Below are positions 1 to 64,000 of a stretch of DNA of 64,000 nt, in pieces. Under the pieces are notes generated by a model, which searched no databases, had not been told where the DNA came from, and worked only from the letters and a program-made list of their open reading frames with translations. Position 1 is the stretch's first letter, and every line of letters starts with the position of its first letter. Source of the stretch: Mycetocola lacteus (GTDB lineage: Bacteria > Actinomycetota > Actinomycetes > Actinomycetales > Microbacteriaceae); the NCBI RefSeq assembly GCF_003667575.1, contig NZ_RCUY01000002.1, positions 248,001-312,000 of the forward strand, written 5' to 3'. The position numbers and the translations under genes were made by a program.

Positions 1-550
1 CATACGGCGTCGCGGCTGAATCCAGCCGCGGCTTGGCTTGACCCAGGTAATCAAAGGTGCCCTTGTCAAAGTCGGTGACTAGGTTATGAGCCTGCGAGAT
101 TCGCGCAAGCTGCACATCGGGCAGGGTCCCGGAGAAGTCGGCCGGGGGAACCACGCGCAGTCCGGTGGTATCGCGGTTGATCTCAAAGATCAGCGGGCTG
201 GGCGATACCGGCTCAAGCCTGTCTCCGGCGAGGGTCAGCAGCGACCACCCCGCCGGAAGCCCGCTGACCTTGTAGTTTTCGAATGCGGTGTGACTCAGAT
301 TCCCGTCCACGATCGCCAGTTCGAATCCGTTGGGATCGCCCTGGTTCAGCCGTTCCGGGGTGATGGTCAAAACAAGACCGTCGTCCCCGGAGCGGGTGGC
401 CGCCTGGGCCTGCTGAACGGGCATCAGGGCGGCGCCCACGCCCGCGAGCATCACGCCCAGCAGGCCGAGGGCCAGAGCCCTCCGCCCGCGAGTGCGGACC
501 TGCGCCCGCGTCCGTTTTGTGTTCTGTGCGTCGGGTTGCGCAAGTGTCAT
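1..550 (-). CDS. Partial secreted protein of unknown function
   Basis: The gene starts with ATG at 550, behind a GAGGGGA ribosome binding site, and runs off the left edge after about 183 codons. A basic stretch (RTRGRRALA) is followed by a hydrophobic helix and an AQAA cleavage site near residue 50, a typical Sec signal peptide. The mature part seen is beta-rich and includes the phrases LVLTITPERL and FELAIVDGNL. I recognise no family. It lies downstream of the GH81 genes on the same strand but behind a terminator, so it is probably expressed separately. The C-terminus, and any cell-wall anchor, is outside the window. Confidence 0.75.
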   Translation of the reverse strand, partial: MTLAQPDAQNTKRTRAQVRTRGRRALALGLLGVMLAGVGAALMPVQQAQAATRSGDDGLVLTITPERLNQGDPNGFELAIVDGNLSHTAFENYKVSGLPAGWSLLTLAGDRLEPVSPSPLIFEINRDTTGLRVVPPADFSGTLPDVQLARISQAHNLVTDFDKGTFDYLGQAKPRLDSAATPY

Positions 551-693
551 TTCGGGTGTTGTCCCCTCGTTCGATGTGTCTCGCACACCCGGTGGGCGGC
601 GCGAGAAGGTACATCTTGGGGAGCAGGGACATCCCATAACATGACGCGAGAATAACGGGCGTACAGGATACTCACGGGAACGCCCGGCACAAA

Positions 694-721
694 CCCCGGG
701 GATGCATCGGCATCCCCGGGG
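694..721 (-). terminator. Terminator after the first GH81 gene
   Basis: A perfect 12-bp inverted repeat (CCCCGGGGATGC and its complement, 4-nt loop) lies 37 bp past the stop of the first glucanase gene. In the transcribed direction it is followed by GTTTGTG, a short U-rich stretch. Confidence 0.7.
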
Positions 722-757
722 TCCGTGGTGTGCTGCGACCCGAAGGCCGCGCGCCGG

Positions 758-3700
758 CTAGCGCACGAGAACCGTGGCGGTCGCGGTCTGGCCCGCGTGG
801 GTGACCGTGATGGTCGCCTCACCCGAGCCCTGGGCCACAAACACCGGGGATCCCTGAGCACCGGTGCGGATCTCGCCCGGTCCGCTCAGCGTCGGGGTGA
901 TGCCCGACAGTGCACCACCGGCACCGGCCGCGTCATACCCGAACACCGTCAGCGGAATCTCGCGTCCGGTATTCACCACCGAGGTTTCCGGCAGCAGGTA
1001 CAGGGCGCTCGGCGTGATCGCCTGGGCCGAACGGGTTCCGAATACCTCGAAGTTGTGGATCGAGTATCCGTAGGGCAGCAGACGCTCAATCCCCTGCAGG
1101 CGCAGGTAGCGTCCGGTTCCGGTGAGGGTCAGCTCATCCGGGGCAGCGGTCGATTTGGAGACCGTAATCAGCGGCTCGAACGGTCCGTTCTCGCTCTGGG
1201 CAATCTCCAGTCGGTAGCGGGCAGCCGCCGCAGCCTCCCAGGTGATTTTCACTCCGGAGAGATCGTAGCTCGCACCCAGATCCAGGGTGATGCTCTGATC
1301 ATCCAGCCCGTGGGTGCTCTCCCAGCGGGTGGCCGGATTGCCATCCACCACGTGGGCGGCCACGTGTTCGACCCCCTGCGAGGTTGCGCTCACACTCACG
1401 CCGCGAGCGATGTCGATGCTCGGATCGCTCACCGCGACCACCGCCGAACCGGCGAGCGTTGTGCCGCCGCTCTGGGCGCTGGCCCGCACCAGACCGGAAC
1501 CGGTCGCGGTTGCGGTCAGCACGCCGGCGGCGGTGATGGATCCGGGAACCGTGGTGCTCCAGGTCACCGCATCGGCCAGGGCAAACGGGTCACCGTACTG
1601 GTCCAGTCCGGCGGCGCTGAAGGTGACCGGACTGTTCGGTGCGATCCGCACCGGGCCCGGGGTTACCCGCAGCGAGGTTAGCACCGGGGCCTCACCCACC
1701 CGCACATCGCGGGTGGCCTTGACCGAGCCGGAGGTCGCGGTGATGGTCGCCTTCTCGGTCGCGGTGGCCGCGTGGAAGACACCATCGGCACCGATGTTTC
1801 CGCCGCGGTTCGCACTCCATTCCAGATTCGGAATATCTACGGTTGCCCCGTACTGGTCATACCCGACCGCGCTCAGCGCGAGCGTGGAACCGGGGGTGAT
1901 CGTGGTGGCATCCGGGGTGGCAACCAGTTCGATCCGCTTGAGCTTGGCATCCAGACGGTGGGTTACCTGGCTGTGTGCGGGCACGTCGATCCAGCCGATG
2001 CGGGTGTTTCCGTTGTAGGCGGGGTAGCGCTGCTGGGTGTCGGTGGGGTTGGTGACCACGTAGCTGTACACCCCGGTGTCCGGGTTCTTGTACACCTGGG
2101 CGAGGTCTGCCCCGACGCGGTGATCCCGGGACTCGATGCCGAGGTTCCGGTTAGCCATCGCGTTGTAATAGACCATGCCGGCCATCGAGACGGCCGAAAC
2201 CATCGGGTCGTTGGTGCGGCGCAGTTCGGCGAAGATGTCCGCGTACACCTCGGGATGCGACTGTGCCATCTGGCCCAGCACAACCTGTCCGAGGGCGTCG
2301 CCCATGCCCGAAATCACGGCGGCGGCGGCAGCGGTGTCGCGACCCGGAGTGTAGCCGGCGACCTTAATCCGGTAGAGCGAATCGATCGCGTCCTGGTTTG
2401 CCTGGAAGTCGGTCGAGAAGTACGCCAGCAGCGGGCTGACCGGGTTCCAGGTTGCCGGGTCGGCATCCACCACCGCACCGGTGTACTGGTGCGGGATGAG
2501 CTTTGCCGGCAGGGTTGCCGGGGTCCAGTACTCGTCCGGGAAGACCACGGTGCCATCTGCGTCCACCGAGATCAGCAGCGAGTTCGTCGCCGGGTCAAAC
2601 AGCGGGTTGGCCGCAACCTTGCGGGTGGTGTAGCCGGGGTTGTGCTTCTCGCTATCCCGGACGATGTTCTTGAGCACGTTGACCGCGGATTCACGGTCCT
2701 CGGTGATCTTGATGTCGCCGTAGGTTCCGATCCCCCACCACTGCTTGGCGAAGGTCTGGATCCCGGCCTTATTACCGGCCTTGGTGCCCTCGCCGCCGAT
2801 GTTGTCGGGGCGCAGCGCAAACATGTCATCCAGCAGCTTGGTGGCCGCGGTCCGGTCCCAGCCGAGGTAGTTCAGCCACGGCGCGGTGGGCAGCCACTGA
2901 ATACCGTAGATCCAGGCGGGGTCGCCCGAGAAGTAGGTCGCAAAGGCCTGGCCGCTGTCGAACACGATGCCCGAGGTGGAGTACTTGTACTGCTCGGGGA
3001 ACACGCCCCCGGTGTTCAGCCAGTACTCACGGATTGCCGCACGCTCGGTAACGTAACCCATTGCACCGGTGTCGCGCATTTCCTGGTTGCCCAGGGCTAC
3101 ACCGAGCAGGTAGAGACCCGCCCAGGATTGGATCGCCTCGGAACTGGACTCCTGGTTGTTTCCACCCGGGGAGGAGAATCCGCCCGCATAGGAGAACCCG
3201 CTCCAGGTGTCGAAGGTGCGCAGGTAGGGGTAGTCCTGGCTGCTGCGGTCCCAGTTGCCGTACTGCTGGGCGACCAGGGTCGCCACATCACCGTAGCCGG
3301 CGGCCCACTCAGGATCCTCCATCGCGAGCATCGCCGCGGCGGCGGTGAAGTACCCGTAGTGGAAGTGGTTGTCGGTGAACTGCGAGGACCCGTAGGACTC
3401 GCTGAACCCCACGAGCGCCTTCCAGGTGTCATAGCGTGCAAAGAAGCGGCTCTCCTCGCCCTCGGTGTAGGTAAACCAGTCGCTCAGCGCGGTGCGCAGG
3501 GTCGAGCGCAGGGCCTCATAGGACTCGGTTTCGCCGAGCTGCTTGGCCACCAGCATGTACTCACCCAGCTGGATGACGTCCTTGCCGCCCCAGTAGGTGT
3601 CGTTACCGTAGGTGGTCTTGGCGGCGTAGTCGCGCAGGAACTTAGCCATCACCGCGTGCTCGTAATCGGTGCCCGCGGGGGCACCGGGCTTCGACTCGGG

Positions 3701-5335
3701 TGCCCCGGTGATCGGAGTCATGCCCTCGAAGGTATATGCCATCTTCCAGCCATCGCGGCCGATGCTGGTGCGCATCTCACCACGCGGGGTCTTGTAGGTG
3801 GTGCCGGTCAGCGTAGGCTCGAAGCGCTTAGCCTCGCGGTACTGGTGCGGAAGCCATCCCTGGATGGTCGAGGATTCCGTTCCCTGCAGCGGCTCGGTGG
3901 TGAGGGCCCAGTCCTGGCGCACCTCGCCCGAGTCGGTGTGGTTCTGATACGACATGGTGGTGCCGGTCACCCGGGCGAACGCGTAGCGGTGCAGGGTGTT
4001 CAGGTCGAAGCCCGAATCCGGCAGCGCGCTGAGCACCAGGTAGCCGGTGCCCACGCTGGCGATCAGGCGGTTGCCCGAGCGCTCAAAGGTGGTGCCCTCG
4101 GGGGCGTGCACACCGATCTTCGAGTCACCCTGGCGGATGATCAGACGGTCGGTGGTGGCCGGGAAGGTCAGCTCATCGCCGTTGGCCTTGAAGAAGGTCG
4201 CGTTTTCCCCGACGGTGAGTTCGGGGGTCACCTGGTTGAAACGGAACCAGGTGTAGGGCACACCGCGTGCCGCGCTCACGGCAATGTTCGAGGGTCCCGC
4301 GGCGGGGTCGAGCCGCCAGTCCACGTTCCAGTCGCCCCAGCCGGTGGCCACGGCGTTGGCCGCGCGGAACGCGGTACCGAAGCGGTCATCCAGCCCGTCG
4401 GGCTTATTGGTGAGCATCACGTGGTCCACGAGCAGGTGTGCCCAGCCCGCGGTCAGCTCATCGACGATCTCGATATGGGCGTTCTGGCCCACCCAGGGGG
4501 TGAGGTCAAGGGTCTTCCAGGCGAGGGTCTCGCTGTCCTCACCGGTGGCGGCGGCGACGCTCTGTCCGTTCACCACAACCCGCAGCTCGGTGAGCCCCGG
4601 GTGGTTTCCGCCGCCGATCTTGGCGACCAGGGCGTTACGGTCGATGGTGAAGTCCGGGGAGCGCAGGCTTCCGGTGGCGCCGTCACCCTGCTCGGCGGTG
4701 AAGCTGTTCAGGAAGCCCTTGCCGAGCCAGCCGCTGACCGGGCTCTGCCCGGGCGAGGTGCCGGTGGAGACCCTGTCGAACGCGGTCCCGGTTGCGGTCC
4801 AGCCCGCGGGCAGACCATCCTCGAAGTCCGCGAGCACGCGGTCGCTGGCATCCGGCTGCGGGGCAACCTGCCCGCCCACGCGGACGCCGTCGGCGAGCAC
4901 CATTGCGGTGCCGTCGGCGTTCCACTTGCGCGGATCACGCACGAGGGTTCCCTCGGCGCTGTTGGAGAGAACCAGCGGGTCGGCCCAGAGATCGCCCGAA
5001 TAGGTCGAGACCACCAGGTCGCTCCACCAGCTGTTGGTGGGCACCGGGGTTCCGGTGAGCGACTGGTCGATCCAGATCTTCTGGTTCAGCGTGTTTTGCA
5101 CATCCTGACCGAGCGACGCCGGCGGTGTGGCGGCGATCGATCCCGAGCCGACGGGAATGCCGTCGGCTCGCGGTGCGGGGGCCGCCGCGGCGATCCGCGG
5201 GAGTGCGCCGGCAGCACTGCCGGGCTTTCCCTCGGGGGCCGCGATGGCGGGGGATGCGATGATCCCCCCGGTAAATATCACTAGTGGGATGACACCCAGG
5301 CTCAACCGGCGAACCGGCGGTCGGGAGAGTTTCAC
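758..5335 (-). CDS. Secreted GH81 endo-beta-1,3-glucanase, copy A
   Basis: A 1525-aa multidomain extracellular enzyme predicted to cleave beta-1,3-glucan (laminarin, fungal wall glucan) by the inverting mechanism of GH81. GTG at 5335 is chosen because GAGGAG lies just upstream and a Sec signal peptide (about residues 1-33, ending AIAA) follows. The GH81 module spans about 85-1130. TDNHFHYGYF carries the likely catalytic Asp655, and NNQESSSEA carries Glu729 and Glu733. A lectin-like module (about 165-313, GKGFLNSF, TAGWAHLLVDHV) is inserted into the N-terminal beta-sandwich. Behind the enzyme come two bacterial Ig-like domains (about 1130-1300), an F5/8 type C (CBM32-like) domain (about 1305-1435) and a last Ig-like domain. 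There is no sorting signal, so it is probably secreted. Copy B lies directly upstream on the same strand. The family call is firm; the exact substrate is inferred. Confidence 0.93.
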   Translation of the reverse strand: MKLSRPPVRRLSLGVIPLVIFTGGIIASPAIAAPEGKPGSAAGALPRIAAAAPAPRADGIPVGSGSIAATPPASLGQDVQNTLNQKIWIDQSLTGTPVPTNSWWSDLVVSTYSGDLWADPLVLSNSAEGTLVRDPRKWNADGTAMVLADGVRVGGQVAPQPDASDRVLADFEDGLPAGWTATGTAFDRVSTGTSPGQSPVSGWLGKGFLNSFTAEQGDGATGSLRSPDFTIDRNALVAKIGGGNHPGLTELRVVVNGQSVAAATGEDSETLAWKTLDLTPWVGQNAHIEIVDELTAGWAHLLVDHVMLTNKPDGLDDRFGTAFRAANAVATGWGDWNVDWRLDPAAGPSNIAVSAARGVPYTWFRFNQVTPELTVGENATFFKANGDELTFPATTDRLIIRQGDSKIGVHAPEGTTFERSGNRLIASVGTGYLVLSALPDSGFDLNTLHRYAFARVTGTTMSYQNHTDSGEVRQDWALTTEPLQGTESSTIQGWLPHQYREAKRFEPTLTGTTYKTPRGEMRTSIGRDGWKMAYTFEGMTPITGAPESKPGAPAGTDYEHAVMAKFLRDYAAKTTYGNDTYWGGKDVIQLGEYMLVAKQLGETESYEALRSTLRTALSDWFTYTEGEESRFFARYDTWKALVGFSESYGSSQFTDNHFHYGYFTAAAAMLAMEDPEWAAGYGDVATLVAQQYGNWDRSSQDYPYLRTFDTWSGFSYAGGFSSPGGNNQESSSEAIQSWAGLYLLGVALGNQEMRDTGAMGYVTERAAIREYWLNTGGVFPEQYKYSTSGIVFDSGQAFATYFSGDPAWIYGIQWLPTAPWLNYLGWDRTAATKLLDDMFALRPDNIGGEGTKAGNKAGIQTFAKQWWGIGTYGDIKITEDRESAVNVLKNIVRDSEKHNPGYTTRKVAANPLFDPATNSLLISVDADGTVVFPDEYWTPATLPAKLIPHQYTGAVVDADPATWNPVSPLLAYFSTDFQANQDAIDSLYRIKVAGYTPGRDTAAAAAVISGMGDALGQVVLGQMAQSHPEVYADIFAELRRTNDPMVSAVSMAGMVYYNAMANRNLGIESRDHRVGADLAQVYKNPDTGVYSYVVTNPTDTQQRYPAYNGNTRIGWIDVPAHSQVTHRLDAKLKRIELVATPDATTITPGSTLALSAVGYDQYGATVDIPNLEWSANRGGNIGADGVFHAATATEKATITATSGSVKATRDVRVGEAPVLTSLRVTPGPVRIAPNSPVTFSAAGLDQYGDPFALADAVTWSTTVPGSITAAGVLTATATGSGLVRASAQSGGTTLAGSAVVAVSDPSIDIARGVSVSATSQGVEHVAAHVVDGNPATRWESTHGLDDQSITLDLGASYDLSGVKITWEAAAAARYRLEIAQSENGPFEPLITVSKSTAAPDELTLTGTGRYLRLQGIERLLPYGYSIHNFEVFGTRSAQAITPSALYLLPETSVVNTGREIPLTVFGYDAAGAGGALSGITPTLSGPGEIRTGAQGSPVFVAQGSGEATITVTHAGQTATATVLVR

Positions 5336-5377
5336 AAAGGACTCCTCAAAGTCGGTGGCGAGGGGGATCGCGCAGCC

Positions 5378-5406
5378 AGCTTAGCGACCCGAATGGGGCA
5401 CGTAAA
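5378..5406 (-). promoter_or_regulatory. Candidate promoter of GH81 copy A
   Basis: Reading the minus strand, TTTACG (5401-5406), a 17-nt spacer and TAAGCT (5378-5383) precede the GTG start by about 43 bp. The -10 is good and the -35 is poor. It lies downstream of the element shared with copy B. Confidence 0.45.
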
Positions 5407-5436
5407 GCCCCTCGGATCAGGCACAATGTAAGCAAA

Positions 5437-5470
5437 ACAGCCGTCCTCAAATGTCCCCCAAACCGTGGAC
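5437..5470 (-). promoter_or_regulatory. Shared upstream element of the GH81 genes (site A)
   Basis: This 34-nt stretch is nearly the same as 10643-10676 upstream of copy B. Both contain, on the minus strand, GTCCAC, then GGGGGACATTT, G or C, AGGACG, and CTGT, with the same spacing. Each also has GTCC and GGAC as an inverted pair 10 nt apart. Conservation outside the coding sequence suggests a regulator binding site. Confidence 0.6.
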
Positions 5471-5479
5471 CTGGGCACG

Positions 5480-5527
5480 AAAAAGGGCGTTCCCGAGGGG
5501 CGAGAATTTCTCCCCCCGGGAACGCCC
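5480..5527 (-). terminator. Terminator after GH81 copy B
   Basis: GGGCGTTCCC pairs with GGGAACGCCC (5485-5527) just past the copy B stop, and in the transcribed direction five U residues follow. It separates the two glucanase transcripts. Confidence 0.85.
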
Positions 5528-5546
5528 GAGTGTGTGTAATCGAGGC

Positions 5547-8500
5547 CTAGCTGGCCGGCCCGTTTCCGAAGATCTTCAGATCATAGAGCGAGATGCCGTA
5601 GCCGGTTCCACGCTTGATCGAGAGGATTCGAACGTAGCGTCCCGAGGCACCGGTGAGGGCAATCTTTTGTCCCCCTTCGGCACCGTCGGTCGGATGGGCG
5701 ACCGTGGTCCAGGGACCGTCCGGGGTTGTGGCCGTCTGGATCTCAAACTCCTGAGCAAAGGCGCGCTCCCAGACCAGTTCGGCCCGATCCAGGGTGTGCA
5801 CGGCACCCAGATCCACCACGATCCACTGTCCCTCGGACCACCCGCTGGACCAGCGCGACCCGGGATCATCGTCCACCGCATGCTTGGCATCCCAGGGCCC
5901 GTCCTCGGTACTCGACACGGTGACCGGGTGGTTCCGCGAGAGCTCGGTCACCGGGCCGGTGGGGGCGTCCTGCCCGGCGACCGTGATGGTCGCGGTGGAG
6001 GTCAGCCCACCCCGGGTCAGGGTGATGGTCGCGGTACCGGCGTCCCCGGCCACATACACCGGGTTCCCCTTCTTGTCTCGTTCGATCGAGCCCGGTCCGC
6101 TCAGGGTCGGCAGTGTGTCGTTCACCTGTCCGCCGGCGCCGGTCGCATCGTAGGCGAAGGCACTCAGCGGCACCCGGGCACCCGGGGCCACGGTCGCGGT
6201 TTCCGGCAGCAGGTACTGCGCGGTGGGGGTGATCGCGTCCACCGACCGGGTCCCAAACACCTGGAACTCATAGATCGAGTATCCGTAGTCGCCCAGGCGC
6301 TTCAGCCCGTGCATGCGGACGTAGCGGGCGGTGGTGTTCAGCGTCAGCGAATCAGGATCGGCGTTGTTCTTGGCCACGGTGAGCACCGGGGTGAACGGTC
6401 CCTTCTCACTGGTGGCCGTCTCGATCTGGTAGCTCGCGGCGGCCGCTGCCTCCCAGACGATGTGGGCACCGGAGAGGTCATAGTTGGCGCCGAGGTCCAG
6501 GGTGATCGACTGATCATCGCTCCCGTGGACGCTGTCCCAGCGGGTTCCGGGATCGCCGTCCACCGCATACTTGGCCAGGTTGGGGCCGTCCTCCGAGGTC
6601 GCGCTCACGGTCGCTCCGAGCGCCACGTTCACGCTCGGATCACTCACGGCGACCACGGTGGATCCGCGCACTTCTCCGGCCGCGGTGGCCACGCTCGCAC
6701 GCACCAGCCCCGATCCCGGGGCCGTGGCGGTGAGCACACCGTCGGCGGAGATCGCGCCGGCCGCGGTGGTGCTCCAGGTCACCGCGCCGGGCAGGGCAAA
6801 CGGATCACCGTACTGGTCCACACCGGTGGCGGTGAAGGTCACCGGAGCGTTGGGAGCGATCCGCACGGGACCGGGGGTGATCGCCACCGAGGTGAGTACA
6901 GGCGCATCCCCCACCCGCACGCTGCGGGTCGCGTTGATGTCGCCGGAGGTGGCGGTGATGGTGGCCTTCTCGGTCTTGGTATCGGCGTGGAAGACGCCGT
7001 CCGCACCGATCTTGCCGCCGCGATCCACGCTCCATTCCAGATTCGGAATATCCACGGTGGCCCCGTACTGGTCGGTTCCGGTCGCGGTCAGCGCCAGGGT
7101 GGAACCGGGCGTGATCGTGGTGGCATCCGGGGTTGCGCTGAGCGTGATCTTCGCCAGGTGCGAGTCCAGGTGGTGGGTGACCTGGGTGTGGGCGGGCACA
7201 TCGATCCAGCCGATGCGCTCGGTCCCCTGATACACCGGGTAGCGCTGCTGCTGGTCGGTGATGTTGTTCACCACGTAGCTGTACTCGCCGGCATCGTTCT
7301 TATACACCTGGGCGAAGTCTGCACCCACCCGGCGGTCCCGGGTTTCGACCCCGAGCCCACGGTTGGCCATCGCGTTGTAGTAAACCATGCCGGCCATCGA
7401 CACGGCCGAGACCATCGGGTCCTTCATCCGGGTCAGCTCGCCAAAGATGTCGGCGTAGATGTCCGGGTGCGACTGAGCCATCTCGCCCAGCACCACCTGA
7501 CCGAGGGCATCACCCATGCCGGAGATCACGCGCGCCGCGGCGGCGGTGTCCCGGCCCGGGGTGTACCCGTCGATCTTGATCCCGTACAGCGCGTTGATCA
7601 CATCGAGGTTGGGGGTGTAGTTCACCGAGAAATAGGGCAGCAGCGGGCTGGCCGGCGACCAGTTTGCCGGGTCACCATCCACCATCGCGCCGTCGTACTT
7701 GGTGGGGATGAGCGAGGCGGGCAGGGTGTCCGGGGTCCAGTACTGGTCCGGGAAGACGACACTGCCGTCCTGGGCAATAGAGATGATCAGCGAATCGGTG
7801 GCCGCGTTGTACAGCGGGTTCTCGGGCACCTTCCGGGTGGTGTAACCGGGGTTATTCTTCTCGCTGTCGCGGACGATGTTCTTGAGTACCTCGATCGCCG
7901 ACTTGCGGTCCTCGGTGATCTTGATATCCCCGTAGGTTCCGATCCCCCACCACTGTTTGGCGAAGGTTTGGATGCCCGCCTTATTGCCGGCGCGCACCCC
8001 CTCACCGCCCAGGTTGTCGGGGCGCAGGGCAAACATGTCATCGAGCTGCTTGGTTGCGGCCTTGCGGTCCCATCCGAGGTAGTTCATCCACGGCGCGGTG
8101 GGCATCCACTGGATACCGTAGATCCAGGCGGGGTCCCCGGAGAAGTAGGTGGCAAACGCCTGTCCGCTGTCGAAGAGGATGCCGGTGGTCGAGTGCTGGT
8201 AGGAGGCCGGCAGCGCGCCGCCCACGTTGAGCCAGTACTCACGCACCGAGGCGCGCTCGGTCACATAACCCATCGCCCCGGCGTCACGCATCTGAGTGTT
8301 ACCCAGGGCCACGCCCAGCAGATACAGGCCTGCCCAGGACTGGATCGCCTCGGAGCTGGACTCCTGGTTGTTGCCGCCCGGGGAGGAGAATCCGCCGGCG
8401 TAGGAGTGTCCACTCCAGGTGTCGAAGGTGCGCAGGTAGGGGTAATCCTTGGACGTGCGGTCCCAGTTGCCGTACTGCTGGGCCACCAGGGTCGCGACCC

Positions 8501-10544
8501 CGCCGTAGCCCTTGGCCCACTCGGGATCCTCGATCGCCAGCATCGCCGCCGCGGCGGTGAAGTATCCGTAGTGGAAGTGGTTGTCGGTGAACTGCGAAGA
8601 ACCGTAGGACTCACTAAAACCGATCAGGGCCTTCCAGCTGTCATAGCGCGCGAAGAAGTGGCTGGACTCACCCTTGGTGTAGGTGAACCAGTCGGTCATC
8701 GCCGTGCGCAGCGTGGACTTGAGCTTGTTGTAGGAGTCGGTTTCGCCCAGCTGCTTGGCGGCGAGCATGTACTCACCCAGCTGGATCAGGTCCTTACCAC
8801 CCCAGTAGGTGTCGTTACCGTAGGTGGTTTTGGCCGCATAGTCGCTGAGGAACTTGGCCATGACGTCATGGGAGTAGTCGGTGCCTTTGGGGGCATCGGG
8901 CAGGGATTCGGGGGTGCCGGCGACCGGGGTCATCCCATCGAAGGCATACGCCATGGTCCAGTTATCGTGGCCGATGCTGGTGCGCATCTCCCCGCGCGGG
9001 GTGGCGTAGGTGGTCCCGGTGAGCTTGGGGTCGAACCGGTCAGCCTCGCGATACTGGTGCGGGAGCCAGCCCTGGATGGTGTCGGTGCCCGTGCCCTCGA
9101 GCGGCTCGGTGGTGAGCGCCCAGTTCTGCTCGATCATGCCGGACTGGGTGTTGTTGACGTAGGTCATCTTCGACCCGGTGACCCGGGCGAAGGCGTACTT
9201 CTGCAGGGTGTTGAGGTCAAACCCGTTATCGGGGACCGCGCTGATCACCAGGTGATCCACGCCCTCGCTCGCCAGGATCTGATCGCCCACCCGGTCGAAG
9301 GTGGTCTTCGCCGGGGCGTGCACCCCAAACTTGGCGCCATTCTGGATGATCTCAAAGCGGTCGGTGGTGACCGGGAAGCTCAGGTCGTTTCCGTCGGCGT
9401 CCACAAACTTGGCGTCCTTGGCGACGCTCAGCTGCGGGGTCACGTGGTCAAACTGGAACCAGGTGTAGGGCACGCCGCGGGCGGCGCTCACGTTGATGTG
9501 CGCGGGTCCCTGGGCGTTTTCCAGCCGCCAGTTCACGTTCCAGTCGCCCCAGCCGGTGGCCACCGCGTCGTCGGCCCTGAACGCCGATCCGAACCGGTCC
9601 TCGAGCCCATCGGTTTTATTGGTGAGCATGATCTGGTCCACCATGATGTGGGCCCATCCGGCGGTCAGCTCATCCACGATTTCCAGGTGGGCGGTCTGGC
9701 CCGCCCAGGGGGTCAGGTCCAGGGTCTTCCAGGTGAGGTTTTCGCTGTTGTCGCCGGTGACGGAGGCCACTGTCTGATCGCCCACCACCACGCGCAGCTC
9801 GGTCTTGCCGGGGTGGTTACCGCCGCCGATCTTGGCCACCAGTGCGTTACGGTCGATCGTGAAGTCCCCGGAACGCACCGAACCGGTTGCCCCGTCGCCG
9901 TCGGCATCGGTGAAGCTGTTCAGGAAACCCTTGCCCAGCCAGCCGGACACGGCACTCTGCCCCTTGCCGGTGCCCGTGGATGTGCCTGCGAAGGCCGAAC
10001 CGGTGGTGGTCCATCCCTGCGGCAGTCCGTGCTCGAAGTCCGCCAGCACGGTGTCGCTGGGATCGGGCTGCGGGGCAACCCGTCCCCCCACGCGCACACC
10101 CTCGCCCAGCTGCATCGTGGTCCCGTCCTTGTTCCAGCTGCGCGGGGAACTCACCAGCGCGCCATCGGCACTATTGGAGACCACCAGCGGATTCGCCCAC
10201 AGATCCCCCGAGTACTTGGAGACCACCAGGTCGGTCCACCACGCATTGGTGGGGATCGGGGTGCCATCCAGCGACTTGTCGATCCAGAGCTTTTGGTGCA
10301 GAGTGTCCTGCACGCCCTGACCCACCTCGGGCGGGGGCGTGGCGGCCACCGAGCCGCTGCCCACCCGGATACCATCGGCCGGCGGGGCAGGGGTTTCGGC
10401 CTGCACACGCGCCAGCGGTGCCGCGGGTGAGGGATGCGGGGCGGGGGCGGCAAGCGCGGGGCTGGCAATCAGCACGCCGGCCAGCGTGAGCGTCGGCACC
10501 AGGCCGAGGCCCAGCGCGCGCACCGCCGAGGGGGAAAGTTTCAC
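5547..10544 (-). CDS. Secreted GH81 endo-beta-1,3-glucanase, copy B
   Basis: A 1665-aa paralog of copy A with the same order: signal peptide (ends ALAA), GH81 N-domain interrupted by the lectin-like insert, catalytic domain with TDNHFHYGYF and NNQESSSEA intact, two Ig-like domains, an F5/8 type C domain and an Ig-like domain. It has one extra C-terminal F5/8 type C domain (about the last 130 residues, from the phrase NHPVTVSS), which copy A lacks. The start is the GTG at 10544, with AGAGGAG upstream. The frame stays open to an ATG at 10640, but the extra residues are not signal-like and would overlap the promoter. The added carbohydrate-binding domain may change the preferred insoluble substrate. 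Confidence 0.93.
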   Translation of the reverse strand: MKLSPSAVRALGLGLVPTLTLAGVLIASPALAAPAPHPSPAAPLARVQAETPAPPADGIRVGSGSVAATPPPEVGQGVQDTLHQKLWIDKSLDGTPIPTNAWWTDLVVSKYSGDLWANPLVVSNSADGALVSSPRSWNKDGTTMQLGEGVRVGGRVAPQPDPSDTVLADFEHGLPQGWTTTGSAFAGTSTGTGKGQSAVSGWLGKGFLNSFTDADGDGATGSVRSGDFTIDRNALVAKIGGGNHPGKTELRVVVGDQTVASVTGDNSENLTWKTLDLTPWAGQTAHLEIVDELTAGWAHIMVDQIMLTNKTDGLEDRFGSAFRADDAVATGWGDWNVNWRLENAQGPAHINVSAARGVPYTWFQFDHVTPQLSVAKDAKFVDADGNDLSFPVTTDRFEIIQNGAKFGVHAPAKTTFDRVGDQILASEGVDHLVISAVPDNGFDLNTLQKYAFARVTGSKMTYVNNTQSGMIEQNWALTTEPLEGTGTDTIQGWLPHQYREADRFDPKLTGTTYATPRGEMRTSIGHDNWTMAYAFDGMTPVAGTPESLPDAPKGTDYSHDVMAKFLSDYAAKTTYGNDTYWGGKDLIQLGEYMLAAKQLGETDSYNKLKSTLRTAMTDWFTYTKGESSHFFARYDSWKALIGFSESYGSSQFTDNHFHYGYFTAAAAMLAIEDPEWAKGYGGVATLVAQQYGNWDRTSKDYPYLRTFDTWSGHSYAGGFSSPGGNNQESSSEAIQSWAGLYLLGVALGNTQMRDAGAMGYVTERASVREYWLNVGGALPASYQHSTTGILFDSGQAFATYFSGDPAWIYGIQWMPTAPWMNYLGWDRKAATKQLDDMFALRPDNLGGEGVRAGNKAGIQTFAKQWWGIGTYGDIKITEDRKSAIEVLKNIVRDSEKNNPGYTTRKVPENPLYNAATDSLIISIAQDGSVVFPDQYWTPDTLPASLIPTKYDGAMVDGDPANWSPASPLLPYFSVNYTPNLDVINALYGIKIDGYTPGRDTAAAARVISGMGDALGQVVLGEMAQSHPDIYADIFGELTRMKDPMVSAVSMAGMVYYNAMANRGLGVETRDRRVGADFAQVYKNDAGEYSYVVNNITDQQQRYPVYQGTERIGWIDVPAHTQVTHHLDSHLAKITLSATPDATTITPGSTLALTATGTDQYGATVDIPNLEWSVDRGGKIGADGVFHADTKTEKATITATSGDINATRSVRVGDAPVLTSVAITPGPVRIAPNAPVTFTATGVDQYGDPFALPGAVTWSTTAAGAISADGVLTATAPGSGLVRASVATAAGEVRGSTVVAVSDPSVNVALGATVSATSEDGPNLAKYAVDGDPGTRWDSVHGSDDQSITLDLGANYDLSGAHIVWEAAAAASYQIETATSEKGPFTPVLTVAKNNADPDSLTLNTTARYVRMHGLKRLGDYGYSIYEFQVFGTRSVDAITPTAQYLLPETATVAPGARVPLSAFAYDATGAGGQVNDTLPTLSGPGSIERDKKGNPVYVAGDAGTATITLTRGGLTSTATITVAGQDAPTGPVTELSRNHPVTVSSTEDGPWDAKHAVDDDPGSRWSSGWSEGQWIVVDLGAVHTLDRAELVWERAFAQEFEIQTATTPDGPWTTVAHPTDGAEGGQKIALTGASGRYVRILSIKRGTGYGISLYDLKIFGNGPAS

Positions 10545-10611
10545 TGAGGCTCCTCTAGGGTCATGGCGAAGAGGCTTCGCACCGATAGAGTAGCGCACCA
10601 TTGTGTCCGAA

Positions 10612-10640
10612 AAATTACGTCTGACCAGGCGATATTTCAA
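10612..10640 (-). promoter_or_regulatory. Promoter of GH81 copy B
   Basis: TTGAAA (10635-10640), a 17-nt spacer and TAATTT (10612-10617) read on the minus strand fit the housekeeping sigma consensus. The shared GH81 element begins 2 nt upstream of the -35, a position suited to an activator. Confidence 0.65.
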
Positions 10641-10642
10641 TT

Positions 10643-10676
10643 ACAGGCGTCCTGAAATGTCCCCCTTTGTGTGGAC
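10643..10676 (-). promoter_or_regulatory. Shared upstream element of the GH81 genes (site B)
   Basis: Second copy of the element at 5437-5470, abutting the -35 of the copy B promoter. GTCC-N10-GGAC and GGGGGACATTT are kept, and only a few positions differ. Confidence 0.6.
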
Positions 10677-10696
10677 ATAGCCCCCTCACAGAAACA

Positions 10697-10728
10697 CAAA
10701 ACCCCCGTTTCCATGCGGAAACGGGGGT
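10697..10728 (-). terminator. Terminator of the rplM-rpsI-glmM operon
   Basis: A perfect 12-bp stem (ACCCCCGTTTCC, loop ATGC, complement) lies 15 bp past the glmM stop and is followed by UUUGUGUUU in the transcribed direction. Confidence 0.85.
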
Positions 10729-10743
10729 CTGTGATTGAGGCGA

Positions 10744-12108
10744 CTAGGCGATAGCCAAACGCTCCCGAACAATATCGGCGAGACGGTGTGCCAGCGTGTC
10801 GGCGGTGTGCTGATCGGCAGCCTCCACCATCACGCGCACGAGAGGCTCGGTACCGCTGGGACGCAGCAGTACCCGGCCGGTGTCACCCAGCTCGGCCTCG
10901 GCCGCGGCAATGGCCTCGTCGAGGACGGCGTCGTGGCCCAGGCGGTCGCGGTCAACGCCGGAGACGTTGACCAGGATCTGCGGATACACGGTCATCACGG
11001 CGGCCAGCTCGGCGATGCTCTTGCCGGTACGGGCCATCTCGGCCAGCAGCTGCAGGCCGGTCAGGATGCCATCACCGGTGGTCGCGTGCTCACTCATGAT
11101 GACGTGGCCGGACTGCTCACCACCGAGGGCGTAACCACCCTCATTCATCGCCTCGAGCACGTAGCGGTCGCCCACCTTGGTCTCCAGGACGGTGATGCCG
11201 TGCTCGGCCATCGCGATCTTCAGGCCCAGGTTGCTCATCACCGTGGCCACCAGGGTGTCCTTGGTCAGCAGCCCGCGCTCCTTGAGCGAAACGGCGAGGA
11301 TCGCCATGATCTGGTCACCGTCGATGATGTTGCCGGCGGCGTCCACCGCGAGGCACCGGTCGGCGTCACCGTCGTGGGCGATGCCCACGTCGGCACCGTG
11401 TTCCAGCACCGCGCGCTGCAGCACGTCGAGGTGGGTTGAGCCCACACCGTCGTTGATGTTCACGCCGTCGGGGTCGTTACCGATGATGGTCACGGTCGCT
11501 CCGGCATCGCGGAAGGTCTCCGGAGACACACCGGCGGCCGCACCGTGGGCGCAGTCCAGGACCACGTGGATCCCGTCCAGGCGGTTCGGCAGCGACTGCA
11601 GCAGGTGCACCACATATCGGTCCTCGGCGTCGGCAAAACGACTAATCCGACCCACGTTTCCGCCGGTGGGCAGCAGGTGCTCCGAGGCGAGTGCCGCCTC
11701 GATTCGCTCCTCAACCTCGTCGGGCAGCTTGGTGCCACCGCGGGCGAAGATCTTAATCCCGTTATCCGGGGCGGGGTTGTGGGAGGCGGAGATCATCACG
11801 CCGAAGTCGGCGTCGATGTTTCCGATCAGGAAGGCGGCGGCGGGGGTGGGAATCACACCCGCATCCAGCACGTCCACGCCACTGGAGGCGAGTCCGGCGG
11901 CCACCGCGGCACCGAGGAATTCCCCGGACACACGCGGATCACGCGCAAGGACTGCCACCGGACGCTTTCCGGCGGCTTGACGGACCTCAGCACTACGGCC
12001 CCGCCCAAGCACCGATGCGGTAGCTTGAGCGAGGCCGAGGGCCAGGTCTGCCGTCAACAGGCCGTTCGCGAGGCCGCGAACGCCGTCTGTTCCAAACAGG
12101 CCAGCCAT
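10744..12108 (-). CDS. glmM: Phosphoglucosamine mutase
   Basis: GlmM (454 aa, usual length) interconverts glucosamine-6-phosphate and glucosamine-1-phosphate, feeding UDP-GlcNAc synthesis for peptidoglycan in the cytoplasm. The N-terminus [12 protein letters not shown] is diagnostic and fixes the start at 12108, although the frame is open further upstream into rpsI. The catalytic phosphoserine loop [12 protein letters not shown], the metal loop DGDADR, the sugar-binding GEQSGH and the phosphate-binding [12 protein letters not shown] are all intact. It is the last gene of rplM-rpsI-glmM, an arrangement common in Actinobacteria, 16 bp after rpsI, with a weak ribosome binding site that suggests coupling to rpsI translation. 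Confidence 0.97.
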
Positions 12109-12124
12109 AAGGGGATTCGGGCGC

Positions 12125-12607
12125 TTAGCGCTTCGAGAACTGCGAAGCCTTACGTGCCTTCTTGAGTCCAGCCTTCTTGCGCTCCTTGATGCGAGCATCG
12201 CGGGTCAGGAAGCCGGCCTTCTTCAGGGTGGCGCGGTTGTTCTCTTCGTCAACCTGGTTGAGCGAACGAGCGATGCCGAGACGCAGTGCGCCGGCCTGAC
12301 CCGAGGGGCCACCACCCGAGATACGGGCGATCACGTCGTACGAGCCAGCCAGCTCGAGAACGGTGAAGGGGTCGTTGATCAGCTGCTGGTGCAGCTTGTT
12401 GGGGAAGTAGTCAGCCAGTTCGCGACCGTTGACGGTGATAACACCGGTACCCGGGACGATGCGCACGCGGGCGATGGCCTGCTTGCGACGACCCACGGCT
12501 GCGCCGGGAACGGAGACAACGCGCGCCGGCTTAACAGCCTCGGCGGCGGGGGTTTCGGTCGAGTAGCTCTCCGGAGCCTGCTCGGTGGTTTCTGCGATGT
12601 TCGCCAC
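12125..12607 (-). CDS. rpsI: 30S ribosomal protein S9
   Basis: S9 (160 aa) sits in the head of the small subunit, and its C-terminal tail (FSKR here) reaches the P-site tRNA. The core from [13 protein letters not shown] to the basic C-terminus matches the family, including [21 protein letters not shown]. An Ala/Glu-rich N-terminal extension of about 30 residues precedes the core, as often seen in Actinobacteria. It lies 29 bp downstream of rplM in the same operon. Confidence 0.98.
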
Positions 12608-12636
12608 GTTTATGTCCTTTAAGTCTGACTCGGCGC

Positions 12637-13083
12637 TTACTGCGCGACCTGGGTGAGGGTGTACGGCTTGGGCTGCTGTGCGGCGTGGGGGTGCTCTGCA
12701 CCCTCGTAGACCTTCAGCTTGCGCAGCTGGGCACGGCCCAGGCTGGTCTTGGGGAGCATGCCACGGATGGCCTTCTCCACGGCGCGAACCGGGTTCTTCT
12801 CGAGCAGCTCGGCGTAGCCGACCGACTTGAGTCCACCCGGGAAGCCCGAGTGGCGGTAGGCGCGCTTCTGAGCGGCCTTCTGGCCGGTCAGGGCTACCTT
12901 GTCGGCGTTGATGATGATGACAAAGTCACCCATGTCCAGGTGGGGGGTGAAGGTTGCCTTGTTCTTGCCGCGCAGGATGCTTGCTGCGTGGCTGGCCAGG
13001 CGGCCCAGAACGATGTCGTTGGCGTCAATGATGACCCAGTCACGCTGGATTTCACTGGCCTTCGGGGAGTAAGTGCGCGTCAC
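12637..13083 (-). CDS. rplM: 50S ribosomal protein L13
   Basis: L13 (148 aa, normal size) is an early-assembling large-subunit protein that binds 23S rRNA. The family N-terminus [20 protein letters not shown] puts the start at the GTG at 13083. Further matches are [33 protein letters not shown] and the C-terminal [19 protein letters not shown]. It is the first gene of the rplM-rpsI-glmM operon. Its promoter lies about 135 bp upstream, leaving a leader with repeated sequence that could be regulatory. Confidence 0.98.
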
Positions 13084-13138
13084 GATAGTGCTGCTTTCTC
13101 GTCGTAAGTTGGATGTTCGTGAATCCCACTCCGTGCGG

Positions 13139-13208
13139 TGTTCCCGAACGGGAACACACAAGGTGGAGGGCTCAACTTCGGGCGCGCGTCCCATGACGGG
13201 AACACACA
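13139..13208 (-). other. rplM leader with repeated element and hairpin
   Basis: Inside the predicted rplM 5' UTR, the 13-mer TGTGTGTTCCCGT (minus strand) occurs twice, at 13196-13208 and 13148-13160. The second copy forms a 6-bp hairpin GTTCCC-GTTC-GGGAAC (13139-13154). The function is unknown; an L13 binding site is one possibility. Confidence 0.4.
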
Positions 13209-13218
13209 CCAATAGACA

Positions 13219-13247
13219 AGCTTACGCGAGAGTACCGGCCCGGTCAA
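13219..13247 (-). promoter_or_regulatory. Promoter of rplM-rpsI-glmM
   Basis: TTGACC (13242-13247), 17-nt spacer and TAAGCT (13219-13224) on the minus strand, the same architecture as the rpsL promoter (TTGACC-N17-TAAGAT). It lies partly in the gap after truA, so the operon does not depend on read-through from truA. Confidence 0.75.
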
Positions 13248-13268
13248 ACCGAGACCACGCGGCGGGCG

Positions 13269-14204
13269 CTAGTATCCGGGCTCTCCGGGCATCGGCGTGG
13301 TCGATTCACGACGCTGCCGGGTGAGCTCGGCTCGGGCCGCAAGCAGTGAATCCTCGGGATACTCCACGTTGGTGAGACTCAGCCCGTGCGCGGGGGCGGT
13401 GGCAAAGCCGTTGCTGTGCCCGCGCTTGGTGGCCTGCAATAGCCCGGCAATCGCATCCGCGGGCAGCGACTCCACACTCATCGCAATACACACGCCCACC
13501 AGCGAGCGCACCATCGAGTGACAGAACGCATCCGCGGAGAGCTCGGCGATCAGGACGCCGTCGGTATCCCGACGCCAGCGAAAATCGGTGAGGTTGCGGA
13601 TCGTGGTGGCCCCGACCCGGGGACGACAGAACCCGGCAAAGTCGTGCAGGCCCACCAGGCTCGCGGCCGTGCGGTCCAGCACCTCGAGGCTCAGCGGTCG
13701 CGGATACCAGAGGGTGGTGCGCCGGGACAGCGGATCCTTCCAGGCCTGAGCATCGGCAATCCGATAGCGATAGCTGCGCGAGAGGGCAGAGAAGCGGGCG
13801 TTGAATCCGGCGTCGACCACCCGAGCCGAGTGCAGCCAGACATCCGAGTGCAGTCCCAGGACGCCGTTAATCCGGCGCAGCAGCGCGTGGGCCACATCGG
13901 GTTCGGGGTTGCCGTCGGAGGTGCGCGCCCGGCGCATCCGCTCGACTCGTTCCGGGGTCAGATCCAGGTGTGCCACCTGGGCCTCGGCGTGCACACCCGC
14001 GTCGGTGCGACCGGCCACCGTCAGCCGAATCGGGTCACCCTGATACCCGAAGGTCTGGTGCGCGGCCGATTCGAGGACCTCCTGCACCGTGCGCAGACCG
14101 GGCTGCTTGGCCCAGCCGGCAAAGTCGGTGCCGTCATAGCCGAGGTCCAGACGAATGCGGGTGAATTCGGCGGGTATCGCGGAGGATGTGTCTTCTGATG
14201 TCAC
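13269..14204 (-). CDS. truA: tRNA pseudouridine synthase TruA
   Basis: TruA modifies U38-U40 in the anticodon arm of tRNAs. The catalytic Asp is in VAGRTDAGVHA. Other family matches are the N-terminal LDLGYDGTDFAGWAKQPGLRTVQ and the C-terminal FCHSMVRSLVGVC. At 311 aa it is somewhat longer than E. coli TruA, as usual in Actinobacteria. The start is the GTG at 14204 and the ribosome binding site is weak, so the exact N-terminus is uncertain. truA often follows rplQ; here it is upstream of rplM and divergent from the acyltransferase gene, 73 bp apart. Confidence 0.95.
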   Translation of the reverse strand: MTSEDTSSAIPAEFTRIRLDLGYDGTDFAGWAKQPGLRTVQEVLESAAHQTFGYQGDPIRLTVAGRTDAGVHAEAQVAHLDLTPERVERMRRARTSDGNPEPDVAHALLRRINGVLGLHSDVWLHSARVVDAGFNARFSALSRSYRYRIADAQAWKDPLSRRTTLWYPRPLSLEVLDRTAASLVGLHDFAGFCRPRVGATTIRNLTDFRWRRDTDGVLIAELSADAFCHSMVRSLVGVCIAMSVESLPADAIAGLLQATKRGHSNGFATAPAHGLSLTNVEYPEDSLLAARAELTRQRRESTTPMPGEPGY

Positions 14205-14277
14205 CCTGCGAGTTTACCGGCCAAATGCGCGACCGATTCGGCCCTGTCGGAGGGACCTGTCTACGCTGGAGGGAGAT

Positions 14278-16173
14278 ATGAGCAGCGCATCCACCGTTAC
14301 CAGTACCCCAGCCACCTCGACGGCTGGGCGTTTTCACCTGCCCGGACTCGACGGGCTGCGGGCCATCGCCGTGATCCTGGTGATCGTGTATCACGCGGCC
14401 CCGGCCCTGGCACCCGGCGGGTTTATCGGGGTGGACATGTTCTTTGTGATCAGTGGTTTCCTGATCACCACGCTGCTGCTGCGCGAGCATGCCGGCACCG
14501 GACGGATTCGGCTGGGTCGCTTCTGGCTGCGGCGCGCACGCAGGCTCCTGCCCGCGCTGGTCCTCGTGGTGGGAACCGCCACCGCCCTCGCTCCCCTGAT
14601 CCACGGGGATCTGCTGGTGGGCTTACGCACCCAGGTCCTTGGTGCGGCCACCTTCGCCTATAACTGGGTCGCCCTGGCCACCGGAAACGGCTACTTCGAC
14701 ACCACAACCCCCGAGCTGCTGCGGAATCTCTGGTCACTCTCGGTCGAGGAACAGTTCTACCTGATCTGGCCAATCCTGCTCCTCGCCCTGCTGCTGATCC
14801 GTCGCCCCTGGCTGCGCGTGGGTCTGCTGGCCGCGGGCACTCTCGCCGGGATGGGGTGGATGTGGATCCTGACGGCAGCGGGTGCAAATATCACCCGGAT
14901 CTACTACGGCACCGACAGCCACAGCTTTGGCCTCCTCATCGGTGCCACCCTCGCGGCGGCCCTGGTTGCCCAGGCTCGTCAGCCCGTGCGTGTGCTCGAA
15001 CGCCTCGAGCGCCCGAGCTGGCAGCGCGACCTGGTGGGCATCATCGCACTGTCCTGCATCGCGGTCGCCGTCTGGGGCCTGCGGGAGAGCGGTCACGCCA
15101 CCTTCCGCTGGGGTCTGCCGGTGGTGTCGATCCTGGCCGTGGTGCTCGTGTGGTCAGCAATCAGCGGCGGTATCTGGTCCCGGGTGCTGGATATGGCACC
15201 GCTGCGCTATATCGGTGCGCGCTCCTACGGCCTTTACCTCTGGCACTGGCCGCTGCTGGTGCTGCTGATCGCCGCGTTCCCCGACCAGGCACCCACCGGT
15301 GCACCCTCGCCGTTGCTCGCCCTGGTGGCCATCGCGCTCACGATGGTCCTCGCCGTCCTCTCCTACCGCTTTGTGGAGAACCCGATTCGCAAGCTGGGAT
15401 TCCTCCCCTACCTGCGCGCGTTGCACGCGCGTATCTGGCGATTCCCCCAGCCGCGCATCGTACTGGCTTCGCTGGTCACGGTTGCCGCGCTGGCGGCCGG
15501 CGTCGGGGTGTCCGGGCTGGTGTTTGCCCCGACGCAGGGGAGCGCCCAGCAGCTGATCGAGGAGGGGGCACAGAGCCTGAAAACCGGCTATCCGGGACCG
15601 ATTGCCCCCAAACCCACGCTTGACCCCGAGGGCCTCGCGGACGGGTCGGAGATCAGCGCCATCGGGGACTCCGTCATGCTGGCCGCGGCCCCCGCACTCC
15701 AGGAGGCATTCCCCGGAATTGCCGTGGATGCGGCGGTCTCCCGCAACATGAATGCGGGACTGGACCTCATCCAGGAACAGGCCGCGGCCGGTCTCCTGCG
15801 CCCGGTTGTGGTGGTGGGGCTGGGCACCAATGCCACCATCAGTAGCGCGCAGCTTGATCGCCTCGCGGGGATCGTGGGTCCCAGCCGCCACCTGGTCCTG
15901 GTAAACGCCTACGCCCCCAGGCCCTGGATCGCCGGTGTCAACCAGAGCCTCGGCGACTATGTGGCGGGGCATCCCCGGGTGGGGCTGTCCGACTGGGCGA
16001 GCGCGATCGATCCGCAGGCCGGGGAGCTGCTTGCCTCCGACCGCATCCATCCGGGCAGCCGCGGCGGGGCACTCTATGCGGCGACCCTGCACACCACCCT
16101 CGAGAATCTGGCAAAATCCGACGGGCCACCCGAGGCACCGTCCTACCGACGCCACGAGCCCGCCCACGCCTAG
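14278..16173 (+). CDS. OafA/YrhL-type acyltransferase with SGNH domain
   Basis: A 631-aa membrane protein predicted to move acyl (often acetyl) groups across the membrane onto envelope polysaccharide or peptidoglycan. The start at 14278 has GGAGGGAGAT directly before it. The N-terminal acyltransferase-3 domain (about 10 membrane segments, residues 20-440) begins HLPGLDGLRAIAVILVIVYH, with the conserved His near residue 39. The C-terminal extracellular SGNH-like domain has GDSVMLAAAP (nucleophile Ser), GLGTNATIS and DRIHPGSRG (catalytic Asp and His). Both halves look intact. The acceptor substrate cannot be told from context. Confidence 0.9.
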   Translation: MSSASTVTSTPATSTAGRFHLPGLDGLRAIAVILVIVYHAAPALAPGGFIGVDMFFVISGFLITTLLLREHAGTGRIRLGRFWLRRARRLLPALVLVVGTATALAPLIHGDLLVGLRTQVLGAATFAYNWVALATGNGYFDTTTPELLRNLWSLSVEEQFYLIWPILLLALLLIRRPWLRVGLLAAGTLAGMGWMWILTAAGANITRIYYGTDSHSFGLLIGATLAAALVAQARQPVRVLERLERPSWQRDLVGIIALSCIAVAVWGLRESGHATFRWGLPVVSILAVVLVWSAISGGIWSRVLDMAPLRYIGARSYGLYLWHWPLLVLLIAAFPDQAPTGAPSPLLALVAIALTMVLAVLSYRFVENPIRKLGFLPYLRALHARIWRFPQPRIVLASLVTVAALAAGVGVSGLVFAPTQGSAQQLIEEGAQSLKTGYPGPIAPKPTLDPEGLADGSEISAIGDSVMLAAAPALQEAFPGIAVDAAVSRNMNAGLDLIQEQAAAGLLRPVVVVGLGTNATISSAQLDRLAGIVGPSRHLVLVNAYAPRPWIAGVNQSLGDYVAGHPRVGLSDWASAIDPQAGELLASDRIHPGSRGGALYAATLHTTLENLAKSDGPPEAPSYRRHEPAHA

Positions 16174-16230
16174 CCCCGCAGACGTCTGGTCTGCCGTTAC
16201 TGGGACTGCCGTTATCTGGCCCAGGCTTGT

Positions 16231-17256
16231 CTAGTACTCCCGAATAAAGACCGTGGTCTCCCCGACGCTGGCAAACCCCAGCCCCGCATACAGGGTGTTG
16301 GCACCGGTGGGGCTGGCCGAGTCGACCTCAAGAATCACCGAGGGCAGGTCCCCCTCGACCCCGGCGTTCAGCAGGTGGGTGAGCAGCGCGGGAGCCAGCC
16401 GGCGGCCGCGCCAGTCGCGAATCACCCCCACCAGCTCGATCAATGCGTCCTCGGCCGGTTCGGTCACCGTGCTCAAAGCAAACCCCACGACCCGCTCCTG
16501 TTTGCCCCCGTCATCATGGGCCAGGGCCACAAACGACAGATCTCCGCGGAAGTGGCCACCGCGCACCAGCCGGTTCCAGCGTTCCTTGGTGTTGGGCTGG
16601 GATCCCCAGTTGTCGCGGAAGGCATCGTTACGGGCGATCCGAGTGCGGTCGTAGAACTCCTCGGTGCAGTTGACGATCCGCACCCCCTCGGGCGGCGCGA
16701 GCGGTGTCACCGGCCGGTCCAGCGGGTGTCGCATCTCCTGGTAGTAGCGTTCGGGCACGAGCCCGTGCGTCCGAGCCAGCGCCTGCAGCGCCGGGTTCTG
16801 TGCATCCGCATAGAGCATGCTCCAGCCGGGGAGGCCCAGGTCATATTCGGCCAGCTGTTCGGCCGAACGCGCGAGCTGCCAGGCCAACACCTCGCCGCCG
16901 ATCCCGCGCCCCCGCCAGAGCGGATGCACCGCCCCAAACAGATATGACTGCACCCGTGTCGCATGTCCGCCGGCAACCACACACAGCGCATGGGCCACGT
17001 ACTCGCCGTTCTCGGCCAGGCCCACCAGGGTGTCCCGGGTGGGGTCCACATTCGAGGTTTCAAACGTTTCGGTGATCGCCGATCGGGGGCTGAGCCGCTC
17101 GGGACTATCAATCTCGTCGGCGGCCCGCTGGAGCCTCCAGATCGCGTCGATATCCTCGGGTCCTGCCGCGCGCCAGGTCACCACATCCGGGTGATTCGGC
17201 ACCGGTACTGCGGGGCGCTCCGCCAGGCGGTCACGCAAACTCGGCTGTGAGCTCAT
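16231..17256 (-). CDS. Tandem-GNAT acetyltransferase
   Basis: A 341-aa protein with two GNAT folds. The N-terminal one has the acetyl-CoA loop HPLWRGRGIGGEVLAWQ and the C-terminal one VIRDWRGRRLAPALLTHLL. The arrangement resembles mycothiol synthase (MshD) and other double-GNAT proteins of Actinobacteria, but the sequence does not let me name the substrate. It is convergent with the acyltransferase gene and divergent from the small alarmone synthetase gene, 164 bp away. The ATG at 17256 gives the full first domain. Confidence 0.85.
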   Translation of the reverse strand: MSSQPSLRDRLAERPAVPVPNHPDVVTWRAAGPEDIDAIWRLQRAADEIDSPERLSPRSAITETFETSNVDPTRDTLVGLAENGEYVAHALCVVAGGHATRVQSYLFGAVHPLWRGRGIGGEVLAWQLARSAEQLAEYDLGLPGWSMLYADAQNPALQALARTHGLVPERYYQEMRHPLDRPVTPLAPPEGVRIVNCTEEFYDRTRIARNDAFRDNWGSQPNTKERWNRLVRGGHFRGDLSFVALAHDDGGKQERVVGFALSTVTEPAEDALIELVGVIRDWRGRRLAPALLTHLLNAGVEGDLPSVILEVDSASPTGANTLYAGLGFASVGETTVFIREY

Positions 17257-17420
17257 GCCTTCAGGCTACGCTCGCCCCGGACGATTTACCAGGCCCCGAA
17301 TGCGGTGTATCCGATCGTGCATCCGGGGATGGCACCTTCTTTATGTGCGCCTTATGGATCGCACGTGCAGGATCGGCCGATAGCCTCATATCAGCAGCTT
17401 TCCAGCGAAAGGTCAGAAGA

Positions 17421-18158
17421 ATGCCCCTCCCCAGCGCCGCCGAACGCAAGATTCTTGGTCAGGAGATGACCCGGATGATGATGGCCTACCGCTTCGGTCT
17501 GGATGAGATCTCCACCAAGATCAAGATCCTGCGGGACGAGTTCACCTACGTCCACGAATACAACCCGATCGAGCACGTGAGCTCTCGGGTGAAGTCCCCG
17601 GCGAGCATCATCGAAAAGGCCAAGCGGCGGGGTATCGAGCACACGGTCGAGGCGCTGCGGCGGGAGGTACGCGACATCGCGGGCATCCGCATCACCTGTA
17701 GCTTCGTCCCCGACATTTACACCGTCGCGGACCTGATCACCAACCAGCAGGACGTAACCGTGATCGAGGTACGGGACTACATCAAAAACCCGAAGCCCAA
17801 CGGCTACCAGAGCCTGCACGTGCTGGTGGAGGTTCCGGTGTTCCTGTCCGACCGGGTCGAATCGGTGCCGGTGGAGATTCAGATTCGCACGGTCGCGATG
17901 GACTTCTGGGCGAGCCTGGAGCACAAGATCTACTACAAGTTTGAAAAAGACGTCCCCGGTGACGTCCTGGCCGAGCTCAAGGAGGCCGCCGAAACCGCCG
18001 CCGCCCTGGACCGCAAGATGCTGCGGCTGCGCGAGCAGGTGCGCTACATCGATGCGGCCACGCCTTCGTTGCCCGAGCACACCTCGGCGCTGACCGAGGC
18101 CACGAACCTGAGCAAGCTCTTCTCGGGTCTGCTGGAGGAAACCTCCCGCGGCGAATAG
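17421..18158 (+). CDS. RelQ/YjbM-type small (p)ppGpp synthetase
   Basis: A 245-aa single-domain alarmone synthetase that transfers pyrophosphate from ATP to GDP or GTP. It lacks the HD hydrolase and TGS/ACT domains of long RelA/SpoT. Synthetase motifs are present: DIAGIRITCSF, YIKNPKPNGYQSLHV (nucleotide-binding loop) and EIQIRTVAMDFWASLEHKI, with a C-terminal helical region from about residue 175 for tetramer formation. The ATG at 17421 is supported by GAAAGGTCAGAAGA upstream and by the family N-terminus; the frame is open upstream. It faces rplQ across a strong terminator. Confidence 0.93.
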   Translation: MPLPSAAERKILGQEMTRMMMAYRFGLDEISTKIKILRDEFTYVHEYNPIEHVSSRVKSPASIIEKAKRRGIEHTVEALRREVRDIAGIRITCSFVPDIYTVADLITNQQDVTVIEVRDYIKNPKPNGYQSLHVLVEVPVFLSDRVESVPVEIQIRTVAMDFWASLEHKIYYKFEKDVPGDVLAELKEAAETAAALDRKMLRLREQVRYIDAATPSLPEHTSALTEATNLSKLFSGLLEETSRGE

Positions 18159-18166
18159 CCCCTCCG

Positions 18167-18216
18167 TTAAAACGACGATGCCGCATCCCCGAAGGGATGC
18201 GGCATCGTCGTTTTAA
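18167..18216. terminator. Bidirectional terminator between relQ-like gene and rplQ
   Basis: A perfect 23-bp inverted repeat with a CGAA loop. The left arm begins TTAAAACGACGATG, so both directions end in a UUUUAA tract. It serves the convergent alarmone synthetase and rplQ genes. Confidence 0.92.
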
Positions 18217-18227
18217 GAAGCCGAAGA

Positions 18228-18743
18228 CTACTTGGTCTCCTCGGCGGCGGCTTCCTCAGCCACAACCTCGGTGGTCTCCTCGGCGACCACGGGGGTCTCC
18301 TCGGCGACGACCTCGACGGTCTCCTCGGCTACCGGAGCGGCAGCCTTCTCGGCGGCCGGCTTGGCAGCCTTCTTCTTCGGGGTGACGGGCTCGAGAACGA
18401 GCTCGATCACTGCCATGGGGGCGTTGTCACCCTTGCGGTTCCCGATCTTGGTGATGCGAGTGTAACCACCGTTACGCTCCGCAACCTGCGGGGCGATCTC
18501 GGCGAACAGCTCGTGCACGATGCCCTTGTCGGTGATGACACCGAGCATACGACGGCGCGAAGCCAGGTCGCCACGCTTCGCGAAGGTCACGTAACGCTCT
18601 GCAACGGGCTGCAGACGCTTGGCCTTGGTGAAGGTGGTGGTGATGCGCTTGTGCTCGAAGAGCGCAGCGGCGAGGTTGTTGAGCAGCAGGCGCTCGTGAG
18701 CGGGACCGCCACCGAGGCGGGCGCCCTTGGAAGGCTTAGGCAT
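18228..18743 (-). CDS. rplQ: 50S ribosomal protein L17
   Basis: L17 lies on the solvent face of the 50S subunit near the tunnel exit. The conserved core is residues 1-120 ([20 protein letters not shown], then [25 protein letters not shown]). The C-terminus adds about 50 residues of Ala/Lys then acidic Glu/Val/Thr repeats ([19 protein letters not shown]), giving 171 aa compared with about 120 in E. coli. It is the last gene of the alpha operon and directly precedes the terminator. Confidence 0.97.
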
Positions 18744-18793
18744 GTTGAAACTCCAGTTAGAAAAAGGGTGACGTCGGCGAACCGACGGGAAGG

Positions 18794-19786
18794 TTAGTTA
18801 GCTACGTCGTCCTCGAAGCCCGAGTAGAAGTGGGCGCCATCGAACCCGGGAACCGAGTCCTTCAGGGACAGACCCATCTCAACGAGCTTGTCGCGTACCT
18901 CGTCAACCGACTTCTGACCGAAGTTGCGGATGTTCATCAGCTGGGTCTCGGACAGAGCAACCAGCTCCGAGACGGTGTTGATGCCTTCGCGCTTCAGGCA
19001 GTTGTAGGAACGGACCGACAGGTCCAGGTCCTCGATCGGAATCGACAGTTCGCTCGACAGGACAGCGTCAACCGGCGCGGGGCCGATCTCGATGCCCTCG
19101 GCTGCGGTGTTCAGCTCACGAGCCAGACCGAACAGCTCTACCAGGGTGGTGCCAGCCGAAGCGATGGCATCCCGGGGGGAGATGGCGGACTTGGTCTCCA
19201 CGTCGACCACCAGGCGGTCGAAGTCGGTACGCTCACCGGCACGAGTTGCCTCGACGCGGTAGGTAACCTTCAGGACCGGCGAGTAGATCGAGTCGATCGG
19301 AATCTGACCGGCCTCGGAGAACTCGTTGCGGTTCTGACCGGCGGACACGTATCCACGGCCACGCTCGATGGTCAGCTCAAGTTCAAACTTGGCCTTCTCG
19401 TTCAGGGTCGCGATGACGAGCTCGGGGTTGTGAACCTCGACACCGGCCGGAGCCGAGATGTCGGCGGCGGTAACCTGACCGGCACCGGTCTTACGCAGGT
19501 AAGCGGTGATCGGCTCATCGTGCTCGCTCGAGACAACCAGACCCTTGATGTTCAGGATGATCTCAGTGACATCTTCCTTTACACCGGGGATGGTGCTGAA
19601 CTCGTGCAGAACGCCGTCGAGGCGGACGCTGGTAACGGCGGCTCCGGGGATCGACGACAGCAGGGTGCGACGCAGGGAGTTACCCAGCGTGTAACCAAAA
19701 CCGGGCTCGAGCGGCTCGATAACGAACCGGCTGCGGAACTCGGAAATGTTCTCTTCGGTGAGCGTCGGGCGCTGTGCAATAAGCAC
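18794..19786 (-). CDS. rpoA: RNA polymerase alpha subunit
   Basis: RpoA (330 aa) nucleates polymerase assembly through its N-terminal domain (about 1-235, [31 protein letters not shown]). Its C-terminal domain (about 250-315, [28 protein letters not shown]) contacts UP elements and activators. Length and motifs are normal. It lies between rpsK and rplQ; rpsD, which often precedes rpoA, is absent from this cluster. Confidence 0.98.
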
Positions 19787-19863
19787 TATTGGTTCCTTTC
19801 GGCTAAGTGTCCGCTATATGACACTTGCGTGTGCGAGGTTTTGACGTACAGTGCTGAATCCGC

Positions 19864-19892
19864 GGCCGAGCGGTTCCGGAGAACCGCTCGGC
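19864..19892 (-). other. Hairpin in the rpsK-rpoA gap
   Basis: GGCCGAGCGGTTC pairs perfectly with its complement across a 3-4 nt loop in the 123-bp gap between rpsK and rpoA, where rpsD would be expected. No U-tract follows, so an RNA processing or stability element is more likely than a terminator. Confidence 0.5.
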
Positions 19893-19909
19893 CACAGCCC
19901 AGGGAAGGA

Positions 19910-20308
19910 CTAAACGCGGCGACGCTTCGGCTGGCGGCAACCGTTGTGAGCCTGAGGGGTCACATCGTTGATCGAGCCAACCTCGAGGCCTGCGGCCTGA
20001 AGCGAACGGATGGCGGTTTCGCGACCCGAACCCGGGCCCTTCACGAACACGTCAACCTTCTTCATGCCGTGCTCCTGAGCCTGGCGCGCGGCCGACTCTG
20101 CTGCCAGCTGAGCGGCGAACGGGGTCGACTTACGCGAACCCTTGAAGCCAACTCCACCGGACGAAGCCCAGCTGATAACCGCACCGGTGGTGTCGGTGAT
20201 CGAGACGATCGTGTTGTTGAAGGTCGACTTGATGTGGGCCTGGCCCACGGCGACGTTCTTCTTTTCCTTCTTGCGCGGCTTGCGTGCAGCCGACTTAGTT
20301 GATGCCAT
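19910..20308 (-). CDS. rpsK: 30S ribosomal protein S11
   Basis: S11 (132 aa) is in the platform of the 30S subunit and lines the mRNA path near the E site. Family matches are [38 protein letters not shown] and the basic C-terminus [15 protein letters not shown]. The lysine-rich N-terminus is typical of Actinobacteria. It lies 42 bp downstream of rpsM. Confidence 0.98.
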
Positions 20309-20350
20309 TGTGAATGATCTCCTTAGGTCCTATGAGGGCGCTGGCAGGGC

Positions 20351-20725
<375 letters not shown>

Positions 20726-20896
20726 GTTGGCTTCTCCTAGGAGTAGTGCGGAGGTGTGGGGCAATTCCGGGGTCCCGGGCCTCCGACCCGGGGTGTCCCT
20801 TCCACGAGGGAAGTTCTTGGAAACGCCTATATATTCTGTTACTGCTGTGGCCACGCATAACCGAGGCCGGATGATCGGTAAACCGATCGAGCTTAA

Positions 20897-21010
20897 TTAG
20901 CCCTGACGCTGCTTGTGACGCGGGTTCTCGCAGATGACCATAACGCGGCCGTTACGACGAATCACCTTGCACTTTTCGCAGATGGGCTTAACACTGGGGT
21001 TGACCTTCAC
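20897..21010 (-). CDS. rpmJ: 50S ribosomal protein L36
   Basis: A 37-aa protein with GTG start at 21010 that begins [19 protein letters not shown] and ends NPRHKQRQG. Cys12, Cys15, Cys28 and His33 form the zinc ribbon of the zinc-containing (C+) type of L36. It is the first gene of the rpmJ-rpsM-rpsK-rpoA-rplQ unit. infA, its usual upstream neighbour, is 2.1 kb away because two AraC-type genes intervene. Confidence 0.95.
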
Positions 21011-21102
21011 GGCAACTCTCTTTCGCTGTCCTCGTACCCGGAAAATCCCGGGCCGTTACTTACAGCACCAATGAAAGTATCGGCGCTGGTCTGGCGGAAA
21101 TA

Positions 21103-21121
21103 GGCACGCCGAAACGCACAC
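21103..21121 (-). promoter_or_regulatory. GTGTGCGTTTCGGCGTGCC motif upstream of rpmJ
   Basis: On the minus strand this 19-mer is GTGTGCGTTTCGGCGTGCC, 92 bp upstream of the rpmJ start. Close relatives occur upstream of infA (23418-23436) and at the start of the rpsL transcript (46787-46805). TTGACC (11 nt further upstream) and TATTTT directly before it may belong to the promoter, but their spacing is not standard. Confidence 0.6.
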
Positions 21122-21216
21122 AAAATACCAAGGGTCAACACTACGGCATTTTCGGGCGTTTCGCCACCCGGGCGTTTCGCGGTGTGGTAACGCTCAAGCG
21201 TTACGGAACAAAGTCC

Positions 21217-22209
21217 CTAGTCCGAGGCGGATTCCGCGTCCTCGTCGCGACCACCGTGCACGGCGCGCAGCTGGGTGGGGGTCTGATCCATGACCTGGTT
21301 CATGACCCGGCGCAGCTGATTGGCCCCGGCAAATCCCGAGCGGATCGCCACATCGTCGATCGACACGTCATCGAACCGGCGATCCATCAGCATCGAGACC
21401 GCATGCTCCAGCCGGCGCTTGCGAATCACGTTGGACACGTTCTCGCCGTAGTCGGAGTAGAGCCGCTGCAACGAACGCGGAGACATCCCATAGTGGGCGG
21501 CAATCGAGGAGACCGAAAGGTCGGGGCGGGTGAAGTGCGCCCCGATGTAGCCACGAACCACCGCGCGCTCCTCGGCCCGGCGGGTGACCACCGAGTCCTG
21601 GCTGGGCAGCGTGGCCACAAAGACCTCGTTGAGCATCTTGGTGATGGTGCGGCTCACCCGCAGCTCATCCACCGGTGCCAGCGGGAAGGCGGCCGGGCGC
21701 AGCAGCGCCTCGAAGAAGGATGCGGTGGCACCGTTGAAGAGCTCATCGCGGCGAATGTAGCGCATCTGCTTTTCCTGGGCCAGGCCCGCGGGAAAGAGGA
21801 GTTCTCGGTCCACGGTGATCGTGACATAGCGGGTGCGCTCGGGCAGGTGAATCTGGGTCGGCACGGTGTCAAAGCCGATGACCGCATCCCCGGGGGTCAG
21901 CACCACGTGCCGGCCACGCTGGTCAATTTCCAGCCGGCCCTCACGAACAAAGGTGAAACGCACCTTATCGGGGGCATCGTAGTGGTCGGTCGCCAGCGAC
22001 ACGTTGAGCGAGGTGGTGAGGATGCTCTGGATCCGGAAGTATCCGATTCGCGCAACCCGTGTCCGCAGGTCAAAGTGCTCGGCATCCGAGGTGGTAACCC
22101 CGTCCGAGGCCGCCAGCATCGCGACACCCTCGGGGCCAAAATAGGCGCGGTCCGAAATCGAATTATCGGCGGTGTGCGGGTTGAGTAGTCGTTTTCTTGC
22201 CTCGCTCAT
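21217..22209 (-). CDS. AraC-family transcriptional regulator (complete)
   Basis: A 330-aa regulator with an N-terminal sensor region of the AraC-binding/cupin-like type (about 40-180) and a C-terminal two-HTH DNA-binding domain. The first HTH is SVSSIAAHYGMSPRSLQRLY and the second SIDDVAIRSGFAGANQLRR, ending in the conserved TPTQLR. The ATG at 22209 overlaps the stop of the upstream paralog by ATGA, so the two are translationally coupled. It lies between infA and rpmJ, a place usually free of regulators. The ligand and targets are unknown. Confidence 0.88.
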   Translation of the reverse strand: MSEARKRLLNPHTADNSISDRAYFGPEGVAMLAASDGVTTSDAEHFDLRTRVARIGYFRIQSILTTSLNVSLATDHYDAPDKVRFTFVREGRLEIDQRGRHVVLTPGDAVIGFDTVPTQIHLPERTRYVTITVDRELLFPAGLAQEKQMRYIRRDELFNGATASFFEALLRPAAFPLAPVDELRVSRTITKMLNEVFVATLPSQDSVVTRRAEERAVVRGYIGAHFTRPDLSVSSIAAHYGMSPRSLQRLYSDYGENVSNVIRKRRLEHAVSMLMDRRFDDVSIDDVAIRSGFAGANQLRRVMNQVMDQTPTQLRAVHGGRDEDAESASD

Positions 22210-23018
22210 GAGATCTCCCGTCCGGCGATGTCTCGGAGTTCATCGCGCAGGCTGCGTGGCGCCGACTGAAACAGGCGCTGCAGCGAGCGGGTGGACATCC
22301 CGTAGTGTTCGGCGATATTCGCGACCGAGAACGAGGCGGTACCCCGCTGCGTAAAGGCGTATTCGAGGATGGCCTGACGCTGTTCTTCCAGCCGCTCCTC
22401 GGGGGTGCGCGCGGCCTCCACATAGCCGAGGTGCAGCTCAACCAGGAAGGAGTCGAAGACGCGGCAGAGCCGGGTGACCTGCTCGAGACCCAGGGGGTAG
22501 AGGCGCGCCTCAAAGAGCCCGAGGAAGAACCCGGCCATACCCGAGGGGAGCAGCGCCGGGGCCACCACCTTGCGCACCGCATGGGGAAACGAGATTCCCC
22601 CGGAGTCCAGGACATCGCGGTCCACCGCGACCGAGATGCCGCTTGCGGACTCGACGATCTCCGCCAGGTAGGGCTGCCACCCGATCACGATCGCGCTCTC
22701 CCCCGCGCCCAGCTCGACGGTACGGCCCGCCTGGGTCAACCGGAGCTTGCCGCTCAGGACATAGACAAAAAGCATCTTTTCGTGGGTGTCCGGCGTGGCC
22801 GGACGATGCAGGAGAACCGGGGTCACCGCAAACCGGCGAAACAGATATCCGCCGATGCGTACCGAGTCCTGCGAGAACACAAAGTCCTCGGGGCGTTGCC
22901 CCTCCACCAGCTGCATACCGGACGAGTGCGGAACGCTCTCAAATCCCAAGTAGCGATGGTGCTGCAGCTGATTAGAGCCGCGTGTACCTAAATTCCAGAT
23001 CTCCGTGCTGTCGGACAT
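22206..23018 (-). CDS. AraC-family regulator lacking the second HTH
   Basis: A 270-aa protein with the same plan as its downstream neighbour: a sensor domain (about 40-190) followed by an HTH (SVANIAEHYGMSTRSLQRLF). It then stops 20 residues later (RDELRDIAGREIS), before the linker helix and second HTH that AraC proteins use for binding. The shortening is not an obvious sequencing frameshift, because the stop overlaps the next start as ATGA. It could bind half-sites weakly, form a heterodimer with the complete protein or act as its sensor or antagonist. These roles are inference. Confidence 0.82.
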   Translation of the reverse strand: MSDSTEIWNLGTRGSNQLQHHRYLGFESVPHSSGMQLVEGQRPEDFVFSQDSVRIGGYLFRRFAVTPVLLHRPATPDTHEKMLFVYVLSGKLRLTQAGRTVELGAGESAIVIGWQPYLAEIVESASGISVAVDRDVLDSGGISFPHAVRKVVAPALLPSGMAGFFLGLFEARLYPLGLEQVTRLCRVFDSFLVELHLGYVEAARTPEERLEEQRQAILEYAFTQRGTASFSVANIAEHYGMSTRSLQRLFQSAPRSLRDELRDIAGREIS

Positions 23019-23073
23019 CTTTTCTCCCCCCTAACCGGATCGTGACCCGGCTAGCCCCCAGACTAGCGTTATG

Positions 23074-23109
23074 AAAACGGGTGACACCAGCCCCCGCTGG
23101 TGTCACCCG
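23074..23109 (-). terminator. Terminator after infA
   Basis: CGGGTGACACCAGC and its perfect complement flank a CCCC loop (23078-23109), followed by UUUU in the transcribed direction. It isolates infA from the two AraC genes and from rpmJ. Confidence 0.88.
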
Positions 23110-23120
23110 ATAAATCCGTA

Positions 23121-23342
23121 CTACTTGTAGCGGTAGACGATCCGCCCACGCGTCAGGTCGTAGGGCGTCAGCTCTACGATCACGCGGTCTTCGGGCAGGA
23201 TGCGAATGTAGTGCTGACGCATTTTGCCACTGATCGTGGCCAGGACCTTGTGTCCGTTGGTCAGTTCCACTCGAAACATCGCGTTGGGGAGGGCCTCTAC
23301 AACCTGGCCCTCGATCTCGATGACGCCGTCTTTCTTGGCCAT
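23121..23342 (-). CDS. infA: Translation initiation factor IF-1
   Basis: IF-1 (73 aa) is a single OB-fold protein that occupies the 30S A site during initiation. It begins [20 protein letters not shown] and ends [12 protein letters not shown], the normal length and sequence for Actinobacteria. It appears to be transcribed alone: a 172-bp gap with a conserved motif lies upstream and a strong terminator follows. Confidence 0.98.
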
Positions 23343-23417
23343 AGCCTCACTGTCACTCAGTATCGAAGTCCGATCGGCTCGTTCTGAGCCAGCGGGGCAC
23401 TCATGCGCCCAAATCGG

Positions 23418-23436
23418 GGCACGCCGAAAGCGCACC
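23418..23436 (-). promoter_or_regulatory. GGTGCGCTTTCGGCGTGCC motif upstream of infA
   Basis: Minus-strand 19-mer, 76 bp upstream of infA, sharing CTTTCGGCGTGCC or GTTTYGGCGTGCC with the motifs before rpmJ and rpsL. TATTCT lies 8 nt upstream of it and may be the -10, which would put the motif at the transcript start as in rpsL. Confidence 0.55.
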
Positions 23437-23488
23437 AAGAAACAAGAATATGTCATTACGCGACGATGCGCCACCGCGCGTTATCATG

Positions 23489-23508
23489 CCGCCCCATAAT
23501 CGGGGCGG
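23489..23508 (-). terminator. Hairpin after pabC
   Basis: CCGCCCC and GGGGCGG flank a 6-nt loop 7 bp past the pabC stop. The stem is stable but no U-tract follows, so it is a weak terminator candidate. Confidence 0.45.
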
Positions 23509-23514
23509 AATTGC

Positions 23515-24393
23515 CTAGTGCGTACGCGCCAACAGGGCGTGCACCAGAGACTCATTCAACTCGGGCTGCTGGGTCACGGGCTGACCATCCAGGGTCCGAA
23601 TCGGGGCCGCCATGCGCACACTCGACAGCAGCCAGGCACCGTCGACCGAGCCCAGCGACACCGCCGGAATCTGACGATACACGCAGGTGTAGCCCTGGGT
23701 GCGCAGCCACTCGAAAGCGGCATCCACGGTGGTGCCGGCAAGAATGGCCTCATCCCGCGGGGGCGAAACAAACTCCCCATCGGTGTACACCAGCAGCGAG
23801 GAGGTCGGCCCCTCGAGCGCCAGGCCCTCGGTTGAAATGAACAGTACGTCATCCGCGCCACGGGATGCGGCCTCACGCAGGGCCGCCATGTTGATCGCGT
23901 AGGACAGGGTCTTGGCGCCGGCCAGCAGCCACGGGGTTCGCTCGCTCGCGTGCACTGACAGACCGCGCTCCAGGCTCACCACGGCAAGCCCAGAGTGACG
24001 CTCGGGCAGGTCTGCGGGGGTCTCATCGGCGGCCAGCCAGGCGCTCGGCCCCTCCCCCGGTACACCGCGGGTCAGGCTCAGCCGGAGCGACCCGGTGCCG
24101 GTCTCGGGCAGAGTGTCGGCGGCGATGGCCAGGGCCGCCCGCCACTGGTCCAGGTGGGGTGCGGGCAGGTCAAGCAGACGGGCCGAGCGTGCCAGCCGGT
24201 TGAGGTGCGCGGTCTCTGCCTGGATCGAACGATTCACCACACCAAAGGTTTCAAAGATGCCATCCCCACGCACGATCCCCGCGTCCCGCAAGGAAACCAC
24301 GGCCTCGGCCGCGGGACGAACGGTCTGGGCGAACCCGCCCTCGGGTTCGGGTGCATCGGCGGCCAGGGGCGAAAGAAAGAACACTGCGCTCAT
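23515..24393 (-). CDS. Aminotransferase class IV, probable aminodeoxychorismate lyase
   Basis: A 292-aa PLP enzyme of fold type IV. Candidate pabC: it would convert 4-amino-4-deoxychorismate to p-aminobenzoate and pyruvate for folate synthesis. Features are GDGIFETFGVV near the N-terminus, the PLP lysine in LAGAKTLSYAINMAALREA, and EGLALEGPTSSLLVY with the conserved Glu. Branched-chain or D-amino-acid aminotransferases share the fold, so the specificity is inferred from the FETFGV and KTLSY context. The ATG at 24393 is preferred; the open frame upstream crosses the map terminator. Its place between map and infA is unusual. Confidence 0.8.
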   Translation of the reverse strand: MSAVFFLSPLAADAPEPEGGFAQTVRPAAEAVVSLRDAGIVRGDGIFETFGVVNRSIQAETAHLNRLARSARLLDLPAPHLDQWRAALAIAADTLPETGTGSLRLSLTRGVPGEGPSAWLAADETPADLPERHSGLAVVSLERGLSVHASERTPWLLAGAKTLSYAINMAALREAASRGADDVLFISTEGLALEGPTSSLLVYTDGEFVSPPRDEAILAGTTVDAAFEWLRTQGYTCVYRQIPAVSLGSVDGAWLLSSVRMAAPIRTLDGQPVTQQPELNESLVHALLARTH

Positions 24394-24430
24394 GCATTCA
24401 CCATAAACCCGCCGCCTGCGCCGCGCACAC

Positions 24431-24459
24431 AAAAACCCGGCCTCTTTCGAGGCCGGGTT
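24431..24459 (-). terminator. Terminator after map
   Basis: AACCCGGCCTC, loop TTTC and a perfect complement lie 11 bp past the map stop, followed by five U residues. It ends the secY-adk-map unit before pabC. Confidence 0.9.
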
Positions 24460-24469
24460 GAGGCAAACG

Positions 24470-25312
24470 CTAACGAATCGGCGTCGGGGTGATCCCGAAG
24501 GGAGCGAGGCCCGCGGCCCCACCGTCCTCGGCGGTCAACACCCAGATACCGTCCCGGTGCACGGCCACGCTGTGCTCCCAGTGGGCGGCAGGCTCGCCAT
24601 CGGCGGTGGTCACCGTCCACTCATCGTCCTGGATGATGGTGTCGATCTTTCCCCGCACCACCATGGGCTCGATCGCGACCACGAGCCCGGGGCGAACCTC
24701 AGGGCCCTTCTCGCGCACCCGATAGTTGAAGACGGGCGGATCCTCATGCATGTCGCGGCCGATGCCGTGCCCCACAAAGTCTTCGAGGATCCCGTAGTCG
24801 TGTCCGCCGCCCTGTGCGACGATGTGGTCCTCGATCGCGGCCCCCACCTCGTTCAGGTGCCTGGCCGAGGCCAAACGGGCGATACCGGCCCACAGGGAGC
24901 CCTCGGTGACGTCATTCAGGCGGCGACGCAGGGCCACCAGCTCGGGATCGGCGAAATTGTCCAGAACGGTGGTGAAGGCCGAATCGCCGTTCCAGCCGTC
25001 GAGGATCGCACCGGAGTCGATCGAGAGAATGTCTCCGGGCTCAAGCGGGCGATCATTCGGGATGCCGTGCACCACGTCGGCGTTCACCGATGCGCACACG
25101 GTATGCCGATAGCCCGGCACCAGCTTGAAGTTCGACGCACCGCCGGCCGCGATGATTGCGGCTTCGGCGATAGCGTCGAGCTCCAGCGTGGTGATGCCGG
25201 GCCGGATGGCCTCGCGCACGGCCGCAAGCGATGCGGCCGTGGCGAGACCCGGGGCGACCATCCGGCGCATCTGCTCCGGGGTCTTATAGATTTTTTTCTT
25301 GCGGAAGATCAC
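24470..25312 (-). CDS. map: Methionine aminopeptidase, type I
   Basis: Removes the N-terminal Met from nascent proteins using two metal ions. All five ligands can be placed: Asp in LSIDSGAILDGW and GDSAF, His in GHGIGRDMHEDP, Glu in VAIEPMVV and Glu in AHWEHSVAV. At 280 aa it matches actinobacterial MetAPs. It follows adk by 3 bp, the usual secY-adk-map order. Confidence 0.97.
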   Translation of the reverse strand: MIFRKKKIYKTPEQMRRMVAPGLATAASLAAVREAIRPGITTLELDAIAEAAIIAAGGASNFKLVPGYRHTVCASVNADVVHGIPNDRPLEPGDILSIDSGAILDGWNGDSAFTTVLDNFADPELVALRRRLNDVTEGSLWAGIARLASARHLNEVGAAIEDHIVAQGGGHDYGILEDFVGHGIGRDMHEDPPVFNYRVREKGPEVRPGLVVAIEPMVVRGKIDTIIQDDEWTVTTADGEPAAHWEHSVAVHRDGIWVLTAEDGGAAGLAPFGITPTPIR

Positions 25313-25315
25313 GAA

Positions 25316-25900
25316 CTACGCCGCGAGCAGGTCGCGCTCGCGCAGAACGTCGGTGATCCGTGCCAGCACATCGGCAATCGAACCGACGCCGTCGACCTCG
25401 GCGACGATACCGCGCTCGCGGTACACGTCGAGGATCGGGGTGGTCTGCTCCTCGTAGATCTTCAGGCGGTGGCTGATGACCTCTTCGGTGTCGTCGCTGC
25501 GGCCCTGCTCGATGGCGCGAGCCACCAGGCGGGTGATGCTCTCCTCACGGGGAACAACCAGCTCCACAACCAGGTCCAGGGCCTCACCGCGGGCGCTGAG
25601 GAACGCGTCCAGGTCGGCAACCTGAACCAGGTTGCGCGGGTAGCCGTCCAGCAGGAACCCAGCGGCGGCGTCCTCCTGGGACAGACGGTCGCGCACGACC
25701 TCGCCGGTCAGGGCGTCGTCCACCAGGTTGCCGGCTTCGATAACTGCCTTGATCTTGAGACCCAGTTCGGTCTCGCCACCAATGTTTGCCCGGAACATGT
25801 CGCCGGTGGAGATGGCGGGGATGTTCAGGAGACCGGCGATTTCGACACCCTGGGTGCCCTTGCCCGATCCCTGCGGACCAACAATGAGGAGACGGCTCAA
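25316..25900 (-). CDS. adk: Adenylate kinase
   Basis: Catalyses ATP + AMP to 2 ADP. The P-loop is GPQGSGKGT near residue 8, with AMP-site STGDMFRANI and DGYPRN. At 194 aa it is the short form with a reduced LID segment, as is typical of Actinobacteria. Its ATG overlaps the secY stop by ATGA, implying translational coupling. Confidence 0.97.
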   Translation of the reverse strand: MSRLLIVGPQGSGKGTQGVEIAGLLNIPAISTGDMFRANIGGETELGLKIKAVIEAGNLVDDALTGEVVRDRLSQEDAAAGFLLDGYPRNLVQVADLDAFLSARGEALDLVVELVVPREESITRLVARAIEQGRSDDTEEVISHRLKIYEEQTTPILDVYRERGIVAEVDGVGSIADVLARITDVLRERDLLAA

Positions 25901-27219
25901 CGGAGTAACCCTTCGTAGTGACGCTGCTGCAGCTGCGAGTCGATCTGCTTGACCGTCTCCAGACCCACACCAACGATGATCAGAATCGAGGCGCCACCGA
26001 ACGGGAAGTTCGCGTTGGCACCAACCAGGCCGAGCGCGATCAGCGGGATCAGCGCGATCAGACCCAGGTAAACCGAACCGGGCAGCGTCACGCGGGTGAG
26101 CACGTAGTCCAGGTATTCGGCGGTGGGGCGGCCGGCACGGATGCCGGGGATGAAGCCCCCGTAGCGCTTCATGTTGTCGGCTACCTCTTCGGGGTTGAAC
26201 GTAATGGCAACGTAGAAGTAGGTGAACCCAACGATGAGCATGAAGTAGAGAAGCATGTAGAGCGGGTGATCGCCCTTGGTGAGGTAATCGTTGATCCAGG
26301 TGACCCAGGCGGCGGGATCCTGACCGGCGGCGGGCTGGTTGAACTGCGCCAGCAGGGCGGGCAGGTACAGCAGCGACGAGGCGAAGATCACGGGGACCAC
26401 ACCGGCCATGTTGACCTTGATCGGGATATAGGTGTTGTTACCACCGTAGGTACGGCGACCCACCATGCGCTTGGCGTACTGCACCGGAATCCGGCGCTGG
26501 GACTGCTCCACGAACACAACCAGGGCCATGATGACGATACCCACGGCGATCACCATGAAGAAGATCTCCGGACCCTTGGCGGACCAGATCGAACCCATGG
26601 CGGCGGGGAAGGTGGCCGAGATCGAGGTGAAGATCAGCAGCGACATACCGTTACCGATACCGCGCTCGGTGATCAGCTCACCCATCCACATGATCAAACC
26701 GGTACCGGCGGTCATGGTGATGACCATCAGCAGTACCGCGTACCAGGTGTCGGTGGTCAGCAGGTTCTCACAGGCGGGCACACCGGTGTTACCAAACAGT
26801 GCACCGGTACGAGCCACGGTGATCAGGGTGGTGGACTGCAGCACACCCAGGAAGATCGTCAGGTAACGGGTGTACTGGGTCAGCTTGGCCTGACCGGTCT
26901 GGCCCTCCTTGTAGAGGGTTTCGAAGTGCGGAATAACCACGCGCAGCAGCTGGGTGATGATCGACGCGGTGATGTAGGGCATGATACCCAGCGCGAAGAT
27001 CGAGAGCTGCAGCAGAGCACCACCCGAGAACAGGTTGATCAGCTCATACGCACCCGAGGTGGTCTGGTCCGATACCAGACAGGCCTGGACGTTTTTGAAG
27101 TCGACAAACGGCGCCGGAATGAACGAACCCAGTCGGTAGATCGCGATGATCCCGAGCGTGAATCCGATCTTGCGGCGAAGATCGGGAGTGCGGAAAATCC
27201 GCGCGACGGCACTAAACAA
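25897..27219 (-). CDS. secY: Sec translocon channel protein SecY
   Basis: SecY (440 aa, 10 membrane helices) forms the protein-conducting channel used by SecA and the ribosome. It begins [22 protein letters not shown], read from a TTG start with AGGAGG 8 nt upstream. Conserved loops include the cytosolic [15 protein letters not shown] and the C-terminal [12 protein letters not shown] terminator-like hairpin separates it from rplO, so it may have its own promoter. The divergent SecA homolog in the 38-40 kb island would need this or another channel. Confidence 0.97.
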
Positions 27220-27283
27220 AAAACAGCCTCCTGGTTGCGTGCCTCACGGCGCGAACTCTGCTTACCTGCTGATGGACCCTACG

Positions 27284-27324
27284 AAAAAGGGCCCGATAAT
27301 CGAATCTACTCGATTATCGGACCC
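27284..27324 (-). terminator. Terminator or attenuator between rplO and secY
   Basis: GGGTCCGATAATCGA pairs with its complement (one G-U pair, 6-nt loop) in the 161-bp rplO-secY gap and is followed by UUUUU. The form is that of an intrinsic terminator inside what is usually one spc operon. Confidence 0.85.
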
Positions 27325-27380
27325 AATTCGCAATTTCGGACCGAAATCCGCTCAATTTAAGCGGAATTCATCTGCCGAAC

Positions 27381-27965
27381 TTAGTTAACCGAACCGCCTG
27401 CGGCGACGACCTTCTCCTGGGCCGAGCCCGAGATCTTGTCGACGGTGATGTTCAGCTTCACGGCGATCTCGCCGTTGCCCAGAACCTTCACCAGCTCGTT
27501 CTTGCGGACTGCGCCCTTTTCCACGAGGTCAGCAACGGTTACGTCGCCACCCTTGGGGTAGAGCTCAGCCAGGGTCGACAGGTTAACAACCTGGTACTCG
27601 ACCCGGAACGGGTTCTTGAAACCACGCAGCTTCGGTGCGCGCATGTGCAGCGGGAGCTGCCCACCGGCGAAGCCGGGGCGTACCTGGTAGCGTGCCTTGG
27701 TTCCCTTGGTACCACGGCCCGCGGTCTTACCCTTGGAGCCCTCACCACGACCCACGCGGGTCTTGGCCTTCTTGGCACCCTCGGCGGGACGCAGGTGGTG
27801 AACCTTGAGGACCTGGGGACGCGCAGCGGTCTCCTCGGTCTTCTTCTCAGCTGCCTTGGCGGCCGGCTTCTTGGCGGCGGTTGCCTTAGCAGCCGGTGCC
27901 TTCTTCGCGGCGGGTGCCTTAGCGGCAGTCTTCTTCTCGTCGGCTACAGCCTTTTCCTCAGCCAT
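27381..27965 (-). CDS. rplO: 50S ribosomal protein L15 with Ala/Lys-rich N-terminal extension
   Basis: L15 binds 23S rRNA and helps late 50S assembly. The family core starts near residue 50 ([33 protein letters not shown]) and ends in [13 protein letters not shown]. Before it lies about 48 residues of low-complexity AAK/APAAKK repeats, reminiscent of histone H1 tails; most L15 proteins start directly at the core. No better internal start was found, and the ATG at 27965 overlaps the rpmD stop. The tail role is unknown. Confidence 0.95.
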
Positions 27966-28147
27966 TAGTCGACCTCCTCAACCTTCACGAGGTGAGCAAC
28001 AGTGTTTACGTAGCCGCGGTTCTGCTTGTTGTCCTCGCGGATAACAACGGCACCGATGCGACGCAGACCCAGCGAACGCAGGGTGTCGCGCTGGTACTGC
28101 TTCTCACTAATTTTGGACTTGATCTGAGTGATCTTCAGCTTGGCCAT
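27965..28147 (-). CDS. rpmD: 50S ribosomal protein L30
   Basis: A 60-aa protein typical of L30 ([28 protein letters not shown], then [12 protein letters not shown]). It packs on the 50S near 5S rRNA. Its start and stop each overlap a neighbour by one base (TAATG), showing tight coupling with rpsE and rplO. Confidence 0.97.
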
Positions 28148-28872
28148 TAGGCACCTACCTTAGCGGCGGCAGCGGCGGCTGCGGCGCGAGCCTCAACCTG
28201 CAGCAGCTTCGCCGGAGCGATCTCGTCATACGACTTGCCACGACGAGCTGCAACAGCGCGGGGCTCTTCCAGCTGCTTCAGAGCGGCAACGGTCGCGTGA
28301 ACGATGTTGATGGTGTTGCTGGAACCCAGCGACTTCGAGAGAACGTCGTGGATACCGGCGCACTCGAGTACGGCGCGAACCGGACCACCGGCGATAACAC
28401 CGGTACCGGCAGCGGCCGGACGCAGCAGGACAACGCCGGCTGCGGCCTCACCCTGGACGGGGTGGGGGATGGACGAACCAACGCGCGGGACGCGGAAGAA
28501 GTTCTTCTTCGCCTCCTCGACACCCTTGGAAATAGCGAGGGGAACTTCCTTCGCCTTTCCGTAGCCAACGCCTACCAGGCCGTTGCCGTCACCGACAACT
28601 ACGAGAGCGGTGAAGCTAAAGCGACGACCACCCTTCACAACCTTGGACACGCGGTTGATGGTAACAACGCGCTCCAGGAACTGGCTCTTCTCGGCGTCAC
28701 GGCTGTTGCGGTCGCGGCCCTGGCCACGCTCGCGTCCACCCTGACCGCCACGGCGGTTGTTGTCGCGGCCGTTGCCACGACCCGACTGGTCGGTGCCGGC
28801 AGCGGTCTCAACCGGCTTCTCGGCGACGGCTTCTTCAGTAGCCACGGTCTGCTCCTTGCTTGCCTCGGTCAC
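28147..28872 (-). CDS. rpsE: 30S ribosomal protein S5
   Basis: S5 contributes to decoding fidelity and the mRNA entry site with S3 and S4. The double-stranded RNA-binding domain begins [23 protein letters not shown], followed by [21 protein letters not shown]. At 241 aa it is long for the family: the N-terminus has about 65 extra residues, with an Arg/Gly/Asp-rich segment ([20 protein letters not shown]), and the C-terminus ends in poly-Ala. It overlaps rplR by 4 bp. Confidence 0.97.
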
Positions 28873-29228
28873 AGGTTCAACCCACCCTCACGAGCTCCAT
28901 CGGCGATCGCTGCGACACGACCGGCGTAGCGGTTACCGCCACGGTCAAATACAACTTCTTCGATGCCGGCGGCCTTGGCACGCTCAGCAACCAGCTCACC
29001 AATCTTGCGAGCCTTAGCGGACTTGTCGCCCTCGAAGGTACGCAGGTCGGCTTCCATGGTGGAGGCCGAGGCCACGGTGTGGCCCTTGCTGTCGTCGATG
29101 ACCTGAACGAACACGTGACGTGCCGAACGGGTAACGACCAGGCGCGGACGCAGCTCGGTGCCGACGACCTTCTTGCGCAGACGAGTGTGGCGACGCTTAC
29201 GAGCGGCCGACTTTGACTTTACAGCCAT
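28869..29228 (-). CDS. rplR: 50S ribosomal protein L18
   Basis: L18 (119 aa) binds 5S rRNA in the central protuberance together with L5. Family signature: [29 protein letters not shown] and the C-terminal [24 protein letters not shown]. Normal length; it overlaps rpsE by ATGA and follows rplF by 2 bp. Confidence 0.98.
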
Positions 29229-29230
29229 GG

Positions 29231-29767
29231 TTACTTACCAGCCTTTCCGGCCTTGCGGCGTACGATCTCGCCGGCGTAACGCACACCCTTACCCTTGTAG
29301 GGCTCAGGCTTGCGGATCTTGCGAATGTTGGCGGCAACCTCACCGACGGCCTGCTTGTCGATGCCGGCCACGGTGACCTTGTTGTTGCCCTCAACGGAGA
29401 AGGTGATGCCGGCCGGGGGCTCGACAACAACCGGGTGCGAGAAGCCGAGAGCGAACTCCAGGTTCGCGCCCTTCAGTGCAACACGGTAACCGGTACCAAC
29501 GACCTCAAGGCCCTTGGTGTAACCATCGGTCACACCGATGATCTGGTTGTTGATCAGGGTACGGGTCAGACCGTGCAGCGAACGCGAGTCGCGCTCGTCG
29601 TTCGGACGGGTAACCAGAACCTGGTTCTCCTCGAGTGCAACCTCAATCGGGCTGGCAACTACGAGGCTCAGCTCACCCTTGGGTCCCTTAACCGCGACGT
29701 TCTGGCCGTCGACGGCTACGGTGACACCCGCGGGGATCTGGATGGGAAGTCTTCCAATACGCGACAT
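29231..29767 (-). CDS. rplF: 50S ribosomal protein L6
   Basis: L6 (178 aa) lies at the base of the L7/L12 stalk next to the sarcin-ricin loop where elongation factors bind. It starts [17 protein letters not shown] and holds the L6 signature near the C-terminus ([15 protein letters not shown]). Normal length and context. Confidence 0.98.
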
Positions 29768-29773
29768 GTCGGA

Positions 29774-30172
29774 TTACCACACGTAGGCGAGAACTTCTCC
29801 GCCCACGCCCTTCTTCTCGGCCTCACGGTCGGTCAGCAGACCGGAGGAGGTGGACAGGATGGCAACACCGAGGCCGCCAAGAACCTGAGGAATTTCGGTG
29901 GACTTTGCGTATACGCGCAGGCCCGGCTTCGAAACTCGCTTGATGCCGACGATCGAACGCTCACGGTTGGGGCCGTACTTGAGGTCGAGGGACAGAGTCT
30001 CACCCACGCGGGCAGCCTCCACCTTCCAACCAGCAATGTAACCCTCGCGCTCGAGGATGGATGCGATGTTCTTCTTGAGCTTGCTGCTCGGCATCGACAC
30101 GGAGTCGTGGTGTGCCGAGTTGGCATTGCGCAGTCTGGTCAGCAGGTCTGCGACCGGATCTGTCATTGTCAT
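29774..30172 (-). CDS. rpsH: 30S ribosomal protein S8
   Basis: S8 (132 aa) binds helix 21 of 16S rRNA and represses spc-type operons in enterobacteria. The start chosen is the ATG at 30172 ([20 protein letters not shown]), preceded by AAAGGA. The frame is open to 30193. The C-terminus has the family [27 protein letters not shown] 159-bp gap with alternative hairpins separates it from rplE; rpsN, its usual upstream neighbour, is missing. Confidence 0.97.
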
Positions 30173-30266
30173 GTTTAATTTTCCTTTAAACACCAGGTTT
30201 CGACTGCCGTTACACGACAGGCGACCTGTGGTGGGAGGGTGCCGCGGCTGCGAGCACCCTAAGTAC

Positions 30267-30313
30267 CGCCCGAAAACGGGCGCGGTGCATACTCTACAGC
30301 ATGAACCGCGCCC
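30267..30313 (-). promoter_or_regulatory. Overlapping alternative hairpins in the rplE-rpsH gap
   Basis: Hairpin 1 pairs GGGCGCGGT (30278-30286) with ACCGCGCCC (30305-30313) and is followed by GUUUU. Hairpin 2, CGCCCG-UUUU-CGGGCG (30267-30282), uses part of the hairpin 1 stem and its U-run, so the two cannot form together. The layout resembles a terminator/anti-terminator pair. Confidence 0.5.
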
Positions 30314-30331
30314 GCGTTCAATCGAACGGAA

Positions 30332-30913
30332 TTAGTTCCCGGACTTGAACGGGAAGCCGAGCGCCTTGAGCAGCGCGCGACCCTCGTCATCGGTCTTGGC
30401 GGTGGTCACGACGGTGATGTCGAAACCGCGCACGCGATCGATCTTGTCCTGGTCGATTTCGTGGAACACACTCTGCTCGGTCAGACCGAAGGTGTAGTTA
30501 CCGTTTCCATCGAACTGCTTGTCGCTCAGGCCGCGGAAGTCCCGGATACGGGGCAGGGCCAGGTTGACGAGGCGGTCCAGGAACTCCCAGGCACGGTCTC
30601 CACGCATGGTGACGTGGGCGCCGATGGCCTGACCCTCACGCAGCTTGAACTGTGCGATGGACTTACGGGCCAGGGTGACCTGGGGCTTCTGTCCGGTGAT
30701 CTTGATGAGGTCTGCGATAGCACCCTCGATCACCTTCGAGTCACGAGCGGCTTCACCGACACCGGTGTTCACGACAACCTTAACGATTCCCGGAATCTGG
30801 TGAACGTTGGCGAAGCCAAACTCTTCCTTCAGTGCCGGAGCGATCTCGCTACGGTACTTCTGCTTCAGGCGCGGCTGGATCTTGCCAGCCGACGCGGCAG
30901 CGGTGTCAGTCAT
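30332..30913 (-). CDS. rplE: 50S ribosomal protein L5
   Basis: L5 (193 aa) binds 5S rRNA and contacts S13 in an intersubunit bridge. Family segments are [47 protein letters not shown] and [21 protein letters not shown]. Its start overlaps the rplX stop by one base. After rplE the operon has hairpins instead of rpsN. Confidence 0.98.
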
Positions 30914-31272
30914 TAGAGATCCTTACCAGACTTCTTGGCGTAGCGAACGCGGACAGTCTTCTTGACGCCGTCCTTCACTACCTCTTCGTTACGGTGTCCG
31001 ACGCGGGTCGGCTTCTTCGACTCGGGGTCAACCAGGGCCACATTGGAGATGTGGATGGCTGCCTCGACGGTCTCGATGCCACCGGTCTTGGTGCCGCGCT
31101 GGGTCTGGCCCTGACGCACGTGCTTGGTGACGTAGTTTACGCCCTCAACCACGACGCGGTTGGTCTCGTTGTTAACCGAGAGAACCTTGCCCTGCTTGCC
31201 GCGGTCGCCGCCGCGGGCCTGGGTAGCACCGGTGATGACCTGAACCAGGTCACCCTTCTTGATGTTCGCCAT
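30913..31272 (-). CDS. rplX: 50S ribosomal protein L24
   Basis: L24 (119 aa) is an assembly initiator on domain I of 23S rRNA near the tunnel exit. The KOW motif is at the N-terminus ([26 protein letters not shown]), followed by [26 protein letters not shown]. Normal size; it overlaps rplE by one base and follows rplN by 2 bp. Confidence 0.98.
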
Positions 31273-31274
31273 AG

Positions 31275-31643
31275 TTACAGCACCTCCGGAGCCAGCGAGA
31301 TGATCTTCATGAACTTCTTGTCGCGAAGCTCGCGACCAACCGGTCCGAAGATACGGGTTCCACGGGGCTCGCCGTCAGCCTTGAGGATAACGGCAGCGTT
31401 CTCGTCGAACTTGATGTAGGAACCGTCGGGACGACGGGTTTCCTTCTTGGTGCGAACGATGACGGCCTTGACGACGTCACCCTTCTTGACGTTTCCACCG
31501 GGGATTGCGTCCTTGACGGTTGCAACGATGGTGTCGCCGAGACCGGCGTAACGACGGCCGGAGCCACCGAGAACGCGGATCGTGAGCAGCTCCTTGGCGC
31601 CGGTGTTATCGGCAACCTTGAGTCGTGATTCCTGCTGAAGCAC
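31275..31643 (-). CDS. rplN: 50S ribosomal protein L14
   Basis: L14 (122 aa) forms an intersubunit bridge and is the docking site of the silencing factor RsfS. Clear match from [19 protein letters not shown] to [12 protein letters not shown], with [22 protein letters not shown] in the middle. It begins the 5' part of the spc-type gene set, 32 bp after rpsQ. Confidence 0.98.
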
Positions 31644-31675
31644 TATTTACTCCTTTACAAAGTAGGCCCGAAGGA

Positions 31676-31975
31676 CTACTTGGCCTTCTCGAGGATCTCG
31701 ACCAGGCGCCAGTGCTTGGTAGCACTCAGCGGCCGAGTCTCGGCGATCAGAACGTGGTCACCGATACCGGCGGTGTTCTGCTCGTCGTGAGCCTTGATCT
31801 TCGAGGTACGGCGGATGATCTTGCCGTAGAGAGCGTGCTTGACGCGGTCCTCAACCTCGATGACGATGGTCTTGTCCATCTTGTTGCTGACAACGTAGCC
31901 ACGACGGGTCTTACGGTAACCGCGAGCGGTCTCCGTGACGTCGGCTGCGGCCGCGTTTTCCTTAGCGGTAGCCAT
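31676..31975 (-). CDS. rpsQ: 30S ribosomal protein S17
   Basis: S17 (99 aa) binds 16S rRNA early in assembly in the body of the 30S. OB-fold signature: [40 protein letters not shown]. The extra N-terminal residues ([15 protein letters not shown]) are usual in Actinobacteria. It is 2 bp from rpmC. Confidence 0.98.
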
Positions 31976-31977
31976 GC

Positions 31978-32298
31978 CTAGGCCTCCTTCGTGTCGGCGA
32001 CCTCGGCCTCAGCGGCCTCGGTCTTCTTGCTCTTCTTGGCGGCAGCCTTCTTGGGGGCAGCCTCCACCGGAGCCGGAGTGGCCCGAATACCCAGCTCGCG
32101 CTCGCGGATCACCGTGTAAATACGGGCGATGTCGCGACGCACGGCGCGCAGGCGTCCATGGGTCTCCAGCTGACCGGTAGCGGACTGGAAGCGCAGGTTG
32201 AAGAGTTCTTCCTTTGCCTTCCGCAGCTCGTCTACCAGTCGTTCGTTTTCAAAAGTGTCGAGCTCGCTCGGGGTGAGCTCCTTGGAACCGATCGCCAT
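31978..32298 (-). CDS. rpmC: 50S ribosomal protein L29 with charged C-terminal tail
   Basis: L29 lies at the tunnel exit beside L23. The core (about residues 1-75, [31 protein letters not shown]) is standard. About 30 residues follow it, first Ala/Lys rich ([10 protein letters not shown]) then acidic ([14 protein letters not shown]), making 106 aa compared with about 65-70 for most L29. The ATG at 32298 overlaps the rplP stop (TAATG); an open frame further upstream is an artefact of the rplP sequence. Confidence 0.96.
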
Positions 32299-32717
32299 TA
32301 TGCGTCGCCCTCCTCGCGCTTGATGATGCGTGCCTTGAGGGGCAGCTTGTGGATTGCACGGGTGAGTGCCTCGCGGGCCAGGGTCTCGGGGACTCCAGCA
32401 ACCTCGAAGAGCACGCGGCCCGGCTTGACGTTGGCGACCCACCACTCGGGCGAACCCTTACCGGAACCCATGCGGGTTTCGGCGGGCTTCTTGGTCAGCG
32501 GACGGTCGGGGTAGATGTTGATCCACACCTTTCCACCACGCTTGATGTGACGGGTCATGGCGATACGAGCGGACTCGATCTGACGGTTGGTCACGTAAGC
32601 GGGGGTCAGAGCCTGGATGCCATACTCGCCGAAGCTTACGGTGGTGCCACCGGTAGCGTGACCGGTCCGGTGCGGACGGTGCTGCTTACGGTGCTTTACA
32701 CGACGGGGAATCAACAT
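32298..32717 (-). CDS. rplP: 50S ribosomal protein L16
   Basis: L16 (139 aa) is near the A site and peptidyl-transferase centre and helps tRNA accommodation. Full match: [69 protein letters not shown]. One-base overlaps with rpsC and rpmC show tight coupling. Confidence 0.98.
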
Positions 32718-33469
32718 TAGGCGCTAGCTCCTTCTGCCACCGGCGCCTCAGCAGCGCGCGGGGCGCGACGGGGCCGGTCGTTACGCTCGTTGCGGCCCTT
32801 GGTGTTGGCCTGCTCGCGAGCGAGTTCCTTGTTGGTGATGTCACCCTTGTAGATCCAGACCTTAACGCCGATCCGACCAAAGGTGGTCTTGGCCTCGTAG
32901 AAGCCGTAGTCGATGTTCGCACGAAGGGTGTGCAGCGGCACGCGACCCTCGCGGTAGAACTCCGAACGGCTCATCTCGGCGCCGCCCAGACGACCCGACA
33001 CCTGGATGCGAACACCCTTGGCGCCGGCGCGCTGTGCGCCCTGCAGGCCCTTACGCATTGCGCGGCGGAAGGCCACACGTGCGGTGAGCTGCTCAGCGAT
33101 ACCCTGAGCAACCAGCTGAGCGTCGGCCTCGGGGTTCTTGACCTCGAGGATGTTCAGCTGGATCTGCTTGCCGGTGAGCTTCTCCAGGTCGGCGCGGATG
33201 CGCTCGGCCTCGGCTCCACGGCGACCGATGACGATACCCGGACGTGCGGTGTGGATGTCCACCCGTACACGGTCGCGAGTGCGCTCGATCTCAATCTTCG
33301 AAACGCCTGCGCGGTCGAGGGAGGTCTGCAGCGAGCTGCGGATCTTCACGTCCTCGGCTACGTAGTCGGCGTAACGCTGGCCCGGCTTGGTGCTGTCGGC
33401 AAACCAACGCGACACGTGGTCGGTGGTGATGCCCAGGCGGAAGCCGTAAGGGTTTACTTTCTGACCCAT
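32717..33469 (-). CDS. rpsC: 30S ribosomal protein S3
   Basis: S3 (250 aa) forms the mRNA entry channel and helps unwind mRNA. It starts [18 protein letters not shown]. The KH domain includes [26 protein letters not shown] and the C-domain [16 protein letters not shown]-like [23 protein letters not shown]. The C-terminal tail is Arg/Ala rich and low complexity. It overlaps rplV and rplP by one base each. Confidence 0.98.
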
Positions 33470-33834
33470 TACTTCGTACCCTCCTCAGGAGTGGCGAGCA
33501 CAACAGTGATGTGGCTGGTGCGCTTCTTGATCTGGAAAGCGCGACCCTGAGCACGAGGCTGGAAACGCTTGAGCGTGGTCCCCTCGTCTACATATGCGCT
33601 CTTGATGTACAGGTCGGCCTCGTCCAGGAACAGGTTGTCCTTGTCGGCCTTCACCCGGGCGTTAGCCATGGCGGATGCGACGAGCTTGTAAATCGGCTCG
33701 GATGCACCCTGCTGTGCGAACTTCAGGATAGCGAGGGCCTCAACGGCCTGCTTTCCACGCACCAGGTTGATAACGCGACGGGCCTTCATGGGGGTGACGC
33801 GGATGTGTCGCACGCGTGCGATTGACTCCACCAT
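33469..33834 (-). CDS. rplV: 50S ribosomal protein L22
   Basis: L22 (121 aa) extends a beta-hairpin into the nascent-peptide tunnel, the site of many macrolide-resistance changes. Matches: [29 protein letters not shown] and the hairpin region [28 protein letters not shown], which looks wild type and unbroken. It lies 24 bp after rpsS. Confidence 0.98.
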
Positions 33835-33858
33835 TATTTCCTCCTAATCGTCGCCGCC

Positions 33859-34140
33859 TTAGCGGCGACGGCCCTTCTTGTCGTCCTTCACGTGACCGCG
33901 GAAGGTACGAGTCGGGGCGAACTCGCCCAGCTTGTGACCGACCATGGTCTCGGTGACGAACACCGGGATGTGCTTGCGACCGTCGTGTACCGCGATGGTG
34001 TGACCCAGCATGGCGGGAACGATCATCGAACGGCGCGACCAGGTCTTGATCACGTTCTGGCTCTTGGCCTCGTTCTGCTTGACGACCTTGCGAAGCAGGT
34101 GATCGTCAACGAAGGGGCCCTTCTTAAGACTGCGTGGCAT
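33859..34140 (-). CDS. rpsS: 30S ribosomal protein S19
   Basis: S19 (93 aa) is in the 30S head with S13, near the A-site finger bridge. It starts [19 protein letters not shown] and has the signature [30 protein letters not shown]. Normal length, 12 bp after rplB. Confidence 0.98.
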
Positions 34141-34152
34141 CTTCTACGTCCT

Positions 34153-34992
34153 CTACTTACGCTTCTTACCGACGGTACGGCGACGAACAATGAGCTTGTC
34201 GCTTTCCTTGTTGGGGCGACGGGTACGGCCTTCCTTCTGGCCCCAGGGGGACACAGGGTGACGACCACCGGAGGTCTTACCCTCACCACCACCGTGCGGG
34301 TGGTCAACCGGGTTCATGGCAACACCACGGACGGTCGGACGGATACCGCGCCAGCGGTTACGTCCAGCCTTACCCCAGTTGATGTTCGACTGCTCGGCGT
34401 TTCCGACCTCACCAATGGTGGCGCGGCAGCGAGCGTCAACGTTGCGGATTTCACCCGAGGGCAGACGCAGCTGCACGTAGGGGCCATCCTTGGCGACGAG
34501 ACGAACCGAAGCACCAGCGGAGCGAGCCATCTTGGCGCCGCCACCGGGGCGGAGCTCAATGTTGTGGATCACGGTACCGGTGGGGATGTTCTTCATCGGC
34601 AGGTTGTTACCGGGCTTGATGTCAGCGCCGGCACCCGACTCGACGATGTCGCCCTGCTTCAGCTTGTCCGGAGCGATGATGTAACGCTTGGTTCCGTCAA
34701 CGAAGTGCAGCAGCGCGATACGTGCGGTGCGGTTGGGGTCGTACTCGATGTGAGCGACGCGAGCGTTCACGCCGTCCTTGTCGTTACGACGGAAGTCGAT
34801 CACGCGGTACTGGCGCTTGTGGCCACCACCGATGTGACGGGTCGTGATGCGACCCTGGTTGTTACGTCCACCGGTCTTCGACAGGGGGCGCAGCAGCGAC
34901 TTTTCGGGGGTCGAACGGGTGATTTCGGCGAAGTCCGAAACGCTCGATCCACGACGACCCGGGGTCGTCGGCTTGTACTTGCGAATAGCCAT
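34153..34992 (-). CDS. rplB: 50S ribosomal protein L2
   Basis: L2 (279 aa) is needed for subunit joining and peptidyl transfer. The C-terminal [15 protein letters not shown] holds the conserved His important near the catalytic centre. N-terminal matches are [21 protein letters not shown] and [20 protein letters not shown]. Full length, between rplW and rpsS. Confidence 0.98.
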
Positions 34993-35010
34993 AATTATTC
35001 CTTATGCTCC

Positions 35011-35313
35011 CTAGCCGACAGCGGTGAAGATGTCGATGGAACCGGACTTGAGCGTGACGATCGCGCGCTTGGTGTCCTTGCGCTTGCCCAGACCGAAGCG
35101 GGTACGACGAGTCTTACCCTTACGGTTCAGGGTCGAGATCGATGCAACCTGCACATCGAAGATCTTCTCGATCGCGAGCTTGATCTCGGTCTTGTTCGAA
35201 CGGGGGTCAACCTCGAAGGTGTACTTGCCCTCGTCGATCAGAGCGTAGCTCTTCTCGGAGACAACCGGAGCCAGAATGACGTCGCGGGGGTCCTTGTTTA
35301 CGATGATGCTCAT
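35011..35313 (-). CDS. rplW: 50S ribosomal protein L23
   Basis: L23 (100 aa) is at the tunnel exit and docks trigger factor and the signal recognition particle. Family signature: [41 protein letters not shown]. Its start overlaps the rplD stop by ATGA. Confidence 0.98.
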
Positions 35314-35999
35314 GCGGAGACCTCCTCGGTCACCTCGGCCGACGAAGCCACGGACTTAGCCGACTTGCCTGCCACCGGACCGGCGACGAAAGCGTCGAAG
35401 GCACCCTTGGTGAAAACGATGTCGTCGGAGACGAGCACGTCGTAGGCGTTCAGCTGATCCGGGTGGATCACGTGGACCTCGGGGATGTTGCGAACGGACA
35501 GAGCGCCGACCTCGTCGTTGCGCTCAATAACGATGAGCACGTGACGCGAGGAAGCAATGGTGTCCAGGTAGGTAGCGGCGACCTTGGTCGACGGGGTCTC
35601 GCTCAGTGCGAGGGTCGACACAACGTGCAGACGCTCACCGCGGGCCCGGTCGGACAGTGCACCGCGCAGGGCGGCAGCAATCATCTTCTTGGGGGTGCGC
35701 TGTGCGTAGTCACGCGGGGTCGGTCCGTGGACGATTCCACCGCCAACCATCTGAGGAGCACGGATCGAGCCCTGACGAGCGCGACCGGTTCCCTTCTGCT
35801 TGAACGGCTTGCGGCCGGCGCCGGAGCGCTCTCCGCGGGTCTTGGTGCTGTGGGTACCCTGACGTGCGGCAGCAAGCTGCGCGACGACGACCTGGTGAAT
35901 CAGCGGGACGTTGGTAACGACGTCGAAGATCTCGGCGGGAAGCTCTACAGCCTCTGCCTTCTTGCCCTTCGCGTCCAGAACGTCAATCTTGGTAGCCAT
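35310..35999 (-). CDS. rplD: 50S ribosomal protein L4
   Basis: L4 (229 aa) lines the narrowest part of the exit tunnel with L22 and represses its own operon in enterobacteria. The rRNA-binding loop is [43 protein letters not shown] short acidic tail ([13 protein letters not shown]) ends the protein. It lies 5 bp after rplC. Confidence 0.98.
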
Positions 36000-36004
36000 G
36001 GAAA

Positions 36005-36661
36005 TTAGGCTCCCTTCACGGCGGTGCGGACGAATACGAGACGACCACGCGCACCGGGAACCGCGCCCTTAACGAGCAGGAGACCCTTCTCGGCGTCGAT
36101 GGCGTGGACGTGCAGGTTCAGAACCGTAACACGCTCACCACCCATCCGGCCGGCCATGCGCTGGCCCTTGAAAACGCGACCCGGGGTGGACGCGCCACCG
36201 ATCGAACCGGGCTTACGGTGGTTGCGGTGGGCACCGTGCGATGCCGGAGCGCCGCCGAAGCCGTGGCGCTTCATCACACCGGCGAAACCCTTACCCTTAG
36301 AGGTTCCAACGACGTCGACCTTCTGGCCGGCCTCGAAGGTTGCCTCAACGGTGAGCTCCTGGCCGAGAGCGTACTCAGCGGCGTCAGCGGTGCGCACCTC
36401 GGTGAGGTGACGGCGCGGGGTAACCCCGGCCTTCTCGAAGTGACCTGCGTCGGGCTTGTTCACCTTGCGCGGGTCGATCTGACCGGCAGCGATCTGCACG
36501 GCAGCGTATCCATCTACCTCGAGGTTGCGCACCTGGGTGACAACGTTCGGAGCGATTTCGATAACGGTAACGGGTACGAGCTTGTTGTTCTCGTCCCACA
36601 CCTGAGTCATGCCGAGCTTGGTGCCGAGCAGACCCTTAACGGTCTTGTTCTGCGTAACCAT
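36005..36661 (-). CDS. rplC: 50S ribosomal protein L3
   Basis: L3 (218 aa) is one of the first proteins to bind 23S rRNA and reaches toward the peptidyl-transferase centre with its W-finger loop. Signature: [49 protein letters not shown]. The start ATG at 36661 gives the usual N-terminus [16 protein letters not shown]. It is 8 bp after rpsJ. Confidence 0.98.
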
Positions 36662-36669
36662 GATTGCCC

Positions 36670-36978
36670 CTACAGCTTGATCTCGATGTTGACGTCCGCC
36701 GGCAGGTCGAGACGCATCAGCGAATCAACGGCCTTGGGGGTCGGGTCGACAATGTCAATCAGACGCTTGTGGGTGCGCATTTCAAAGTGCTCCCGGCTGT
36801 CCTTGTACTTGTGGGGAGAACGGATTACACAAACCACGTTCTTCTCGGTCGGCAGCGGCACGGGGCCAACTACGGTTGCGCCGGCACGGGTGACCGTGTC
36901 AACGATCTTGCGTGCCGAGGAGTCGATGACCTCGTGGTCATACGACTTAAGTCGAATGCGGATCTTCTGTCCCGCCAT
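36670..36978 (-). CDS. rpsJ: 30S ribosomal protein S10 (NusE)
   Basis: S10 (102 aa) is a 30S head protein and, as NusE, pairs with NusB in rRNA antitermination. It begins [26 protein letters not shown] and has [32 protein letters not shown]. It is the first gene of the S10 operon and has a long non-coding region upstream. Confidence 0.98.
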
Positions 36979-37457
36979 TAGTGACTCTCATTCTGTCTTG
37001 CGTCTTACGGTCTCCCGCATTGGACGCGCTTCATCACGGCTAGAGCTTTGCAGCTCCCCCGTGGGGTACTCCTAGGTGTCGCACCACTATTTCGCTATCA
37101 ACGTGACCTACCGCGCGGCTTCGGTTTCCCGGTTCCGACGATGGGTTCCCCACCCCTGATTTTCGGCCGGCACCGAGGTGCCACCTGTTCGAGGAGTGGA
37201 GATTATGTTGTGTCTACCCGGACGTGGCCCGCGGCGTATGATTACTCACAATCCACAGACACGATCGGCCGGTTATTTCCCCGGACACAGCTGTGCCCCA
37301 AGAAAAAGTCGAACCTCTCGATTCTGGCAGAGACGGGCGCTTTATGCAACCCGCGCGTGTCGGATTGTCAGCCTTGATTTCATGCGGCAGAACGGGGCGC
37401 CCGCCCTTACAACACGCCCGGGATGCAAATACCTCCTCCGAGGCCTCCCCCGAACAC
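36979..37457 (-). other. Non-coding region upstream of the S10 operon
   Basis: About 480 bp without a credible gene: the open frames here lack ribosome binding sites and family signatures. It probably holds the S10 operon promoter and leader. Visible structure on the minus strand includes a 5-bp hairpin with a GCAA loop, GAGCT-GCAA-AGCTC (37043-37056), and a GGCAC/GTGCC hairpin (37169-37182). CATAAT near 37203-37208 is a possible -10, with no clear -35. Confidence 0.5.
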
Positions 37458-37498
37458 AAAAATTCGGGGCTCGATGCGTGTGCATCGAACCCCGAATT
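37458..37498 (-). terminator. Terminator after the MT0933-type gene
   Basis: A 17-bp stem with one mismatch (AATTCGGGG...), 4-nt loop, lies 20 bp past the stop and is followed by UUUUU in the transcribed direction. It shields the S10 operon from the accessory island. Confidence 0.88.
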
Positions 37499-37517
37499 CG
37501 GTGGTTTGGGCGGCGTG

Positions 37518-37733
37518 CTACTCGTTGCCGATGTGCTTGTCCGCGGCGTCGCGGGCCGACTGCACCTGGTCGGCAAACTTGCCGCCGGTGACCTTATTGG
37601 CCAGGTCCGAGGCGCCGTCCAGCACCTTGTCACTGATCTCCTCGGCCTTTTCGCTGTGGATCGCATCGTTAATCGCCGCCGCGTTGTCGCCAACGAGGCC
37701 CTTGGCCTTGTTCACCAGATCATCCAGTCCCAT
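37518..37733 (-). CDS. MT0933/Rv0909-type small antitoxin-like protein
   Basis: A 71-aa helical, charged protein beginning MGLDDLVNKAKGLVGDN and ending near TGGKFADQVQSARDAADKHIG. This pattern resembles the Rv0909 (MT0933) family of putative antitoxins. AAGGGG lies upstream of the ATG at 37733. No toxin partner is encoded beside it. It is 140 bp downstream of the SecA-like gene, on the same strand, so a role in protecting the producer is possible but unproven; such proteins are common and often stand alone. Confidence 0.7.
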   Translation of the reverse strand: MGLDDLVNKAKGLVGDNAAAINDAIHSEKAEEISDKVLDGASDLANKVTGGKFADQVQSARDAADKHIGNE

Positions 37734-37873
37734 TGCACTTCCCCTTATATTCGCGAGCAGCCGCGAAAGTGGCGGCGTGCGATTATTCTCGCGCGCACCC
37801 GCTCGACACACAACCGCTCCACTGGCCCCCGTTCGGGGCTGCCTGCTGCGGCACCGCGAGGCTCGGCCCCGAC

Positions 37874-40192
37874 TCATCCATCACTCCTGGCTCGATCCCG
37901 GCGCGCGCCACGCGCACGAAGGTTGGTGATAAACCGCCCCAGGGTGCTCCCATACGGATCACTTTCAAGAAGATAGGTCCAAATGGAAGGGTCGGTCGCG
38001 GGCGAGCCTGAGTACGTTGTTGCGTATCCATCCGAGATGTCGGAGTCGGCCCATCTGGCCCTGTCCCGCACAGACTTCCAATATCGCTCAAACATGCCGC
38101 CGAGGATGAGGTTGTATTGTGCGAGCGGGCTTTTCCCTTCCAAGGCGAAAAGATGTGCGCTATCTCGGATAACACTCACCTCCGCCAAATACGCACTCCA
38201 CTCAAGATCGAGGCACCGCAGGAGAACGCGCGGATCGACAGGGTCATGTGTGAAATGCTCTGAGCTGTGTGCTGCGGTCCGGGACATGTATCGATCAAAT
38301 GCCTCGCAACGCCCCAGCAAAAGTTCCTCGCGAACCAGCAGGATCACGGCTCTCTGCTCGGCCAAGAGTCGTCCATATGCGATCACATCTCGATGCCGGT
38401 CGAGATGCCGATACTCGCTGGCACGTTGCGCCGCGACTATCGCGGCTCGGCCCGCGCGTCCGCCCGCCGATTCCCGATCAACCTCGGCTCGGGACAAGAG
38501 GCTCTTCGGTGCAAAAGCTTGAACCTGCGGATCTTCCAGGCTCAGTATTGACCGGGTACATCCAGCGTCCCCTCGCCGTCCGGCACGCCCACGGAGTTGA
38601 GCATCGATCCGTCGTGATTGATATCGGGTCAATGCGATGACCAGCAAGCCACCATGTTCGAGTACTCGCTGTCGCTCTTCGGGATCGCCACCGCCCAGAA
38701 CGATATCCGCGCCTCGTCCCGAGATTTGGGTAGAAATGGTCAGTCTGCCCTCCTTCCCGGCTTGCCCAATAACGCTGGCTTCTTCGGAGTCGTTGCGCGC
38801 ATTGAGCACAACCGGGGTCAGCCCAACTGCGCGCAACCGCTGTCCAAGCCACTCCGATTCAGGGATACTCGCGGTTCCAATTAAGACCGGCTGCCCTCGT
38901 TCCAGGGCGAGCTTTACTATTCTCACGCAGGCTTCAAACTGCTCGTCAGCGGTACGAAAAATCAGATCTGGTTGATCGACCCGTACGATGGGCTTCTCCG
39001 GCTCTATCCGCGTAACGGGCATTCCAAAATGATCCATCAGGTCTAAGGCCACCAGGCGAAGGGTGCCACTCATCCCTACCGGTCGCGTGTAGGCACTGAT
39101 AACGCCGTGAACCGACATCGTGTCGAGCACGGTGCCCGTGCGGCTCAGGGTCACACCTTCTTTGGACTCGACTGCCAATTGCAGCCCATCCGGGTAGCGA
39201 TGCTGATGCGCGATTCTGCCGAGCGCGGTATTAATGAGCTCGATGCGGCCGGCCCGAACGAGATAGTCCCTCCCCCGCTCGAGTATTGCCACCGCACTAA
39301 GCGCTGCGTGCACATGCGCAAGGATGTCTCGCGCGTCATCACGATAGAGATTTGCCACTCCCAACAGTGTCTCAATCTCGTGGATCCCCTGATCGGTGAG
39401 TACGACACCGGTTTTGTCCAGGGCGATTCGATAGTGGACAACATCTTGTAGGCCGGCGATGACCCCTGTCACATCATGAATGAGGCTCGTCGGGGTGATG
39501 TTATCCCGAGCAATGACAAGAGGCGAGGCTCCGGCATCAATAATGAGTGCGTCGGCCTCATCAAGGATGACCGCATCGCAAACGGGCTGAACCCTGGTCT
39601 CGACTCGCTCGGCGACCCTGTCCCGCAGGAGGTCATACCCAATCTCATGTAGGGGCGCATAAACCACATCTTTAAGATATGCGGCTACTCGCCCCCGGTA
39701 CGAAGTGAGCGAGGATATGTGTGCCGAACTAATCCCCAGGAACCTAAACAGCGCGACCATGCTCGCAAAATCCCGCGCCGCCAAGTAGTCGTTTGTTGTC
39801 AAAATGTGGACACCATGTCCTCGGGCAAACATCGCGCAGGCGGTGAATGCACCGACGAGAGTCTTCCCCTCGCCGGTATCCAATTCGACGCTTACCCCGG
39901 CAACCATTGCGGCCGTTGCCGCAAGCTGCCCCTCGGAGGCTCGCACTCCCAGGACTCGCCGCGCAACTTCCCGCAGCACCGCCAGCTCAAATCCGGAGAC
40001 CCCGGTAGAGAGCTCGTCGCCCCTGGTGAATCTACTGAAAGCTTGTTCGTGGAAAACCTCATGGTCCGTGTCGCGGAGCTGTTGCTCCCAGCGAGCAGCA
40101 CCTCGGGCGAGATTAAGGAAGATACGCGCTGAACTCATCGGTCCGTCACTCGAGAGCCGTGACCGCAGTTCCGCGATTGCCTGAATTCTCAT
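37874..40192 (-). CDS. Divergent SecA-family ATPase (SecA2-like)
   Basis: A 772-aa SecA homolog, shorter than housekeeping SecA (roughly 850-950 aa). The motor motifs are present: Walker A DTGEGKT (105-111), TTNDYLAARD (132-141), DEAD (211-214), YPDGLQLAVESKEG, QISGRGADI (489-497) and RRIDAQLRGRAGRRGDAG (527-544). It lacks the C-terminal zinc-binding tail and differs at many usually invariant positions, such as ISGRGAD for AGRGTD. The ATG at 40192 overlaps the upstream stop as ATGA; a start at 40219 is also open. The operon suggests a dedicated motor for the small peptide or another operon product, working with SecYEG or the SdpAB-like proteins. That link is inference. Confidence 0.88.
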   Translation of the reverse strand: MRIQAIAELRSRLSSDGPMSSARIFLNLARGAARWEQQLRDTDHEVFHEQAFSRFTRGDELSTGVSGFELAVLREVARRVLGVRASEGQLAATAAMVAGVSVELDTGEGKTLVGAFTACAMFARGHGVHILTTNDYLAARDFASMVALFRFLGISSAHISSLTSYRGRVAAYLKDVVYAPLHEIGYDLLRDRVAERVETRVQPVCDAVILDEADALIIDAGASPLVIARDNITPTSLIHDVTGVIAGLQDVVHYRIALDKTGVVLTDQGIHEIETLLGVANLYRDDARDILAHVHAALSAVAILERGRDYLVRAGRIELINTALGRIAHQHRYPDGLQLAVESKEGVTLSRTGTVLDTMSVHGVISAYTRPVGMSGTLRLVALDLMDHFGMPVTRIEPEKPIVRVDQPDLIFRTADEQFEACVRIVKLALERGQPVLIGTASIPESEWLGQRLRAVGLTPVVLNARNDSEEASVIGQAGKEGRLTISTQISGRGADIVLGGGDPEERQRVLEHGGLLVIALTRYQSRRIDAQLRGRAGRRGDAGCTRSILSLEDPQVQAFAPKSLLSRAEVDRESAGGRAGRAAIVAAQRASEYRHLDRHRDVIAYGRLLAEQRAVILLVREELLLGRCEAFDRYMSRTAAHSSEHFTHDPVDPRVLLRCLDLEWSAYLAEVSVIRDSAHLFALEGKSPLAQYNLILGGMFERYWKSVRDRARWADSDISDGYATTYSGSPATDPSIWTYLLESDPYGSTLGRFITNLRARGARRDRARSDG

Positions 40193-40728
40193 GGAGCGTC
40201 GCAATCGCGTCGATGCCACTGGGAGGTGAAGAGCACGCGCGGTTTCACATCGTCGGAACTGTGACCGGGGTCAAGCACAATCATGAATTGGATCTGGGTT
40301 GTGCCTCGGGTGTAGCTCAGGTGATTCGATACCAAATTGAGAACGGCGAGATAACTCGGCACCGACTGCAGCGTCGACAAGCTTGTACCGAGCTGGGCAG
40401 TGATGAGGAGTTCTTGACAGGTATCAAATAGGGCCTTCTCCGCGCGTTGTCCGGGGTTATAGAGACAGTGCCACCAGCGAAAACCTTGATATTGCACCGC
40501 GGACGTCCATACCGTTTCTGTATCGTCATCGTCTTTCTCCCTTTTCAGCAGGTAAAAGTCGGAGTTCGCGGGCCGCGGGGCGAAAAAAGTCCAGACGGGC
40601 GTGAACGTGGAAAGCGGATCAAATATCCTCACGACCGGGCGCATGCGCGGAAACTGTTGCAGCACCGTCATCAAAGCCCAAGCGATCGACAACGCCACCA
40701 CGACGAGCTGTCTGTTGTGCCGCTTCAT
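40189..40728 (-). CDS. SdpA-like protein of an antimicrobial peptide system
   Basis: A 179-aa protein with one N-terminal membrane helix (about residues 7-27, LVVVALSIAWALMTVLQQFP), then the segment FTPVWTFFAPRP and a soluble domain with WWHCLYNPGQ. The FxPxWxFFxxxP pattern after the helix and the place next to an HTTM protein resemble SdpA, which is needed with SdpB to mature the SDP toxin in Bacillus subtilis. The similarity is weak and pattern based. It overlaps both neighbours by ATGA. Confidence 0.6.
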   Translation of the reverse strand: MKRHNRQLVVVALSIAWALMTVLQQFPRMRPVVRIFDPLSTFTPVWTFFAPRPANSDFYLLKREKDDDDTETVWTSAVQYQGFRWWHCLYNPGQRAEKALFDTCQELLITAQLGTSLSTLQSVPSYLAVLNLVSNHLSYTRGTTQIQFMIVLDPGHSSDDVKPRVLFTSQWHRRDCDAP

Positions 40729-41603
40729 CGTTTACGCCTACGTTGGCGAGCCGCTGTGAACCCCTGCGCCGTGAATTCGATTGCCGGGTGAAAAGCGAGA
40801 AAAGCCCAAAAGAACCGGTTCAACCCCATAAAGTATGCAATTCCAAGGTGGAGGGTGAGCATCGCTAGAAAGTACGCTCTTCTAACTCGGGACGGCAAAA
40901 ACAGGACGGTTGCTGCTAAGGTTTCCGCGGCGATAACTGTCCACGCTGCGATGAGTCGAAGAATCGAATGTGATTCTAAGAATCTAAAGAGCTGCGCGTG
41001 CCCATAGTTCACGGTTCGCAGCGAATCGGACAGCGCGGTTCCCCGTCGCCAAGACGATGACGCCAGCTTCGATACTCCGGATACGGAATACGCAAAGAGA
41101 CCGTGCAGTCCCAGGGCATAACCGATCCGAGTTTGAACAACGCCTTTGGAGCCCCCATGCTCCGCGATTGTGAGTAGGAGCTGCACAACTATGGTGGCGT
41201 GATCCGAACCGTCTCTCCCGAGCGCACCTACCCGCGTATTCTGTCGCACAAGTGCCATAAGCTGGACGGTCCGTAACCCGCGCGTCAGGAAAGTTTGACG
41301 CGAAGCCAAAGACAACACGGGAGCAATCGCGAGCGTCGCCCAATTTGCGACCCGGTCGCCGCCCGGACCCATGATCGAATCCATTCCGGGGATCTCGGCA
41401 AGTCGTGGAGACCTCCTCCGCATCACCGGCCACGCGAGCAGCCCGGATTCCACCTTTCGCCCTGCCGGCGACATTTGCTCGACTGAGCCGAGCGCGATAC
41501 AGAGCTGCGACAAACGCGATACATGGCTGAGCATCCTGCGTGCCGTGGGCTCGCATGTTTGCCCTTTTCTCCGAGGGTTTCCCCCCTCCACTCGCCTCAT
41601 CAT
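40725..41603 (-). CDS. SdpB-like HTTM-domain membrane protein
   Basis: A 292-aa membrane protein. Its C-terminal half carries an HTTM-type signature (VSGVSKLASSSWRRGTALSD, then helices and LHLGIAYFMGLNRFFWAFLAFHP), the domain of SdpB and of vitamin K-dependent carboxylase relatives. GRDGSDHATIVVQLLLTIAEHG before it fits the SdpB layout. The start is the ATG at 41603, whose A is the last base of the peptide gene stop (TGATG). The first 100 residues are less hydrophobic than in SdpB, so the N-terminus may be degraded or may start later. Predicted role: processing or modification of the peptide at the membrane. Confidence 0.65.
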   Translation of the reverse strand: MMRRVEGGNPRRKGQTCEPTARRMLSHVSRLSQLCIALGSVEQMSPAGRKVESGLLAWPVMRRRSPRLAEIPGMDSIMGPGGDRVANWATLAIAPVLSLASRQTFLTRGLRTVQLMALVRQNTRVGALGRDGSDHATIVVQLLLTIAEHGGSKGVVQTRIGYALGLHGLFAYSVSGVSKLASSSWRRGTALSDSLRTVNYGHAQLFRFLESHSILRLIAAWTVIAAETLAATVLFLPSRVRRAYFLAMLTLHLGIAYFMGLNRFFWAFLAFHPAIEFTAQGFTAARQRRRKR

Positions 41604-41905
41604 CAGGTCGCCTCGTTCAGCCCTCGATGGGTCGTGGCAAGAATCTCTGCGTAGCTCGCCCCGGCGCTGACTGCAGCTGCTTCCGTGAACGCACGTTTCG
41701 TGTTGCGTCGCGGCACCGGTGGTTGCCCGCCCTTGGATGGCATACCCATCGCCTGGCAAAATACAAATGCCGCGAGGGGGAGCACCGTGAGCGGCGTACT
41801 CATCGTGGGGATTCCGTCCTCGCCCTGTGTATCCGGTTGCAGCCCCAGCACATCATTGTTGCTTTCGTTTGCCGCGAATTCAACGCGATCCGTATGTTTT
41901 GTCAT
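41603..41905 (-). CDS. Candidate peptide precursor of the SdpAB/SecA-like operon
   Basis: A 100-aa protein with a strong ribosome binding site (GGGAGG, 6 nt before the ATG at 41905). I recognise no family. It has a polar, acidic N-terminal third (MTKHTDRVEFAANESNND, QPDTQGEDG), one hydrophobic segment (about 39-54, TPLTVLPLAAFVFCQA) with the only Cys, then SKGG, a basic patch RRNTKR (66-71) and an Ala-rich end. It is not a standard signal peptide, since the start is acidic. As the first and smallest gene of a coupled operon with SdpB-, SdpA- and SecA-like proteins, it is the likely precursor. It lacks the two Cys of SDP. Confidence 0.6.
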   Translation of the reverse strand: MTKHTDRVEFAANESNNDVLGLQPDTQGEDGIPTMSTPLTVLPLAAFVFCQAMGMPSKGGQPPVPRRNTKRAFTEAAAVSAGASYAEILATTHRGLNEAT

Positions 41906-42049
41906 TCCAAACCTCCCAGTGTGTCTGCCCGGCGACTCACCGGATTTCCTCACGGTAGGCCGAAGAGTTGGACCTTGACTGACGAGACAACTGTGATTGG
42001 TTGAGAATTCGGATTGAGCGGGGTGAGATTCGGGGGGGCCGAGAATCAC

Positions 42050-42080
42050 AAAACCCCCGCAGACCGAAGTCTGCGGGGGT
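42050..42080 (-). terminator. Terminator after tuf
   Basis: ACCCCCGCAGAC, loop CGAA and a perfect complement lie about 40 bp past the tuf stop, followed by UUUUGUG. The region 41906-42049 beyond it must hold the promoter of the peptide operon; no good -35/-10 pair was found there. Confidence 0.9.
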
Positions 42081-42118
42081 GTTGTTTAGCTAGTCGCTAG
42101 ATCAGAAAGTAACCGAAA

Positions 42119-43312
42119 TTACTTGGTGATCGAGGTGACGGTACCAGCACCAACGGTGCGGCCACCCTCACGGATTGCGAAGCCGAGGCCCTCTTCCATG
42201 GCGATGGGCTGGATCAGCTCAACGGTCATGTCCACGGTGTCACCGGGGAGAACCAGCTCGACACCCTCGGGGAGGGTGATGACGCCGGTCACGTCGGTGG
42301 TGCGGAAGTAGAACTGCGGGCGGTAGTTCGCGTAGAACGGGTTGTGACGGCCACCCTCATCCTTGGACAGGATGTAGGCGGTGCCCTCGAAGTTGGTGTG
42401 CGGGGTAACCGAACCCGGCTTCACGATAACCTGACCGCGCTCTACGTCTTCGCGCTTGGTACCGCGGAGCAGCAGACCACAGTTCTCGCCGGCCCATGCC
42501 TCGTCGAGCTGCTTGTGGAACATCTCGATACCAGTCACGGTGGTCTTGACGGTCGGACGCAGTCCAACGATCTCAACCTCGGAGTTGATGGCGAGGGTTC
42601 CACGCTCGGCGCGGCCGGTCACAACGGTTCCACGACCGGTGATGGTGAAGACGTCCTCAACGGGCATCAGGAAGGGCTTGTCGCGGTCACGAACCGGGTC
42701 CGGAATGTTCTCGTCAACAGCCTTCATGAGCTCGAGGATCTGGCCGACCCACTTCTCGTCGCCCTCGAGGGCCTTCAGAGCCGAAACGCGCACGACCGGA
42801 GCGTCGTCGCCATCGAAGCTCTGGCTGGAGAGCAGCTCGCGAACCTCGAGCTCAACGAGCTCCAGGATCTCCTCGTCCTCAACCATGTCGGACTTGTTCA
42901 GTGCGACGAGCAGGTAGGGAACACCAACCTGCTTGGCGAGCAGAACGTGCTCACGGGTCTGAGCCATCGGACCGTCGGTAGCGGCAACCACGAGGATTGC
43001 GCCATCCATCTGAGCGGCACCGGTGATCATGTTCTTGATGTAGTCGGCGTGACCCGGGGCGTCAACGTGTGCGTAGTGACGCTTCTCGGTCTCGTACTCC
43101 ACGTGGGAGATGTTGATCGTGATACCACGCTGACGCTCCTCGGGAGCGGAGTCGATGGTAGCGAAGTCGCGCTGAACGTTGGTTGCCGACGGGTAGGTGT
43201 CAGCCAGAACCTTCGAGATGGCCGCGGTAAGGGTGGTCTTACCGTGGTCAACGTGACCGATGGTTCCGATGTTTACGTGCGGCTTGGTCCGCTCGAACTT
43301 GGCCTTAGCCAC
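42119..43312 (-). CDS. tuf: Elongation factor Tu
   Basis: EF-Tu (397 aa) delivers aminoacyl-tRNA to the ribosome. GTP-binding motifs: GHVDHGKT (P-loop), DAPGHADY (here [13 protein letters not shown]), NKSD and SALKALEG. Start [20 protein letters not shown] with AGGAGG upstream. It is the last gene of the str region. A 158-bp gap with a promoter candidate separates it from fusA. Confidence 0.99.
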
Positions 43313-43353
43313 TGGGTCCTCCTCAGGACTTGTGCAATGTGTTCACGCGCTGG

Positions 43354-43384
43354 ATTGCACGCGGCACACCACAGGGATTGTCAA
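43354..43384 (-). promoter_or_regulatory. Candidate tuf promoter
   Basis: A perfect TTGACA (43379-43384) lies in the fusA-tuf gap on the minus strand. The best -10, TGCAAT (43354-43359), is 19 nt away, longer than ideal. A separate tuf promoter is common in bacteria. Confidence 0.4.
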
Positions 43385-43470
43385 TATATGTTACTAGGTT
43401 TCGCCGGTGTCCCGGCGCGTCGTCGCAAATGTAGCGTAGGTCAGCGACGACGCGCCAGGCAGCGCAGGGG

Positions 43471-45585
43471 CTATTCGCCCTGGTTCTTCTGAATGATCTC
43501 CTCGGCAACAGCCTTGGGGACCTCAGCATAGCTTTCGAAAGTCATCGAGTAGACGGCGCGACCCGAGGTCTTCGAGCGCAGGTCACCGACGTATCCGAAC
43601 ATCTCCGAAAGCGGAACAGCGGCGCGAATAACCTTCACACCGGAGGCGTCCTCCATCGAAGAAATCTGTCCACGACGAGAGTTCAGGTCACCAATAACGT
43701 CACCCATGTACTCTTCGGGGGTACGGACCTCAACGGCCATGAGCGGCTCGAGCAGGACGGGGTTCGCCTTGCGCAGAGCCTCCTTCATACCCATCGAGCC
43801 CGCAATCTTGAACGCCATCTCCGAGGAGTCGACGTCGTGCGCGGCACCGTCAAGCAGGTTCGCCTTGACACCCACGACGGGGTAGCCGGCGAGCACACCA
43901 ACCTGAAGCGCATCCTTGAATCCGGCGTCAACCGAGGGGATGTACTCGCGAGGAATACGGCCACCGGTGACCTTGTTGTCGAACTCGTAGATGGTGTCCT
44001 CGGTGACCTCGATCGGCTCGATGCCGAACTGGATCTTCGCGAACTGACCGGATCCACCGGTCTGCTTCTTGTGGGTGTAGTCGTGCTTGTCAACCGTGCG
44101 ACGGATGGTCTCACGGAAGGCAACCTGGGGCTTACCCACGTTGGCCTCAACCTTGAACTCGCGCTTCATACGGTCAACGAGGATGTCCAGGTGAAGCTCA
44201 CCCATACCCTTGATGACGGTCTGACCGGTCTCCTGGTTGAGCTCAACCCGGAAGGTCGGGTCCTCTTCAGCCAGCTTCTGGATAGCGGTACCGAGCTTCT
44301 CCTGGTCGGCCTTGGTCTTGGGCTCAATAGCAACCTCAATGACGGGCTCGGGGAAGGTCATCGACTCCAGAACAACCTGGTTGTTCGGGTCGGTCAGGGT
44401 GTCACCGGTGGTGGTGTCCTTCAGACCGATCACGGCGTAGATGTGACCGGCGGTAACGCGGTCAACGGGGAGCTCCTTGTTGGCCTGCATCTGGAAGATC
44501 TTTCCGATGCGCTCCTTCTTGCCCTTGGTGGCGTTGTAGATGCCCTCACCGGATTCAGCCGAACCCGAGTAGACACGTACGTAGGTCAGACGACCGAAGA
44601 AGGGGTGCACGGCAACCTTGAAGGCCAGAGCCGCGAAGGGCTCCGAGGCGTCGGGCTTGCGCTCGATGATGACCTCTTCGTCGCGCACGTCGCGAGCCTC
44701 GATGGCTCCAACGTCCAGCGGCGAGGGGAGGTAGTCAACAACGGCGTCCAGCATCGGCTGCACACCACGGTTCTTGAAGGCCGAGCCACACAGAACCGGG
44801 TAGATCTCCGAGTTAACGGTGAGCTTACGGATCGCGCCCTTGATCTCGGCGATGGTCAGCTCTTCGCCGCCGAAGTACTTCTCCATGAGGGCGTCGTCGG
44901 TCTCGGCGACGGTCTCCAGCAGAGCGGTGCGGTATTCCGCAGCCTTCTCCTTGAGGTCCTCGGGGATCTCCTCAGTGGCGTACTTGGCGCCCATCTGAAC
45001 GTCACCCTTTGCGTCTCCGCGCCAGGTCTTAGCGTTCATCTCGACGAGGTCAACAACACCCTCGAACTCGCTCTCGGAGCCGATGGGCAGCTGGATAACC
45101 AGCGGCTTGGCACCCAGGCGGTTGACGATGGTGTCTACGGTGAAGTAGAAGTCAGCACCCAGCTTGTCCATCTTGTTGACGAAGCAGATACGCGGAACGT
45201 TGTACTTGTCAGCCTGACGCCACACGGTCTCGGACTGGGGCTCAACGCCCTCCTTGCCGTCGAACACGGCGACGGCGCCGTCGAGGACGCGGAGCGAACG
45301 CTCTACCTCAACGGTGAAGTCAACGTGACCGGGGGTGTCGATGATGTTGATCTGGTTCTTGTTCCAGAAACAGGTCACGGCGGCAGACGTGATCGTGATG
45401 CCGCGCTCCTGCTCCTGCTCCATCCAGTCGGTGGTGGCACCGCCGTCGTGGGTCTCACCGATCTTGTGGTTCACACCGGTGTAGAAAAGGATGCGCTCGG
45501 TCGTAGTGGTCTTACCGGCATCGATGTGCGCCATGATGCCAATGTTGCGGACCTTGTTCAGGTCGGTGAGCACGTCAAGTGCCAC
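43471..45585 (-). CDS. fusA: Elongation factor G
   Basis: EF-G (704 aa) drives translocation. Motifs: [19 protein letters not shown] (P-loop), [18 protein letters not shown] and the domain [19 protein letters not shown]. Full length, starting at the ATG 45585. It lies 96 bp after rpsG, the usual str operon order. Confidence 0.99.
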
Positions 45586-45681
45586 GGGTTCCTCCGATAT
45601 TTAGTAGGTCGGGAAGCCGAACTCGGGCCCATCCACGGGCGGACAGGAAAAAATCCTGCCCGCCCGCGAATGGAACTCTCG

Positions 45682-46152
45682 CTACCAGCGGTAGTGAGCG
45701 AATGCCCGGTTCGACTCGGCCATCTTGTGGGTGTCTTCACGACGCTTCACAGCGGCGCCCAGACCATTCGATGCATCCAGAATCTCGTTGGTGAGACGCT
45801 CGATGATCGTCTTCTCGCGGCGGCCCTTGGCGTAGGACACGAGCCAGCGCAGTGCGAGAGTGTTGGCACGGTGAGGCTTAACCTCAACCGGCACCTGGTA
45901 GGTCGAACCACCAACACGACGGCTGCGAACCTCAAGGGTCGGGCGCACGTTGTCGAGCGCCTTCTTCAGGGTCACAACGGCGTCCTGGCCGTTCTTGGCG
46001 GAAACGGCAGCCAGTGCGTCGTACACGATGCGCTCGGCGAGGGACTTCTTACCATCGACGAGGATCTTGTTTACGAGCTGGCTGACGATCGGAGCGCCGT
46101 ATACCGGATCGGCAACGACGGGGCGCTTCGGAGCGGGTCCCTTACGAGGCAT
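45682..46152 (-). CDS. rpsG: 30S ribosomal protein S7
   Basis: S7 (156 aa) organises the 30S head and contacts E-site tRNA. Start [22 protein letters not shown]-terminus [26 protein letters not shown]. Its ATG shares a base with the rpsL stop (TAATG). Confidence 0.99.
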
Positions 46153-46526
46153 TACTTCTTCTCCTTCTTGGCGCCGTAGCGGCTACGAGCCTGCTTGCGG
46201 TTCTTCACTGCCTGAGTGTCGAGAGCGCCGCGAACGATCTTGTAACGCACACCGGGGAGGTCCTTAACACGACCGCCGCGCACGAGCACCATCGAGTGCT
46301 CCTGCAGGTTGTGGCCCTCGCCGGGAATGTAGGCGGTGACCTCGGTGCCGTTGGAGAGCTTCACACGAGCGACCTTACGCATCGCCGAGTTCGGCTTCTT
46401 CGGGGTGGTGGTGTACACACGGGTGCAAACACCACGCTGCTGGGGATTGGCCTTCAGAGCGGGAGCCTTGGTCTTAGTGACCTTCGGCGTACGCCCCTTC
46501 CGGACCAACTGCTGAATAGTTGGCAC
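46152..46526 (-). CDS. rpsL: 30S ribosomal protein S12
   Basis: S12 (124 aa) monitors decoding and is the streptomycin-resistance target. [11 protein letters not shown] follows a GTG start at 46526 with AAGGAG upstream. [12 protein letters not shown] and [16 protein letters not shown] keep the drug-sensitive lysines (KKPNS, and VKDLPG). It leads the str operon behind a leader of about 280 nt. Confidence 0.99.
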
Positions 46527-46806
46527 TACTTCTCCTTGTTTGTGCTGCACGGTGACAGCAATGACATGTTTTTAGCATTGACCACTCCGAGACGAGTCCC
46601 GAGGCGGTATCTACATGTTCGTCCGTTCCGATTGCTCGGCTCGGTCTCATATGACCCACCAGTCCGCCAAAGTGGCCGGACCATAAACCGTGGGTATGCC
46701 GTGGGGGTCATCTATCGAAACAGATGCACCCGAGTGTGTGACATAACGACGTAAATTCCCTCAAAATCCGGGGATTTTTTCGAGCAGGCACGCCAAAACG
46801 CACACC
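46527..46806 (-). other. Long 5' leader of rpsL
   Basis: About 280 nt lie between the predicted transcription start and the rpsL GTG. No convincing short ORF was identified. The first 19 nt are the motif shared with infA and rpmJ. The rest (46807-46930) holds the promoter and the end of the next gene. Confidence 0.55.
46787..46805 (-). promoter_or_regulatory. GTGTGCGTTTTGGCGTGCC motif at the rpsL transcript start
   Basis: Minus-strand 19-mer that starts 7 nt after the rpsL -10, so it would be nucleotides +1 to +19 of the mRNA. It differs by one base from the rpmJ copy and by a few from the infA copy. Confidence 0.65.
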
Positions 46807-46811
46807 CACCA

Positions 46812-46840
46812 ATCTTATGCCCTCCGAAGGCTGCGGTCAA
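46812..46840 (-). promoter_or_regulatory. Promoter of the str operon
   Basis: TTGACC (46835-46840), 17-nt spacer and TAAGAT (46812-46817) on the minus strand. It matches the rplM promoter in hexamers and spacing, giving mutual support. Confidence 0.75.
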
Positions 46841-46930
46841 ACGGGGTTTCGCGCGTGATTCCGCCGGAACACCCCTCGCGCCGCGGTGAGGGACACGCCC
46901 GAGTTGCCGGGACCGCCCTCGAGCGCACGG

Positions 46931-47569
46931 TCAGCCCGAGAGCGGCGGGAAGTCAAGCTCGCGCTGAAGGTCCGCTAGGAGTGCCTGCACCTGTGGTTCC
47001 ACATAGCGGGCGAGCACCCCACGAATCTCCTGCTGATGTCCATCGAGGGCGCGAGAAATCAGCGTGGTCGCGTGCTGCCCGCACTCATCGGCCAGTCGAA
47101 TCTCGGTACGCAGGGCAGCCTTGGCCTCCTCGCTCAGCGGCGGGGGCGCGGGCACATCACGGGCGCTCTGGCGCGCGAGCCCCTCGATGGTAAAGAGAAA
47201 GGGTGCACCCGGTTCCGGCTCGGGATCCAGCGGCAGACCTTCAAACTCGGGGTCCAAACCCTCCTGCGGCCGATAGGCAACCCGGGCACGATCCTCGGCG
47301 TGGCTCAACTCGGCGGAGAGGGTGGGGAGGTTGCGATCCGTATAGGAGGCAACCTCGGCATCGGTGATGCGCTTTAGCCGCGTGGCGAGCGCATGCCCCA
47401 CCGCGTGGGGCACATCGGCGTCGAGCCCGGCATGCCGCAGCAGCGGCGAACCGAGACACAGCCGACACGGCCGGGTGCGCGCACGCGAATCCCCGGGCTG
47501 CCAGCGCGGAACCCAGCGACCCCAGGAGCGCACGGCGGCGGCCACCCGGTCCTCCAGCGTCCGATCCAT
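46931..47569 (-). CDS. Conserved-looking hypothetical protein
   Basis: A 212-aa soluble protein that I cannot assign. It has a CRLCLGSP segment near residue 35 (a single CxxC-like pair), an Arg-rich start, a middle rich in Pro/Glu (PLDPEPEPGAPF) and a helical Ala/Glu-rich C-terminal half. No signal peptide or membrane helix. GC and codon use match the neighbours. It lies upstream of rpsL on the same strand and is divergent from the surface-protein gene; the 284 bp between them carry that gene's promoter and nothing else I can name. Confidence 0.65.
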   Translation of the reverse strand: MDRTLEDRVAAAVRSWGRWVPRWQPGDSRARTRPCRLCLGSPLLRHAGLDADVPHAVGHALATRLKRITDAEVASYTDRNLPTLSAELSHAEDRARVAYRPQEGLDPEFEGLPLDPEPEPGAPFLFTIEGLARQSARDVPAPPPLSEEAKAALRTEIRLADECGQHATTLISRALDGHQQEIRGVLARYVEPQVQALLADLQRELDFPPLSG

Positions 47570-47775
47570 ACGGCGAGCGTAACCCGCGTTCGCTCGCGAT
47601 ACCAGGGGGACCGGAAATTCAATGCGAATCCCCTACACCACGCGGCCTGATTATTGTCCGGAAAATCCACCACCGTTCTCCCGTTGCGCCATTCCACCAC
47701 CACTTGAGCGACAGCATCGGCTGGTCCGACGCACGGTCAAAGCGGACTTCGGAAAAACCCTGATCATTTGCACAT

Positions 47776-47804
47776 TTGTTATCCGCGAACGGGTGCCATA
47801 CAAT
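47776..47804 (+). promoter_or_regulatory. Promoter of the large surface protein
   Basis: TTGTTA (47776-47781), 17-nt spacer, TACAAT (47799-47804), about 50 bp before the ATG. A second AT-rich stretch, TATTTT (47841-47846), lies 7 bp before the ATG and could give a leaderless transcript. Confidence 0.6.
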
Positions 47805-47853
47805 CCGCGCCAACTCCCTGTTCGCGAGTCGAAAACTTGTTATTTTTTCCCGC

Positions 47854-50800
47854 ATGACCAACCCCATAAATCTCCACACTGACGACCCCTCGCCGGGTTT
47901 GCGTAAACGCACACCCCGCCTCCTCGCCGCAACACTCTCGACCCTCCTCGTGGTCGGCAGCATTATCGCCCTCGACGCCGGGGCCGCCCAGGCCGCAGGC
48001 ACGCCGGCCGGCACCTTTACCGATGCCGCGCTCACGATCGATGACGATGGCACCTCCCCCGTCCCCGGGGACGACGCGATCGACGATGGCAAGGTCGCAC
48101 TGCGCAATGGCGTCTCGCTGACGTGGCGGGTAAACCTGCACGAGCTTGAGAACGGCACCATGACGCAGACCCTCCCGCCGAACTGGAGCTGGGACCCCAC
48201 GTCATTCAAATCCGCCGGGCTGGACAACCCCACCGGCGTCGGAGGATACACCTCCACCTACGAACTTTCCGACGCCAACCGCACGCTGACCCTGAACCTC
48301 AGCGGCGGCAACGGGGCCAACGGTGCACTGAACGTGGTGTTCCCGCGACTGCGTGCGATCGTGACCGATCGCGCCGAGCAGCCCGAGAGCAAGCGCTATA
48401 CCCCGGAGCTGAGCATTACCGATGCCACCGGCACCCGGGTTGCCCCCACCACCAGCAAGGTCAAGACCCTCGACGTGGTCGCCCAGTCCCGCGCCTACAT
48501 CGTGATGGACTACAACGGTGCCACGAGCGCAGCCGGTGGCGTGGATGCCGAGTTCGACTTCGGCAACGGACCCGAAAAGGCACTGCGTAACCACCTGGCA
48601 TTCCGCATCATCAGCGCGGTCGGGCTGGGCGATCGCCCGCTCCAGATGGGCGACAACATCAACCTCACGACCCCGCTGACCCTCACGATTGACGGTCAGC
48701 CGTGGAGCGGGCCGTTTGGATTCGATAAGTACGTGGATGAGAACGGCACCGCAACCAGCACGGTCTCCGGCACCGACCCGCGCACCATGAATATCCGGTT
48801 CGATACCGCCGGAAAAACCACCAACCGGTTCGATACCAACACCTACGTGTATATCCCGCGACGCCTGGCCCCAAACCTGAACGACAAGGATCAGAAGCCG
48901 CTGCTGCTCACCGTCGCCCCCACCGCTACGGGCACCTGGAAAGATGCGGCCGGCAACACCATCACCGACATCACCGGCCCCGGAGCCACCAAGCGTTCGG
49001 TGCAGTTCTATCACACCGATGGGCGACCCGGCGGAGACGAGAGCGTAGCCCAGGACTGGGCTCACGATCTGTACAGCCCCGATGGCAGCAAGGTCTTGGA
49101 CGACGTACGGACGCTGCCGGGTCTGGAGTATAAGACCCGGACCGCCTACCGCCCGCGTGCATCGCGTGCCGCGGGGACCACCGACCAGTGGCAGGCGCAG
49201 GCTGATAGCGCTATCAATCTCTTCACACTGTGGAATCCCAAGGACACCGAGTTCCGCGATCCCTCAAAAATCCAGGTGAATACCCCCCTCGGAGACCTGG
49301 TGGAGGGCACCGATTACCGGCTGTCGTACACCACCGACGTTGTGCCCGATCCCAGCCGTCCGGGGAACCCGGCGGGGCTGAGCTGGACCGAGCGTTCGGC
49401 CTATCAGGGCAAGCTCAGTGACGTGGCCGGTGTCCGGTTCGAATGGATCGGAAACAACGGCATCTATGCCCCCGCACCGACGGAAAACTACAGGAACTTC
49501 ACGATTCAGGTATTTGTGCCGTTGAACCTCACCCGCGCGCTGGCCGAGCTGGGCAGCACCCTGGATGACGCCACCGTGCGTCACGTGGGTGCCGTGAACA
49601 TCTCGACCCGCAACGCCGACGGAAGCGATTCCCTCTACTACTCTCGCAACGTCAGCCGTCAGCTCTACGTGCGCCTGGCCGATGCCTACATCAACCTGGG
49701 TGCCACCGGGTTCAACCTCGATGGGAAGCCCGCGACCCCCGAGCGTCGCAACATCGTCGCCGGCGAAACCGTGCGCTACACCGTCGCTCCGGGTAACCGC
49801 TACCTGGCACAGGGACTGAACGACACCAACGCGATCATTAAGAACGCCAAGATTGAGGTCTGCTTCCCCGAGAACACCGTGGGCTACTCGGCCAAGGATA
49901 TCGATACCAAGCTCTGGAACGTCACCTACTTCCCCGAGAATAAGTGCCAGACCGTGCCCGGGATGTCATCCAATAAGGGTGGCCTGGTTGTCACCCCGAA
50001 GTTTGACATGCGTGCCGATCAGCCCATCCCCGCCTTCACGGTAGATATTGAAACCTCGATCGTTCCCACCAAGAACGGCGGCGGCGCGTTCCGTCTGCAC
50101 GCCGGTTTCTGGGGTGACGGCCTAGGCCAGGATGCCAACTATGGCAATACCGCGGCCCTCGCCTACGTGGACATGTGGGGCAACGCTCCGGCGATCGCCC
50201 AGTATGAGGTGAGCAACAGCGCCCCGGTCATCGCGCCCGGGGATGATGCGGAGTTCCGTCTCTCGTGGCTCAACTATCAGCCCGGCCCCTCGGGGGCCGC
50301 GAGCTTCGTCGCTGTCCTCCCCACCAACGGCGATCAGAGCGGAACCCGGGTCAACGGCCCGCTCTCACTGTCCACTGCGACCCTCAACGCGAACGCGGGA
50401 ACCGGATCGGTCCTGGAACTCACCACCGATGCGAGCATCCGTGAGACCACTCAGTCCACCGCCCCCGCCGAGAAAATCGACTGGACGCCCTATGACCAGG
50501 CAACCGCGGATCAGGTCACCCAGGCAACCGCGCTGCGCGTATCGGTAGGCACCCTGACCGTGGGCACCGACGGCATCGGAAGCCTCGATGTACGCCTCGA
50601 TGCGCCGCAGTCTCGTGCCGGTGACAGTATTCGCCTCGGCGCAAACGGGGTCACCAACCTCGGCAATGCGGCGTTTGAGACCAAACTCGCCGGGGGAACC
50701 CCGAGCGAGGTGAAGGTCGCCGACACCGGCATCACCGGAAGCGTCTGGAACGACCAGAACGGCGACGGAACGCGCACCGCCGGAGAGCCCGGCCTCGCCG

Positions 50801-52950
50801 ATGTCCGGGTGAACCTGCTGGATACCACCGGTGCTCCGATCCTCGGTGCCGACGGAACCCCGCGCTCGGTGCAGACCGATGCCAACGGTTCCTACCGGGT
50901 CACCGGCCTAGCAACCGCCAGCTATCGGCTGGGCGTAGACACCTCGACGCTTCCCGCGGGCGAGGACTGGGCCTTTACCAGCGGCGTCGGTGAACCCATC
51001 TCCGACCCGATCCCGGTGATCATCGGAAACACCGTGGCGGATGCCGATTTCGGCTTCCAGTCGCAGACCCCGACGCTCTCCTTCACCAAGTCAGGCGCGG
51101 CTCCGGCCACCGTCGCCGCGGGGAACCCGATCGAGTACACCTTCACCCTGACCAACACCGGCTCGGTCGATGTTTCTCAGGTGACCATCGATGATGCGCT
51201 CCCGGGTGTCAGCGCCCCGCGCGTCGATGCCTGGCCGGATCCGGCCCGGCCGGGAACCCTCCCGGTGGGAGCCTCGCTCTCGGCGAGTGCCACTTACCCG
51301 ATCACCCAGGCCGATATCGATGCCGGATCGGTGCTCAACACCGCCGTCGCCTCGGGCACCAGCCCCGGGGGAAAGAACGTCACCGAAAAGGCCTCGGCCA
51401 CGGTTCTGCTCTCGGGTACCTCGGCGCTGGGGATGACCCTGCGCGGTTCGGTTGCCGCGGGCGATCAGAAGCCCGGTGACACGGTCTCATATGACTACGC
51501 GATCACCAACAACGGCAATCAGACGCTGACGGATCTCGACATCGCCTCGGAGCTGCCCGGAATCTCGGCCATCACGCCGGGAACCTGGCCCGGTAAGACC
51601 GGCGTACTGGCCCCGGGCGAAACGGTCACCGCGACCGCGACCCTGGCGCTGACTCAGCAGCAGATCGATGCGGGTATCGTGACCAACGCTAGCTCGGCAA
51701 CGGCCAAGAACCCGGCCGGAACCACGGTTCGGGCCGCCGCCTCGGTAGATGTTGCCCTGTCCTCAACCGGTGCCCTCGACATCACCGCCGCCGGTAGCGT
51801 TCCCTCGGGAGTCGCCGCCGCCGGTGAGGACGTGGAGTACAAGGTTGCGTTCACCAACACCGGTGGAAACACGCTGACCGGCGTGGTTCTGGACCCGGCA
51901 TCGTCCTGGGCTTCGGTCCCGCACATCATCACCTGGCCCACCCCGGCCAATCCCGGTGTGCTGAAGCCCGGCGAGCAGGCCACGGTCACCTTCGTCACCC
52001 AGCTGACGCAGAAGCAGGTGGATGCGGGCTCGGTGACCTCCGATCCGTTCACCGTGACCGGAACCGACCCGCGCGGCACCGAGCGGACCGCAACCACCAC
52101 GGCCACCATCGTGCTCACTCCGGTGACCACGGTTGATCTGGCCGCAACCGGCACCCTTGAGGGTGACCCGGCGGAGGGCAGCACCGCGGCCTACGACACC
52201 GTCATCACCAACACCGGTGCCACCACGCTCACCGAAACCGAGCTGACCTCGGATCTCACCGGTCTCGGTGACTTCGAGTTCGACAACGCGGCGGACCCGG
52301 CCTCGGCCGGAGTTCTGGCCCCGGGGGCCTCGGTGAATGCGCGGGCAAAAATCGCGCTGACCCAGGATCACGTGGATGCGGGCAAGATCGTCAACACCAT
52401 GACGGCTCGTTCGAAAACCGCAGGCAAGGCCACGGCGGAGTCCTCCGCCAGCGTGACCCTGCTGCTCCCGGTGCAGCGGACCGTGGTCTTTGCCAAGACC
52501 GCGACGCTCTCGTCCGATGGGTCGAAGATCAACTACGCGTTCACGCTGAAGAACACCGGAAACGTGACGCTGAAGAAGGTCACCGTGAGTGACCCGATGA
52601 CCGCGCTGGGTACGCTCAGCTACGTCTGGCCGGGAACCGCGGGCACGCTGCTGCCGGGTCAGACCGTGACCGCCACCGCCGCCTATTCGATCACCGATGC
52701 CAACCGTGGCACCACCGTGGTCAATGTGGCGACGGCAACGGGGACCGATCCGACCGGAACCGCGCTCTCGGCCAAGGCCACGGCCACGCTCGCGATCGCG
52801 AAGCTCCCCAAGGACCCGGGCGACATCCTGTCGCTCACCGGTGCCGGCGGAGTGCCGCTGTTCTCGGCGGTGCTGAGTGTGTTCCTGTTGGCGGGTGCCG
52901 GACTCCTGTTCTGGAATCGGCGTCGTCGCACCGGAACCGACCTCGGCTAG
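47854..52950 (+). CDS. Large cell-wall-anchored repeat surface protein (LSLTGA type)
   Basis: A 1698-aa secreted protein. The ATG at 47854 begins a signal peptide (RKRTPRLLAATLSTLLVV...GAAQAA); no good ribosome binding site precedes it. Residues about 50-960 are a large beta-rich region of unknown fold. About 960-1065 is an SdrD B-like domain (GSVWNDQNGDGTRTAGEPGL). Five DUF11/DUF7507-type repeats of about 110 residues follow (VEYKVAFTNTGGNTLTGV and similar), then LSLTGAGG, a hydrophobic helix and NRRRR. The end has the layout of a sortase substrate, with LSLTG as a variant LPXTG motif. Likely role: envelope adhesin or stalk. A paralog lies at the right edge of the window in opposite orientation. 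Confidence 0.85.
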   Translation: MTNPINLHTDDPSPGLRKRTPRLLAATLSTLLVVGSIIALDAGAAQAAGTPAGTFTDAALTIDDDGTSPVPGDDAIDDGKVALRNGVSLTWRVNLHELENGTMTQTLPPNWSWDPTSFKSAGLDNPTGVGGYTSTYELSDANRTLTLNLSGGNGANGALNVVFPRLRAIVTDRAEQPESKRYTPELSITDATGTRVAPTTSKVKTLDVVAQSRAYIVMDYNGATSAAGGVDAEFDFGNGPEKALRNHLAFRIISAVGLGDRPLQMGDNINLTTPLTLTIDGQPWSGPFGFDKYVDENGTATSTVSGTDPRTMNIRFDTAGKTTNRFDTNTYVYIPRRLAPNLNDKDQKPLLLTVAPTATGTWKDAAGNTITDITGPGATKRSVQFYHTDGRPGGDESVAQDWAHDLYSPDGSKVLDDVRTLPGLEYKTRTAYRPRASRAAGTTDQWQAQADSAINLFTLWNPKDTEFRDPSKIQVNTPLGDLVEGTDYRLSYTTDVVPDPSRPGNPAGLSWTERSAYQGKLSDVAGVRFEWIGNNGIYAPAPTENYRNFTIQVFVPLNLTRALAELGSTLDDATVRHVGAVNISTRNADGSDSLYYSRNVSRQLYVRLADAYINLGATGFNLDGKPATPERRNIVAGETVRYTVAPGNRYLAQGLNDTNAIIKNAKIEVCFPENTVGYSAKDIDTKLWNVTYFPENKCQTVPGMSSNKGGLVVTPKFDMRADQPIPAFTVDIETSIVPTKNGGGAFRLHAGFWGDGLGQDANYGNTAALAYVDMWGNAPAIAQYEVSNSAPVIAPGDDAEFRLSWLNYQPGPSGAASFVAVLPTNGDQSGTRVNGPLSLSTATLNANAGTGSVLELTTDASIRETTQSTAPAEKIDWTPYDQATADQVTQATALRVSVGTLTVGTDGIGSLDVRLDAPQSRAGDSIRLGANGVTNLGNAAFETKLAGGTPSEVKVADTGITGSVWNDQNGDGTRTAGEPGLADVRVNLLDTTGAPILGADGTPRSVQTDANGSYRVTGLATASYRLGVDTSTLPAGEDWAFTSGVGEPISDPIPVIIGNTVADADFGFQSQTPTLSFTKSGAAPATVAAGNPIEYTFTLTNTGSVDVSQVTIDDALPGVSAPRVDAWPDPARPGTLPVGASLSASATYPITQADIDAGSVLNTAVASGTSPGGKNVTEKASATVLLSGTSALGMTLRGSVAAGDQKPGDTVSYDYAITNNGNQTLTDLDIASELPGISAITPGTWPGKTGVLAPGETVTATATLALTQQQIDAGIVTNASSATAKNPAGTTVRAAASVDVALSSTGALDITAAGSVPSGVAAAGEDVEYKVAFTNTGGNTLTGVVLDPASSWASVPHIITWPTPANPGVLKPGEQATVTFVTQLTQKQVDAGSVTSDPFTVTGTDPRGTERTATTTATIVLTPVTTVDLAATGTLEGDPAEGSTAAYDTVITNTGATTLTETELTSDLTGLGDFEFDNAADPASAGVLAPGASVNARAKIALTQDHVDAGKIVNTMTARSKTAGKATAESSASVTLLLPVQRTVVFAKTATLSSDGSKINYAFTLKNTGNVTLKKVTVSDPMTALGTLSYVWPGTAGTLLPGQTVTATAAYSITDANRGTTVVNVATATGTDPTGTALSAKATATLAIAKLPKDPGDILSLTGAGGVPLFSAVLSVFLLAGAGLLFWNRRRRTGTDLG

Positions 52951-52973
52951 TCCGAACGGTTCGCGGTAACCAC

Positions 52974-53008
52974 CACGCGGGGTGTGTCCTTGGGACACAC
53001 CCCGCGTG
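52974..53008 (+). terminator. Terminator after the surface protein
   Basis: A perfect 16-bp stem (CACGCGGGGTGTGTCC) with a 3-nt loop, followed by TGTTTTCC, 23 bp past the stop. Confidence 0.88.
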
Positions 53009-53037
53009 TGTTTTCCCGGCCCCTTGGAGTTGGTGCC

Positions 53038-53796
53038 CTAATCGGTTTCGGCCATCTCCTCGGCGCTCCAGCGCACGGCGGTCACCGCGGGGGTGCGGAT
53101 CACCTCGGCGATGGCCTCCTCAATTTCGCGGTCGTTGCGCTCATCCGAGCGAATCATCGCGGTGATGCGCACCCCCGCATCATCGGGCAGGTCCAGCGCG
53201 TCGATCGAGAGCACCGTGAACTCGGGGCGGTGGACCGCGTCAAACACCAGCGAGCGTACGGCCCCCTCGGCATCCACCGGGCAGTACACCTCGAACCGGT
53301 ACTCGGCGGCCGGGTGCTCGCGTCCCTCCTCACCGCGGCGACGATCGAGGGCACGGCCGAGCGGACGCAGCAGGGTGTTGGCCAGCATGATCGCCGCCGC
53401 TCCCCCAAGCGCCACCAGGTAGAGCCCGCCCCCGGCGAGCGCGCCCACCGCCGCCGAAGCCCAGAGAGTCGCGGCGGTGTTGAGCCCGGAGATCGTGGCA
53501 CCCTGCTTCATGATCACCCCGGCACCGAGGAAACCAATGCCCGAGACGATCTGGGCGGCCACCCGGGTGGGATCGGCGTCGGGACCGTTGAAGCTAAACG
53601 CCCCCATCACCACAAACAGGGCGGCACCGAGGCTCACCAGGGCGTTGGTGCGCACCCCGGCGGTGCGCGCACGCCACTGCCGTTCAAATCCGATGGCCGC
53701 CCCGAGGAACGCGCCGATCCCCACGCGCAGGGCCAGATCGACCGGCGAACCGGACACGATGCCGAAGAATTCTGGGGTCAGGGTGGTGATGGTCAT
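53038..53796 (-). CDS. MgtC/SapB-family membrane protein
   Basis: A 252-aa protein. The first half is an MgtC-type membrane domain (ALRVGIGAFLGAAIGFERQWRARTAGVRTNALVSLGAALFV, then QIVSGIGFLGAGVIMKQGATISGLNTAATLW). The second half is a cytosolic ACT-like domain (EYRFEVYCPVD to the end). MgtC proteins support growth in low magnesium and modulate ATP synthase or other transporters in some bacteria; they are not Mg transporters themselves. It is 119 bp downstream of mgtA on the same strand, so both probably answer to the M-box. The ATG at 53796 is chosen by family N-terminus; the frame is open far upstream. Confidence 0.92.
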   Translation of the reverse strand: MTITTLTPEFFGIVSGSPVDLALRVGIGAFLGAAIGFERQWRARTAGVRTNALVSLGAALFVVMGAFSFNGPDADPTRVAAQIVSGIGFLGAGVIMKQGATISGLNTAATLWASAAVGALAGGGLYLVALGGAAAIMLANTLLRPLGRALDRRRGEEGREHPAAEYRFEVYCPVDAEGAVRSLVFDAVHRPEFTVLSIDALDLPDDAGVRITAMIRSDERNDREIEEAIAEVIRTPAVTAVRWSAEEMAETD

Positions 53797-53915
53797 GAGG
53801 GTCTCCGATCGAGGCGGACGCGGGGTGACCGCGCCAGGAAGCATAGGTGCGGCCGGTGTCGCGTGGGTAAACACGCGGCACCGGCCGACAGGGGTTTCAG
53901 GAAGGAATCTGCCGG

Positions 53916-56666
53916 TTAGATCCAGGAGTTGAAGCGGCGGATGAAGCGGCGCTTGGCCAGCTGTACCACCACACAGTAGGCGGCCAGGGTGGCGATCAGC
54001 CAGGGGAAGTAGGTCCAGGGCAGCGGCACCAGGCCGAGGCTCTGACCCCATCCGATAAAGGGCAGTACCAGACCAAAGACACACACGGCGCCGGTGGCCA
54101 GCAGCACCGAGAGGCTGGCCCGCGACTGGATGAAGGGGAGCTTCCGGGTACGCAGCAGGTGCACGATCAGGGTCTGCGAGATGATCGACTCGATGAACCA
54201 GCCCGACTGGAACAGGGCGGCGTGCTCGGGGGTGTTCGCAGCGAAGACAAACCACATCAGGGCAAACGTGGTGATGTCAAAGATCGAGGAGAGCGGTCCG
54301 ATCCGGATCATGAACCGGCTGAGGCTCTTGCTCTCCCAGGCGCGGGGCTTCTTCAGGTCCTCGGGGTCCACCTTGTCCCAGGGCAGGGTGAGCATCGAGA
54401 GGTCGTAGGTGAGGTTCTGGACCAGCACCACGATCGGGATCATCGGGATGAACGGCAGCAGGGCGCTGGCCACCAGGACCGAGAACATGTTGCCGAAGTT
54501 GGAGGAGGCGGTCATCGAGATGTACTTCATCGTGTTGATGAAGGTGCGGCGGCCCTCGATCATGCCCTGCTCAAGCACGGTGAGGTCCTTTTCCAGCAGG
54601 ATGATGTCGGCCGATTCCTTGGCGATGTCCACCGCGGTGTCCACCGAGATACCCACATCCGCGGTGCGCAGGGCGGGGGCATCGTTGATACCGTCCCCCA
54701 TAAAACCAACCGTGTGTCCGTGGGTGCGCATCGCCTCGACGATGCGGGCCTTCTGGGTCGGGGTGATCTTGGCAAAGATGGTGGTGGTTTCGGCAAGCTC
54801 ACCCAGCTCGACCAGGGTCAGGTTCTCGATCTCGGGTCCGGTCACGATGGTGCCCACATCCAGCCCCACCTCACGGCCCACGGTTGCGGCCACCAGTGCG
54901 TTGTCGCCGGTGATGACCTTGACGGTGGTGCCGTGAGTCTGGATCTGACGGATCGCCTCGGCCGCGCTGGCCTTGGGCGGGTCGAGGAACGCGAGGAACC
55001 CAACCAGGGTCATGTTCTGCTCATCGGCCAGGGTGTACTCGGTCTCATCACCCTCGGGACCCACCTCGTCGATGGTCTTGATCGCGACGGCGAGCACCCG
55101 CAGCCCCAGCGCGTTCTGCTCGGCGACCAGGTCCTCGAGCTCCATCAGGCGCATGGCCGACAGTGGACGCTGCTCCATCCCGTGCAGCTCGGTGGTGCAG
55201 AGGCCCATGACCTCCTCGACCGCACCCTTGGTGATGATGGTGTGGGTGAACCCGTCCCCCACCACCACGGACATCCGGCGGCGCACAAAGTCGAAGGGCA
55301 TCTCGTCGACATAGGTGTACTCGGCGGTGATCCGGTCCAGCTCGTCCTCGCCGGCGGCGGTCAGTACCGCGCCGTCCAGGAGGTTGCGCAGACCGGTCTG
55401 GAAGTGGGCATTGATCGCGCCGTAGCCGAGGGTCGACTCGCTGCTGCGGCCGTCCACGTCCAGGTGACGCTCAAGCACGATCCGGTCCTCGGTGAGGGTT
55501 CCGGTCTTGTCTGTGGCCAAGATGTCCATCGCCCCGAGGTTCTGGATCGAGTTCAGACGCTTGACGATCACCTTGTGCTTCGCCATGTGCTGGGCGCCCT
55601 TGGCGAGGTTCGCGGTGACGATCAGCGGGAGCATCTCCGGGGTCAGACCCACGGCGGTGGTCACACCAAAGAGCAGTGCCGTGGTCCAGTCCTTGGTCAG
55701 GCCGTTGATGATGAACACCACCGGGACCATGATCAGCATGAAGCGGATCAGGGTGAAGGACACCCGGCGGATACCCACATCAAACGCGGTCTCCGGTCGG
55801 GCCCCCACCAGGGTGCGGGCCATGGTGCCGAAGTAGGAGTTGTCGCCGGTGCCGATCACGATTGCGGTACCCGAGCCGGACACCACCGAGGTACCCATGA
55901 ACCCCAGGTTCGGGGCGTCCAGGATGTCCGCGATCTGCACCTTCCGGGCGGCCTCGATGGTCTTCTCGGCGGGCAGGGCCTCACCGGTCAGCATGGCCTG
56001 GTTGAGCTGCAGGTCCTTGGTGCGCAGGAATCGCACATCGGCGGGCAGCATGTCGCCGGCGGCGAACTGCAGCACGTCGCCGGGGACCACGTCGGTGATC
56101 GGCAGCTCGCGGGTCACCGCGGTCCCGTCCACCAGGCGGGTCACCGCGGTGGTGGTGCGCACCATGGCAGAGAGCTTCTGCGCGGACTTGGCCGAGCGGT
56201 ACTCCTGCCAGAAGCGCAGCACGGCCGAGACCAGCACCATGATGCTCACGGTGATCATGCCGGTGTAGTCGGGTCCGTCGGCCGGGTCGGCCATCCACAC
56301 ATCGGTCACCCACATCACGCCCACCAGGAACAGCAGGATCAGGATGAACGGGTTGAGGAAGGTCTTCAGGAACTGGACGATCGCGGGGGCCGGCTTGTCC
56401 CGACCGATCTCGTTGGCACCGAAGCGGTCGGTGCGCTCGCGCACCTGGTCCGGGGTCAGGCCGTTGAGGGTGCTCTGCTGGGCGAGGATGGTGGCCTCGG
56501 CCTCGCGGTGGGTGGCCAGCAGGAGCAGTTCCTGCTGCGCGGCGCTCAGCCCCTTGCCGGCGGTCTCGGTGAACCGGCGAGGGTTACGGGTGGGACGGGT
56601 GGGCGGCGGGGTTGCCGCCTCGAAGCTCGTGGTGGCCTCATCGAAGCCGCTGGTGGGGAAACGCAT
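53916..56666 (-). CDS. mgtA: Magnesium-translocating P-type ATPase
   Basis: A 916-aa P3B-type ATPase that imports Mg2+ under limitation. Motifs in order: LTGEALPAEK, the phosphorylation loop ILATDKTGTLTEDR, KVITGDNALVA, and MGDGINDAPALRTADVGISVD. About 10 membrane helices, and an N-terminal extension of about 45 residues rich in Pro/Thr. Start ATG 56666, ribosome binding site GAGAAGAGA. Its leader holds an M-box riboswitch and a small ORF, strong evidence for Mg2+ control. Confidence 0.97.
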   Translation of the reverse strand: MRFPTSGFDEATTSFEAATPPPTRPTRNPRRFTETAGKGLSAAQQELLLLATHREAEATILAQQSTLNGLTPDQVRERTDRFGANEIGRDKPAPAIVQFLKTFLNPFILILLFLVGVMWVTDVWMADPADGPDYTGMITVSIMVLVSAVLRFWQEYRSAKSAQKLSAMVRTTTAVTRLVDGTAVTRELPITDVVPGDVLQFAAGDMLPADVRFLRTKDLQLNQAMLTGEALPAEKTIEAARKVQIADILDAPNLGFMGTSVVSGSGTAIVIGTGDNSYFGTMARTLVGARPETAFDVGIRRVSFTLIRFMLIMVPVVFIINGLTKDWTTALLFGVTTAVGLTPEMLPLIVTANLAKGAQHMAKHKVIVKRLNSIQNLGAMDILATDKTGTLTEDRIVLERHLDVDGRSSESTLGYGAINAHFQTGLRNLLDGAVLTAAGEDELDRITAEYTYVDEMPFDFVRRRMSVVVGDGFTHTIITKGAVEEVMGLCTTELHGMEQRPLSAMRLMELEDLVAEQNALGLRVLAVAIKTIDEVGPEGDETEYTLADEQNMTLVGFLAFLDPPKASAAEAIRQIQTHGTTVKVITGDNALVAATVGREVGLDVGTIVTGPEIENLTLVELGELAETTTIFAKITPTQKARIVEAMRTHGHTVGFMGDGINDAPALRTADVGISVDTAVDIAKESADIILLEKDLTVLEQGMIEGRRTFINTMKYISMTASSNFGNMFSVLVASALLPFIPMIPIVVLVQNLTYDLSMLTLPWDKVDPEDLKKPRAWESKSLSRFMIRIGPLSSIFDITTFALMWFVFAANTPEHAALFQSGWFIESIISQTLIVHLLRTRKLPFIQSRASLSVLLATGAVCVFGLVLPFIGWGQSLGLVPLPWTYFPWLIATLAAYCVVVQLAKRRFIRRFNSWI

Positions 56667-56786
56667 GATGAATCTCTTCTCAAACCGGCGAGATCGAATC
56701 CGGGCGCGACAATTACCGCCTCAATTGGGGAGACGAATCATCAACAAACACCGGTTACGAGGGCTCGCAACGGGACATAAACTCGC

Positions 56787-56808
56787 CCCGATCTCGCTGA
56801 GGATCGGG
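56787..56808 (-). promoter_or_regulatory. Hairpin between leader ORF and mgtA
   Basis: CCCGATC and GATCGGG flank an 8-nt loop, 8 bp past the stop of the leader ORF. With no clean U-tract it could act as an attenuator hairpin, a Rho-related pause or a translation-coupled structure. Confidence 0.5.
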
Positions 56809-56816
56809 ACATGCGG

Positions 56817-56891
56817 CTACAGGGCCGGAGTGTTCTCCAGGCGGCCGCGTACTGGGTTAGTCAGGTACGAACGACTATGGTCCGCGCTCAT
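56817..56891 (-). CDS. 24-aa leader peptide upstream of mgtA
   Basis: A short ORF with one of the best ribosome binding sites in the window (AAGGAGGTGACC before the ATG at 56891). The peptide begins MSADHSRSYLTNPVRG and ends NTPAL, with two prolines. It lies between the M-box and mgtA, the position of MgtL in enterobacteria, where translation of Pro codons tunes mgtA transcription. The sequence is unrelated to MgtL by eye. A longer frame (to 57020) is open but has no comparable ribosome binding site. Confidence 0.65.
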   Translation of the reverse strand: MSADHSRSYLTNPVRGRLENTPAL

Positions 56892-56944
56892 CGCGGTCAC
56901 CTCCTTCACATATGCACACACTCCCACGCGCGTGAAGGCATGAA

Positions 56945-57120
56945 GCTTTGGGGGGCTTCGGTGCGCTACCTCCACGTAAGAGCTTTGGCACTGCACGACG
57001 TATCCCTCGCGGGAAGCCACTTGGGGTTAACCCTTAATCCGGGAGAACCTGTCCTAATCTTGGGCGTCTCTCGACGTCGTCAGATCAGTGGCCTATATTC
57101 GTGCAGGAGCCTCGCCTAAC
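56945..57120 (-). ncRNA. M-box (ykoK) magnesium riboswitch
   Basis: The minus strand begins GTTAGGCGAGGCTCCTGCAC at 57120, followed by ATATAGGC, CACTG and GAGACGCCC. These are the conserved 5' blocks of the M-box aptamer. Further conserved-looking blocks (CCAAAGCTCTTACGTGGAGG and GTAGCGCACC) occur near 56965-56995. It precedes mgtA, its usual target. The 3' limit is approximate. High Mg2+ should compact the aptamer and reduce expression. Confidence 0.9.
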
Positions 57121-57136
57121 GAAGTGCTGCGGGAAA

Positions 57137-57167
57137 AACATAGCACGACTTTGCCGACCGCGCACAA
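57137..57167 (-). promoter_or_regulatory. Candidate mgtA promoter
   Basis: TTGTGC (57162-57167) and TATGTT (57137-57142) on the minus strand, 19 nt apart, lie just upstream of the M-box and would start the transcript about 10 nt before it. The spacing is long, so the pair is tentative. Confidence 0.35.
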
Positions 57168-57191
57168 CCGTTTGTGTTCCGCGCTCAGGAA

Positions 57192-57701
57192 CTACTCGGA
57201 TTCGTCGTCTTCCCAGTACCAGCGACGCGGGGTGTGGCCGCGCAGAGCCGCCGCCGAGAGCGGGAGCAGGGCCAGGATGATCGCGCTGGCGATCGCCGCC
57301 GCGGTCCAGGGATAGGGGCGCAGCAGGATGTGCACGAGGGCCGGAGTGAACTCGTCCAGGCCGTTCCACACCAGCGCAATCACCAGGCTTGCGGTATAGC
57401 CTGCCAGCACCGCCAGCCCGATCCAGAACGCGCTGAGGATCCGGGTCGCCCAGCTCGCGGCCGAGGCATCGCCGCGGCCGGCGCGGTCGAGAGCCCAGAG
57501 CGCGCCGAGCGCAAACAGCACCCCGGTCACCACAATCGCAATCGGTCCCGGAAGGGTGCCGAGCGCGGACTCGTCCACAACCTCGGTATCGGTGAACAGG
57601 CTCACCATCCCAAAACCCGCGATCACCGCGGCCAGGTACACCAGCGTGGCCGCCGCAGTATAGCCCGCCGCGCGAGCGAGGGAGGGGCGAGGGGTGATCA
57701 T
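57192..57701 (-). CDS. Four-helix membrane protein of unknown function
   Basis: A 169-aa protein with four clear hydrophobic segments (starting near AAGYTAAATLVYLAAVIAGF, PGPIAIVVTGVLFALGALWAL, ILSAFWIGLAVLAGYTASLVI and WTAAAIASAIILALLPLSAAAL) and an acidic C-terminus (EDDESE). I know similar proteins in Microbacteriaceae only as uncharacterised. It follows the next gene upstream by 9 bp, so they form an operon. Function unknown. Confidence 0.75.
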   Translation of the reverse strand: MITPRPSLARAAGYTAAATLVYLAAVIAGFGMVSLFTDTEVVDESALGTLPGPIAIVVTGVLFALGALWALDRAGRGDASAASWATRILSAFWIGLAVLAGYTASLVIALVWNGLDEFTPALVHILLRPYPWTAAAIASAIILALLPLSAAALRGHTPRRWYWEDDESE

Positions 57702-57710
57702 CCGGACCGA

Positions 57711-59177
57711 CTAGCGAGCCAGCTGTGGGCCCGCGTCGATCTGGCGCTCGTACTCGGCCAGTTCCTCCTGGTTGCGCGTGGTCAGGCGACGGCCGCGAGC
57801 CGACACCCACAGCCCGAACCAGACCGGAACCTCACGGCCGACGATAAACGCGATCAGGGTCGGGACGCTGAAGGTGCGCTCGATCAGCGCGGTGCCCAGA
57901 TCCTCGGGGAAGATCGTGTAGGCGTCGGCGAGCAGCAGCCCGCCCACGGTCCCCGCGGCCGCGAAGAGACCCACCAGCAGGCCACCGAGAACGTGCGCCC
58001 ACCAGGGGCCGCGGTTGATAATCGCCGCCATCAAGACCGTGCCGAGGAAGAAGAATGCGGTCGCACCCCAGAACCAGGCGGCCGAGATGAGCGGCAGCGG
58101 CTCGGTGGGCTCGTTGGTCAGCACACGCACACCATAGTTGGCACCGAAGAAGGCGGCGGCAAACACAATGGTGGCGAGAATCCCGATCAGAATTCCGGCC
58201 AGCCGGTTGCCCGCACGGCGCGGACGCTCGGGGGCCTCGACGTAGACGGCCGGGGCCGTAAGGGCCGGGGCAACCGCCGGTTCGGGCTGTGGCTCGGGCG
58301 GCAGAATGGTCGGCGCGGGTTCGGCCGCCTGCGCGGCGGATGCGGCACCCGGAAGTTCGGAGGCGTCCAGCGCCACGGTTTCGGTGCCCACCCACTCGGC
58401 ATCAGCCTCGGAAGTGGATGCCGCCAGGGGAACCGCACGGGACTGCCCGGCCAGCCCACGATCGGGCTGTGGTGCGGGATCGGGCACGACCCCGGAATGG
58501 CGCACCGGGGGCGCGGGATCCACCGGGGGTGCCGGGTCTACCAGCGGCAGACCCGAGGCGGCGACGGCGGGGCCAGCAGGCTCGGCCGGGGTAGCAGGCT
58601 CGACGGGCGGGGCAGGCTCGACGGGGGCAGTTGTCTCGGCGAGAGCAACGGTCTCTGCGGTGACGGCCGACTCGACCGGTGCGGACTGTTCGGCAGCCAG
58701 GCTCTCGGCAGCCGGGCTCTCGGCAGCTGCGCGGGCGTCGGCCGCGCTCTCGACGAGCGCGGGGTCGCCGGCAACACTTTCGGCCGCAGGCAGATCGATG
58801 GCACCCGAGGCATTCACCACGAAGGGCTCGGTGGGCTCGGCGACAGCATCCACTGGTCCGGCAGCATCCACTGGTCCCGCGGCAGGCCCGCCATCGGCGG
58901 CCTCCCCCAGCGGACTCCACGCGGCCGACGGGATCGGTGCGGGTTCGGTGGGTGGTCCCGCGGTGACCGCATCCGCGGTCGTTCCGGTGATCTCCTCACC
59001 CAGGTCACGTACGGTCGCGGTCACGGTGGTGTCCTCGGCCGAGGTAGCCGTGGCGGGATCGGCAGGCTTGGTCAATGGCGGTGTCGGCTGCCCATTCGCG
59101 GGGGCGGAAGGCGGTGGTGTGACCGGCGTGGTTGCGTCAGAATCCGGCTGCTCGGCACCGGTGGTGTTCTCGGGCAT
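57711..59177 (-). CDS. Pro/Ala/Glu-rich protein with C-terminal membrane domain
   Basis: A 488-aa protein in two parts. Residues 1 to about 320 are low complexity, rich in Ala, Pro, Glu and Val, with repeats such as PVEPAPPVEPATPAEPA. Residues about 325-465 contain four membrane helices (LAGILIGILATIVFAAAFF and others), then a basic cytosolic end (SARGRRLTTRNQEELAEYERQI). The ATG at 59177 has GAGGAG upstream. The disordered half probably faces the cytoplasm, as it precedes the first helix without a signal peptide. It is in an operon with the four-helix protein. Function unknown; the layout recalls cell-envelope scaffold proteins. Confidence 0.75.
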   Translation of the reverse strand: MPENTTGAEQPDSDATTPVTPPPSAPANGQPTPPLTKPADPATATSAEDTTVTATVRDLGEEITGTTADAVTAGPPTEPAPIPSAAWSPLGEAADGGPAAGPVDAAGPVDAVAEPTEPFVVNASGAIDLPAAESVAGDPALVESAADARAAAESPAAESLAAEQSAPVESAVTAETVALAETTAPVEPAPPVEPATPAEPAGPAVAASGLPLVDPAPPVDPAPPVRHSGVVPDPAPQPDRGLAGQSRAVPLAASTSEADAEWVGTETVALDASELPGAASAAQAAEPAPTILPPEPQPEPAVAPALTAPAVYVEAPERPRRAGNRLAGILIGILATIVFAAAFFGANYGVRVLTNEPTEPLPLISAAWFWGATAFFFLGTVLMAAIINRGPWWAHVLGGLLVGLFAAAGTVGGLLLADAYTIFPEDLGTALIERTFSVPTLIAFIVGREVPVWFGLWVSARGRRLTTRNQEELAEYERQIDAGPQLAR

Positions 59178-59311
59178 GTCGATACTCCTCACTCACTGCG
59201 GGTCGTGATTTCGCGCTCGCTTGGGCATACTTTATCGCCACAACGGCCTCTTTGGTGGGAGCGGGGCCGGTCAGGGCGCAAAATCTGGCGACCGTGACCC
59301 CCGTGCCGAGG

Positions 59312-60139
59312 TTATCGACCGGCGGGGAAAACGTGCTTGGCAAGCTCCGCGGTGTAGCCGTCGGGGCTAAAGGACGTCCAGTAGGTGGAGATCCAAATGC
59401 CGTTGCGTAGCAGGTGCGATTCGCCGCGGGGGCCGCCGGTTCCGGTCATGCTGCGCACGCAGCGGGTCCCGGAGAACTCCGCGTAGCACTTGGCGCCGAG
59501 GCTTTCCAGCCGGGTAACCACATTGGCGGCCGAGGTTTTCCCGATCGAGGCGATCGTGGTGAGCAGCCCCCGGGAGGCGGGGTCGCCCCAGCTGCATCGC
59601 AGCGACCCCGGGGTCGCCAGCAGCGGTTCCAGCAGCGAATCGGTGGTGGGCCTGTAGGCCAGACCCGCCGCGGTATTGGGGGCACCATCGGCGGCGAGGG
59701 CAGCCTTGAAGGCATCCGAGTAGAGCGCATCGCAGTCGGCGGGCAGCCCCTCGGCGACCGGCGAGGTGGAGGGGGTGGCCGAGGGCACATCTGAGGGTGC
59801 GGGGGTAACCACGGGGACCGGTCCGGGAACCACCTCGGGACGGGGGCGCTCGTTCGCGCTGCCGCTGGTCGAACTGGGAGCCGACAGATTGAGGGCACCG
59901 TTATCGATAGCGATGACACCGGCGATCATCGCGATCAGGACCAGAATCGAGGCAATGATCCCCAGCACCCAGCGCGGGCCACGAGCGCGTCGGGGCGCGG
60001 GGGTTGGCGGGACCGTGAGCGGCAGCGCGGGAATTCCCCCGGTCACCAGCGGGTCGGGGGTCTCCCCGATCGGTTCCGAGGTGATTCCGGCGCTATCGGG
60101 CCCCTGGGGTCGGGGAGGGTAAGGGGGAAGATCGCTCAC
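59312..60139 (-). CDS. Single-pass protein with secreted C-terminal domain (paralog 1)
   Basis: A 275-aa protein. A Pro-rich cytosolic N-terminus (YPPRPQGPDSAG) is followed by one membrane helix (about 72-95, WVLGIIASILVLIAMIAGVIAI), a Ser/Pro/Thr linker and an extracellular domain with four Cys (DCDALY, LRCSWGDP, AKCYAEFSGTRC). The last part, ESHLLRNGIWISTYW, is shared with the next gene upstream. The GTG at 60139 is chosen because AAAGGG precedes it and the frame upstream has no ribosome binding site. Not a known enzyme. Confidence 0.75.
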   Translation of the reverse strand: MSDLPPYPPRPQGPDSAGITSEPIGETPDPLVTGGIPALPLTVPPTPAPRRARGPRWVLGIIASILVLIAMIAGVIAIDNGALNLSAPSSTSGSANERPRPEVVPGPVPVVTPAPSDVPSATPSTSPVAEGLPADCDALYSDAFKAALAADGAPNTAAGLAYRPTTDSLLEPLLATPGSLRCSWGDPASRGLLTTIASIGKTSAANVVTRLESLGAKCYAEFSGTRCVRSMTGTGGPRGESHLLRNGIWISTYWTSFSPDGYTAELAKHVFPAGR

Positions 60140-60284
60140 GCTCGCCCTTTCAGTCGCGAAGTGGCACCGATCGGATCGGCAGCACGGTGTACACCCAGTC
60201 TGCCATGTTCGCCTCGCTGTCGTGCTCGGGGCGCGGGGTACCAAGACTCATATCGAGGCGGTACACAGGAAGCCGGTCCGGCCG

Positions 60285-61049
60285 CTAGGGCCACAGGGTG
60301 TGCACGATGTCCGGGGTGTACCCGTTCATCTCGACGGTGCTCCAGTGGGTGGCGATCCAGGCGTTATCCCGGAAGAAGTGGTTTTCGCCGGCCTGCGGGT
60401 CGCCCTCGGCCCAGTCCTCGATGCCCGGGCCCACGTGGACCAGGGTGCACAGCGTACCGTCGTCCTTTTCTTCGCAGGTTGCCCCGCGAGCGACCAGCGT
60501 GGCCTCGATGTTCTGGGCGGCGGCGGGGTCGATCAGGGTGACGTTGGTGTTGATCCCCAGCTCGCTGGGTAGCCCCCAGGAGCAGTGCAAACCGGGGTTG
60601 GCGCGCAGCAGGGTATCGAGTTCGGGGATTGCGGTGCCGGTCTCGTCGGCCAGCGAGGGGTCGTTCAGCGGCAGTTGAAGAGCCCGCAGCGAGGCGAACA
60701 TCGGCCCCGAATAGATGGCCGAGCAGTCGGTGGGCAGCGTCAGTGTGGGCACCGTCGGGCTTGGGCTCGAAGAGGCGGTCGGAGAGGGGGACGCGCTCGG
60801 GGTTTCCGAGGCCGCCGGTGACGATGAGGGGGTGGAAGAGGCCGAGGGCGTGGCGGATGCGGATGCGTCGACATGGCCCGCGGGTGCCGCCCGGGCAACC
60901 AGTGCCCACACGATCAACGCGATGACCACCAGGGCACCCACCGCGGCCACGATGATCCAGGTGGTGCGCTTCGAACTCCGTGTGGGTTCGGCGGCCTCCC
61001 CAGCGTCCTCGGGGGTTGCCGGGTCGGTTCCCGGACCGGTTTCGGTCAT
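60285..61049 (-). CDS. Single-pass protein with secreted C-terminal domain (paralog 2)
   Basis: A 254-aa paralog of the downstream gene: short cytosolic part, one helix (about 35-58, TWIIVAAVGALVVIALIVWALV), a Ser/Pro/Ala linker (SPAASETPSASPSPTASSS) and a domain with four matching Cys (DCSAIY, LHCSWGLP, ATCEEKDDGTLC) and ENHFFRDNAWIATHW. GGAGG lies 7 nt before the ATG at 61049, which is better than the ATG 15 bp upstream. The Cys pairs and shared WG and W residues suggest a small disulfide-stabilised sensor or binding domain. Function unknown. Confidence 0.75.
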   Translation of the reverse strand: MTETGPGTDPATPEDAGEAAEPTRSSKRTTWIIVAAVGALVVIALIVWALVARAAPAGHVDASASATPSASSTPSSSPAASETPSASPSPTASSSPSPTVPTLTLPTDCSAIYSGPMFASLRALQLPLNDPSLADETGTAIPELDTLLRANPGLHCSWGLPSELGINTNVTLIDPAAAQNIEATLVARGATCEEKDDGTLCTLVHVGPGIEDWAEGDPQAGENHFFRDNAWIATHWSTVEMNGYTPDIVHTLWP

Positions 61050-61190
61050 CCTGGTTCCTCCCATGGCACGGTCATCCGGCGCAAATACGCCCGTTCTAGA
61101 ATAAGCGCATTGCGCGAGCCCTCCGTGTGATTTGGGTGGGGAATCACCACTTTGTTACCGAGTTGCGATCGATCCGTGCCCCACGGCAAA

Positions 61191-61229
61191 CACCGCCGGG
61201 GCGGATCATGATGATCCACCCCGGCGGTG
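61191..61229 (-). terminator. Terminator after the second surface protein
   Basis: An 18-bp stem (CACCGCCGGGG..., one G-U pair) with a 3-nt loop lies 17 bp past the stop. The U-tract is weak (GUUUG). Confidence 0.7.
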
Positions 61230-61246
61230 TGCACTGCGGCGTCTCG

Positions 61247-64000
61247 CTAGGCGTTACGCTCGCGCTTGCGGTTCCAGAGGATGAGCGCGGCACCAGCCAG
61301 GAGCAGCAGCAGAACCAGCGTGGCAAACAGCCCCGCACCCTCGGCACCGGTGAGCGAGAGGATCCCGGGGGGATCCGCCAGCTTCGGGACATCCGCCTGG
61401 GCGGTGGCCGAGGCCTCGACCGGGTCGCCGGTGGGGTCAACACCCGTGACGGAGGCCAGGTTGGTCACGGTGGTGCCGTGATCCGCCTCGGTGGTGGCGT
61501 AGGCTGCGGTTGCGGTGGCAACCTCACCCGGTGCCAGCACACCCTCGGCCCCCGGCCACACCATGGTGACCTCACCGAGGCCCGGCATCTGATCGGCGAT
61601 CGCGATCTCGGAAACGGTCACGGTTCCGATGTTGGTGATCGTGAACGCATAGTCGATTCCAGCACCGTCGCGCACGAGTGTGGCGGTCTTGACCAGGGCC
61701 AGGCCCGAGGTGCCCGGCAGAGCCAGCACAACCTCGTCGGTGTCCACCGCGGTCTTGCCCAGCGCGCTGGTTCCGGTGACGTTCACCGGGTTCACGATCT
61801 GGCCCGCGTCCACATGAGCCTGGGTCAGGTCGATCGACGCGTGCGCGGTGACCGAGGCACCGGGTGCGAGCTCGCTCGGAACGATGCCGCGGGCGGCCTT
61901 GTCTCCGAACGAGATGTCACCCAGACCCTTGAGATCGGACAGCAGTTCGGTCTCGGTGAGAGTGGCCGCACCGGTGTTGGTGATGACCATCTCGTAGTCG
62001 GCGCGGCTGCCGGCGATGGGCTCGCCCACAACCTCACCGGTTGCGGTCAGGCTGATCGCTACCACCGGGTCCAGCAGAATCTCTACCGGTGCCGAGGCGG
62101 TCACGGTGGCAGCCGACGGGTCGGTACCCACCACCACGAAGTCATCGGCGATGACCTTGCCCGCATCCACCTGCGCCTGAGTCAGCGCGTCGGTGAAGGC
62201 AACCGAGGCCTTCTGGCCGGGCTCCAGCACGCCGGGGGCAGCGGGGTTCGGCCAGACGATGGTGTGCGGCTTGGCCGCCCACGGCGAGGCCGGGTCCAGC
62301 TTCACATCGGTGAGCGTGGTGCCGCCACCGTTAGTGAAGGTCGCCGAGTATTCGACGCCCTCCCCTGCGGCGGAGACCCCGGAGGGAACCGTGCCGCTGG
62401 CCACAATCTGGATGCCACTGGTTGCCCCCAGCGGAATGTCCAGGCTCTGCGCCGCGGTCACATCCGCCTTGGCAGGGTTCTGTGCGGTCACCGAACTCGG
62501 GTTCGTGATGACCCCCGCGTTGATGTGCGCCTGGGTCAGCTTGGTGCTCGCGGTGGCGGTCACCGACTCACCCGGTGCCAGGGTGCCCGCGGTCTTCGGC
62601 CAGGACCCGAAGGTAATGGTCGAGAGGCCCTTGAGCTCCGAGGTCAGGGTGACGCCGGTCAGGGTCTGCGAACCGGTGTTGGTCACCGTGTACTCGTAGT
62701 TCACCGGGTCGCCGCTCACGTTGTTGGCCGGATCCGTGGAATCCACGGTTCCGGTCAGGGCGAGGGCGATCGCCGAGGTTCCGGGCAGCTGCACCACGGC
62801 CTGAGCCTTTTCGGTGACGGACTTGCCCTCGGCGCTCTGACCGGTCACGGTGGCGTCGTTGGTGACGCTACCGCGGTCGATATCGGCCTGGGTCAGCGGG
62901 TAGAGTGCGGTCGCGGACACGCTCGCACCCACCGGCAGCACGCCGGGGCGTGCGGCATCGGGCCAGGCACCAAACTCGACGGCACCCAGGCCGGCGAGCT
63001 TATCGGTGATGGCTACACCCTGCAGCTCGGTTCCCCCCGAGTTGGTCACCGTGAAGGTGAAGGTGACGGGCTCACCCGCGGCGATCTTGGCGGGAGCGGC
63101 ACCGGTCTTGGTGAAGGTGATCCCCACCGGCAGCGCCTGGAAACCGAAGTCGACATTTGCAACCTCGCCATTCAGGACGGCCGAGGTCGAGGCGGAGATC
63201 GGTTCTCCGGCACCCGAGGTGTACTTCCACTGCTCGGTTGCGGGCAGAGTCTTGACGTCTACGGCCACGCGGTAGGAACCGGCGGTGAGACTGCCGAACG
63301 AGTAGGCACCCGAAGCGTCGGTGGTGGCCTGACGCGGCTTACCCGCACCATCCAGAACCGGCTTTCCGGCGGCGTCTACCAGGGATACGGTGACCGCACG
63401 CAGTCCGTCCTCACCGGCGGCGCGGATGCCGTTGCCGTCGGCGTCGTTCCAGATCACACCAGAGATGACACTGTCCACGACACTCACGGTGCTCGGCTGT
63501 CCCTTACCCAGGGTCGCCTCGAAACCGGGGTCGCCCATGTTGGTAATGCCAGTGGCGTTGAGCTTAATCTCATCGCCGGCCTGGGACTGCGGGGCGGCCA
63601 TGTTGATGGTCACCGATCCCACGCCGTCCGGGCCCACGGTCAGCGTCTCGATCGAGACTCGGATCGCGGTGGCCGCGGCAATCTGTTCCGGGGTGGCATC
63701 GGCGTAGTTGATCCACTCCACCTCGCCGGCCGGAGCGTCGCCGGTCTTCCCGTTACGCACGGCAGGATCCACCGAGATTTGCAGGGTCGAGCCGGTCTCG
63801 GGCTTCATATCGAGCACGGCGCTCTCCAGGGTCAGCGGACCCGTGAGCTTGGTTCCGGCGGCATCCCCGTTATAGGGCAGAACCGCAACGAAGCTGGCCT
63901 GACCCGAGGGACCGGGCTGGTAGTTCATCCAGTTCAGGGTGAAGGAAACGGAGTCTCCGCCGCCCACCTCGGGTGCCTCATTGGTCAGCTCATAGCGGGC
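61247..64000 (-). CDS. Large LSLTGA-type surface protein, 5' end outside the window
   Basis: The visible 917 codons continue in frame through the right edge; the GTG at 63967 is internal. The edge sequence (YELTNEAPEVGGGDSVSFTL) aligns with YEVSNSAPVIAPGDDAEFRL of the 47854 protein. From there on both share the same order: NYQPGPSGQASFVAVLP, an SdrD B-like domain (GVIWNDADGNGIRAAGEDGL), five DUF11/DUF7507-type repeats, ILSLTGAEGAG, a membrane helix and NRKRERNA. A sortase-anchored or membrane-anchored envelope protein is expected. The N-terminal half is not seen. Confidence 0.85.
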   Translation of the reverse strand, partial: ARYELTNEAPEVGGGDSVSFTLNWMNYQPGPSGQASFVAVLPYNGDAAGTKLTGPLTLESAVLDMKPETGSTLQISVDPAVRNGKTGDAPAGEVEWINYADATPEQIAAATAIRVSIETLTVGPDGVGSVTINMAAPQSQAGDEIKLNATGITNMGDPGFEATLGKGQPSTVSVVDSVISGVIWNDADGNGIRAAGEDGLRAVTVSLVDAAGKPVLDGAGKPRQATTDASGAYSFGSLTAGSYRVAVDVKTLPATEQWKYTSGAGEPISASTSAVLNGEVANVDFGFQALPVGITFTKTGAAPAKIAAGEPVTFTFTVTNSGGTELQGVAITDKLAGLGAVEFGAWPDAARPGVLPVGASVSATALYPLTQADIDRGSVTNDATVTGQSAEGKSVTEKAQAVVQLPGTSAIALALTGTVDSTDPANNVSGDPVNYEYTVTNTGSQTLTGVTLTSELKGLSTITFGSWPKTAGTLAPGESVTATASTKLTQAHINAGVITNPSSVTAQNPAKADVTAAQSLDIPLGATSGIQIVASGTVPSGVSAAGEGVEYSATFTNGGGTTLTDVKLDPASPWAAKPHTIVWPNPAAPGVLEPGQKASVAFTDALTQAQVDAGKVIADDFVVVGTDPSAATVTASAPVEILLDPVVAISLTATGEVVGEPIAGSRADYEMVITNTGAATLTETELLSDLKGLGDISFGDKAARGIVPSELAPGASVTAHASIDLTQAHVDAGQIVNPVNVTGTSALGKTAVDTDEVVLALPGTSGLALVKTATLVRDGAGIDYAFTITNIGTVTVSEIAIADQMPGLGEVTMVWPGAEGVLAPGEVATATAAYATTEADHGTTVTNLASVTGVDPTGDPVEASATAQADVPKLADPPGILSLTGAEGAGLFATLVLLLLLAGAALILWNRKRERNA

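Follow-up and report, generated by a model that had tools for sequence, protein, structure and literature searches.

In Mycobacterium tuberculosis, the M-box upstream of pe20 controls an upstream ORF, uORF2 (Rv1805A), through pairing among SD1, anti-SD and SD2 segments and through Rho-dependent termination, as set out in passages of D'Halluin et al. (2026, PMC12810186) that also give reporter and Rho-depletion data. The same passages place the main termination site upstream of uORF2 and call its peptide mycobacteria-specific, with a proline at position 7 in most sequences. A ribosome-protected uORF, called a vcgB homologue, was reported in 2016 for the M-box leader of Mycobacterium abscessus mgtE (passages of PMC4974804). 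In enterobacteria, full translation of the leader peptide MgtL at high Mg2+ permits termination, whereas drop-off at its EPDP motif at low Mg2+ gives mgtA expression (PMC11282234, in part). We analysed a 64-kb stretch of Mycetocola lacteus DNA (hereafter the window), in which an M-box and a short leader ORF precede mgtA. This locus is probably a variation on the translational M-box of mycobacteria.

Layout of the mgtA leader and its expression platform

On the minus strand of the window, the M-box is followed by SD2, the leader ORF (uORF), a hairpin and mgtA. The parts are as follows.

56963..57130, minus strand: M-box (ykoK/Mg2+) riboswitch aptamer, RF00380 (cmscan 150.3 bits against a gathering score of 44, E 3.1e-34, positions 1-169).
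56969..56976, minus strand: SD1-like anti-anti-SD CGUGGAGG, the 3' strand of P1 (GAGGU pairs with ACUUC in the Rfam structure; 8-pair complement of the anti-SD, one pair being G-U).
56931..56938, minus strand: predicted anti-SD CCUUCACG, partner of SD1 or SD2 (folds with and without imposed aptamer; shuffled linkers).
56895..56906, minus strand: SD2, the extended 12-nt Shine-Dalgarno sequence AAGGAGGTGACC of the leader ORF (from the sequence; an SD of this kind belongs to the rule that most leaders follow, see below).
56882..56896, minus strand: start-codon hairpin CCGCG-AUGAG-CGCGG, with the start codon in the loop (permutation test on 39 representatives).
56817..56891, minus strand: leader ORF MSADHSRSYLTNPVRGRLENTPAL, 24 codons, ATG at 56891 and TAG at 56819-56817 (relatives share its SD, start and frame).
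56874..56876, minus strand: conserved in-frame AGT, codon 6 of the leader ORF (codon counts across leaders).
56784..56811, minus strand: hairpin 5 nt past the uORF stop (terminator scan: 10-pair stem, loop of 8, tail AGTTTATGTC).
53916..56666, minus strand: mgtA, Mg2+-transporting P-type ATPase of 916 aa (TIGR01524, 1146.4 bits against a cut-off of 610.75).

The covariance score bears out the M-box of the original prediction. It is the sole RNA family above its gathering score in the 64 kb (cmscan), and an RF00380 search finds one M-box in the genome. The predicted 24-codon ORF with its strong SD upstream of mgtA is likewise confirmed, and a hairpin is present between the two, for which the original prediction had given a 7-bp stem. 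The frame of the ORF stays open far upstream, up to a GTG at 57020 within the aptamer (67 codons), so the ATG at 56891 was picked by means of its SD and of the relatives. No start codon is found just past SD1, and the window thus has no uORF1. A scan of named genomes with the MgtA protein gave two loci, of which the useful one is from the sister species only: MgtA of Mycetocola saprophilus exhibits 99% identity to the window protein in the best segment. Another terminator-like hairpin, with a TTTTT tail, lies at 57143-57163 of the window (minus strand), between the upstream ORF (end 57192) and the M-box.

The anti-SD CCUUCACG in the linker offers 8 complementary pairs to CGUGGAGG and 7 to the GUGAAGG of SD2, and SD1, anti-SD and SD2 are predicted to form two mutually exclusive pairings in the window leader. 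When the aptamer is held in its fold, the optimal structure (-132.0) contains the anti-SD:SD2 hairpin and SD2 is 12% unpaired. In the unconstrained fold (-137.1), the P1 3' strand lies on the anti-SD region and SD2 is 26% unpaired, being mostly paired even in this open state. Among 160 shuffled linkers, SD2 is equally closed in 5 and the change is equally large in 8. Over 63 leaders, the SD1 strand lifts SD2 accessibility by a mean of 0.114, compared with 0.024 for shuffled linkers (Wilcoxon p 0.005, an optimistic value since the leaders are related); taken singly, 17 of the 63 exhibit p<0.1, and 14 of those are mycobacteria-like. Duplex energies taken by themselves revealed no surplus of pairing (p<0.1 for 9 and 7 of the 63 leaders). 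In the 63-leader accessibility test, the cruder one, the window leader itself gave no gain (-0.08), the support for this leader coming entirely from the later full-leader test with shuffled linkers.

A helix flanks the uORF start codon, often placing it in a loop. Its strands elsewhere include GUCAU/AUGAC, GUCG/CGAC, CUGC/GCAG, GAAC/GUUC and GGGAC/GUUCC. The mean helix score is 9.17, and swapping the 5' and 3' halves among 39 representatives lowers it to 7.84 (sd 0.43; 0 of 500 permutations reach the observed score), in a test that was designed after the pattern had been seen in the same sequences and that includes some helices pairing with the SD, not around the start.

A leader ORF accompanying actinobacterial M-boxes

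RF00380 hits were obtained in 3 of 4 genomes of the genus, 13 of 199 of the family, 15 of 396 of the order, 26 of 394 of the class and 22 of 296 of the phylum, in 18 of 398 of a larger family draw that overlaps the first, and in 76 of 148 genomes from the genus of one mycobacteria-like genome. All draws but the last together supplied 101 distinct leaders, among which L013 scores under the family cut-off. Families carry labels, f1 being the window's own; loci of f11 were termed mycobacteria-like from their PE-like downstream proteins.

We applied one fixed rule (GGAGG-type SD; ATG, GTG or TTG start; 10-60 codons; 20-300 nt past the aptamer) to 100 M-box leaders of actinobacteria, L013 being excluded, and it calls a short ORF led by an SD in 69, against 8.5 (sd 2.5) after shuffling of the 300 nt following the aptamer. 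The leader ORF is real. By hand, a uORF was called in 74 of the 101 leaders and found absent in 27. The 69 rule calls agree with the hand calls in the start codon (61) or in frame with another start (3; L004, L074, L103), and the remaining 5 (L012, L042, L094, L098, L102) are a different ORF or were not hand-counted. Hand-called uORFs are present in 17 of 21 leaders of f1, in all 32 mycobacteria-like and all 3 other leaders of f11, in every leader of f24 (4), f25 (4), f27 (3), f76 (3) and f98 (3), in 3 of 5 of f2 and in 2 of 10 of f50; none were called in f8 (1), f78 (3), f99 (3) or six leaders from five other labels. The same rule applied to other riboswitch leaders, from 36 M-box-bearing genomes, gave 0 of 30 for cobalamin (a set without the window's family, where there was no match) and 0 of 30 for TPP. 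The genes downstream of the M-box leaders, judged by eye from translations, are mgtA-, mgtC-, mgtE-, MntH-, ABC-permease- or PE-like; given this variety, the uORF goes with the aptamer and not with mgtA. The original prediction was to fall if start and frame were not conserved in relatives that keep the M-box; most of them do share the SD, the start and the frame.

These sequences indicate, as a new result, that the uORF extends well beyond mycobacteria, contrary to the "mycobacteria-specific" of one paper. We found no description of it outside mycobacteria and R. equi in the open-licence literature, mostly judged by title or abstract.

Some leaders depart from the common arrangement. Behind the M-boxes L050-L057 (f50), L045, L047, L014 and L015, the transporter is apparently the first gene, without a uORF. 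SD2 and the peptide pattern are kept in five leaders where the aligned start is replaced by ATT (L071, L077), CTG (L063, L103) or ACG (L042), which may be either rare starts or decaying copies. Three leaders from another class of the phylum (L086, L088, L090; f76) exhibit, by eye, a terminator-like hairpin with a T run after the aptamer and then an SD-led uORF (peptides MDSEPGSMC, MESDPGHRC and MESDPGSRC), so that terminator and uORF share one M-box leader.

Conservation of the leader peptide, named as a check in the original prediction, holds across families at the N-terminus and not at the C-terminus. The part conserved across families is about seven codons, M-[SD]-x-x-[DHGS]-S-[PR...]. The window and its sister have MSADHSR and another Mycetocola MDDGPSR; relatives include MDDPHSR, MSDDHSP and MSPSHSP, and mycobacteria-like loci MSSSDSP and MSPGDSP. 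Residue 7 is Arg in the window and Arg, Cys, Ser or Pro in relatives. The C-termini differ between families and are more retained within mycobacteria. Hand-called uORFs measure 13 to 106 codons (median 26), and rule-called ones 10 to 47. The Mycetocola sisters exhibit two uORF differences, both non-synonymous (N12T, R17C), and four uORF peptides searched against Pfam gave no match.

An acidic residue lies at positions 2-7 in 57 of the 74 hand-called peptides and is absent from those of f24 (0 of 4), f25 (0 of 4) and f27 (0 of 3); an MgtL-like acidic/proline drop-off was rejected as a general rule on these three families. The window peptide was said to look unlike MgtL, and this holds: D4 is the sole acidic residue of its first 18, the first proline is codon 13, and there is no early EPDP-type motif. 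MgtL-type sensing, by EPDP destabilisation and Pro codons, thus finds no counterpart in it.

A conserved in-frame AGT codon

Within codons 5-9 of the rule-called ORFs, 51 of 69 leaders carry AGT in frame 0, against 0 in frame 1 and 1 in frame 2; the hand-called ORFs (n=74) give 59, 0 and 1. Over codons 4-17 the counts are 54, 0 and 7 (n=69), with in-frame AGT in nine family labels (f1, f2, f11, f24, f25, f27, f50, f76 and f98). With codon 2 included they are 58, 0 and 8, against 7, 3 and 9 over codons 18-33; AGT at codon 2 is partly explicable by the start-codon hairpin, and this codon is therefore left out of the counts relied on. As a second set, 60 more leaders were drawn from roughly 150 places in mycobacteria-like genomes, and the same rule called an ORF in 57 of them. 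AGT is in frame at codons 5-9 in 56 of these 57 and in neither of the other frames, and codon 6 is AGT in 48 and another serine codon in none. As the second set shares its genus label with about one third of the first, it represents new sequences and not independent lineages.

The constraint bears on the codon and not on the residue alone. Serine at codon 6 is encoded by AGT in 49 of 55 cases (TCT 4, TCC 1, AGC 1), and three of the four TCT are from f27, where the motif sits further on. AGT is locally the rarest serine codon (94 of 1833 serine codons; 2.2 per 1000 codons), and serine at codon 4, an internal control, is AGC in 10 leaders and AGT in 9. Where the motif lies off codon 6 (e.g. L023, L048, L058, f27, f98, L128, L130, L141), it shifts by whole codons, which makes a codon the simplest reading of the triplet. 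At the motif, AGT is replaced by AAA (3), AGA (2, plus L035 at codon 7) and GAA (2), and in single leaders by TGT (L070), TCT (L046), AGC (L084) and CAC (L088).

Three other readings of the triplet were rejected. AGT might provide the stop of an overlapping uORF1, and 52 of 74 leaders do have a frame-2 stop (TAG, TAA or TGA) within 21 nt. As a full explanation this fails, since AGT is retained even with GAC as codon 5, when codons 5 and 6 form no stop, and since many mycobacteria-like leaders have frame 2 closed as early as -10. Pairing in cis is contradicted by the lack of enriched partners: GGACT, GACTA and GACTG are not above shuffles in the aptamer, SD1, linker, start region or downstream, and no helix covaries between codons 5-8 and the sequence upstream (477 of 500 permutations score as well or better). 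ACTG does exceed expectation in the aptamer (30 of 43 leaders, with 17.6 expected), where it belongs to the conserved aptamer sequence. An A/U bias for low structure near starts is countered by codon 7, which favours CCG/CCC, by the even use of AGC and AGT at codon 4, and by the main genes, with 1 AGT in 48 serine codons at positions 2-10 (84 genes).

The AGT codon may be a second signal, read by the ribosome. We suggest tentatively, giving it well under an even chance, that AGU (AAA, AGA or GAA in a few relatives) acts as a weakly paired rare codon near codon 6, in series with the aptamer, and that its slow decoding as cytosolic Mg2+ (or tRNA charging) falls would set the time of ribosomal shielding against Rho. 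Such a codon-specific Mg2+ sensor would be convergent with MgtL and common to much of the phylum. An AGU-codon constraint is not mentioned among the matches listed from the open-licence literature, nor did we meet a rare-codon constraint over nine sampled family labels in the literature searched.

Probable control of mgtA through the leader ORF

The uORF message is C-rich. Its C-G skew is 0.149, against 0.010 at 450-900 nt further on (mostly main gene), and is the higher of the two in 34 of 39 leaders; in the window, C/G is 1.3-1.5 over 56890-56791. This fits Rho loading unless ribosomes cover the message. In six mycobacteria-like leaders (L018, L019, L064, L066, L067, L072), a CGATCC block is seen by eye in the C-terminal uORF codons, and its complement, containing GATCGG, sits shortly 5' of the SD of the next gene; the two possibly form a long-range helix opened by uORF translation.

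We consider it probable, at roughly 65%, that this M-box is of the translational kind and acts directly on the leader ORF, mgtA being controlled by way of that ORF. Mg2+ is presumably the ligand, as the aptamer family implies. At high Mg2+, the aptamer would be closed with the SD1-like strand held in P1, the free anti-SD (CCUUCAC) would pair with GUGAAGG of SD2, the ORF would stay untranslated, and the naked C-rich leader would be exposed to Rho, stopping transcription ahead of mgtA. At low Mg2+, P1 would open and its 3' strand take the anti-SD region; ribosomes would then load at the freed SD2, translate the ORF and cover the C-rich message, and RNA polymerase would reach mgtA. The aptamer, the ORF with its conservation, the two exclusive pairings and the C-over-G bias come from computation, while the ligand, the direction of switching and the role of Rho are inferred. 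Given that the main termination site in M. tuberculosis is upstream of uORF2 (passages of PMC12810186), ribosomes covering the uORF message may explain the control only in part.

The original prediction put the M-box and the leader ORF as two layers of control. SD2 is inside the expression platform of the riboswitch, so they are not independent layers; most likely there is one pathway in series of aptamer, uORF, presumably Rho, and mgtA. The conserved AGT codon may still supply a second layer. In that reading, the M-box-gated ORF would also be a ribosome-read Mg2+ sensor like MgtL, by slow decoding or drop-off near AGT together with the short N-terminal peptide. The nearly exclusive frame of AGT (51 of 69 and 56 of 57 leaders), its rarity elsewhere, the lack of a cis partner and the frequent early acidic residue, in some peptides with proline (MDDPHSR, MSPDDSP, MESDPG), speak for it. 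The window peptide has neither the MgtL motif nor an early proline, however, f24, f25 and f27 lack the acidic residue, and we regard this sensor, with its supposed Mg2+ dependence of the AGT codon, as doubtful.

It is very unlikely that the uORF instead encodes a small protein with a function of its own, the proposal made for Rv1805A, with mgtA control as a side effect. The conserved N-terminus and an M-box-independent homologue in M. tuberculosis (passages of PMC12810186) would suit such a protein, but only about seven codons are kept across families, lengths and C-termini vary widely, two residues differ even between the Mycetocola sisters, no Pfam match was found for four peptides, and it is the codon that is preserved at position 6, not the residue alone. 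An intrinsic terminator or attenuator in the hairpin past the uORF, opened or closed by the terminating ribosome, is highly improbable. The 10-pair stem 5 nt past the stop matches the terminator scan and is kept in M. saprophilus with one substitution, in the loop; its T tract is weak, however, a third Mycetocola (L003, z -0.47) has no evident counterpart, and post-stop hairpins as a class are hardly above chance (mean z -0.37 over 69 leaders, 14 below -1.5).

Compared with known systems, the M-box of the serial pathway favoured here shares its aptamer family, RF00380, with Bacillus subtilis ykoK, where, unlike in the window, an intrinsic terminator acts on the transporter gene (PMC12810186, in part). 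With MgtL it shares a short leader ORF before mgtA, whose translation in enterobacteria is coupled to Mg2+-dependent transcription with Rho (PMC11282234, in part). Translation is expected to favour mgtA in the window, the opposite of MgtL, and the peptides are unrelated; the E. coli genome of the control set gave no match to RF00380. The M. abscessus mgtE leader likewise combines an M-box with a short uORF, ribosome-protected there, upstream of a Mg2+ transporter, and the passages of that source (PMC4974804) hold no platform or codon analysis such as ours. The pe20 leader (passages of PMC12810186) resembles the window in its M-box, the SD1-like strand at the aptamer end, the pyrimidine-rich anti-SD, the strong SD2 and the short conserved uORF before the gene. 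The window differs in its gene (mgtA), in lacking an SD1-led uORF1, in the start codon within a hairpin, in its Microbacteriaceae host and in the residue at position 7, Arg in place of the Pro of the uORF2 type. The N-terminal pattern M-S-x-x-[DH]-S-[P/R], with Ser6 encoded by AGT in MSADHSR, is shared with the mycobacteria-like loci of this analysis, to which the comparison refers. With the same architecture present beside Arg7, the statement that uORF2 is mycobacteria-specific, as worded in those passages, looks too narrow. The translational M-box of M. tuberculosis is suggested to be a general actinobacterial design, lying before mgtA-, mgtC-, mgtE- and MntH-like genes (by eye), including in easily handled hosts.
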